Assembly (NCBI GenBank): GCA_029261155.1
Contig: JAJDBW010000078.1
Location: 1-34,015, forward strand
DNA from: Nitrospirota bacterium
GTDB taxonomy: Bacteria > Nitrospirota > Nitrospiria > SBBL01 > JAADHI01
DNA length: 34,015 bases
Direction of reading: 5' to 3'
Position numbers and translations under genes: made by a program. The notes beneath the pieces were generated by a model, which did not search any database, was not told where the DNA came from, and saw nothing but the letters and a program-made list of their open reading frames with translations. This document shows, piece after piece, positions 1-34,015 of the stretch; position 1 is the first letter of the stretch; each line of letters begins with the position of its first letter.

Positions 1-17
1 ACAATCACTGGGCCTGC

Positions 18-178
18 GCTTAAGTTTCAACTGTTGTTGAGGACGAAGTCATTGAGCCGATGTAGACAAAGCGTTCTCAAATTGATGTCTCGGTCTTTTT
101 TGAAGAACCGGAAGACGACTTTTTCAGCAAGCCCTATTTAACTGTACACTTTAATATTGAGATATTAGATCAATGAAA
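18..178 (+). pseudogene. Possible degraded coding remnant at the window edge
   Basis: The third forward frame reads like the end of an acidic protein (VVEDEVIEPM, a stop at 63, then QIDVSVFFEEPEDDFFSKPY and a further 11 residues to a stop near 177). An in-frame TAA at 21 and TAG at 63 interrupt it. The amino-acid composition downstream of the second stop looks protein-like, but no start codon or ribosome site accompanies it. It may be the decayed 3' end of a gene lying left of the window, or chance. I do not recognise a family. Nothing else is visible in positions 1-249. Confidence 0.2.
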
Positions 179-249
179 TGCTATTGAAAGGTTCCATTGG
201 GGGGAAACTCTTAGTATTGTTGAACGCGGGGAGTGAATGTAGTCTATTC

Positions 250-654
250 TCAAAAATCGAAATATTTATTTATCTGTTTTTTTGCAAATGCTTTGAGTAA
301 GCTATTCGCCGCGTTTCTCAATGTCGTTAGGGACGCACCTTCAAACTCCTTTTTTATGATGTCCCAGACTTCTAAGCGGTTGATCGCTTCAATAAATTCG
401 TGCCCAACAGCCGTTAATCGCAAGGGTTTACTTTTCCACACAAACTCCCCGCCGAGTGACACTTCGTATCCCAATTCTCTTTGTTTATCTAAGCATTCAA
501 TGAAATGCTGATCCTCTAATATTTGCATGTGAAAAAGAAACTTATCATCTATCTCTATTCCTTTTTCCATGATATCCGCGACCCAAACAAATGAACGGGA
601 AGATTCTAAAAAAGTATTGAGTATTTTCTTTAAATATTCTTGATCGATCTTCAT
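250..654 (-). CDS. DUF2513-like hypothetical protein
   Basis: This 134-residue cytoplasmic protein has no signal peptide or membrane span. Its layout resembles my memory of the DUF2513 family: an N-terminal helix (MKIDQEYLKKIL), a middle segment with HMQILEDQHFIE, the strand-turn LRLTAVGHEFIEAI near residues 77-90, then a VW-containing helix and GASLTTL. Proteins of that family often sit in mobile or phage-derived regions and have no established biochemical role. The surrounding 700 bases are more AT-rich than the rest of the window, which fits acquisition by transfer. A weak ribosome site (AAGG) lies 4 bases before the ATG. A TTGAAA box 17 bases from TAGCTT upstream could be its promoter. 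Function unknown; the family call is from pattern memory. Confidence 0.6.
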   Translation of the reverse strand: MKIDQEYLKKILNTFLESSRSFVWVADIMEKGIEIDDKFLFHMQILEDQHFIECLDKQRELGYEVSLGGEFVWKSKPLRLTAVGHEFIEAINRLEVWDIIKKEFEGASLTTLRNAANSLLKAFAKKQINKYFDF

Positions 655-742
655 AAAACCTTGAAGTGAACCCTAGCTAGTTTCTAAGCTACACCTTTCG
701 GATATTACTTTCAATTGGCACTCTCAATCAATATTCTAGTGC

Positions 743-1480
743 CTAGTCCTTCTTCTCTTCTCCCTCAAACCCTTCGACCCACATGACTGTTGCCCCGGCT
801 ACGGCGGTTGGCATCGCGATAAAATTCAGGATGGGGATCATGACCAGCAACAAGGTTGCGCTGCCAAAACCGAAGGTCAACAAGCCCTTTTTTTTGAGGC
901 GGGCCCTTTGTTCGGGAAAGAGAATGTCGTGATTGCCCATAGGGTAGTCGGCATATTCCAGGGCCAGCATCCAGGCGCTGAAGAGCATCCAAAGAAGGGG
1001 GGCGACGACGTTGATGACGGGAATGGCGAAAAAGATAAGGAGCGGAAGGCCTCGCGTGAGAAAGTAAACGATTTTTTTAATTTCTGCTGTGAAGATGGGG
1101 CCGAGGTTTTTGAGTACGCTTCCCCAGCTTGCGCCATCGGCCGTCGACCGCCCTTTTAAATGGGACTCGACGGCTTCGGCCAGCAGGCCATTAAAGGGCG
1201 CACCGACGAGATTGCTCAGATGGATAAAGGTAAAAAAAACGAGTATTGAAACCGTGACGGCGAAGAGGGGCCATAGTAGCCATTCGAGCCAGTCCAATGC
1301 AGCAGGTAAAAGCCGTGTGATGAGCGCATCGAACTGTCCGGCCCCGAACCAGATGAGCAGGGAAAAAAGCAGGGTATTGATGAGAAGTGGGACGAACACA
1401 AATTGCCGGATGCCCGGCTGCCGGATGAGTGAAAACCCCCGCAACAAATAAGCCGCCCCAGTAAACGGATTCCCCTTCAC
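743..1480 (-). CDS. cysZ: CysZ-like / EI24-domain membrane protein
   Basis: A 245-residue integral inner-membrane protein of the CysZ/EI24 family, whose Escherichia coli member admits sulfate for cysteine synthesis. The family pattern is visible: an N-terminal F-GAAYLLRGFSLI segment, paired hydrophobic segments around residues 25-45 and 68-90, the cytoplasmic stretch SNLVGAPFNGLLAEAVE, and two further hydrophobic pairs at about 140-170 and 200-230. Length matches the usual 240-255. The start codon is GTG (no nearby ATG gives the conserved N-terminus) and no good ribosome site precedes it. It lies 41 bases after the fumarate hydratase stop on the same strand, so co-transcription is likely. Sulfate transport fits the sat-apr cluster elsewhere in the window, but EI24 proteins are not all sulfate permeases. 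Confidence 0.75.
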   Translation of the reverse strand: MKGNPFTGAAYLLRGFSLIRQPGIRQFVFVPLLINTLLFSLLIWFGAGQFDALITRLLPAALDWLEWLLWPLFAVTVSILVFFTFIHLSNLVGAPFNGLLAEAVESHLKGRSTADGASWGSVLKNLGPIFTAEIKKIVYFLTRGLPLLIFFAIPVINVVAPLLWMLFSAWMLALEYADYPMGNHDILFPEQRARLKKKGLLTFGFGSATLLLVMIPILNFIAMPTAVAGATVMWVEGFEGEEKKD

Positions 1481-1521
1481 CTTAGGAGGCCCAAATGCCC
1501 GCTTCGGGATTTGAGGCGCGG

Positions 1522-3177
1522 CTAGAGGAGGTCGTCGAAGAAGTCATTTCCTTTGTCATCGGTAATGATAAAGGCGGGGAAGTCTTTGACGGTGATCATG
1601 AAGATGGCTTCCATGCCTTGTTCCGGATAGGCGATGGTTTCCATTTGGGTAATGCAATCTCGCCCGAGTATACCGGCGGGGCCGCCGATGGAACCCAAAT
1701 AAAATCCACCGTATTGCTTGCAGGCTTCTTTAACGGCCTTGGAGCGGTTGCCCTTTGCCAACATCACCAAGGATCCGCCACGCGCCTGAAAAGGCGCAAC
1801 ATAGGAATCCATTCGGCCCGCGGTCGTGGGACCGAAGGAACCTGAAGCATAGCCTTCGGGTGTTTTCGCCGGACCCGCGTAATAGATCATATGGTTTTTA
1901 AAATAGTCTGGGAGGTCTTGGCCTTTATCCAACAGTTCTTTTAATTTGGCGTGGGCGATGTCGCGTGCAACGACGATTTTTCCCGACAGCGACAATCGCG
2001 TCGCCACCGGATAGTGCGTCAGGGTTTTCCGGATTTCGTTCATCGGTTTGTTGAGGTCGATTTCGACCACCTCGCTTTTCGCATCGGGACGATTGATCAA
2101 ATAATGCGCAGGGTCGGTTTCAAGCTGTTCTAAAAAGATGCCCTCTTTCGTGATCTTGCCCTTGATGTTGCGATCGGCGCTGCAACTGACGCCGAGGCCG
2201 ATGGGGCAGGAGGCGCCGTGCCGAGGCAGCCGGATCACGCGGGCATCTAAACAAAAATATTTTCCGCCAAATTGTGCGCCGATGCCGAGGCTTCCGGAAA
2301 TCTTCATTAATTCGGTTTCCACTTCTAGGTCCCGGAATGCGTGGCCTAAGTCCGAACCTTGGGTCGGCAGATGATCGAGATAGCCCGCTGAGGCAAGCTT
2401 GACGGTTTTTAAGGTCATCTCCGCCGAGGTACCACCAATCACAAAGGCCAGGTGATAAGGCGGGCAGGCCGAAGTTCCCAAGGTAAGCATCTTTTCTTTC
2501 ATAAATTCCAGCAAGGACTTGGGGTTCAGCACGGCCTTGCTTTCTTGATAAAGAAAGGTTTTATTGGCTGAGCCGCCGCCTTTGGCAAGAAAAAGGAAAT
2601 GGTAGCTATCGCCTTCCGTTGCATATACTTCGATCTGTGCTGGAAGGTTGCTGCCCGTGTTTTTTTCTTCGTACATGCTCAGTGGAGCATTTTGGCTGTA
2701 GCGGAGGTTGTCTTTGAGGTAGGCCTGATAAATGCCCTCGGAAAGCGCCGCCTCGTCCGAGCCGCTCGTCCAGACTTGCTGGCCTTTTTTGCCCATGACG
2801 ATGGCCGTGCCGGTGTCTTGGCACATGGGAAAAATGCCTTCGGCGGCGATGACGGCATTTTTAAGTAATTGCGTGGCGACAAAGCGATCGTTTTTAGAGC
2901 TTTCTGGGTCGTCCAGTATTTCCGAGAGCAATGTTAAATGCGAGGGCCGCAAAAGGTGAGAGACGTCGATAAAGGCCTGCTCGGCCAGCTGGCTGAGGCC
3001 TTCGGCTTCGACCACAAGCACTTCTTTTCCCTGGAAGGAATTTACCGAGACGTAATCGGGGCTCAGTAGGCGATAATTCGTGGTATCGTCTCGCAGGGGA
3101 AACATTTCTTGATAGTGCTTGTCCCTCACGCCCTTATTCTCCTCTTTCAATCCGCGATTGCTTTTTTGCTGAGCCAT
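1522..3177 (-). CDS. fumA: Class I fumarate hydratase (FumA/FumB type)
   Basis: A 551-residue [4Fe-4S] fumarase that interconverts fumarate and (S)-malate in the citric acid cycle. It follows E. coli FumA almost end to end: MLRP-like HLLRPSH, the cluster cysteine motif [30 protein letters not shown], the second cysteine in [20 protein letters not shown], the third in [19 protein letters not shown], and the C-terminal beta domain with [19 protein letters not shown] and [10 protein letters not shown]. The alpha and beta parts are fused in one chain, as in enterobacteria. The reading frame stays open another 40 codons upstream, but the ATG at 3177 (MAQQKSN) is preferred because the upstream segment is not family-like. 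No Shine-Dalgarno sequence precedes it, and a TACAAT box ends 9 bases upstream, so the mRNA may be nearly leaderless. The oxygen-labile cluster ties this enzyme to the isc genes. Confidence 0.95.
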
Positions 3178-3186
3178 GGTTCGCCG

Positions 3187-3215
3187 ATTGTAGCAGAAAA
3201 GGTAGACGAGATCGA
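3187..3215 (-). promoter_or_regulatory. Candidate fumarase promoter giving a near-leaderless mRNA
   Basis: On the minus strand TACAAT (3192 to 3187) makes a good -10 box. The -35 position 17 bases upstream (3215-3210) reads TCGATC, a weak match. Transcription would begin about 7 bases downstream, only a few bases before the ATG at 3177, and no ribosome-binding site is present there. The -10 element is visible; use of the promoter is inferred. Confidence 0.35.
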
Positions 3216-3246
3216 CCGCTTCTCGCTTTTTCAAAAGCCGGATCGC

Positions 3247-3275
3247 TTGATTTGCCGCAACGCAGTGTCTATAAT
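3247..3275 (+). promoter_or_regulatory. Sigma-70-type promoter for the 94-residue protein gene
   Basis: TTGATT (3247-3252) and TATAAT (3270-3275) are separated by exactly 17 bases. Transcription would start near 3282, leaving a leader of about 36 bases that contains the ribosome site AGGAGGGG before the ATG at 3318. It lies back to back with the fumarase start region, so the two promoters could be coordinated. Confidence 0.65.
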
Positions 3276-3317
3276 CCACGGGATTAAACCAGAACAAGAC
3301 GTAGGAGGGGAAGAGGG

Positions 3318-3602
3318 ATGGTTTTTGAAGTGCATCAAATTGAGGGCTTCGATATCGATAAACGAATGTTTAGCCGTGACGTCAAGATCGACGTCGACGA
3401 AAACGGTTATTCGGGTCGTTTTCTCTACGAAGGTGCAACGATCCAATCGCACGAACACCCGACGGTTCAAGAAGTGATTGCAGATATTGTCCGGCGCCTT
3501 CATAAAAAAGGATTTACGGAACTACGCACGCGGATCAACTTTCGTGAAGATCGTTATCTTGCCGAACGTGAACCTTGGATCGACTACCCTAACGCAGCCT
3601 GA
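3318..3602 (+). CDS. Hypothetical protein, 94 residues
   Basis: A small soluble protein that I do not recognise. It starts [21 protein letters not shown], continues with alternating polar and hydrophobic residues suggesting a beta-hairpin ([19 protein letters not shown]), then a helix ([18 protein letters not shown]), and ends with a charged stretch containing [13 protein letters not shown] and EPWIDYP. There is no signal peptide, membrane span or cysteine. The consensus promoter and strong ribosome site AGGAGGGG before the ATG make it a convincing gene despite its size. It is transcribed divergently from fumarate hydratase and is followed by the TPR gene 101 bases downstream. The tail looks like a conserved signature, but no function can be given. 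Confidence 0.75.
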
Positions 3603-3703
3603 TTGCATGGGGTCTCCGCCTATCAAACCTAAACCGCGTACCTTCTTCCCTGATCCTGCGCTTTCTTATCCGTTTTGCTTCACCTTAAAGGGCGTTTTGC
3701 CCC

Positions 3704-4912
3704 ATGTCCTTTCCTAGGCCTAGGTTTTTGAAACCCATTTTAATTCTCCGCGTTAGCGTCCTTTGGTTTTTTCTCATCTCGCCTTACTTTATCCATTTCC
3801 AAGCGAGGACGTTTGCGGCCCTAAATCAAGATGTTCCTGAGGAAGGCGCGCTGCTCAAGCAGCTTAAAATCGGAACATTGAAACGAAACCTTCGGCAGAT
3901 CCCGATCGGCGAACAGGCCAGTGCGTCCGCGCGGGCATTGGCCGCGCACTACAATGAAAATCGCTTTCGTGCCGTAGTCGCTGGCTTTGAATCCCTCTCC
4001 GAGAAAGAAAAGTCGGTCCCACTTTTATTGATCTACGGCAACGCCTTCTTTTTTATTGGGCAAAACGAAGCGGCAGTCGGCGCATATCAGACGGCTTTTA
4101 GACACGCCGCCACGCCCGATGAAAAAGCGGGTGCGATGGCCAACTTTGGCTGGCTTTTATTCGTTAATGGAAATAATCAAGCCGCACAGGCTTGGCTTGA
4201 ACGGGCGCTTAAGATTGATCGATCTCAGGCCCATTATGAGGCCCAGGGGACGGTTCTCTCCCTGCTCGGTAATCTTTATTTCCAACTGGGCGATCCCACG
4301 AAAGGTGCTGCGGCGCATATCGAGGCCTTGGAAATTGCCGAAACGCTTCCTATTCCTTGGCTGCAAGCCCGCCAATTGGAAACCCTGGGTCGCTTATATG
4401 CCCTGGACGGCACCTTACATCTCGCCGAGGAACATTTTCAAAAAGCACTGAATGTGTATCGAACGCTGGAGAATCCCTTGGGCGAAGCGGCTGCCCTTGC
4501 GGGCCTGGCCTCAGTTGAACAAGAACGAGGGGCTTTCGATTTGGCCATGGCGCATCAACACGACGCGCTTTTTATCTATCGCGGTTTGCGGGATAAGGAG
4601 AACGAGACCCAGGCCTTGGTTCGATTAAGCCTGATTTACCGCGACCAAGGCGATTTTGACTCCGCACTTGATTTGGGTCAACGGCTCTTGTCGATGCAAA
4701 AAGAAGCGGAAAATTTAAATGGAATGGCCGAGATGGAAGGAACCCTCGGAACGATCTACGAGAAAAAGGGTGATCTGGCCACGGCCGTTCGGCACTGGGA
4801 AAGTGCCCTGCGGCTATTTCAAGAGGCCGGATTGGCGCAGCAAATCCATATTGTCGAGTTGCGTATACAAACTTTACAAGATCGCCTGGTAGGAGAAGCT
4901 GAGCTGCCCTGA
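3704..4912 (+). CDS. Exported tetratricopeptide-repeat protein
   Basis: A 402-residue protein with an arginine/lysine-rich start and a hydrophobic stretch (ILILRVSVLWFFLISPYFI, residues about 12-30), which acts as a signal peptide or N-terminal anchor, so the rest is probably periplasmic. From about residue 95 to 390 it consists of helical TPR units; typical hallmarks are LLIYGNAFFFIGQNEAAVGAY, LSLLGNLYFQLGDPTKGAAAH, LETLGRLYALDGTLHLAEEHF, LVRLSLIYRDQGDFDSALDL and LGTIYEKKGDLATAVRHWE. TPR arrays act as protein-docking scaffolds; the partner cannot be deduced. The start is uncertain because GGGC/GCCC, a short inverted repeat, sits just before the ATG and the only ribosome-site-like sequence (AAAGGG) is far away. 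An 8-base inverted repeat (AGCTGAGC/GCTCAGCT) brackets its stop codon. Confidence 0.85.
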   Translation: MSFPRPRFLKPILILRVSVLWFFLISPYFIHFQARTFAALNQDVPEEGALLKQLKIGTLKRNLRQIPIGEQASASARALAAHYNENRFRAVVAGFESLSEKEKSVPLLLIYGNAFFFIGQNEAAVGAYQTAFRHAATPDEKAGAMANFGWLLFVNGNNQAAQAWLERALKIDRSQAHYEAQGTVLSLLGNLYFQLGDPTKGAAAHIEALEIAETLPIPWLQARQLETLGRLYALDGTLHLAEEHFQKALNVYRTLENPLGEAAALAGLASVEQERGAFDLAMAHQHDALFIYRGLRDKENETQALVRLSLIYRDQGDFDSALDLGQRLLSMQKEAENLNGMAEMEGTLGTIYEKKGDLATAVRHWESALRLFQEAGLAQQIHIVELRIQTLQDRLVGEAELP

Positions 4913-4924
4913 AGCGGCTCAGCT
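4897..4924 (+). terminator. Stem-loop spanning the TPR gene stop codon
   Basis: AGCTGAGC (4897-4904) pairs perfectly with GCTCAGCT (4917-4924) across a 12-base loop that contains the stop codon TGA (4910-4912). There is no U-tract behind it, so it is not a standard intrinsic terminator. It may protect the mRNA end or slow transcription. The structure is visible; the role is inferred. Confidence 0.35.
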
Positions 4925-4973
4925 GTATTCAGAAATCGACCATAAAGCCCGCTGTCTTGGCCTGCTGGAGCAG

Positions 4974-5001
4974 TTGACATCGAAGCTGCCTTGCGTATAG
5001 A
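4974..5001 (+). promoter_or_regulatory. Sigma-70-type promoter for the 37-residue peptide gene
   Basis: TTGACA (4974-4979, a perfect -35) and TATAGA (4996-5001) are 16 bases apart. Transcription would begin near 5008, about 24 bases before the ATG at 5032, with the ribosome-site-like AGTGAAGG between them. Confidence 0.6.
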
Positions 5002-5031
5002 GTCAAGTACGTCAATAGATGTGAGTGAAGG

Positions 5032-5145
5032 ATGAAAAAATATTTAAAAACCCTGCTTTTAGTTGCCGCGCTACTCCTCGTTGGTTTTATCATATTTCAA
5101 TTGGTTATTGTCATTTCCCCAACCACCGATATTTTTGCCGGTTAG
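5032..5145 (+). CDS. Small single-span membrane peptide, 37 residues
   Basis: This short gene encodes a basic start (MKKYLKT) followed by one long hydrophobic segment (about residues 8-29, LLLVAALLLVGFIIFQLVIV) and a short polar tail, SPTTDIFAG. It would sit as a single helix in the inner membrane, probably with the lysine-rich end in the cytoplasm. It has its own consensus promoter and a purine-rich ribosome site, so it looks expressed rather than accidental. It lies between the TPR gene and the LPP20-like lipoprotein gene on the same strand. I do not recognise a family. Alternatives are a cleaved signal-peptide remnant of a decayed gene, or a small regulator of a membrane complex. Confidence 0.55.
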   Translation: MKKYLKTLLLVAALLLVGFIIFQLVIVISPTTDIFAG

Positions 5146-5189
5146 CCGATAAGACGATTATCCATCGTCCGTTCCAATCAGAAAGTCAT

Positions 5190-5218
5190 TTGATCCCTTC
5201 GCGTCTGCGGCATATAAT
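5190..5218 (+). promoter_or_regulatory. Sigma-70-type promoter for the LPP20-like lipoprotein gene
   Basis: TTGATC (5190-5195) and a perfect TATAAT (5213-5218) are spaced by 17 bases. The predicted start near 5225 gives a leader of about 29 bases that includes AAGGAGGG immediately before the lipoprotein ATG. Confidence 0.7.
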
Positions 5219-5253
5219 GCTGCATGCGGGTTTGCGATGAATAAGGAGGGCCG

Positions 5254-5826
5254 ATGGATATGAGGACGTTCTTAATAAAAGGCATTGCCACTACAGCGAT
5301 TATGATGTCGATCGTCGCGTGTGCCGGAAAAAATTTAGAACAAAAAAAAGAGGGCCCGGACTGGATCAAAAGAGGAACAGGTGCCTTTTTAGATAAGCAC
5401 CAACAAGCCTTTTATGGCATCGGCGCGATCAAGGGTATCGAAAACAGGCCCCTTGGCCGAATGGCAGCAGATAACCGCGCACGCGCCGAGATCGCCGAAG
5501 GCTTCGAAAGATATTCCGCTGTTTTGATGGCGGACTATTCCCTATCGTCCTCGGCCACCAATTTCAGCCAAAAGGGCGAGGTAGAGCAAATCGAGAAAAG
5601 CCTCAGGGTTTTGTCTCTTGACACACTCTCTGGCATTGTGATTATCGATCATTGGATCGATCCTTCCACTGGCGTTTTCTATACCCTGGCCCGTTTGGAC
5701 CTGAAGTACTTCAAAGACAAAATTGAAAATGCGCAAGATTTAAATCCCAATTTGAGAGTCTTTGTTCGAGAACATGCGGATGAGTCTTTCGGAAAATTCA
5801 GCGCAAAAGAAAATGAAAGGTCTTAA
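5254..5826 (+). CDS. LPP20-family lipoprotein
   Basis: A 190-residue exported lipoprotein. The N-terminus has a hydrophobic signal ending in a lipobox, SIVAC, with the lipidated cysteine at residue 23. The mature part carries the features I associate with LPP20-like proteins: FYGIGAIKGIENRPLGRMAADNRARAEIAEGFERYSAVLMADY, then VEQIEKSLRVLSLDTLSGIVIIDHWIDPSTGVFYTLARLDL, which in that family reads as 'adjusted residues - trp - typical aromatic - ALARLDL'. The residue after the cysteine is alanine, favouring sorting to the outer membrane if Lol rules apply. Two ATG codons (5254 and 5260) are possible; AAGGAGGG suits the first. Function in the family is poorly defined (envelope or flagellum-associated lipoproteins in some bacteria); here no flagellar genes are nearby. 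Confidence 0.8.
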   Translation: MDMRTFLIKGIATTAIMMSIVACAGKNLEQKKEGPDWIKRGTGAFLDKHQQAFYGIGAIKGIENRPLGRMAADNRARAEIAEGFERYSAVLMADYSLSSSATNFSQKGEVEQIEKSLRVLSLDTLSGIVIIDHWIDPSTGVFYTLARLDLKYFKDKIENAQDLNPNLRVFVREHADESFGKFSAKENERS

Positions 5827-5885
5827 AGGACGAGTGCCTTGGGTGAAGAAAGGGACGGGTTTGAGAATAAAAGGAAGGGCGTTTT

Positions 5886-7121
5886 TTATGAGCCGGATTC
5901 GGCTTGGAGCTGTTTGATCGCTTTTTTGATTTCGGCCTCGGCCAAGGGCGTGACCGCCTCCCAGGTAACTTCCTCGACGATGTTTGCGACCATTTCTTTA
6001 GAAATGGAGGCCTTGACCAAGTCGGGTAAGAGGTCTTTTAGGATCTTTTCTGTAGAGGCGAGAACGGCCTTCATTATTTTATCATCCAATGCTGCGCCGT
6101 TTTCCCTTGCCCGTTCTGGCTGCTCTGCCTGCTCTGATTGATGCGCAAGCCCATTGTGTTCTGGTTCTGGATGGTGCGTTTCTTCAAAAGACCCTGATTG
6201 AACCTCTTCCTCTTCTTCGACGAAGGTACTGGGTATGGCCTCGGAAGCGATTGGCGGCAGAATGGTTTGTTCATCCAAAGATGGATGTGCTTCTGGGGAA
6301 AAGGATTGTTCCGGTTGAGAGAAAGGATCTTCCTCATTAAAAGGGAAGGAAAAGGGATCCCCTTCTGTTTTCGACGCGAGGACATCGGATTCCGCTTTAG
6401 ATTCGGAAAATTCGTTTTGATCTTCAAAAGGAGAGGCCTGAAGCGCCTCCAGTCCTTCAGAATCGGAGGGAACCGAGAGCACAGTTTGGTCGTCTTCCAA
6501 ACTGTCTGATTCAAGGGGATTCTGTTCAGCGCCTTTATTTTCGTCTTGAAAAAAATCGTCTGCAGAAGTTGGCGCAAAGACGGTTTGTTCGTCGTCTTCG
6601 GCTTCGACCGCTGAAGCTTGAACTTCGTTTTCCGTAGACCAGCCGAGCATTTCGGATATCGTTTTGGACTCATCTTCCGAGCTTGTAAAATGCTGGCTTA
6701 AATCGGATTCATCCGGATTCGACACCTCGTGTGATAAATCGAAAGCGGCGTCTGCGGATGATGTGAGTTTCTTGATTCCCTTAATCAATTCTTCAGTGTC
6801 GATGGGTTTTTTGAAAAAGGTTTCGGCGCCTATCGATTGCAAATAAACCGGATCGTGTGTCTCGGTCGAATTGACCAGTAAAATGATTGGAATATCAGCC
6901 AGTTGTTCTCTTTTTTTTGTTTTCTGTATAAAAGTGGCAATGTCTAATCCTTCCAACTTATAATCGGCGAGGATTACATCGGGCGGGTTCTTGATGGCAA
7001 TATCGAGTGCGGAAAGACCGTTATCCGTTGTGGTTACCTCGATCCCCTGCTTATTGAGGGTCAGTTCAATCAGTTTTTGAACGGCTAGGTTCTCGTCGGC
7101 CAATAATACACGAACCGGCAT
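5886..7121 (-). CDS. Response regulator with long acidic linker and helical tail
   Basis: A 411-residue protein. Residues 1-120 form a CheY-like receiver: acidic pair D9/E10, phosphoacceptor D53 in DVILADYKL, S85/T86 after strand 4 and the K105-P106 switch lysine. Residues 121-330 are a low-complexity acidic linker rich in E, D, S, Q, P, with a recurring hexapeptide DEQTVF (177), DDQTVL (210) and DEQTIL (283). Residues 345-411 form a helical tail with VEEVTWEAVTPLAEAEIKKAIKQL. No DNA-binding or enzymatic output domain is present, so output is presumably by protein contact. The ATG at 7121 is chosen over the upstream TTG because TTGGAG forms its ribosome site. No kinase gene is adjacent. It is transcribed divergently from the Rrf2 gene. 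Confidence 0.8.
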   Translation of the reverse strand: MPVRVLLADENLAVQKLIELTLNKQGIEVTTTDNGLSALDIAIKNPPDVILADYKLEGLDIATFIQKTKKREQLADIPIILLVNSTETHDPVYLQSIGAETFFKKPIDTEELIKGIKKLTSSADAAFDLSHEVSNPDESDLSQHFTSSEDESKTISEMLGWSTENEVQASAVEAEDDEQTVFAPTSADDFFQDENKGAEQNPLESDSLEDDQTVLSVPSDSEGLEALQASPFEDQNEFSESKAESDVLASKTEGDPFSFPFNEEDPFSQPEQSFSPEAHPSLDEQTILPPIASEAIPSTFVEEEEEVQSGSFEETHHPEPEHNGLAHQSEQAEQPERARENGAALDDKIMKAVLASTEKILKDLLPDLVKASISKEMVANIVEEVTWEAVTPLAEAEIKKAIKQLQAESGS

Positions 7122-7186
7122 TTTCTTGAACTCCAAGCGGATATTTTAAAGACAGTATGACTACAAAAAAGGTCGAATAAACCGTA

Positions 7187-7209
7187 TCATAGGAAAGAAA
7201 TGTTGTCAA
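7187..7209 (-). promoter_or_regulatory. Candidate promoter of the response regulator gene
   Basis: On the minus strand a perfect TTGACA (7209-7204) is followed after 17 bases by TACGGT, a weak -10. The combination is only moderately convincing. Its -35 lies about 70 bases from that of the divergent Rrf2 gene. Confidence 0.3.
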
Positions 7210-7278
7210 GAAATAGCCTGTTCATGTGGGATGAAGCGTGTGGATGGCGTGATGCTTCATGCTGAACGAAGAATCGCC

Positions 7279-7307
7279 TTGACATCGACTTGGCTATGGA
7301 TTATAAA
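7279..7307 (+). promoter_or_regulatory. Strong sigma-70-type promoter of the Rrf2-apr-sat cluster
   Basis: A perfect TTGACA (7279-7284) and TATAAA (7302-7307) are exactly 17 bases apart. The expected start point near 7314 lies inside the dyad at 7310-7343, which puts a repressor bound there in position to block transcription. Confidence 0.75.
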
Positions 7308-7309
7308 TG

Positions 7310-7343
7310 ATACTACTTTAATCCTATCGGAATAGTAAAGTAT
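7310..7343 (+). promoter_or_regulatory. Imperfect dyad, candidate Rrf2 operator
   Basis: The two halves ATACTACTTTAATCCTA and TCGGAATAGTAAAGTAT are complementary at 11 of 17 positions, including the outer ATACT/AGTAT and the inner TCC/GGA. Rrf2-family proteins bind such AT-rich dyads of about 25-30 bases with inner CC/GG. It covers the predicted transcription start and ends one base before the regulator ATG, so autoregulation is the simple reading. Binding is inferred. Confidence 0.45.
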
Positions 7344-7787
7344 ATGTTGCATTTTTCTGCAAAAGGTGAATATGCTGCCCTCGCGATACTCTCCCTGTCT
7401 TTGCACGGCGATCAAAGGCCCTTACAGGTTAAAGTGATTGCAAAAGCAGAACAAATTCCCCTCCGTTTCTTGGAGCAGGTAATGAGCCAATTGAAAAAGA
7501 AAGGCTTGGTGGACAGCGTTCGTGGTCCACATGGCGGATATCGTCTAACGCGCTCTCCCGATCAGATTACATTGGGAGAGGTATTGCAAGCAATTGAAGG
7601 TCCGCCAAGCTCGGATGTTCCGCTCGACCAAAATGGAAGGCAGGCCTTTGGTCGTCTTGTCTTACGTGAAGTTTGGGCCGAGGCGAACGAGGCGTTGAGC
7701 GACCAACTCAATTCCATTCACTTTGATGCGCTTTGTGAAAAGCGGCGAGAAAAAGAAGGCACGGCGGTTTTAATGTTCCATATCTGA
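7344..7787 (+). CDS. Rrf2-family transcriptional regulator next to apr-sat
   Basis: A 147-residue winged-helix regulator. The N-terminus MLHFSAKGEYAALAILSL, the recognition region IPLRFLEQVMSQLKKKGLVDSVRGPHGGYRL (about residues 39-69) and ITLGEVLQAIEGP (75-87) are classic Rrf2 features. The three-cysteine [2Fe-2S] ligand cluster of IscR or NsrR is missing; the only cysteine is in FDALCEK near the end. That makes a CymR-like mode (sulfur status sensed through a partner protein or small molecule) more likely than cluster sensing. The gene has its own strong promoter and a dyad at the start point, and aprA begins 77 bases downstream, so it probably controls sulfate activation and reduction. A clear Shine-Dalgarno sequence is absent. 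Confidence 0.85.
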   Translation: MLHFSAKGEYAALAILSLSLHGDQRPLQVKVIAKAEQIPLRFLEQVMSQLKKKGLVDSVRGPHGGYRLTRSPDQITLGEVLQAIEGPPSSDVPLDQNGRQAFGRLVLREVWAEANEALSDQLNSIHFDALCEKRREKEGTAVLMFHI

Positions 7788-7864
7788 GATCTGATTTTGA
7801 CGCGAAAGCACTGATCAAATCGGTACAGTGCGCGTGTTAAATATTAATAGAGAGAGTTGAAAAC

Positions 7865-9583
7865 ATGATCGAACGGCAAATCATTCATACGGATATCCTC
7901 ATTATCGGCGGCGGAACGGCGGGCTGCATGGCAGCCGTCGAGGCGCGGGAGAAGTTCCCGCAATACAAAGTCGCCATCCTCGAGAAGGCCCATATCGACC
8001 GGAGCGGCTGTCTTGCGGGCGGCATGAACGCCATCAATGCCTATTTAAATAAAGGCGAAACGCCCGAAAGTTTTGTGCGCTATGTGCGCTCCGATTCTTG
8101 TGGCCTTATCCGCGAAGACCTCGTGAAGTCGATGTCCGAGCTCTTCGAATATTGCGTTAAAAAGGTCGAATCTTGGGGCCTCCCCATTTTGTGTGACGAC
8201 AAAGGCGACTACGTCCCACGTGGGCGTTGGAATATCAAAATCAACGGCGAATCGCTCAAGCCCATTTTGTCCCGCGCCGCGCGTTCCTCCGGAGCGAAGG
8301 TTTACAACTGGCTTGTCGTGACGAATCTCCTCACCGATGGCAATCGGGTAACGGGGGCCGTCGGTTTTTCGTTGCGAAATGGAAAATTTTATGTGGTTCA
8401 TGCGAAGGCGGTTTTAATTGCCACCGGCGGCGCAGCGGGACTTTACCGCCCGAACAACACGGGAGACGCCTCTCACAAAACCTGGTATTCGCCCTACAAC
8501 ACCGGGGCGGGCTACGCCATGGGCATTCGAGCCGGGGCGGAGATGACCTCGTATGAAATGCGCTACGTCGCCATCCGCACCAAGGACGCCATCGCCCCCA
8601 CGGGCACCATCGCGCTGGGCGCAGGTGCGCCGCAGGTGAATGCCAAGGGCGACCGCTTCATGGTAACCCGATATAAAGACATTGGCGGTGACGGCGCGCC
8701 GACGCCCTATCGCGCCCACGGTCCGATTCAAGAAATCAAGGAAGGCCGCGGACCGGTTTATCTCGATACGCGCGGCATCGGCGCCGATAAGGTGAAGGAT
8801 TTGAAAAAAGCTTATCTCGACATGTATCCCTCTCAGGTTCTTTATTGGCTGGCCAACGACATCGATCCCGCCACCGAGCCCGTCGAAATCCAAACGACCG
8901 AACCTTATGTCGTCGGCGGCCATTGTCAGGCGGGTTATTGGGTCGACGAGGGCCGAAGAACCACGCTTAAAGGTCTATACGCCGCAGGCGACGTGGCAGG
9001 TGGCGCGCCCTTTAAATTTGTTTCCGGTTGTTGGGCCGAAGGTGTTTTGGCGGCAAGGACAATGGGTGAGGACCTCTCCAAGATCGGGGAGGCGGCGGTA
9101 TCCGAGGAGCAAATCGCCCGCGAAGAGGCCCGTGCCTTCAATGCGTTTAAAAATCATGAAAAGGGAATGCGGGGCATCCCGCCCGTTGATATGGAAGCAC
9201 GGCTTCAAAAAATTATGGAGCAATATGCCGGCGGCGCATCCACTTATTATGAAATGAATGCCGAGATGTTGGAGATTGCCCGGAAAAAGCTGTCCAGCCT
9301 CCCCAGCGAAACCCAGGACTTGGTGGCGGACGACCTGCATCAACTCATGAAGGCTCACGAAATTATCGATCGGGTCGATGTAGCGCAAGTGCTGGTCGAA
9401 CATATGGCCTATCGCAAAGAAACCCGTTGGCCGACTTATCATACCCGAACGGATTTCCCGGAGCGGGACGACGCCAACTGGCTCAAATTCGTCAACTCGG
9501 TCCGGGACCCAAAGAGCGGCACAATAAAAATGATGACCCGCCCTTATGAGCAACTCGTTCCGGGCGACCGTTACAAACCCTAA
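7865..9583 (+). CDS. aprA: Adenylylsulfate (APS) reductase, alpha subunit
   Basis: A 572-residue FAD-dependent subunit of APS reductase, which reduces adenylylsulfate to sulfite and AMP (or runs in reverse). Visible features are the dinucleotide fold ILIIGGGTAGCMAAVEA (residues 11-27), RSGCLAGGMNAINAYL, the AprA-type stretch RGRWNIKINGESLKPIL (about 119-135), VLIATGGAAGLYRPN, and the flavin-domain end VVGGHCQAGYWVDEGRRTTL and GLYAAGDVAGG. It belongs to the fumarate reductase/succinate dehydrogenase flavoprotein superfamily. At 572 residues it is shorter than dissimilatory AprA proteins as I recall them (about 610-660), and the middle region (WYSPYNTGAGYAMGIRAGAE and GTIALGAGAP) differs from classical ones. 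AprB follows after 29 bases. The close partner genes make the APS reductase call firm; whether it serves assimilation or energy metabolism is open. Confidence 0.88.
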   Translation: MIERQIIHTDILIIGGGTAGCMAAVEAREKFPQYKVAILEKAHIDRSGCLAGGMNAINAYLNKGETPESFVRYVRSDSCGLIREDLVKSMSELFEYCVKKVESWGLPILCDDKGDYVPRGRWNIKINGESLKPILSRAARSSGAKVYNWLVVTNLLTDGNRVTGAVGFSLRNGKFYVVHAKAVLIATGGAAGLYRPNNTGDASHKTWYSPYNTGAGYAMGIRAGAEMTSYEMRYVAIRTKDAIAPTGTIALGAGAPQVNAKGDRFMVTRYKDIGGDGAPTPYRAHGPIQEIKEGRGPVYLDTRGIGADKVKDLKKAYLDMYPSQVLYWLANDIDPATEPVEIQTTEPYVVGGHCQAGYWVDEGRRTTLKGLYAAGDVAGGAPFKFVSGCWAEGVLAARTMGEDLSKIGEAAVSEEQIAREEARAFNAFKNHEKGMRGIPPVDMEARLQKIMEQYAGGASTYYEMNAEMLEIARKKLSSLPSETQDLVADDLHQLMKAHEIIDRVDVAQVLVEHMAYRKETRWPTYHTRTDFPERDDANWLKFVNSVRDPKSGTIKMMTRPYEQLVPGDRYKP

Positions 9584-9612
9584 ACTTTTAATTTAATCGT
9601 GTGAGGTAAGTT

Positions 9613-9999
9613 ATGCCTGTTTGGGTCGATCCAGAAAAATGCAATGGCTGTTACAATTCGCGGCAACCCCCCTGTGTGCGGATGTGCCCAGGAGATCTCA
9701 TCGTCAAAGATTATTCCGTCAACAAAGCCTATCTCAAATATCCCGAAGATTGCTGGGACTGTTTGCCCTGCATCAAGGCCTGTCCCGAGGAGGCGATCGA
9801 ATTCCATCTCTCCTACCAGTTGGGATCGAAGGGGGCGAAGCTTGTGCCGCATGTGCACAAGACCCGCGATTTTATCACCTGGGAAGCTGTCGATAATTCG
9901 GGAAACGAAGAACGCTTTAAAATCCGGACCAAGGTCTTGAAGATCGATTTAGACGAACAAATCGAAGACGGCGCGGAAGGACTCGATTTTTCAATATAG
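9613..9999 (+). CDS. aprB: Adenylylsulfate (APS) reductase, beta subunit
   Basis: A 128-residue ferredoxin-like subunit that passes electrons to the AprA flavin through two [4Fe-4S] clusters. Cluster ligands are C10, C13, C21, C25 (KCNGCYNSRQPPCVRMCPGD, with the AprB-specific insertion between the second and third cysteine) and C47, C50, C53, C57 (DCWDCLPCIKACPEEAI). W48 sits where the tryptophan between the two clusters lies in known structures. The C-terminal part is short compared with dissimilatory AprB (about 145-165 residues as I recall), so the tail that wraps around AprA may be reduced. The order aprA then aprB is the reverse of that in typical sulfate reducers. A ribosome site GAGGTAAG precedes the ATG. 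Clusters are presumably supplied by the isc genes downstream. Confidence 0.9.
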   Translation: MPVWVDPEKCNGCYNSRQPPCVRMCPGDLIVKDYSVNKAYLKYPEDCWDCLPCIKACPEEAIEFHLSYQLGSKGAKLVPHVHKTRDFITWEAVDNSGNEERFKIRTKVLKIDLDEQIEDGAEGLDFSI

Positions 10000-10050
10000 G
10001 ACTATTGTTACTGATTAAAGTCATTCAGCTAAGATAGAAAGGAAGCAGTA

Positions 10051-11217
10051 ATGGGAATATCAACGCCACACGGCGGAACACTCATCAATCGATTTGTCGA
10101 TCAAAACAAGGTCGCGGACCTGACTGAAAAGGCCGCAAGCCTGCCTTGTCTTAGCCTCTCGGCCCGCGAAATTTCGGACCTCGAACTCATTGCCACCGGC
10201 GTGTTTTCCCCGCTCGAAGGCTTCATGGGCCGGGCCGATTACCTCAACGTCCTTCAGTCCATGCACTTGGCCGATGGCCTGCCCTGGACCCTGCCCATCA
10301 CCCTGTCCGTTACGGCGGAGGAAGCCGCGTCTTTGAAGGAAGGAATGGAAATCGCCTTGGCCGACGAAAGCGGTTTGATTCTGGCGCTTCTTCAGATCGA
10401 AGAAAAATTTCCGCTGACCCAGAAAGACAAGGAAAAAGAGGCGCGCTTGGCCTACGGGACGGAAGATCACGCACATCCCGGCGTGGCCTATACCCATCGC
10501 TTGGGCGATTTTTTATTGGCTGGAAAAATCGACATGCTCCGGCGTCCGGCGGCCCAAGACTTTCAAGAGCACCGCCTCGAACCGGCGCAGACCCGAAAGG
10601 TTTTTACTGAGAAAGGCTGGGACCGGATTGTGGCCTTTCAAACGCGTAATCCGGTCCACCGCGCTCACGAATACATCCAAAAATGCGCGATGGAAATTAC
10701 CGACGGGCTCCTCCTTCATCCGATTGTCGGCGAGACGAAGGCGGGCGACATTCCCGCGGATGTCCGAATGGATTGCTATAAAGTCCTACTCGAAAATTAT
10801 TATCCTAAAGACCGAACGGTCTTGTCTGTCTTTCCGGCCGCAATGCGTTATGCCGGTCCGAGAGAAGCGATCTTTCACGCCCTCTGCCGGAAGAACTACG
10901 GCGTGACGCATTTCATTGTCGGGCGTGACCATGCGGGCGTGGGAAATTACTACGGTACCTACGACGCGCAAAATATCTTCAAAGAATTTAAGGCATCGGA
11001 ACTCGACATCCAACCCCTCTTTTTCGATCACTCCTTCTATTGCAAGCGCTGCTTGGGGATGGCCTCGGCCAAGACCTGCTCGCATGAGGCATCAGAACGA
11101 ATTGCACTTTCGGGTACGAAAGTACGTGAGATGTTGGGTGAAGGAATTCGGCCGCCGCAGGAATTTAGCCGCCCGGAAGTGGCCGATATTTTGATTAAGT
11201 CGATGTCGAAGCACTAG
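10051..11217 (+). CDS. sat: Sulfate adenylyltransferase (ATP sulfurylase, homomeric type)
   Basis: A 388-residue enzyme that makes adenylylsulfate and pyrophosphate from ATP and sulfate, feeding AprAB (or runs backward to make ATP). Family motifs are present: FSPLEGFMGRADY near residue 52, the catalytic QTRNPVHRAHEYIQ near 195, VGETKAGDIP, the second nucleotide motif IVGRDHAGVGNYYG near 290, and LSGTKVREML near 353. The cysteines in FYCKRCLGMASAKTCSH (about 330-346) match the zinc site of bacterial and archaeal Sat proteins. No APS-kinase domain is fused. It follows aprB by 51 bases, with GAAAGGAAG as ribosome site, and completes the cluster. No qmo, cysN/cysD or dsr genes lie in the window. 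Confidence 0.95.
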   Translation: MGISTPHGGTLINRFVDQNKVADLTEKAASLPCLSLSAREISDLELIATGVFSPLEGFMGRADYLNVLQSMHLADGLPWTLPITLSVTAEEAASLKEGMEIALADESGLILALLQIEEKFPLTQKDKEKEARLAYGTEDHAHPGVAYTHRLGDFLLAGKIDMLRRPAAQDFQEHRLEPAQTRKVFTEKGWDRIVAFQTRNPVHRAHEYIQKCAMEITDGLLLHPIVGETKAGDIPADVRMDCYKVLLENYYPKDRTVLSVFPAAMRYAGPREAIFHALCRKNYGVTHFIVGRDHAGVGNYYGTYDAQNIFKEFKASELDIQPLFFDHSFYCKRCLGMASAKTCSHEASERIALSGTKVREMLGEGIRPPQEFSRPEVADILIKSMSKH

Positions 11218-11389
11218 GATTAAATGACGGAATGTTGCGGTAAAAATGTCTTACCAACAGAAGTTCAAAAAGGTGGGGACTGCCGTTTCCTGGATCGTTT
11301 GTTGTTTTCGCGTCTTGAGGGCTGAAGCTGCGTAGACATGATTATTGAAGTCCTGGGTTACTGGAACATAAAGGATTAAATGGACGGAA
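11217..11389. repeat. Short direct repeat flanking the sat-PilZ spacer
   Basis: GGATTAAATGACGGAA (11217-11232, beginning inside the sat stop codon) recurs as GGATTAAATGGACGGAA (11373-11389, overlapping the PilZ stop region), with a single inserted base. The 140 bases between hold no gene. The repeat could mark an old insertion or duplication, or be chance. Confidence 0.4.
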
Positions 11390-11753
11390 CAAAGAACAAT
11401 CCGTTTTCAGCCATTTGAAGGCAGAGTTCTTCTGCGATTTGTTTGCTTTTTTCATCAAATTCGAGACCAAACCCGGGTTCGCCATGTTCCGCGCTGACAC
11501 CCCGCCAACGCACCGTTGCCGACAATACGTGGTCTTTTTCGTCGACCCGCAAGACAATCCATATCTGATCGCCCGATTCAATGCTGTCCGGCATTGTTCC
11601 AAGGGGTGTTAAAAAGGTACCCGAAGGCGAGATGTCGTAAATTCCCCCTTCATTGTTCTCGTGTTTCCGGTGGTCCCAACGCACCCAATTTAAGGTTTTA
11701 TTGCGCTCGTGTTGCCTTGGATCTGGTTCTTTTTGGGGGTTATCTGATGTCAT
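11376..11753 (-). CDS. PilZ-domain protein
   Basis: A 125-residue soluble protein made mostly of one PilZ domain, the cyclic di-GMP binding fold. The order of elements fits: a basic RxxxR-like region (VRWDHRKHENNEG, about residues 24-37), the DISPSG signature (about 40-45) that contacts the ligand, GDQIWIVLRV, a VRWRG strand, and FGLEFDE. The first arginine motif is not textbook, so ligand binding is likely but not certain. The ATG at 11753 has an AGAGGA ribosome site; an upstream TTG is less likely. It faces sat end to end, is not in an operon with it, and no adjacent gene reveals its target. Confidence 0.7.
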   Translation of the reverse strand: MTSDNPQKEPDPRQHERNKTLNWVRWDHRKHENNEGGIYDISPSGTFLTPLGTMPDSIESGDQIWIVLRVDEKDHVLSATVRWRGVSAEHGEPGFGLEFDEKSKQIAEELCLQMAENGLFFVPSI

Positions 11754-11917
11754 CGGCGGTCCTCTGAGGGATTTCTTTCCTAAGTAAAAAAGGTATCCTA
11801 GAATCTCCAAGCTGTCAATTTGAGCCTTCTTTGAGTCCGCTCAGATAGAATTAGATTGTTCTTCTTTAACGACAAAAGAAAAAAAAGAGGGGTTTTGTTG
11901 GGTGTATTGGCTTTGTT

Positions 11918-11935
11918 GGCAATAAAGATATTGCC
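11918..11935 (-). terminator. Stem-loop after iscX
   Basis: GGCAATA and TATTGCC form a perfect 7-base stem with a 4-base loop just after the iscX stop. The run of eight T residues on the minus strand comes about 30 bases later rather than directly behind the stem, so it is a weak candidate for the end of the isc transcript. Confidence 0.35.
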
Positions 11936-11938
11936 TGG

Positions 11939-12154
11939 TTATGATTTCTGGGCATCCTGGTATTCTTCATACCAGGCCATTTGTATGGCTTCGAGGATGG
12001 CCTCGTTCGAGGCCTTAGGGTCGGCTGTAAAATCGGGTAGGCTGGTGACCATTTGATGCAGGTCGGTAAAGCGGACGGTGAGGGGGTCGGTGTCGGGATA
12101 GGTCTCCTGTAGCAAAATACCGATGTCTTCAATCGTGTGCCAATCAAGTTCCAT
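11939..12154 (-). CDS. iscX: IscX, iron-sulfur assembly regulator
   Basis: A 71-residue acidic protein matching IscX (YfhJ), which binds iron and IscS and tunes cluster assembly. The start MELDWHTIEDIGILLQETYPDTDP, the middle RFTDLHQMVTSLPDF and the end ASNEAILEAIQMAWYEEYQD follow the E. coli pattern of about 66 residues. The reading frame is open upstream into fdx, but the ATG at 12154 is chosen because CTGGAGG precedes it and the homology begins there. It is the last gene of the isc operon, 16 bases after fdx. Finding IscX confirms a complete isc set of the proteobacterial kind. Confidence 0.9.
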   Translation of the reverse strand: MELDWHTIEDIGILLQETYPDTDPLTVRFTDLHQMVTSLPDFTADPKASNEAILEAIQMAWYEEYQDAQKS

Positions 12155-12170
12155 CTGGGCCTCCAGAAGC

Positions 12171-12503
12171 TTAATGTTGTTCCGCTTTGCGGAAGGGCTG
12201 CACATTTTTAGGAATCTCGATTGCGCAGTCGCCCGTGACCACGGCTTGGCAGCCTAATCGGGAAGTCAGGGTCAGCCCCTCCGCCGTGTCGAGTCGGTCT
12301 TCCTCATCTTCTTCCATTTCCGAAAGATTGTTCATTCCATCACGCACAATAACATGGCAGGTGGTACAGGCGCAGCTGCCGCCGCAATTGTGTTCGAGTT
12401 CGATGTCGTTTTCTAAGGCGATATCGAGGATGCTCTTGCCTTCTTCCACTTCAAAGGTAAGATTTTGGTTCGGATCTTCGGATAAAAATGTAATTTTCGG
12501 CAT
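12171..12503 (-). CDS. fdx: [2Fe-2S] ferredoxin of the isc operon
   Basis: A 110-residue adrenodoxin-type ferredoxin that gives electrons for cluster assembly on IscU. Ligands appear as C40, C46, C49 in HNCGGSCACTTCHV (three close cysteines) with the fourth in SRLGCQAVV near residue 84. The acidic helix MEEDEEDRLD matches the partner-binding region of Isc ferredoxins, and the length equals E. coli Fdx (111). It lies 36 bases after hscA in the conserved gene order. Confidence 0.95.
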   Translation of the reverse strand: MPKITFLSEDPNQNLTFEVEEGKSILDIALENDIELEHNCGGSCACTTCHVIVRDGMNNLSEMEEDEEDRLDTAEGLTLTSRLGCQAVVTGDCAIEIPKNVQPFRKAEQH

Positions 12504-12539
12504 GGGTAATCCTAAAAAATGGGCGAATTAAAAAGGGTC

Positions 12540-14378
12540 TTATATGTTGTCGAGTCGTTTATTTTGAAGGGCTTCTTTGACCGAACGGCTCATCAATTTC
12601 TCAGCGAGCGATTGTGTTACTTCGTCGATGCGGTTGAGTTTTTCACGAATGGCGGCAGGGTTTTCACGGGAAAGGGCTTCCTTCAATTCCGCAAGGGCAG
12701 TGGTGATGGACCTCTGTTCGTTCGCGTCGACCAAGTCTTTGCCTTGCTTCAGGGCTTTTTCCGTATGTCGGATAACCGTTTCGGCTTCATTCTGAACTTC
12801 AATGCGTTGACGTTTTTCCATATCTTCTTTGGCATGTTCCATGGATGCCGAAATCATGGCCTCTGTCTCGGCGTCGCTGAGGCCGTAGGTCGGTGTGACC
12901 TCTACTGATTGCGCACGGCCGCTACGCAGGTCTTTGGCCTTCACGTTTAATATGCCGTCGGCGTCGATTAAAAACGTGACTTCGATGCGTGGCATGCCTG
13001 CGGGCATGGGGTCGATGCCCGTCAGGTTAAACTTGGCAAGACTGCGGCAATCCTCAACCAGTTCGCGTTCGCCTTGAACCACGTGAATGGACACGTTTTT
13101 TTGCCCGTCGACAAAAGTCGAAAACATTTCTTTTCCACTGGTCGGAATCGTCGAATTTCTCGGAATCAGCTTGCTGACGACGCCGCCCATGGTTTCGAGT
13201 CCGAGCGATAAAGGGGTCACGTCCAAGAGGAGCAGGTCCGAGATATCGCCGGAGAGAATGTTGGCTTGAATGGCCGCGCCCAAGGCGACCACTTCATCCG
13301 GGTCGAGTTCGCTATGTGGCGTTTTATGAAAGAGATTTTCAACGGCCTGTTTAATGAAAGGCATGCGGGTCGATCCACCCACCAGGACGACTTCCGTAAC
13401 GTCTTCCGGCTTGAGATTCGCATCGGCCAGGGCTTGAAGGCAAGGCCCCGTGCTGCGATCGACAAGGTCTTGTACTGAAGCCTCGAATTCCTTGCGGCTG
13501 ATTTCGCGTCGGTAGATTCCTTTTTTATTGGGAAGGGACAGCACAATCTCGGCTGTGGATTGTTCGGATAAGGCGCACTTGACCTGCTCCGCGACGAGGC
13601 GGGCTTCTTGTCGCAAGGCCGGGAGTTCAAAGAGATCGATTTGATATTGTTTTAGGAGGTCTTCACGAATGCGCTCTACGATGCGCTGATCGAAATCGTC
13701 GCCGCCAAGGCGGGTATCGCCGTTGGTTGAAAGGACTTCAAAAATTCCCCCTTTGATTTTTAGAATTGAAATATCGAAGGTGCCGCCGCCGAGGTCGTAC
13801 ACGGCAATGATCCCTTGTTTTGTTTTTTGAAGGCCGTAGGCCAGGGAGGCGGCTGTGGGCTCGTTCAAAATACGTATTACATCTAGGCCGGCGAGGCGTC
13901 CGGCGTCTTTTGTCGCTTGCCGCTGGCTGTCATTAAAATAGGCGGGCACGGTGATGACGGCCTGGGTCACTTCCGAGCCGAGATGCGTCTCGGCTCGTTG
14001 TTTGAGCGCACGCAGGATAATGGCTGAAATTTCGGGTGGGCTGTAGAGCCGTTGGTCTATTTGGATGCGAAGCGCTTCTTTTTCTCCACCGACCAGTTTG
14101 AAGGGCACCTGTTTAATATCCGCCTCTTCCAGATCTTCCCGTCCTTTGCCCATGAAGCGTTTGACGGAATAGATGGTCCGCCCGGTTTCAGCGATGAGCT
14201 TGCCTTTGGCCAGATCGCCGACCAGGGTATGGTCCGGATTGCCGTCTTGATCGAAGGCGACAATGGACGGGACCATGGATCGACCGCTTTCGCCTTGAAT
14301 AACACGGGGCGTTGCTCCGTCCATATAGGCGACGAGACTGTTGGTGGTTCCCAGATCGATACCGACAACTTGAGACAT
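12540..14378 (-). CDS. hscA: HscA, Hsp70-type chaperone for iron-sulfur assembly
   Basis: A 612-residue Hsp70 homologue specialised for transfer of clusters from IscU, close to E. coli HscA (616). The ATPase domain starts [15 protein letters not shown] and includes [43 protein letters not shown] and [11 protein letters not shown]. The substrate domain begins after [14 protein letters not shown] near residue 385, and the lid follows. The start codon directly abuts the hscB stop (TAGATG), a sign of translational coupling. IscU here keeps the LPPVK motif that HscA recognises. The lid lacks the DnaK acidic tail, as expected for HscA. Confidence 0.95.
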
Positions 14379-15110
14379 CTACTTATTTTTCTCCAAAGCG
14401 GATTGGATGTTTTGAATGATGCGATCTAGATAGCCTTCGTGAGAAAGGATTTTTTTCATTCGCTGTAGGTGCGCCTTTTGTTCATCGCTAAACGTGGGCT
14501 TGTTTCTACTTTTTTCGAGACTGTCCCATTCCACGGCGAGACGATTCAGCTGAACGTCTTCTTTGTCGTGATAGGCCTGCATTTTTTCAAGATCGTTTTT
14601 TAATTCTTGTCGGACAGCTTCTTGTCCAGCGTCTTCGGCGCGGATATTTTCAAGAGTCTCCAATCGCTCTTGAATCTCGAAGATGTCTTCGAAGAGCTCG
14701 GCCGGCGCTTCGGCCTCCATGGGTTTGTCGCCTTCGATCAGGCCAATGAGATAGCGCACTCTTTTTTTAGGATCCTTCAAGATCCGGTAGGCTTGGGTCA
14801 GCTGGGCCGTATTTTCAAGGCTGATGGTCTGCTCTTCCGGAGTCCGCTGCTGAAAGTAATCCGGGTGAAATTTCCGGCTAAGTGTATGGTACTGTTTTTC
14901 AAGGGCGTCTTGATCGATGGAAAGCGAGTGGTCAAAACCAAACCAAGTGAAATAATCGTTGTCTTTTAAGAAATGTTGGATTTTATCGCAGTTGGAGCAA
15001 TTATACAGATCGTCGCCGTCATGCTCGCAACTCCAGCACGGACGTGTGACGCTTTCCCCGTCAAAAAAAGGGCCCCTTGCGGGGCCTGTTTTATTTTGAA
15101 TCGCCCCCAT
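14379..15110 (-). CDS. hscB: HscB, J-domain co-chaperone with N-terminal zinc motif
   Basis: A 243-residue J-protein that loads IscU onto HscA and stimulates its ATPase. The N-terminus carries C25, C28, C38 and C41 (PCWSCEH, then CSNC), a zinc-finger-like motif as in eukaryotic HSC20 and absent from E. coli HscB. The J-domain follows (DYFTWFGFDHSLSIDQ, RKFHPDYF with HPD at residues 82-84, and LTQAYRILKDPKKRVRYLI). The C-terminal helical domain binds IscU. The ATG at 15110 is supported by a ribosome site GAGG that overlaps the iscA stop. Codons 8-16 coincide with an intrinsic-terminator-like hairpin, so expression of hscB and everything after it may be attenuated. No later in-frame start would keep the cysteines. 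Confidence 0.9.
   Translation of the reverse strand: MGAIQNKTGPARGPFFDGESVTRPCWSCEHDGDDLYNCSNCDKIQHFLKDNDYFTWFGFDHSLSIDQDALEKQYHTLSRKFHPDYFQQRTPEEQTISLENTAQLTQAYRILKDPKKRVRYLIGLIEGDKPMEAEAPAELFEDIFEIQERLETLENIRAEDAGQEAVRQELKNDLEKMQAYHDKEDVQLNRLAVEWDSLEKSRNKPTFSDEQKAHLQRMKKILSHEGYLDRIIQNIQSALEKNK
15063..15086 (-). terminator. Intrinsic terminator-like hairpin inside the hscB 5' coding region
   Basis: On the minus strand GGCCCC and GGGGCC form a six-pair all-GC stem closed by the GNRA tetraloop GCAA, followed by C and seven T residues (15086 to 15063). This is a textbook intrinsic terminator, yet it lies in codons 8-16 of hscB, 24 bases after its ATG, and reads in frame as GPARGPFF. A ribosome starting at hscB would cover it. 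It may act as a translation-coupled attenuator between iscRSUA and hscBA-fdx-iscX. On the other strand it is also followed by a T-rich stretch. Confidence 0.65.
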
Positions 15111-15117
15111 CGTCGCC

Positions 15118-15477
15118 TCAGGTCGAGAAAGATTCTCCGCAGCCGCAGCTTTGCTTGGCGTTGGGGTTGATAAATTTAAACCCGCCGCCCACGAGGGCCT
15201 TGCTGAAATCGAGCGTGATGCCTGCCAAGTAGACGGCGCTTTTTTTATCGACTAAAACGCGAAGCTCGTCGAATTCGTAGCTGTCGTCATGCGGACCGAC
15301 TTCGGTATCGAACTTGAGTTGATAGGTCATGCCGGAGCATCCGCCCCCTTCGACGCCGAGGCGCAAAGCGGCATTGCCTATATTTTTTTTGGCAATAATT
15401 TCCTTCACCGCTTCAACCGCCGCTGGTGTCAGGTGAACGGCTTGCTCGTTCGTCGTGTTGGTGTCGACTGTATTCAT
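15118..15477 (-). CDS. iscA: IscA/ErpA A-type iron-sulfur carrier
   Basis: A 119-residue HesB/IscA-type protein that carries clusters or iron to target proteins. It has the three conserved cysteines in GGGCSGMTYQLKF (near residue 47) and SCGCGESF (near 111 and 113), the fold-typical LGVEGGGCSG, and the segment DFSKALVGGGFKFINPNAKQSCGCG. The N-terminal dozen residues (NTVDTNTTNEQ) are an extension typical of ErpA-like members, so ErpA is an alternative name; operon position favours IscA. It sits 9 bases after iscU. Confidence 0.9.
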   Translation of the reverse strand: MNTVDTNTTNEQAVHLTPAAVEAVKEIIAKKNIGNAALRLGVEGGGCSGMTYQLKFDTEVGPHDDSYEFDELRVLVDKKSAVYLAGITLDFSKALVGGGFKFINPNAKQSCGCGESFST

Positions 15478-15486
15478 GATTTAACC

Positions 15487-15864
15487 CTATTCGTTTTTCT
15501 TTTTGTAATCGGCAATGGCCGCCTTGATGGCATCTTCTGCCAATACGGAACAATGAATCTTAACGGGCGGCAAATTCAGTTCGTTGACGATTTCCGTATT
15601 TTTAATCTGGAAGGCCTCATCGAGCGTCTTGCCTTTTACCCACTCCGTTGCCAGGCTGGAGCTTGCAATGGCGCTGCCGCATCCGAAGGTTTTAAAGCGA
15701 GCATCTTCAATGACGCCGCCGGAGATCTTCAGCTGAAGTTTCATGACATCGCCGCACTCAGGTGCACCAACGACGCCGGTTCCGACTTCCTTATCGTTTT
15801 TGTCAAGGCTTCCGACATTACGCGGGTTATTATAATGATCTATGACTTTATTGCTGTATGACAT
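15487..15864 (-). CDS. iscU: IscU scaffold protein
   Basis: A 125-residue scaffold on which [2Fe-2S] clusters are built from IscS-derived sulfur. It closely matches E. coli IscU: YSNKVIDHYNNPRNVGS at the start, the three ligand cysteines in GAPECGDVMKLQ, FGCGSAIASSS and KIHCSVLAEDAI, and the HscA-binding LPPVK just before the last cysteine. The ATG follows a perfect AGGAGG by 6 bases, and it is 9 bases downstream of iscS. Confidence 0.97.
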   Translation of the reverse strand: MSYSNKVIDHYNNPRNVGSLDKNDKEVGTGVVGAPECGDVMKLQLKISGGVIEDARFKTFGCGSAIASSSLATEWVKGKTLDEAFQIKNTEIVNELNLPPVKIHCSVLAEDAIKAAIADYKKKNE

Positions 15865-15873
15865 TTCAACCTC

Positions 15874-17088
15874 CTAATGTTGCGTCCATTGTACACTTTT
15901 AAGATCGATTCCTTCTTTAGCCATTTCATAAAGTGGCGACATGTCCCGAAGCCTTTTGACGGTTTCGACAACTCTTTTCCCGACATAATCGATCTCTTCG
16001 TCGGTATTAAAGCGACCGATGCCGAAGCGGAGCGAGGAGTGCGCCAAATCACTACCGATGCCCAGTGCCCGCAGTACGTAAGAGGGTTCCAGGGTTGCGG
16101 TCGTGCAAGCCGAACCGGAAGAAAGCGCGATTTCGTTCAAGCCCATCAACAAGGATTCCCCTTCCACATAGGCAAAGCTGATGTTTAAGTTTTGGGCGAG
16201 CCGTTTTTCGGGGTGCCCATTGATATAGACCTCATCCAGTTCCTTCAGGATATGTCTCTGAAGTTTGAGGCGCATTTCATTTAAACGCTTGGTTTCAGTT
16301 TCCATTTCTTTTTCGCAGATCTCGCAGGCCATGCCCAAGCCCACAATACCGGGAACGTTGAGGGTGCCGGAGCGCATGCCGCGTTCGTGTCCGCCGCCGT
16401 CCATCATCGCCGCAAGACGGACTCGGGGATTCTTTTTGCGGACATAAAGGCCGCCGATGCCCTTGGGGCCGTAAATCTTGTGCGCCGAGAAGGACATCAG
16501 GTCGATACCCATGGCTTGGACATCCACGGGGACTTTCCCGACGCCTTGGGTGGCGTCGCAATGAAAGAGGACACCTTTTTCTTTGGCGATGCGGCCGATC
16601 TCCGCGATGGGCTGAATGACGCCGATTTCGTTATTGGCAAGCATGATGGAGATTAAAATCGTCTTGTCCGTGATGGCCGCTTCGACTTCGTCCGGGTGAA
16701 TCAAGCCGTCTTTGTCTACAGGAAGATAGGTGACTTCAGCCCCTTCCTTCTCTAGGCGTTTTGCCGTGTCGAGGATGGCTTTGTGCTCCGTAACCGCGGT
16801 AATGATGTGGTTTCCTTTTTGGCGATACATCTCGGCGACGCCTTTGAGCGCCAGATTGTCCGATTCCGTGGCGCCGCTGGTAAAGATAATTTCTTTGGGG
16901 TCGCAGTTGATCAGCCGAGCAATCTGTTCGCGGGACAAAGTAACGGCCTTTTCGGCTTCCCATCCAAAAGAGTGGTTCCGGCTGGCGGCATTCCCAAATT
17001 TCTCGCTAAAATAGGGGAGCATGACTTCCAGTACCCTTGGGTCGACCGGAGTGGTTGAGTGATAATCCATGAAAATGGGCAGTTTCAA
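15874..17088 (-). CDS. iscS: IscS cysteine desulfurase
   Basis: A 404-residue PLP enzyme that takes sulfur from cysteine and hands it to IscU, the same length as E. coli IscS. Visible are the start [33 protein letters not shown], the PLP lysine in [17 protein letters not shown], the catalytic mobile cysteine in [14 protein letters not shown] (near 328), and the C-terminus [13 protein letters not shown] that docks IscU. The start codon is TTG at 17088: homology begins exactly there, and AGGGA lies upstream. The next ATG is inside the fold. It follows iscR by 29 bases. Confidence 0.96.
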
Positions 17089-17117
17089 TGTGGGTCCCTA
17101 CCTAGATGATGCGGTCA

Positions 17118-17549
17118 TTAATTGACCGTGAGTTCTTTCTCAATATTCTCATTACAAATTGTATCGATGGTGATTTGATCCAAAAATGTAATGATCTTGC
17201 CTTCTATCTTTCGAAGAGGACTCCGAATGGTACAAAGTTCCGTTTGTGAACAGGTGGTGTCTCCCTCGATACAACGAACGATCTGAATCGGTCCTTCTAT
17301 GGTTCGGATGACTTCCCCCAATGTAATTTGCCTGGGCTCCTTTGCAAGGGTATAGCCTCCTTTTGGGCCGTTTTGACTGACGATGAGACCATTTTTAGCC
17401 AGTTTCTGCAGTATTTTTGCAAGTAATTCCAAAGGAATATTATAGGTTTCGGAAATATTTCGGGTATTGGCGATAAATGAATCCTTTCGGTAAGCCATAT
17501 AATTGATCGCCATCAGGGCATAATCTGTTTTTTTCGTTAGCTTTAACAT
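17118..17549 (-). CDS. iscR: IscR, Rrf2-family [2Fe-2S] regulator of the isc operon
   Basis: A 143-residue winged-helix regulator. The N-terminus LKLTKKTDYALMAINYMA and recognition region IPLELLAKILQKLAKNGLIVSQNGPKGGYTLAK are Rrf2-type. Three cysteines spaced as C-x6-C-x5-C (CIEGDTTCSQTELC, about residues 93-106) match the cluster ligands of IscR, with one extra residue in the first gap; the fourth ligand histidine of E. coli IscR is not evident at the usual place. In the holo form IscR represses its own operon. This agrees with the IscR-like box over the predicted transcription start. The ribosome site is weak (AGGG about 14 bases upstream). First gene of the isc operon. Confidence 0.9.
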   Translation of the reverse strand: MLKLTKKTDYALMAINYMAYRKDSFIANTRNISETYNIPLELLAKILQKLAKNGLIVSQNGPKGGYTLAKEPRQITLGEVIRTIEGPIQIVRCIEGDTTCSQTELCTIRSPLRKIEGKIITFLDQITIDTICNENIEKELTVN

Positions 17550-17572
17550 AAAGTTTAAATACGACCCTTTTG

Positions 17573-17597
17573 ATCTCCGATTCTTTTAGTCGGATAT
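17573..17597 (-). promoter_or_regulatory. IscR type-1-like binding site
   Basis: The minus strand reads ATATCCGACTAAAA followed by GAATCGGAGAT, an imperfect dyad that agrees with the published E. coli type-1 IscR consensus (ATASYYGACTRWWWYAGTCRRSTAT, from memory) at 20 of 25 positions. It covers the predicted transcription start of iscR, consistent with autorepression by cluster-loaded IscR. Confidence 0.65.
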
Positions 17598-17598
17598 A

Positions 17599-17627
17599 AA
17601 TATACATTGTTTGGGAGGGGGTGTCAA
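17599..17627 (-). promoter_or_regulatory. Consensus sigma-70 promoter of the isc operon
   Basis: On the minus strand TTGACA (17627-17622) and TATATT (17604-17599) are separated by exactly 17 bases. Transcription would start near 17592, inside the IscR-like box and about 43 bases before the iscR ATG. Confidence 0.8.
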
Positions 17628-17851
17628 GCTGAAAAAAAGCCATCTTTAACCATATTTTTTATTATAACCCTCAATACCTGGAGCAATGAATATAAACCTT
17701 TTTTATAAGAAGGCATTCCTCTGCTGCTACCGATTTGGTTCTCCGGTATTTCGTATTTTAGTTTGTTGCTAAGGATCTAAGGCATAGGAGTTCCCCCTAT
17801 TCATTCTTTTTTTGTCCATATTCTGAAAGAGAAATTTGTCTCAGGCAGAGC
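17628..17851 (+). other. Gene-free spacer between iscR and the parvulin gene
   Basis: I find no coding region on either strand here. It is AT-rich and contains short inverted repeats: TACCG/CGGTA (about 17728-17753) and ATAGG/CCTAT (about 17785-17801), the latter followed by seven T residues. With the terminator-like hairpin at 17852-17880 it could hold a small untranslated RNA on the plus strand. No known RNA family is recognised and no clear promoter is seen. Confidence 0.3.
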
Positions 17852-17880
17852 CCTTACGATACATCGTGAGGCCCTTTTTT
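17852..17880 (+). terminator. Terminator-like hairpin upstream of the parvulin gene
   Basis: CCTTACG pairs with CGTGAGG (one G-U pair) around a six-base loop, followed by CCC and six T residues. It lies before, not after, the promoter of the parvulin gene, and no plus-strand gene precedes it. It may end an unannotated RNA. Confidence 0.45.
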
Positions 17881-17895
17881 CCATGAAGGACTGCA

Positions 17896-17924
17896 TTGAT
17901 CTTTTTATATAAAGAAGGTAGTAT
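17896..17924 (+). promoter_or_regulatory. Candidate promoter of the parvulin-glmM operon
   Basis: TTGATC (17896-17901) and TAGTAT (17919-17924) are 17 bases apart; each agrees with consensus at four of six or better. The start near 17931 leaves a short leader containing CGGAGG. Confidence 0.4.
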
Positions 17925-17957
17925 ATCGCAAGTTTCGCTTTATCTCGGAGGGTTTTC

Positions 17958-18830
17958 ATGATCAAGAATGCGATGATTCTCGCAACCGTCCTCGGTATCT
18001 TTCTTTTTCCAATAACAGACAACTTTTTAGCATCGGCCGCCGATGAAATCGATGCCGTGGCGCATGTGAATGGTGTTCCGATCTCCACCGAGATTTTCGA
18101 AAAACGCATGCGCCGTTTGGTCGGTGAAGGGCAGGGGGATTTCGATTCCTACGAAGGGAAAATAGAATTACTGGACATCCTAATTGCTCGAGAAGTCTTA
18201 AATCAGGAAGGGAAGGCCCTCGGACTCGACAAAAGCGCTATGGTTAAGGAACGCGTGGACGAACTGGTAGAAGGGCTTGTGGTGAATGAAATGGTCAACG
18301 TCATCCTCGAGAAAAAAATCACGCCTGAGGCGATGCAACAATACTACACAAAAAACAAGGTTGATTTTCGAGAAATCCGGGCCAGCCACATTCTACTAAA
18401 AACCGAGGATGAGGCCACGGATATAAAGAAAAAACTCGAAGCCGGGGGTGATTTTTCGGCCTTAGCGAAGGAGGCCTCGATCGATCCGGCCAGTGCCCAA
18501 CGGGGCGGTGATCTCGATTTTTTTGTGCGCGAGCGAATGCCAGAGGCTTTTGCAGAGGCAGCCTTTGCGATGAAAAAGAATGAGATCAGTGAACCGGTGA
18601 AAAGTGCTTTCGGATATCACATCATTCAAGTGGTTGACATGCGCGATCCCGTGGCCTTCGAATCGCTCAGCCAGGCCCAGCTTCAGAATCTTCGTGGAAC
18701 CATGGTCAACTGGGAGATTGACAAACTCCGAGAAAAAGCAAAGGTGACCATTCACGATGCGCGACTGCGAGAGGCCGCATCCCGTACACAGGAAAATGCG
18801 CCCGCTCCGGCAGAAGAACATGGGCACTAA
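17958..18830 (+). CDS. Periplasmic parvulin-type peptidyl-prolyl isomerase (SurA/PrsA-like)
   Basis: A 290-residue exported foldase. Residues 1-27 form a signal peptide ending near FLASAADE. Residues 35-140 are a SurA_N-like helical chaperone part (VAHVNGVPISTEIFEKRM, LLDILIAREVLNQEGKALGLD). Residues about 147-240 are a parvulin domain: IRASHILLKTEDEA, GGDFSALAKEASIDPASAQRGGDLDFFVRERMPEAF and VKSAFGYHIIQVVDM, with the usual active-site histidines in ASHIL and YHIIQV. The end is a charged helix and a histidine-rich EEHGH. It assists folding or maturation of outer-membrane and periplasmic proteins. The ribosome site GGAGG is clear. glmM starts 12 bases later, probably in one transcript. Confidence 0.9.
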   Translation: MIKNAMILATVLGIFLFPITDNFLASAADEIDAVAHVNGVPISTEIFEKRMRRLVGEGQGDFDSYEGKIELLDILIAREVLNQEGKALGLDKSAMVKERVDELVEGLVVNEMVNVILEKKITPEAMQQYYTKNKVDFREIRASHILLKTEDEATDIKKKLEAGGDFSALAKEASIDPASAQRGGDLDFFVRERMPEAFAEAAFAMKKNEISEPVKSAFGYHIIQVVDMRDPVAFESLSQAQLQNLRGTMVNWEIDKLREKAKVTIHDARLREAASRTQENAPAPAEEHGH

Positions 18831-18842
18831 TCCGAGATTTTT

Positions 18843-20207
18843 ATGAGGAAACTTTTCGGGACCGACGGCGTTCGTGGTATTGCGAATGTCGAGCCGATGA
18901 CGGTGGAAACGGCGATGAAACTGGGGCGAGCCGCGGCCCATATTTTTAAACACAAGGCCGGACGCCATCGTATCGTCATCGGTAAAGATACGCGCTTATC
19001 CTGTTATATGATCGAATCGGCGCTCACCTCCGGAATTTGTTCTTTGGGTGTCGATGTTATCCTCGTGGGCCCCCTCCCTACCCCTGGCATCGCATTTTTG
19101 GCCCGTAGCCTTCGTGTCGATGCCGGTGTAATGATCTCGGCTTCGCACAATGCGTTTCAAGACAATGGCATAAAATTTTTTTCGAAAGAGGGATTCAAGC
19201 TTCCCGACCATGTCGAAAATCAAATTGAAGACCTCCTTTTTTCTGGAGAAATCGATGCCATTCGGCCCACGGCCAAAGAGATCGGAAAGGTCTACCGCAT
19301 TGACGATGTCGAAGGCCGATACATCGAGTTCGTCAAAAACTCGCTCCCAAAAGGCCTCGACTTTCAGGGACTGAAAGTTGTGGTTGATTGCGCCCATGGC
19401 GCAGCATACCGAGTTGCGCCCACGGTTTTGAAGGAACTTGGTGCAGAGGTTATCGTCCTCAATAATCATCCAAGCGGAACAAATATTAACCAAGATTGCG
19501 GCGCGCTTTACCCAGAAGGGCTGCAAAAGGAAGTCATTGCACAGCAGGCGGATGTGGGCATTGCCCATGATGGAGACGCCGACCGTGCCGTCTTCGTCAA
19601 CGAACGCGGCGAGGTCATTGATGGAGATGCCTTGCTGGTCGCCTTTGCCTTGGCCATGAACCAAGAACAGCGCCTCAAGGGTGAAACCTTGGTCACGACG
19701 ATCATGAGTAACATGGGCGTCGACCTCGCCTTGAATCCTAAGGGCATTCATGTGCTCCGCACGCCGGTAGGAGACCGCTATGTGCTCGAACGGATGCTCA
19801 ATGGGGCCTATAATTTGGGAGGAGAACAATCGGGGCATTTGATTTTTCTCGATTACAATACCACGGGCGACGGTTTGATTTCGGCGCTTCAGTTCCTCTC
19901 CCTCATGGTTCGGTCCGGAAAAACGGCATCTAAATTGACTGATTGTATGGATCCCTTGCCCCAGATCTTAAAAAACGTTTCGGTCAGGGAGAAGCGCGAT
20001 CTCGATGAGATTCCCGAGATTAAAAAGAAGATTTCCGATTGCGAGAAAAAATTAGGCGGAAACGGGCGACTCTTAATCCGCTACTCGGGGACGGAATTGC
20101 TTCTGCGCATTATGATTGAAGGAGAAAAAGAAGACGAGATTACTGAGATGTCTCAAAGTCTGGCCGACATGGTTCAGGCCAAAATCGGGAGGCAAGATGA
20201 CCAATAG
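18843..20207 (+). CDS. glmM: Phosphoglucosamine mutase
   Basis: A 454-residue alpha-D-phosphohexomutase converting glucosamine-6-phosphate to glucosamine-1-phosphate for peptidoglycan and lipopolysaccharide. Family hallmarks are the start [13 protein letters not shown], the phosphoserine loop [19 protein letters not shown] (serine near 103), the magnesium site [12 protein letters not shown] (near 243), the sugar loop [10 protein letters not shown] (near 326) and the phosphate-binding [15 protein letters not shown] (near 415). Length fits the usual 440-455. The ribosome site is weak, suggesting coupling to the parvulin gene. Its last 11 bases overlap the cytochrome start. Confidence 0.96.
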
Positions 20208-20994
20208 AAGCCCTCGCTTCAAACCGGCATTACTCTTTGCGATCGCCCTTTCTTTTCAAGTCTCCGTTGTATGGGCATCACCACTTGAAGAGGTTTATGA
20301 AACCGGGCATAACCTCGCCATTGCCGGGGCGGAAGGCGCAAACGCCTGTACCGTTTGTCATATCGACCGCATTCCATGGCAATCCGCCGATGAAAAAGCA
20401 AAAGAGACGAAAAGTAAAAAATCGCTGCCGCCTCCCCTTTGGGATCAAAAACGCATTTCTTTTTCACCTTATCGTAGTACGCAAACCGCTCCGAAGAATG
20501 CGCATCCTTATAATCATCCCACGGGTCCGTCTATGGTCTGCTTAGCGTGTCACGATGGTGCGCTGGGCACCGATATGCATGGCATTAATGTCGATGACCC
20601 CCGCATCGGTGCTTCTTCCGAAATGCCATGGAAAGGTCTGGCCGGTCCACGTATGGCCCCGGCATTAAGCCGCGTCGATCACCCCATTTCTATCCCGTAT
20701 CCGAGAAAGCCCAACGGCACTTTTGTCCCCTTGAATCCAACGGTCACGCGTTCCCGCTATTGGGCACTGCCCGACAGCACTGCCGAGGGGCTCACCCTCC
20801 CCACTGCAGCCACCTCGTCCTATCTCGATCTCCCTCAGGGAGAAGTCAGTAGTGCCGAAACGATGGCGACTTTGGTCCGAACGACCGGTGGCATGATGGA
20901 GTGCGACAGCTGCCATAATCCGCACAGCGAAAAGGTCCGTCCCTTCCTGCGCGTCCCTTCCCAGACCCTCTGCCTTGTCTGTCATGATCGCTAA
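20197..20994 (+). CDS. Exported tetrahaem c-type cytochrome
   Basis: A 265-residue periplasmic cytochrome. The signal peptide is basic then hydrophobic ([18 protein letters not shown]). Four CXXCH haem-attachment motifs are visible: CTVCH near residue 48, CLACH near 117, and the close pair [11 protein letters not shown] and CLVCHDR at the C-terminus, which is the 'doubled CXXCH' arrangement. Extra histidines (YNHPTG, DMHGIN, DHPIS) could be axial ligands. The ATG at 20197 follows GGGAGGCAAG and overlaps the glmM end. It is a likely electron carrier; partner and substrate are unknown. A haem protein co-transcribed with glmM is unexpected and may be only a read-through arrangement. Confidence 0.85.
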
Positions 20995-21697
20995 GGTGTC
21001 GAAAAGCCAACGCGGCGCATAAAATGCGAGGCTGACTTGTTCAGTATCTTTTCGTTATAACGCTGCGAAAAAAAGTATCATTATCTTCGATTTCAAAAGC
21101 ACACAAATCATAGAAAACTTGAATGAGCTGGCTCCGAAGGGAATTACAAATACGGGAAGAATCTGAGTGTGTGAAACTGCCCTCGAAATCGATGGCTGGA
21201 TCTGTATCTTGTAGCCTTTTTTTTTGCACTTGTCCACATTTAGTAGCTTGACTTCATTTTAAAAAAATGATTCCCGCGTTACTACAGGCTCAAGCGTCCT
21301 TTTTCAGAAGAAAGCCATTGATTTTATTGGGAATTAATATATTGCATTTTTCTTGTGCAAGGTCGTAAAGACCGCTAGATATCAAGGAGAATTCGAGCTC
21401 AAAGCCCAGTAATCGGCAAGTTATCCACGGGGTTTGTGGATAATGTAATCCTCCCCTCTCTTCCCTCCAAAAACAAAATTCCACCCTTGTTATTTAAAGG
21501 ATGTAGAACGTGGGACACCTCATGTCGATTGGTGCCGTCAGCACGGCATGCGTCCTGTGGCGATATCGGGCTTACAAGGGCTGGAGACGTGGTGTTGACC
21601 AGAAGGGAGCGTGAGTAATAAGGGGATCAGTCGCTGACGCGATTTTCACCCCGAAGCCTCAGTTGTGCCTATTTAATCGCAGAGCAACCGTTTAAGA
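20995..21697. other. Gene-free stretch with DnaA-box-like sites
   Basis: No convincing coding region is seen in about 700 bases; the short open frames lack ribosome sites and protein-like composition. Notable content is TTGTCCACA (21230-21238), TTATCCACG (21421-21429) and, reversed, TTATCCACA (21443-21435), plus A/T-rich blocks at about 21220-21270 and 21320-21355. Confidence 0.5.
21421..21443. promoter_or_regulatory. Inverted pair of DnaA-box sequences
   Basis: TTATCCACG on the plus strand faces a perfect consensus DnaA box TTATCCACA on the minus strand, five bases apart. A third related nonamer lies 183 bases to the left. Inverted pairs of DnaA boxes occur at replication origins and DnaA-controlled promoters. 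No dnaA or dnaN gene is in the window, so the meaning is open. Confidence 0.45.
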
Positions 21698-22186
21698 CTA
21701 TCTGTCCTCGACCGGTAAAATAATCACTTTTTCACCGGCGGAGTCTTCATGCAAATCGCTAGACTTCATTTTCTGCAGGGTGTCGGCACCGACCGTGCCA
21801 AAACGAAGCGTAATGTTTTTGTGTTGCGTGCGGCCTTGGTCATCTGTGGTCTCAGCATAAACGGCCAGATAACCCACTTCATCTTCTAAGAGGATACTGA
21901 CCTTTATTTCACGGCTATCGCCATACTTAAGATCACTCAGCACAATCTCATCTCCACCCGAAACAAGTGTAAGACCACTGTAGGCGTCTGCGGACAATAC
22001 CAGTTGTTGCAGATCGATCTCCGCGACAAATCGAATCGTCGTGCTGACGTGCTCCCCTGTCTGAATATTTTCGGGCACAGAAGATTCAATGCTTACGGGC
22101 GCGGAGGTTTTCGCATGCACTGTAGGTTGATGACTGCAGGCGGTTAAGCTGAACAACAAAATTAACGTTAAAGCTCTATTTATCAT
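21698..22186 (-). CDS. Hypothetical lipoprotein
   Basis: A 162-residue lipoprotein. The signal MINRALTLILLFSLTAC ends in a lipobox with the modified cysteine at residue 17. The mature part reads as a beta-rich domain: VSTTIRFVAEIDLQQLVLSA, GLTLVSGGDEIVLSDLKYGDSREIKVSILLEDEVGYLAVYAETTD and ITLRFG. That pattern, with alternating hydrophobic residues and a late 'VYAE' strand, suggests an immunoglobulin-like or similar sandwich; I do not recognise the family. The ATG at 22186 has GAGGAA upstream; the longer frame runs into the neighbour. It starts 13 bases after the peptidase gene and is likely co-transcribed and co-localised with it. Confidence 0.75.
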   Translation of the reverse strand: MINRALTLILLFSLTACSHQPTVHAKTSAPVSIESSVPENIQTGEHVSTTIRFVAEIDLQQLVLSADAYSGLTLVSGGDEIVLSDLKYGDSREIKVSILLEDEVGYLAVYAETTDDQGRTQHKNITLRFGTVGADTLQKMKSSDLHEDSAGEKVIILPVEDR

Positions 22187-22199
22187 TTTTAATTCCTCA

Positions 22200-23882
22200 C
22201 TAAGATGTGCAGGCTGAAGGGCTTGAAGAAAAACTGACGGTAAATTTAGTGTTCGGCGTGAAGGCGCCCACCGCAAACACAACAACCTCACCATCAGTAT
22301 ACGTTTTTTGAAAAACCTCTGCTCCTGCCCCATTAATGTTGTCCACGGGTCCACCCGACTTACGAAGGATGACGAGATCGGCCGCTGCTGTCGGGGCGAT
22401 GGCCGTTGCCGTCACCGTATAACACCCGGCCGTAGCCACCGTGGTTTTAAAGAACCGCTGGTTGAGGAGCTTATTGCCAGAATAAGCGGCTGTGATCTCA
22501 CCAAAAATTTGAGAAATAATAAGGGCCTCACCATCGCTATCCAAAGTGACGACACTGCCATCCGGAGGCACTGTGGTGTAAATCAAGGGCAAGACCGGGT
22601 CCGTTGGATCGTCGAACTCATTGGCCGCAACCGCGTTGATGTTTTCTGCGGCCGCAAGCGTGTTAATTGCCTCTGCGCTCGCGGGCACCTCAAGCTTGAG
22701 ATGGTGGAGGAAACTAAAAATACTGGTGAATGCTTGGGTGTTTTTCTGGCCATTGGTCAGGACTTTATAAATGGGCGCAAAACCCAGTGCCAGCGCATCG
22801 TCGTCGCCGACACCCCCATCAAAAAGGTCATACAGCACTTCCTGTACCGAGTTTTCTGAGGCATAGCCATCACGGAGTACAACATTCGGCGTTGCTGGAT
22901 TCCCATCTTCGTCTCTGGGCTGGACAGCGCTATCATCGACTGAATCTGTTTCCAGATTGTTCACACCACCCGCTTTCTGGCCAGGCCCAGCAGTATCGAT
23001 GATTAGAGGGTCATTCATAATCATGCCAGCAAGCGCGTAACCATAGCCTTCACCAAAAGCAACGGAGGGATGCAGTAACTCTCCATTTGCCGAATGGGGA
23101 CCGCCAATGCTGTCTGAACGACTAAAATTGGCCTCGAAATAATGTCCCCATTCATGACCCATTACATGGGTATCGTACTCGTCCGTATCGACATCTTTTT
23201 GGCCGAGGATATAGAGCGCCTTCTCACCATCATTGTAGTGCGATGTCTCGATCTCCCCGACAGCGGTATTGCCTGCAACGGATTTATTTTTTGGGCTCCA
23301 GTTCACCGTAAGCAGGGGAAACACCACCGTGCTATCTGCTGAATGTACCAATTTTTGCGCCAGAGCTATCACATCTAACATGGCAAATGGGGCGGCGGCA
23401 CGGGTGTCAACATAATCCGTCCCATTGTGCCCGGAACCGATGTTAAAGCTCTGGGTCACATTGTCGCTTCCCGTTGTGATATCCTTTTGCGCGACATACA
23501 AGGCACCACCGTTTGTATTATCAACGACCTTTGTATTCGGTGAGCCTGGTGTACCCAGCTCGGCTCTGACCACAACGCGAACTGAGGTGTTGGATGGCGC
23601 ATTAAAAGAGTAAGCGCCGGTTTCGCTGGTATTTGCCGAGGCCACAACGGTGCCGGGGGGATTTTGGAACTCGATCACGCTGCCGCGAACGGGCTTTTCG
23701 ATCGGGTTGGCATAATCAATGCCGCTTGCACTCAAATTAAAGGAGGTATAGGTGACTGTGCCGGACACGGTCACAGTTTCGGCTGTCGGGGCGGAGCCAC
23801 CACCGCCTCCTCCACAGGCCATCAACCCAAAAGCCAGCGTGACGGAAACGAATGCGCGAGTCAATAGTTTAAAACAAACCAT
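22200..23882 (-). CDS. Lipoprotein with HExxH metallopeptidase motif
   Basis: A 560-residue exported lipoprotein: signal peptide and lipobox LMAC (cysteine 23) followed by a glycine run. Residues about 35-130 form a carboxypeptidase-regulatory-like beta-sandwich (TVSGTVTYTSFNL, SETGAYSFNAPSNTSVRVVVRAELG). The zinc-binding HEWGH is near residue 242 (THVMGHEWGHYFEANFSRSD), and the glutamate in VAFGEGYGYALAG some 35 residues later is a plausible third ligand, giving a gluzincin-like layout. The C-terminal 100 residues look like a pre-peptidase C-terminal beta-sandwich (FKTTVATAGCYTVTATA, ADLVILRKSGG). It is probably a surface or periplasmic protease; the substrate is unknown. The start at 23882 is chosen because the signal peptide begins there; its ribosome site is weak. 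Confidence 0.75.
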   Translation of the reverse strand: MVCFKLLTRAFVSVTLAFGLMACGGGGGGSAPTAETVTVSGTVTYTSFNLSASGIDYANPIEKPVRGSVIEFQNPPGTVVASANTSETGAYSFNAPSNTSVRVVVRAELGTPGSPNTKVVDNTNGGALYVAQKDITTGSDNVTQSFNIGSGHNGTDYVDTRAAAPFAMLDVIALAQKLVHSADSTVVFPLLTVNWSPKNKSVAGNTAVGEIETSHYNDGEKALYILGQKDVDTDEYDTHVMGHEWGHYFEANFSRSDSIGGPHSANGELLHPSVAFGEGYGYALAGMIMNDPLIIDTAGPGQKAGGVNNLETDSVDDSAVQPRDEDGNPATPNVVLRDGYASENSVQEVLYDLFDGGVGDDDALALGFAPIYKVLTNGQKNTQAFTSIFSFLHHLKLEVPASAEAINTLAAAENINAVAANEFDDPTDPVLPLIYTTVPPDGSVVTLDSDGEALIISQIFGEITAAYSGNKLLNQRFFKTTVATAGCYTVTATAIAPTAAADLVILRKSGGPVDNINGAGAEVFQKTYTDGEVVVFAVGAFTPNTKFTVSFSSSPSACTS

Positions 23883-24400
23883 CTTTATTTTGCCTTTCTT
23901 TAGGATTGCTCTCGATTTTCTCAAAACAGAGGAATCTCCTTGTTGCCGAGGGGCAAACATTGCGATTGTTTCATAAAACCTGAGCTTTAGGTTTCATGAT
24001 TTAAGTATGAGTATCACAGCGCAGGGTAGGGGCGAAATTTAGAGAATCGAGTAAGCCGTTGCTAAGTTCTGGAGATTATATGCATAAAGCAACCAATGGT
24101 CAAGTAAATACTTTGTAATACTGGTAAATATTATAGTTCCTGTATTTTCACCCAGACGGTTCGGGTTATTTTGTACGAAGGAAAAAGGGGTGGAACGAAA
24201 CGGATATAACAGCGAAAGGAGACACGAATCATGAAATTTTCGAAGAAGATTTATAGCTGCTTATTCTCCAGAGGCCCAAGGTTGTAGCGAGCAAATATTC
24301 GAGACTACTTAAGGTCGACTTCCCCAAGACTTTGCGGTGCATCGTTCGAGAAGCTTATGTTCTGGGAAATGGGATAAGCGTATAACTCAGGCATATTGAA
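23883..24400. other. Long spacer between peptidase and rpmB genes
   Basis: No full gene is seen. The stretch contains an 18-codon frame with a good ribosome site at 24231. It also has a near-repeat of TAAATA steps around 24105-24135. Confidence 0.4.
24231..24287 (+). pseudogene. Very short frame with ribosome site, possible truncated gene
   Basis: An ideal AAAGGAG lies 9 bases before an ATG that opens MKFSKKIYSCLFSRGPRL and stops at 24287. The start looks like the first residues of an exported protein, but no continuation in another frame is recognised. It may be a decayed gene or a leader peptide; chance is possible. Confidence 0.25.
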
Positions 24401-24405
24401 TCGAT

Positions 24406-24427
24406 TGACAAGCGATTTCTCTTGTCA
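24406..24427. repeat. Inverted repeat overlapping the rpmB -35 box
   Basis: TGACAAG (24406-24412) and CTTGTCA (24421-24427) are perfect inverted copies separated by eight bases. The right arm contains the -35 box of the rpmB promoter, so a protein bound here could control rpmB. Confidence 0.4.
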
Positions 24428-24450
24428 TGAAAGAGGAATGATGGTACTAT
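24422..24450 (+). promoter_or_regulatory. Sigma-70-type promoter of rpmB
   Basis: TTGTCA (24422-24427) and TACTAT (24445-24450) are 17 bases apart. Transcription would begin near 24457, leaving a short leader with AAGGAA ahead of the rpmB start. Confidence 0.65.
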
Positions 24451-24482
24451 CCTCATTTTACGAACCGATTTAAGGAATCAAT

Positions 24483-24674
24483 ATGGCCAGAATTTGCGAT
24501 TTATGCGGGAAACGGCGGCTTAGCGGTCATCGTGTTAGTCACGCCAATAATAAAACCAAGCGAGTTTTTAATCCCAATCTTCAAACGGTTCGTGCTCTCA
24601 TCGGGAAGACCGTCAAGCGCATCCGTGCCTGCACGCGGTGCATCCGATCTGGAAAAGTCGTCAAGACCTCTTAG
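24483..24674 (+). CDS. rpmB: 50S ribosomal protein L28 (bL28)
   Basis: A 63-residue basic ribosomal protein of the large subunit. Signature parts are the start [36 protein letters not shown] and the end [15 protein letters not shown]. The cysteine pairs C5/C8 and C50/C53 mark the zinc-binding form. rpmG (L33), often next to rpmB, is absent here. AAGGAA lies 6 bases before the ATG. Confidence 0.96.
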
Positions 24675-24730
24675 CTTCTAGTCCTCGGATTCTATCCTCC
24701 AGCACCAGACCTTTCGCCTTTTGGAACAAA

Positions 24731-24768
24731 GGCTATGGGCTTCGTTCTGCCCACAGCTCTTTATCTTT
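24731..24768 (+). terminator. Terminator-like hairpin after rpmB
   Basis: TGGGC and GCCCA flank an eight-base loop (about 24736-24754), followed by CAGCTCTTTATCTTTTTG. The stem is short and the U-tract is interrupted, so termination efficiency is uncertain. Confidence 0.4.
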
Positions 24769-24878
24769 TTGTCTTATCGTGTGATTTTTTGCGAAAGCGG
24801 CGGTTTTTTGTAGATATTGATATTGAAAATTGCTGAAAGGTCTGTACTCGTAACAGAGGCGGTGTGGATGGTCCTAGG

Positions 24879-25970
24879 CTACTGAATAATATTTAAGGTC
24901 GCCTTTTCCGAATTTTTCAGGTCAATCTCTTCGACCAGTTTTTTTGCAATGGCCATAAATGATGCCGTTTGCGGAGAAGCAGGATCGGCGATGACGATGG
25001 GCGCACCGGTATCGCCCCCTATCCGAATGGCCATGTCGATGGGGATTTCCCCGAGAAAAGGGACGCCGAGTTTATCGGCTGCGGTCTTTCCGCCGCCATG
25101 ACTAAAAATCTCGGTTGTTTCTTTGCAATGCGGGCAGACGAAGGTGCTCATATTCTCGATGATTCCAAGAACAGGGACGCTGACCTTTTTAAACATGGCC
25201 AAGCCTTTTTTGGAGTCGAGAAGCGAAACTTCTTGCGGCGTGGTGACAATGACTGCGCCGTTTAGGGGAACCAACTGGGCAATCGAAAGTTGCGCATCGC
25301 CGGTGCCGGGCGGCAAATCTACAATCATATAATCCAATTCACCCCAATCGACGTCCCTTAAAAGCTGTTGAATTGCGCCGTGAACCATCGGGCCCCGCCA
25401 GATCATCGGGGTGTCTTCCGGCACGAAAAAAGCCATCGAGATGAATCGAACCCCATGATTTTCTGCCGGTGCGATCTTCTCCTTGCTTTGGGCAGGCGAG
25501 GTTTTGATCCCCATCATCAAGGGCACGTTGGGGCCGTAAATATCGGCATCGACGAGGCCGACGCGAAAGCCGCTTTTGGCAAGGGCGACCGAAAGGTTCA
25601 CGCTCACCGTGGTTTTGCCAACGCCGCCTTTCCCACTGCTGACTGCAATAATATTTTTGACCTTCGGAAGGAGTTTATTTTCCGCTGGACTCTCGGCCGG
25701 TGCTTTCTCGGCGACGACGGGTTTCTCTGGAAAAGCGATGTTAATCTCCTTTATTTCCGGGATAATCAATTGGAGCGCCTCTTCTGCCCGCCGTTTGATC
25801 TCGTTTTTAAGCGAGGCGTCCGCCGCCTTAAGATCAATTTCGAATGAGAGATTGTTTCCATCGATCTGAAGGTTTTTAACTTGGTTTAACGCGACAATGT
25901 CTCGCGAAAGCCTGGGGTCGATAACCTGCGCCAGCGCCTTTAAAACCAATTCTTCGGTAACCATGGACAT
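24879..25970 (-). CDS. mrp: Mrp/ApbC P-loop iron-sulfur carrier
   Basis: A 363-residue Mrp/NBP35-type ATPase that carries Fe-S clusters to target proteins. Residues 1-85 are a MIP18 (DUF59) domain, with LKALAQVIDPRLSRDIVALNQVKN. The P-loop is IAVSSGKGGVGKTTVSVNLS (about 108-127). VDADIYGPNVPLMMG, WRGPMVHGAIQQLLRDVDWGELDYMIVDLPPGTGDAQLS and FVCPHCKETTEIF (CxxC cluster ligands near 282) are diagnostic. The ATG at 25970 is preferred because AAGGAG lies 7 bases upstream. It complements the isc operon. Confidence 0.93.
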   Translation of the reverse strand: MSMVTEELVLKALAQVIDPRLSRDIVALNQVKNLQIDGNNLSFEIDLKAADASLKNEIKRRAEEALQLIIPEIKEINIAFPEKPVVAEKAPAESPAENKLLPKVKNIIAVSSGKGGVGKTTVSVNLSVALAKSGFRVGLVDADIYGPNVPLMMGIKTSPAQSKEKIAPAENHGVRFISMAFFVPEDTPMIWRGPMVHGAIQQLLRDVDWGELDYMIVDLPPGTGDAQLSIAQLVPLNGAVIVTTPQEVSLLDSKKGLAMFKKVSVPVLGIIENMSTFVCPHCKETTEIFSHGGGKTAADKLGVPFLGEIPIDMAIRIGGDTGAPIVIADPASPQTASFMAIAKKLVEEIDLKNSEKATLNIIQ

Positions 25971-26066
25971 TCGTTTCTCCTTCGGGTAAAGGTTCAATCA
26001 TCTCAATCAGCTTGGTTGCTGTCGATAAGTCTAGGCAGCGTGAACGAGGTCGACATGCATGGTATT

Positions 26067-26096
26067 AAGATAATCCGCGACACCGGGCGAGGTCAA
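26067..26096 (-). promoter_or_regulatory. Candidate promoter of mrp
   Basis: On the minus strand TTGACC (26096-26091) and TATCTT (26072-26067) are 18 bases apart, about 100 bases before the mrp ATG. Confidence 0.45.
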
Positions 26097-26140
26097 GCCC
26101 TGTCCGATTTTTGGAAGATCATGCCTTGGGCTTACCGCGT

Positions 26141-26230
26141 TTATTTGCGCTTATGTCTCATTTTTTTGAGCTGTTTACGGTGCTTATGTTTTCTCATTTT
26201 TTTTCTGCGTTTCTTTACGACACGGGACAT
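26141..26230 (-). CDS. bS22/mS38-like ribosomal mini-protein (COX24/DUF1713 domain)
   Basis: A 29-codon gene encoding an almost purely basic peptide that begins MSRVVKKRRKKMRKHKHRKQ and ends LKKMRHKRK. This is the AURKAIP1/COX24 (DUF1713) signature, the family of mitochondrial mS38 and of the 33-residue mycobacterial small-subunit protein bS22 (compared from memory). It is therefore probably a small-subunit ribosomal protein near the decoding centre. AAGGAG sits 5 bases before the ATG. It lies 33 bases behind the universal stress gene on the same strand, so co-transcription is likely. A longer plus-strand frame covering it (from 26016) is judged a shadow. The length and charge exclude an ordinary enzyme. 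Confidence 0.85.
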   Translation of the reverse strand: MSRVVKKRRKKMRKHKHRKQLKKMRHKRK

Positions 26231-26263
26231 GCAATCTCCTTCAAAGTCAGGGTTGTAAAAATG

Positions 26264-27202
26264 TTAATTCATGGATTGTAATGCAATTTTTCCGCGTTTT
26301 TCGCGGACAATAAGCACAGGACACTCGCCGTACTCGATCACCTTCAGCGGCGTACTGCCGATAAAAAATTTTCGAACGGCGGAACTGCCGCTCGATCCCA
26401 TCACAACGATGTCGTGATCTTTTGCCTCATCGATGATTTCATCCGAGGGGTGACCCATGCGCACCTTTTGTTGCGCCTCGACGCCCATTTGGGCCAGGAT
26501 CATTCCCGCACGGCGTGTTAGCTTTTCGGCCGATTCCCGGTCTTCTTCCGCTTCGGCAACAGAAAGCACGGTTACCTTGGCACCAAGCACCTGAGCCATT
26601 TCCGCGCCGAGGATTTCCGCCCGTTCAGAAAGTCGAGAACCGTCGGTACAGAGAAGAAAATTATCGTCCTCTCGAATGTTTTTTGCAATGAGCACACTGC
26701 ACGCGGCCAAATCGGCAACCCGAAGTGCCGTACTTCCGACAAAATAACGTGAAATACCTTGGTGCCCACTCGAACCCACAATGATGAGATCATAGTCGCC
26801 TAAGTCCGCCTCTTCAAGGATTTCTTCAACGGGATGGCCTTCTCGCAGTCTTAGGCGGACCAGGCCGCCGTGTTCTCCTATTAAATGCAATTCCGTGGCG
26901 CCATCTACATTGGCGCGAAAGGCCTGGCTGACTTTGGCTTCTTTTTCGGGCCCGGAGCGGGTGAGACCGATTTCTGCCAAAATTTCCTTTGCCCGGATCA
27001 AATACTCGATGCCGGGAATATTAAAGTTCCATTCCCCTAGTTTTTTTCGGGCCGTAATCAGTTGGGGCCGACTGCTGGCCGAGACCGGTGGACGAATATG
27101 AACGATGCTGACATCGGCATTCATCTCTTTGGCCAGCTTTCCGCCAAAGCGGATGGCGGATTCTGCATTTTCATCCCCGTCGGTACACATTAAAAATTTC
27201 AT
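26264..27202 (-). CDS. Tandem universal stress protein
   Basis: A 312-residue cytoplasmic protein with two UspA domains, about residues 1-172 and 178-305. Each ends in the ATP-binding pattern G-2x-G-9x-G-S/T: GSSGHQGISRYFVGSTALRV in the first and GSSGSSAVRKFFIGSTPLKV in the second. Each starts with a typical strand (FLMCTDGDENAESAIRFG and FLLCTDGSRLSERAEILG). The first domain holds a longer insert (about 48-115). ATP-binding Usp proteins act in stress resistance and energy sensing. It is 12 bases after the SLC13-type transporter and 33 bases before the bS22-like gene, so the three probably form one transcript. Confidence 0.92.
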   Translation of the reverse strand: MKFLMCTDGDENAESAIRFGGKLAKEMNADVSIVHIRPPVSASSRPQLITARKKLGEWNFNIPGIEYLIRAKEILAEIGLTRSGPEKEAKVSQAFRANVDGATELHLIGEHGGLVRLRLREGHPVEEILEEADLGDYDLIIVGSSGHQGISRYFVGSTALRVADLAACSVLIAKNIREDDNFLLCTDGSRLSERAEILGAEMAQVLGAKVTVLSVAEAEEDRESAEKLTRRAGMILAQMGVEAQQKVRMGHPSDEIIDEAKDHDIVVMGSSGSSAVRKFFIGSTPLKVIEYGECPVLIVREKRGKIALQSMN

Positions 27203-27214
27203 GACCTATCCGCT

Positions 27215-28618
27215 CTAAAGCTTGAGCAGCCTCCAATAGCTGAGAGACATCAATAGGATCGAAATAAAGGAGACCAGAAGCAATTTCCAGCCGGCCTTGA
27301 GGAAATTACTTCGTTTGAGGTATCCGCTCCCATATATTATATTGCATGCCGGAGAGGCAACCGGTGTCAGAAAGCTGAACGAGGAGGAGATCACGGTCAC
27401 AAATCCGGCCGCGATCAAGGAAGTGCCCGACAGGCTGGCAATATTCAGTGTGATCGGGCCGAGTAATCCCACGGTGGCGCCGCTACTGACAAAAGCGGCG
27501 AGAAAAAGGGTCATCAAGCTGATTGCCGCCAGGAGGGGCAGGCCTTCATGAATGCCGATGGGCTCCATCCACCTTAAGAATGAAAGAGAGATCCATTCGG
27601 CAACGCCGGTCCGTTTCATGACCACGCCAAGAGAGATTGCCCCGCCATAGACCAATATGATGCCCCAGTTTACACTATTGTTCAGATCCTCCCAACGGAC
27701 AAGGCCCGCAACTAAAAAGAGAAGAACGCCCATCAGGGCCGTAATGCCGAGTCCGATTGTATCGGAAATCGTCATCCACATCAATACCGTCAGCATAAAG
27801 ATGGCCACCGTCAGCCAATCTTCTTTTGTCATCTGCCCGCTCTCCCGCACGCTTTTTCTTAAACCTGCGATCGCTCGAGAGAGGTCTTTAATTTCCGGCT
27901 TAAAGGTGCGGTACAAGACAAAGGCGATGCAAGGGATCTCGAGAAATATAATCGGATAGGCGTGGATAATCCATGAAAAATAGGTCATTTCTATCCCATA
28001 TAATTCTTTCCAATACTCCAGCATAATGGCATTTCGGGTGCCTCCGGAGGGTGTGCCGATGCCGGCGACCATTGCGCCGTAGGCAATAGAAAGAAGGATG
28101 GCGATGGAAAGGTTTCGAACCTGACGCCCATCCCGCGACGAAAAATGGATCAAGGCGACGCCCACAGGCAGCATCATGGCCGCCACCGTATGTTCGCCGA
28201 TAAAAGAGGAAAGGAGGGCCGAAACCGTTACCAGGCCGAGAATCACCCACTGGATTTTTGGGCCCGTAACGCGAACGATGGCCAGAGCGATCCGCTTGTC
28301 GAGATTTTGTTTCACCAATGCGGCGGCAATCATCAGGGAGCCCATAATAAAAAAAATGGAATCGCTCATAAAGGATTGCGCCACGGCCGTGGGCTTAGCC
28401 AAGCCGAGGAGCACCTCGAAGACCGCGATGAAAAGGGCAATGCCGGGGAGGGGAATCGGTTCCGTTATAAAGAAAAGAAAAGAAACGATGACGAGGGTGA
28501 GGGCCCGCATTCCAATAGGCGTGAGGCCCTCGGGGATGGGGATGGAAAGCAAGACAGCGCCAAGGGCAAAGCCGATGAAAATCCATCTCCTCTTGATCAG
28601 TTCCGATATAAAGGGCAT
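27215..28618 (-). CDS. SLC13/DASS-family anion:sodium symporter
   Basis: A 467-residue membrane transporter with about 11-12 hydrophobic segments. The arrangement fits the divalent anion/sodium symporter family: SFLFFITEPIPLPGIALFIAVFEVLLG near the start, the first discontinuous helix region SFIGEHTVAAMMLPVGVAL near 136, the motif GTPSGGTRNAIMLEY near 190, FVSSGATVGLLGPITLNI near 386 and SFLTPVASPACNIIYGSG near 432. Substrates in the family are sulfate or di- and tricarboxylates. Sulfate would suit the sat-apr genes, but the sequence does not decide. It is the first gene of the operon with the stress protein. Confidence 0.82.
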   Translation of the reverse strand: MPFISELIKRRWIFIGFALGAVLLSIPIPEGLTPIGMRALTLVIVSFLFFITEPIPLPGIALFIAVFEVLLGLAKPTAVAQSFMSDSIFFIMGSLMIAAALVKQNLDKRIALAIVRVTGPKIQWVILGLVTVSALLSSFIGEHTVAAMMLPVGVALIHFSSRDGRQVRNLSIAILLSIAYGAMVAGIGTPSGGTRNAIMLEYWKELYGIEMTYFSWIIHAYPIIFLEIPCIAFVLYRTFKPEIKDLSRAIAGLRKSVRESGQMTKEDWLTVAIFMLTVLMWMTISDTIGLGITALMGVLLFLVAGLVRWEDLNNSVNWGIILVYGGAISLGVVMKRTGVAEWISLSFLRWMEPIGIHEGLPLLAAISLMTLFLAAFVSSGATVGLLGPITLNIASLSGTSLIAAGFVTVISSSFSFLTPVASPACNIIYGSGYLKRSNFLKAGWKLLLVSFISILLMSLSYWRLLKL

Positions 28619-28803
28619 GAAGGGCGTGCGCGGTATCCTAGTCTATTCATATACGGTCAAGAGGGAAAAAGTCAATTCCAATGCCCAGTTGTGGGCGCTG
28701 GCCTGAGCGAGTCTTCGTCCCTTATTGAAGCGAGCCTAAGAGAAAGTGCATCATATAGACAGAAACGCGGCACTCAGCAGGTAATTTTAACCTGGGTGTG
28801 AAC

Positions 28804-28832
28804 TTGATAAAGATTGTCCGGAGGCTTAAAAT
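28804..28832 (+). promoter_or_regulatory. Candidate promoter of the acyl-AMP ligase fusion gene
   Basis: TTGATA (28804-28809) and TAAAAT (28827-28832) are 17 bases apart, giving a start near 28839 and a short leader containing GGGGAG before the ATG at 28863. If used, the eight-residue frame at 28831-28857 cannot be translated from this transcript. Confidence 0.5.
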
Positions 28833-28862
28833 GAGCGCGATTTTCTGGGGAGACTGAGAAAA

Positions 28863-31676
28863 ATGGTAACGCTTTCCAATCAAACACCTTCGCTACAAGA
28901 AAACATCGAATCGACCTTGCTTGAGATCGTCCGGACCTTGCTTGTCGAAGGTGGCGCCGACCGTGCTATTTCCGCATTGGGACGCGATGCGGCCTTTGAG
29001 AGCGATTTGGGCCTGGGGAGCTTGGAACGGGTTGAATTGCTCCTGCGGATCGAATCGGCCTTTTCTATTCGCCTGCCCGACACGACGATTGCCGAGGCCC
29101 AAACCGTGCGCGAACTTGCCAGCCTTGTCCTTCGGGCGGCGCCTTCCGAAACCTCCCGGCACCTCCAGAAGCGTCTGCCCGAGCTTAAGGGCAGCAGGGC
29201 CATTCAGCCTTCGTCTGCGACCACTTTGACGGAAGCCCTCCTCTATCGTGCCGAACAGGAACCCGAACGGCCTCATATCTATTTGCCCACCGAGCAAGGC
29301 GAAGAAAGCCTTAGCTATGGCGCACTCTTAGAAGGTGCGCAAGGCCTCGCGCGGGGCTTGCGGGATCGTGGACTTGCAGTGGGAGAGACCGTTGCGATTA
29401 TGTTGCCCAGTGACCGCCGGTTTTTTGAGTGTTTTTTTGGCGTGTTGATTGCGGGTGGAATCCCAGTGCCCGTTTACCCGCCTTTCCGTCCCGATCAAAT
29501 CGAAGACTATGCCCGCCGCCAGACCGGCATCCTCAAAAATGCGGGCGCGGTCTTCTTGATTACCTTTGAGGCGGTTGAGCGGCTGGCCCAACTTTTACGT
29601 CCGATGTTGCCGACGCTCCGAGGCGTGACGACGGTTGAAGCCCTCCGCATCCCCGGGGCTAAGATCGACGGCTTATCTCATCGGGCGCATGCAGGGGACT
29701 TGGCGCTTATTCAATACACCTCCGGCAGCACGGCCGATCCGAAAGGGGTGGCCTTGAGCCATCACAATTTAATCTCGAATATCAAAAGCATGGCCCAGGC
29801 GATGGAGGTGGTTCCAGGAGATGCGGGTGTCAGTTGGCTCCCGCTTTACCACGATATGGGCCTCATCGGGGCCTGGTTTTTCCCTTTATATTCCGGCATC
29901 CCTGTTACGATTCTCCCGCCCTTTTCTTTTCTGAGCCGCCCGGAAAGTTGGCTCTGGGCCATTCACAGCCATCGGGCGACGATTTCTCCCGCACCGAATT
30001 TTGCCTATGAGCTGTGCGCTGCAAAGATTAAAGACGAGGCGATTGAAGGGCTGGATTTAAGTGCTTGGCGGATCGCCCTCAACGGGGCCGAACCGATCAA
30101 ACCGGAAACCTTGACCCGGTTTACAAAACGCTTTGCGCCCTACGGTTTTCGGCCGGAGGCTTTTCTTCCTGTTTACGGCATGGCGGAGGCCTCGGTGGGC
30201 CTGGCCTTTTCCCAACTCAGGGCAAAGCCCAAGATTGATCGCGTCTCTCGGACACGTTTTGAGCGCGATCGCCAGGCGCTTGTGGCGGGGGCCTCGGAGT
30301 CTTCGCCCATCCCCTTTATTTCCTGCGGCGTCCCTCTGCCCGGCCATGAGGTTCGTATTGTCGACGATCAGGGGAAACCCCTTCCCGAACGTGTGGAGGG
30401 GAATCTGGTTTTCAAAGGCCCCTCATGCACCTCGGGCTATTATCGGAACCCGGAAGCGACCGCATCCCTCTTTCAAGACGGCTGGCTATGTTCCGGAGAC
30501 CTGGCCTATTGGGCTGAAGGCGAGTTGTATATTACGGGTCGGAAAAAAGATCTGATTATTAAGGGCGGTCGTAATCTGCATCCGCACGAAATCGAAGGCG
30601 TAGTGGGCGAAATTCCAGGAATACGAAAAGGTTGCGTTGCGGCCTTCGGCGTGCCCGATCAAAGCCTGGGCACCGAGAAACTGGTGGTCGTGGCCGAAAC
30701 CCGGGAAACGGCAAAGCCCATTCACGAAGCCCTTCGCCAGAAAATAAACAAGACCTTGGTTGATACCATCGGGAGTCCTGCGGATTTCATTGCGCTCTCC
30801 GCCCCCGGCACAATTCCAAAGACCTCCAGCGGAAAGATCGCGCACCGCGCCTGCCGCGCCGCCTACCTTGAGGGTTCTCTTTCAAAACGCCGAGGAAAAG
30901 AACTCCAATTTGTCCGATTAATTCTTGCTTCTTTTTCATCCTGGGCCATGCAGGGCTTAAAGCGTATTTTCCGGTTTATCTATGGCGCTTATCTCATCCT
31001 GCTCTTGCCACCGCTTGTGGCTTTCCTCTGGGTTGCGGTGATGCTTTCCCCTAAAAAACATATCCGGGGACTTTTAAGAGGAGTCGCGCGTCTTTTCCTC
31101 AGTCTCAGCGGACTTTTTCCGCATCTCCAGGGCGAATCAAATTTAAGGCAAAGGGGACCGGTGGTGTGGGTGTCTAACCATGCGAGTTATACCGACGCCC
31201 TTTTTTTGACGGCGATTTTGCCCGCCAACGTTCGCTTTGTGGCCAAACAGGAACTCCTTCAGGTGCCGATTTTAAGGACTTTTCTCAGCATGGGCCAGCA
31301 CATAACCGTCGATCGAGGTGACGTCAGTAAGGGGGCCTCCGCGACTGAAGGCATCGAGACCCTCCTGAAAAGCGGTGAGAGTGTTCTGATTTTTCCGGAG
31401 GGCACCTTCCTTCCAGCAGCCGGACTGCGCCCTTTCAAACTCGGGGCGTTTAAGGCGGCCGTTGAGGCGGGGGTCCCGGTGTGTTCGATTGCATTAAGGG
31501 GGACACGACGGCTCTTGCGTGACGGTCGCTGGCTTCCCGATTGGCATCGGGTGAACATTTCCGTGGGCAAGGCGACAATGCCGGAAGAAAATGTTTGGCG
31601 AGAGGTCGTCCGGCTTCGCGACCACGCGCGTAAAGAAATCGGCCTGCACTGTGGAGAAGACCTCCTCAAATCCTAG
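28863..31676 (+). CDS. ACP / fatty acyl-AMP ligase / lysophospholipid acyltransferase fusion
   Basis: A 937-residue three-part protein. Residues about 8-95 form an acyl carrier domain with the pantetheine serine in DLGLGSLERVEL. Residues about 125-665 are an adenylate-forming domain: IQYTSGSTADPKGVALSHHN (about 283-302), PLYHDMGLIGAWFFPLYSG, NGAEPIKPETL, GDLAYWAEGELYITGRKKD and the C-terminal catalytic lysine in PKTSSGKIAHR. The VPVYPPFRPDQIEDYARR stretch is typical of fatty acyl-AMP ligases that pass the acyl group to a carrier protein instead of CoA. A hydrophobic hairpin (about 700-730) precedes a PlsC-type acyltransferase: NHASYTD near 770 and FPEGTF near 845. The likely role is to activate free fatty acids, load them on the built-in ACP and acylate a lysolipid at the membrane. 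In E. coli Aas the acyltransferase comes first. Confidence 0.88.
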   Translation: MVTLSNQTPSLQENIESTLLEIVRTLLVEGGADRAISALGRDAAFESDLGLGSLERVELLLRIESAFSIRLPDTTIAEAQTVRELASLVLRAAPSETSRHLQKRLPELKGSRAIQPSSATTLTEALLYRAEQEPERPHIYLPTEQGEESLSYGALLEGAQGLARGLRDRGLAVGETVAIMLPSDRRFFECFFGVLIAGGIPVPVYPPFRPDQIEDYARRQTGILKNAGAVFLITFEAVERLAQLLRPMLPTLRGVTTVEALRIPGAKIDGLSHRAHAGDLALIQYTSGSTADPKGVALSHHNLISNIKSMAQAMEVVPGDAGVSWLPLYHDMGLIGAWFFPLYSGIPVTILPPFSFLSRPESWLWAIHSHRATISPAPNFAYELCAAKIKDEAIEGLDLSAWRIALNGAEPIKPETLTRFTKRFAPYGFRPEAFLPVYGMAEASVGLAFSQLRAKPKIDRVSRTRFERDRQALVAGASESSPIPFISCGVPLPGHEVRIVDDQGKPLPERVEGNLVFKGPSCTSGYYRNPEATASLFQDGWLCSGDLAYWAEGELYITGRKKDLIIKGGRNLHPHEIEGVVGEIPGIRKGCVAAFGVPDQSLGTEKLVVVAETRETAKPIHEALRQKINKTLVDTIGSPADFIALSAPGTIPKTSSGKIAHRACRAAYLEGSLSKRRGKELQFVRLILASFSSWAMQGLKRIFRFIYGAYLILLLPPLVAFLWVAVMLSPKKHIRGLLRGVARLFLSLSGLFPHLQGESNLRQRGPVVWVSNHASYTDALFLTAILPANVRFVAKQELLQVPILRTFLSMGQHITVDRGDVSKGASATEGIETLLKSGESVLIFPEGTFLPAAGLRPFKLGAFKAAVEAGVPVCSIALRGTRRLLRDGRWLPDWHRVNISVGKATMPEENVWREVVRLRDHARKEIGLHCGEDLLKS

Positions 31677-31793
31677 CACTCGAGAATGTTTTTCCCTTGG
31701 CATGAAGGACGCCTTTTACCTCAGCTTTTTTCTGTCGATGGTCCTTGCGCTTCCATCCCTTCCCATTCATTTTCATCTTGCCTCTTTTTTCCC

Positions 31794-31821
31794 TTGCAAT
31801 ACGCAATGAAGGCCTTATACT
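31794..31821 (+). promoter_or_regulatory. Sigma-70-type promoter of the ammonium transporter gene
   Basis: TTGCAA (31794-31799) and TATACT (31816-31821) are 16 bases apart. Transcription would start near 31828, upstream of the ribosome site GGAGG and the ATG at 31890. This supports the shorter start for the transporter. Confidence 0.55.
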
Positions 31822-31889
31822 CACCCGAATGGAAATTGGGGGCAGATCGTTACCTAACAAAATATCGAAACCTATTTAGAGGAGGATTC

Positions 31890-33206
31890 ATGCGGGGCAC
31901 TGGGTGTAAAACTGTAAGCGTTTTTATGATTGCCGTCGGACTCATCGTCTTGAGTACGCCTTGGGTCCTTGCGGCTGGGGCCTCTCAAGAAATGTTTACT
32001 GCGAACAATACCTGGATGTTGGTCGCGACCTTCTTGGTTTTTATTATGCATTTGGGTTTTGCCACCTTGGAATCGGGGCTGTGCCGGGCGAAAAACACCA
32101 ACAATATCCTTTTTAAAAACACGGCGATCGTCGCCATCGGTCTTTTAACCTATGTCTTATGTGGCTTTAATTTTATGTATCCCGGCGATTTTAACGGTTG
32201 GATCGGTTTTGCGGGTATTGGACTGAGTCTGCCTGCGGGCGATGCAGGTCTCATCGGCTACGCCGACGGCGCCTATAGCTATTACACCGATTTTATTTTT
32301 CAGGCCATGTTTGCGGCCACGGCCGCGACCATCGTTTCCGGCGCCGTGGCGGAGCGGGTCCGTTTGGGGAGTTTTCTGATTTTCTCTGCCTTATATGTGG
32401 CGATCGTCTATCCCATTGTCGGCTCTTGGAAATGGGGCGGCGGTTGGCTCGATAAAATGGGTTTTTACGATTTTGCCGGTTCCACTTTAGTCCATAGTGT
32501 CGGTGGTTGGGCGGCCTTGGCCGGCGTCATGCTTTTGGGACCGCGTCTCGGCAAATTTGTCGATGGGAAAGTGAAACCCATCCTACCGCATAACATGCCA
32601 CTTGCGACCATCGGGGTTTTCCTCTTGTGGCTTGGCTGGTTCGGATTTAACGGCGGCTCGGTTTTATCCGCCGACCCTGGTTTGGTATCCTTGGTGTTTG
32701 TAACCACCAGTTTGGCCGCTGCCGCAGGGATTATGGGGGCGATGGTGTGCTCCTGGATGGTTCAGAGCAAACCCGATCTTTCGATGATTTTAAACGGCAG
32801 CCTCGCGGGCCTGGTCGGCATTACCGCCGGGGCCGATACGGTCTCGATAACCGCCTCGATCATCATCGGACTGGTCTCAGGCGTCGTGGTCGTTTTTTCA
32901 GTGATCTTTTTCGATAAGCTCCGGCTTGACGATCCAGTGGGTGCGCTCTCCGTTCACTTGGTGTGCGGCATTTGGGGTACGCTTGCGGTGGGTATTTTTA
33001 GTACCAACCCCGAACACAAACTCTGGGTTCAAGCCCTCGGCGTCGTGGCCTATGGTGTGGCTTGTTTTGCGGCCGCTTTCCTTTTCTTTTTTATTCTCAA
33101 GGCAACTTTGGGTATTCGTGTGAGCGAACAGGAAGAGCGGGAAGGACTCGATCTCCATGAACACGGCGTTGCGGCCTATAACGGTTTTCAGATTAATGCC
33201 CAATGA
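31890..33206 (+). CDS. amtB: Ammonium transporter, Amt/MEP/Rh family
   Basis: A 438-residue inner-membrane ammonium channel. A signal-like hydrophobic start (SVFMIAVGLIVLSTPWVLAAG) is probably cleaved and leaves 11 spans. Diagnostic motifs are FATLESGLCRAKNTNNILFKN, GAVAERVRLGSFL, the twin pore histidines in GSTLVHSVGGWAALAGV and LSVHLVCGIWGTLAVG, and GGSVLSADPG. The frame is open 68 codons further upstream, but GGAGG 4 bases before the ATG at 31890 and the promoter fix this start. No glnK/glnB gene follows, unlike many amt loci; dgkA starts 31 bases later. Confidence 0.93.
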   Translation: MRGTGCKTVSVFMIAVGLIVLSTPWVLAAGASQEMFTANNTWMLVATFLVFIMHLGFATLESGLCRAKNTNNILFKNTAIVAIGLLTYVLCGFNFMYPGDFNGWIGFAGIGLSLPAGDAGLIGYADGAYSYYTDFIFQAMFAATAATIVSGAVAERVRLGSFLIFSALYVAIVYPIVGSWKWGGGWLDKMGFYDFAGSTLVHSVGGWAALAGVMLLGPRLGKFVDGKVKPILPHNMPLATIGVFLLWLGWFGFNGGSVLSADPGLVSLVFVTTSLAAAAGIMGAMVCSWMVQSKPDLSMILNGSLAGLVGITAGADTVSITASIIIGLVSGVVVVFSVIFFDKLRLDDPVGALSVHLVCGIWGTLAVGIFSTNPEHKLWVQALGVVAYGVACFAAAFLFFFILKATLGIRVSEQEEREGLDLHEHGVAAYNGFQINAQ

Positions 33207-33236
33207 CCTTGGCGCAACGCGGTGGGCTGCGCCTAA

Positions 33237-33626
33237 ATGCTCCGGGGACAGGTGAATAAGGAGAAGCATTCGGGAATAGGACATCTCTTTTATGCGACGC
33301 GCTGGTCGCTGGCCGGTTTTCGTGCAGCCTTCCGTGACGAGACCGCTTTTCGCCAGGAGGTCTACCTTTCTATTGTTCTTGTTCCCCTCGCCTTTTGGTT
33401 GGGAAAAAACGCGATCGAATGGGTCTTCCTCGTCGGCAGCCTCGTCTTGGTTTTGATTACGGAACTACTCAATACAGCGGTGGAAGCCGCTGTGGATCGC
33501 ATCGGTGAGGAAGCGCATGCGCTTTCAAAAAAAGCCAAAGATGTCGGATCGGCGGCGGTGATGCTATCGATCCTCAATGCCGTCCTCGTGTGGGCCCTCA
33601 TCGTATTCTGGGGGGCTCGGCCTTGA
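33237..33626 (+). CDS. dgkA: Diacylglycerol kinase, DgkA type
   Basis: A 129-residue membrane kinase that phosphorylates diacylglycerol to phosphatidate, recycling lipid by-products. Family motifs are WSLAGFRAAFRDETAFRQEVYL and the catalytic ITELLNTAVEAAVDRIGEEAHALSKKAKDVGSAAV, with three hydrophobic spans as in E. coli DgkA (122 residues). Undecaprenol is an alternative substrate seen in Gram-positive members. The start is uncertain: the ATG at 33237 lacks a ribosome site, while the GTG at 33252 has GGGGA just upstream. It follows amtB by 30 bases. Confidence 0.92.
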   Translation: MLRGQVNKEKHSGIGHLFYATRWSLAGFRAAFRDETAFRQEVYLSIVLVPLAFWLGKNAIEWVFLVGSLVLVLITELLNTAVEAAVDRIGEEAHALSKKAKDVGSAAVMLSILNAVLVWALIVFWGARP

Positions 33627-33751
33627 ATTCAGGCTTGAGATGATGAGATGCCAGGCCGAATTGTTGGGTCGCTTTCTTGACGGAGAATTTCAAAACCTGT
33701 TATAAGGAGCGCGCTGGATTTATCCCAGTGTAGGTCTTCAGCGTTCGTAGT

Positions 33752-33840
33752 GCCGGAGTGGCGGAATTGGTAGACGCAAGGGACTTAAAATCCCTCGCAC
33801 CGTAAGGCGCGTGCCGGTTCGATTCCGGCCTCCGGCACCA
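33752..33840 (+). tRNA. tRNA-Leu (anticodon UAA)
   Basis: The acceptor stem GCCGGAG (33752-33758) pairs with CTCCGGC (33830-33836), followed by A and an encoded CCA. The anticodon stem AGGGA/TCCCT encloses the loop CTTAAAA, with TAA at 33786-33788. A long variable arm follows, and GGTTCGATTCC is the T-arm. The long variable arm and anticodon mark a leucine tRNA for UUA/UUG. The CCA end is genomically encoded. Confidence 0.97.
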
Positions 33841-33972
33841 GCAAATCAATAGGTACAAACCCAGATTTCCAATTCTCAGTTTCTTCCCGCTATACGTAAC
33901 AAAAGTGATTGATTCCTAGGATTTGTGAGGATCATGATCCATCCTGCTTTTTTCGAAGAAAAAGGAGGAGAA

Positions 33973-34015
33973 ATGATCCAAGCAAACTTAATCGTCAACA
34001 CCCCACCGAGCAATC
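33973..34015 (+). CDS. Start of a gene cut by the window edge
   Basis: AAAGGAGGAG, an excellent ribosome site, precedes an ATG reading MIQANLIVNTPPSN up to the end of the window. A second in-frame ATG lies 39 bases upstream at 33934, so the start is not settled. Fourteen residues are too few to identify a family. Confidence 0.6.
   Translation, partial: MIQANLIVNTPPSN

Follow-up and report, generated by a model that had tools for sequence, protein, structure and literature searches.

Intrinsic terminators inside operons can set the ratio between the products encoded on either side of them. This has been shown experimentally for clostridial ABC importers (PMC9045158) and for Methanococcus (PMC10450193), where the terminator, termed ioTTS in the latter organism, follows an upstream gene that is needed in excess, and read-through supplies the rest. 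The terminators are intergenic in both cases, and Methanococcus uses a different termination machinery. In attenuators such as pyrL (PMC5021804) and the amino-acid leader types, the terminator lies in a translated stretch, where a close ribosome could suppress it, and it follows a leader peptide that lets the ribosome catch up. For the isc genes themselves, a published table separates the operons iscRSUA and hscBA-fdx-iscX in E. coli (PMC6049941), and the isc genes of Leptospirillum are co-transcribed through iscA-hscB, evidence that read-through takes place but not of its proportion (PMC9628965). The isc mRNA of E. coli is known to be under post-transcriptional control by RyhB. Our literature searches did not turn up any description of a terminator between iscA and hscB, and the view of the isc cluster as two expression units with a tuned ratio is not discussed in the literature found.

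Here, we describe a hairpin followed by a T7 tract at the boundary between iscRSUA and hscBA-fdx-iscX in a 34,015-nucleotide stretch of DNA from a Nitrospirota bacterium (contig JAJDBW010000078.1, positions 1 to 34,015; the whole stretch is referred to as the window). As in the importer and Methanococcus operons, this candidate terminator would follow genes needed in excess, but the downstream gene here has the hairpin and the T-run among its translated codons. In contrast to the attenuators, its stem lies only 24 nt past the start codon of a structural gene. The location inside hscB, found in the window and in four genomes of the genus g2, differs from the intergenic published examples, which do not amount to a strict definition, and is thus regarded as a variant of placement. 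The sequence comparisons presented below show that the hairpin is real and conserved, and their best reading is that it represents an operon-internal terminator of a known type absorbed into the downstream reading frame.

Organization of the isc operon

The isc genes of the window are read from the minus strand, with the first bases of iscR, iscS, iscU, and iscA at 17549, 17088, 15864, and 15477, and those of hscB, hscA, fdx, and iscX at 15110, 14378, 12503, and 12205. The features relevant to the boundary are as follows.

15487 to 17549, minus strand: iscR, iscS, and iscU, the upstream part of the operon (open reading frames [ORFs]; Rrf2 match for IscR)
15118 to 15477, minus strand: iscA, which ends the iscRSUA half, with its TGA at 15120-15118 (ORF; Pfam Fe-S_biosyn)
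15116 to 15120, minus strand: TGAGG, in which the iscA stop codon overlaps a GAGG that resembles a Shine-Dalgarno sequence and lies 5 nt ahead of the hscB ATG (sequence)
15108 to 15110, minus strand: hscB start codon ATG, separated by 7 nt from the iscA stop (sole in-frame ATG, GTG, or TTG ahead of the zinc motif; position kept in four g2 genomes)
14379 to 15110, minus strand: hscB, first gene of the hscBA-fdx-iscX half (ORF; DnaJ domain; alignment)
15071 to 15086, minus strand: putative terminator stem-loop GGCCCC-GCAA-GGGGCC (sequence and fold; stem conserved in the order)
15063 to 15069, minus strand: T7 tract (retained in each of the five genomes where the element is in frame)
12540 to 14378, minus strand: hscA, a downstream gene whose expression termination would be expected to lower (ORF; HSP70)
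11939 to 12503, minus strand: fdx (12503-12171) and iscX (12205-11939), the end of the operon (ORFs; Fer2 and Fe-S_assembly)

The hairpin therefore stands between co-directional genes of one operon at a functional boundary, as the gene order shows and as would be expected of a ratio-setting terminator. HscB is a co-chaperone composed of a zinc finger, with an N-terminal C4 zinc-type motif (CWSC-x9-CSNC), and a J domain; the J domain is matched in Pfam, whereas HSCB_C (PF07743) gave no match to this protein. A near-consensus sigma-70 promoter (TTGACA-N17-TATATT, 17627-17599, minus strand) lies upstream of iscR and is likely the promoter of the isc operon. A search inside iscA on the minus strand found no sigma-70-like promoter that would feed hscB separately, which is a weak negative, and none is predicted next to the hairpin. 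If hscBA-fdx-iscX has no promoter of its own, some read-through must occur.

A terminator-like hairpin in the first codons of hscB

Around 15086 to 15063, the minus strand reads ATGGGGGCGATTCAAAATAAAACA-GGCCCC-GCAA-GGGGCC-C-TTTTTTT-GACGGG. The stem (15086-15071) consists of six G-C pairs with a GCAA loop of the GNRA type, a single C at 15070 separates it from the T7 tract, and the predicted RNA 3′ end falls at about 15065-15062. The preliminary description had placed a six-pair GC stem with GCAA loop and T7 in frame, 24 nt into hscB, and the sequence agrees. The arrangement is that of an intrinsic terminator, with a G-C-rich hairpin leading directly into a T-rich tract. Its folding energy is −14.3 kcal/mol, versus −7.3 ± 2.5 kcal/mol in shuffles, its terminator score is d = 33, and within 8.5 kb it is the minus-strand terminator-like site richest in G-C pairs. 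Due to its A-rich left flank, the hairpin also resembles a terminator on the plus strand, where only unsupported mechanical ORFs are found.

The genome background was taken from 748 kb sampled as stretches, with ORFs called mechanically. Hairpins scoring at least 30 comprise 40 that are intergenic and only 7 on the sense strand of an ORF, the one in hscB among them. Two more strong terminator-like hairpins of the same genome (L138:9897-9923 and L141:1935-1963) lie 25 to 47 nt inside mechanical ORFs and may reflect misplaced starts or further cases of the kind. The motif GGCCCC-N4-GGGGCC occurs once in the 3.56-Mb genome, at the hscB hairpin, and this single copy rules it out as a general terminator of this organism. 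No Rfam family matches the hairpin site; a tRNA gene at 33752-33837, at the right end of the window, is the sole Rfam match in the window.

The A of the hscB ATG lies 24 nt before the first stem base, in the reading frame MGAIQNKTGPARGPFF, and codons 9 to 16 encode the hairpin and T-run, which are read as GPARGPFF. Between this ATG and the CWSC motif, there is no in-frame ATG, GTG, or TTG. A conventionally started HscB must therefore pass through the hairpin in translation, and HscB is most likely made in this way; with the only start codon upstream of the hairpin, the in-frame translation expected of a ribosome-controlled attenuator is present here. Four other genomes of the family (L002/L031, L003/L035, L004/L032, and L005/L033) agree with the window in the 7-nt gap and in the 24-nt distance to the same stem. 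Of the five genomes in which the element is in frame, four have TGAGG and one has TAGG. Given the start 7 nt past the stop and the Shine-Dalgarno sequence within TGAGG, translation of hscB is probably coupled to that of iscA.

Conservation of the element as RNA

The in-frame element occurs in five genomes (the window, L031, L032, L033, and L035), across which HscB shares only about 50% identity with that of the window. All five share the residues GxxRGxFF, as would be seen if the inverted repeat had arisen by chance or as a by-product of a conserved HscB peptide, GPxRGPFF. This is contradicted by the codons. Residues G9, R12, G13, F15, and F16 are encoded by GGC, AGG, GGC, TTT, and TTT in every one of the five genomes, whereas invariant columns of iscS, iscU, iscA, hscB, and hscA outside the element keep a single codon in only 2 of 73 cases for Gly, 1 of 33 for Arg, and 6 of 31 for Phe (product of about 8.5e-7, with codons treated as independent). 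Synonymous codons are thus frozen, while residues change and pairing stays: the substitutions P/S, A/V/E, and P/H amount to nothing but a C-G pair becoming U-G, an exchange of one GNRA loop for another (GCAA, GTGA, and GAGA), or a change in the 1-nt spacer. The peptide is, moreover, absent from the HscB of genome G005 and of all outgroups. We consider a peptide or chance origin very improbable, and the codon pattern indicates that the element is selected as RNA and not as peptide.

Pairing is intact in 66 of 66 stem cells across 11 sequences of the order, with one one-sided change only, so that the support consists of conservation and codon evidence and not of covariation. The preliminary description had expected compensatory changes in the stem and a retained T-run; T7 is indeed retained in five of five genomes, but compensatory changes are absent from the stem of this order and appear only in an unrelated stem of Nitrospira (see below). 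It had also held that relatives keeping the protein but not the stem and T-run would speak against a function. Such a case exists in G005 (L007), where the element is absent and the segment is missing from an otherwise aligned HscB, and partly in the congener G001 (L006), where the stem is weak (about −6 kcal/mol, two G-U pairs) and the T-run is kept; the other four genomes show the reverse, with the RNA kept and amino acids changed. Weakened in G001 and lost in G005, the element is favored but dispensable.

Two further features were seen in G001 (L034:2950-3075). One is another weak hairpin, CGTTCTCGACTTGAGAACG-TTTT, in overlap with the stop codon of iscA, and the other is a direct repeat, AAATCCGGCCTT, at the 5′ end of hscB, adjoining the eroded terminator.

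Intergenic state in the outgroups

In eight outgroup sequences (L037, L038, L039, L040, L010, L012, L013, and L090), GGCCCC-N4-GGGGCC stands in the iscA-hscB gap, and hscB begins after the stem. These genomes belong to the same order, Candidatus Troglogloeales/Manganitrophaceae, and their T-runs are interrupted (GTTCTATTTT). Since the same stem is intergenic in the outgroups, the terminator is presumably older and the hscB start would have moved upstream over it; the simplest reading places this shift in the ancestor of genera g1 and g2. Because the outgroup element lies outside any frame, any function that it may have is independent of translation. The states before and after the overrun are both visible in living relatives, which would make this locus a clear natural example of a reading frame that has extended over a regulatory RNA element, with the RNA and not the peptide under selection.

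The iscA-hscB junction across the class

Hairpins with T-tracts were scored over 84 isc loci of Nitrospiria, with the expectation obtained by dinucleotide shuffling of the scored stretches themselves. At the iscA-hscB junction, 36 of 82 operons score above zero, against 0.8 expected; the operons are related, so these calls are not 36 independent gains, and over half of the operons have no terminator call there. No call was made in about 390 other junctions, which include iscR-iscS, iscS-iscU, iscU-iscA, hscB-hscA, and hscA-fdx. The pattern recurred in 40 further regions, half of which belong to other classes of the phylum: candidates were seen after iscA, whereas iscS-iscU and iscU-iscA had none. 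The claim that a conserved terminator-type element marks the boundary between the scaffold and chaperone halves is borne out by this scoring, in which the junction is the sole terminator hot spot in the isc operons of the class.

The stems themselves differ in sequence between Troglogloeales, Nitrospira, L161/L163, and E. coli. Many Nitrospira carry an unrelated stem, CGGGCATGG..CCATGCCCG-TTTTT, at the same junction, likewise a hairpin with a T-run, but located before the hscB start and not in coding frame. Two of its pairs have changed on both sides, with compensation, and 162 of 162 cells are paired. Its covariation score was reached by 0 of 500 shuffles, a comparison that relatedness can inflate, and the scores of slid versions fall far below it. 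A distant relative (G101) has a hairpin with T6 right where the hscB match begins (L168:2464-2489, hscB on the plus strand); no iscA was found next to hscB in that region.

A stable stem at a cistron boundary may also shield the 3′ end of iscRSUA from exonucleases or mark a cleavage site, so that differential stability, and not termination, would separate the two halves; differential decay is known to reshape E. coli operons (PMC5927463). A pure protector needs no T-run, yet T7 is kept at synonymous sites along with the stem in the family studied here, and T-runs also follow many of the unrelated Nitrospira stems. Processing or protection is accordingly a doubtful account of the element.

E. 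coli K-12 (NC_000913.3) also has a terminator-like candidate after iscA, on the minus strand at L112:4522-4548 (CCCCACCG..GTGGGG-TTTGTTTT; CCCCACCGTGGTCGCCTGCGCGTGGGG-TTTGTTTT), 16 nt after the gene and with a score of 25. Unlike the hairpin of the window, it is intergenic and unrelated in sequence, and hscB starts downstream of it. A stronger terminator-like hairpin follows iscX, and no discussion of the iscA-hscB hairpin was found in the literature searched. Taken together, the junction data give grounds, at the level of sequence, for regarding the isc cluster of Nitrospirota, and possibly that of E. coli, as two expression units whose ratio is tuned.

Partial termination and the role of the ribosome

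We propose that the hairpin probably acts as a partial intrinsic terminator where iscRSUA gives way to hscBA within the operon, and that in this family it was absorbed into hscB. Polymerases leaving iscA would meet the 6-bp G-C hairpin, its GNRA loop, and a U7 tract, the stem lying 31 nt after the iscA stop. A fraction would stop there and yield an iscRSUA mRNA ending near 15063, while the others would read on into hscBA-fdx-iscX, so that the scaffold mRNA would exceed the chaperone mRNA. The start of hscB, now 7 nt past the iscA stop, would have shifted upstream across the older intergenic terminator, and on read-through mRNA the ribosomes would melt the hairpin and translate GPARGPFF. The one-base spacer before the T-run and the U-G pair in g2 would fit a moderate efficiency of termination.

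The preliminary description had instead proposed a translation-dependent switch, in which a ribosome on the first hscB codons decides termination and the ratio of scaffold to chaperone is tuned by hscB initiation or by iscA-hscB coupling. Ribosomes closely behind RNA polymerase do suppress intrinsic terminators in ORFs (PMC5021804). The hairpin is in frame, the start is probably coupled, and the 7-nt and 24-nt spacings are fixed in five genomes, all of which would suit such a switch. The geometry is less favorable. An initiating ribosome reaches to about nt +15, so that one seated on the hscB ATG stops short of the stem, which begins at +25, and a ribosome finishing iscA halts about 10 nt before that ATG. 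Only about 47 nt are transcribed between the ATG and the release point, at general rates of about 40 to 50 nt per second, and a ribosome would have about 1 s to reinitiate and advance about four codons. The same element, moreover, sits outside the ORF in the outgroups, the congener has weakened the hairpin yet kept the upstream start, and one relative has lost the hairpin. The geometry thus favors a default partial terminator over a ribosome-operated device. Translation may have a partial effect, but a clean on/off switch is not favored, and we consider the switch unlikely.

No regulatory codons were seen at the start of hscB. Codons 2 to 8 vary among the relatives without a shared motif, and the switch model needs no antiterminator. 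A pairing of codons 2 and 3 (GGGGGC) with the 5′ arm of the stem was seen by eye in this genome only; it is absent from the g2 sequences and was rejected as an antiterminator.

A broader version, which we hold to be rather improbable, combines the start shift over a conserved terminator with termination gated by iscA-to-hscB reinitiation, by which the cell would set its iron-sulfur chaperone level. Under partial termination, the terminated transcripts would end in the hscB frame, with a start codon and about 15 to 16 codons but no stop, and in that broader version these cut transcripts would feed ribosome rescue.
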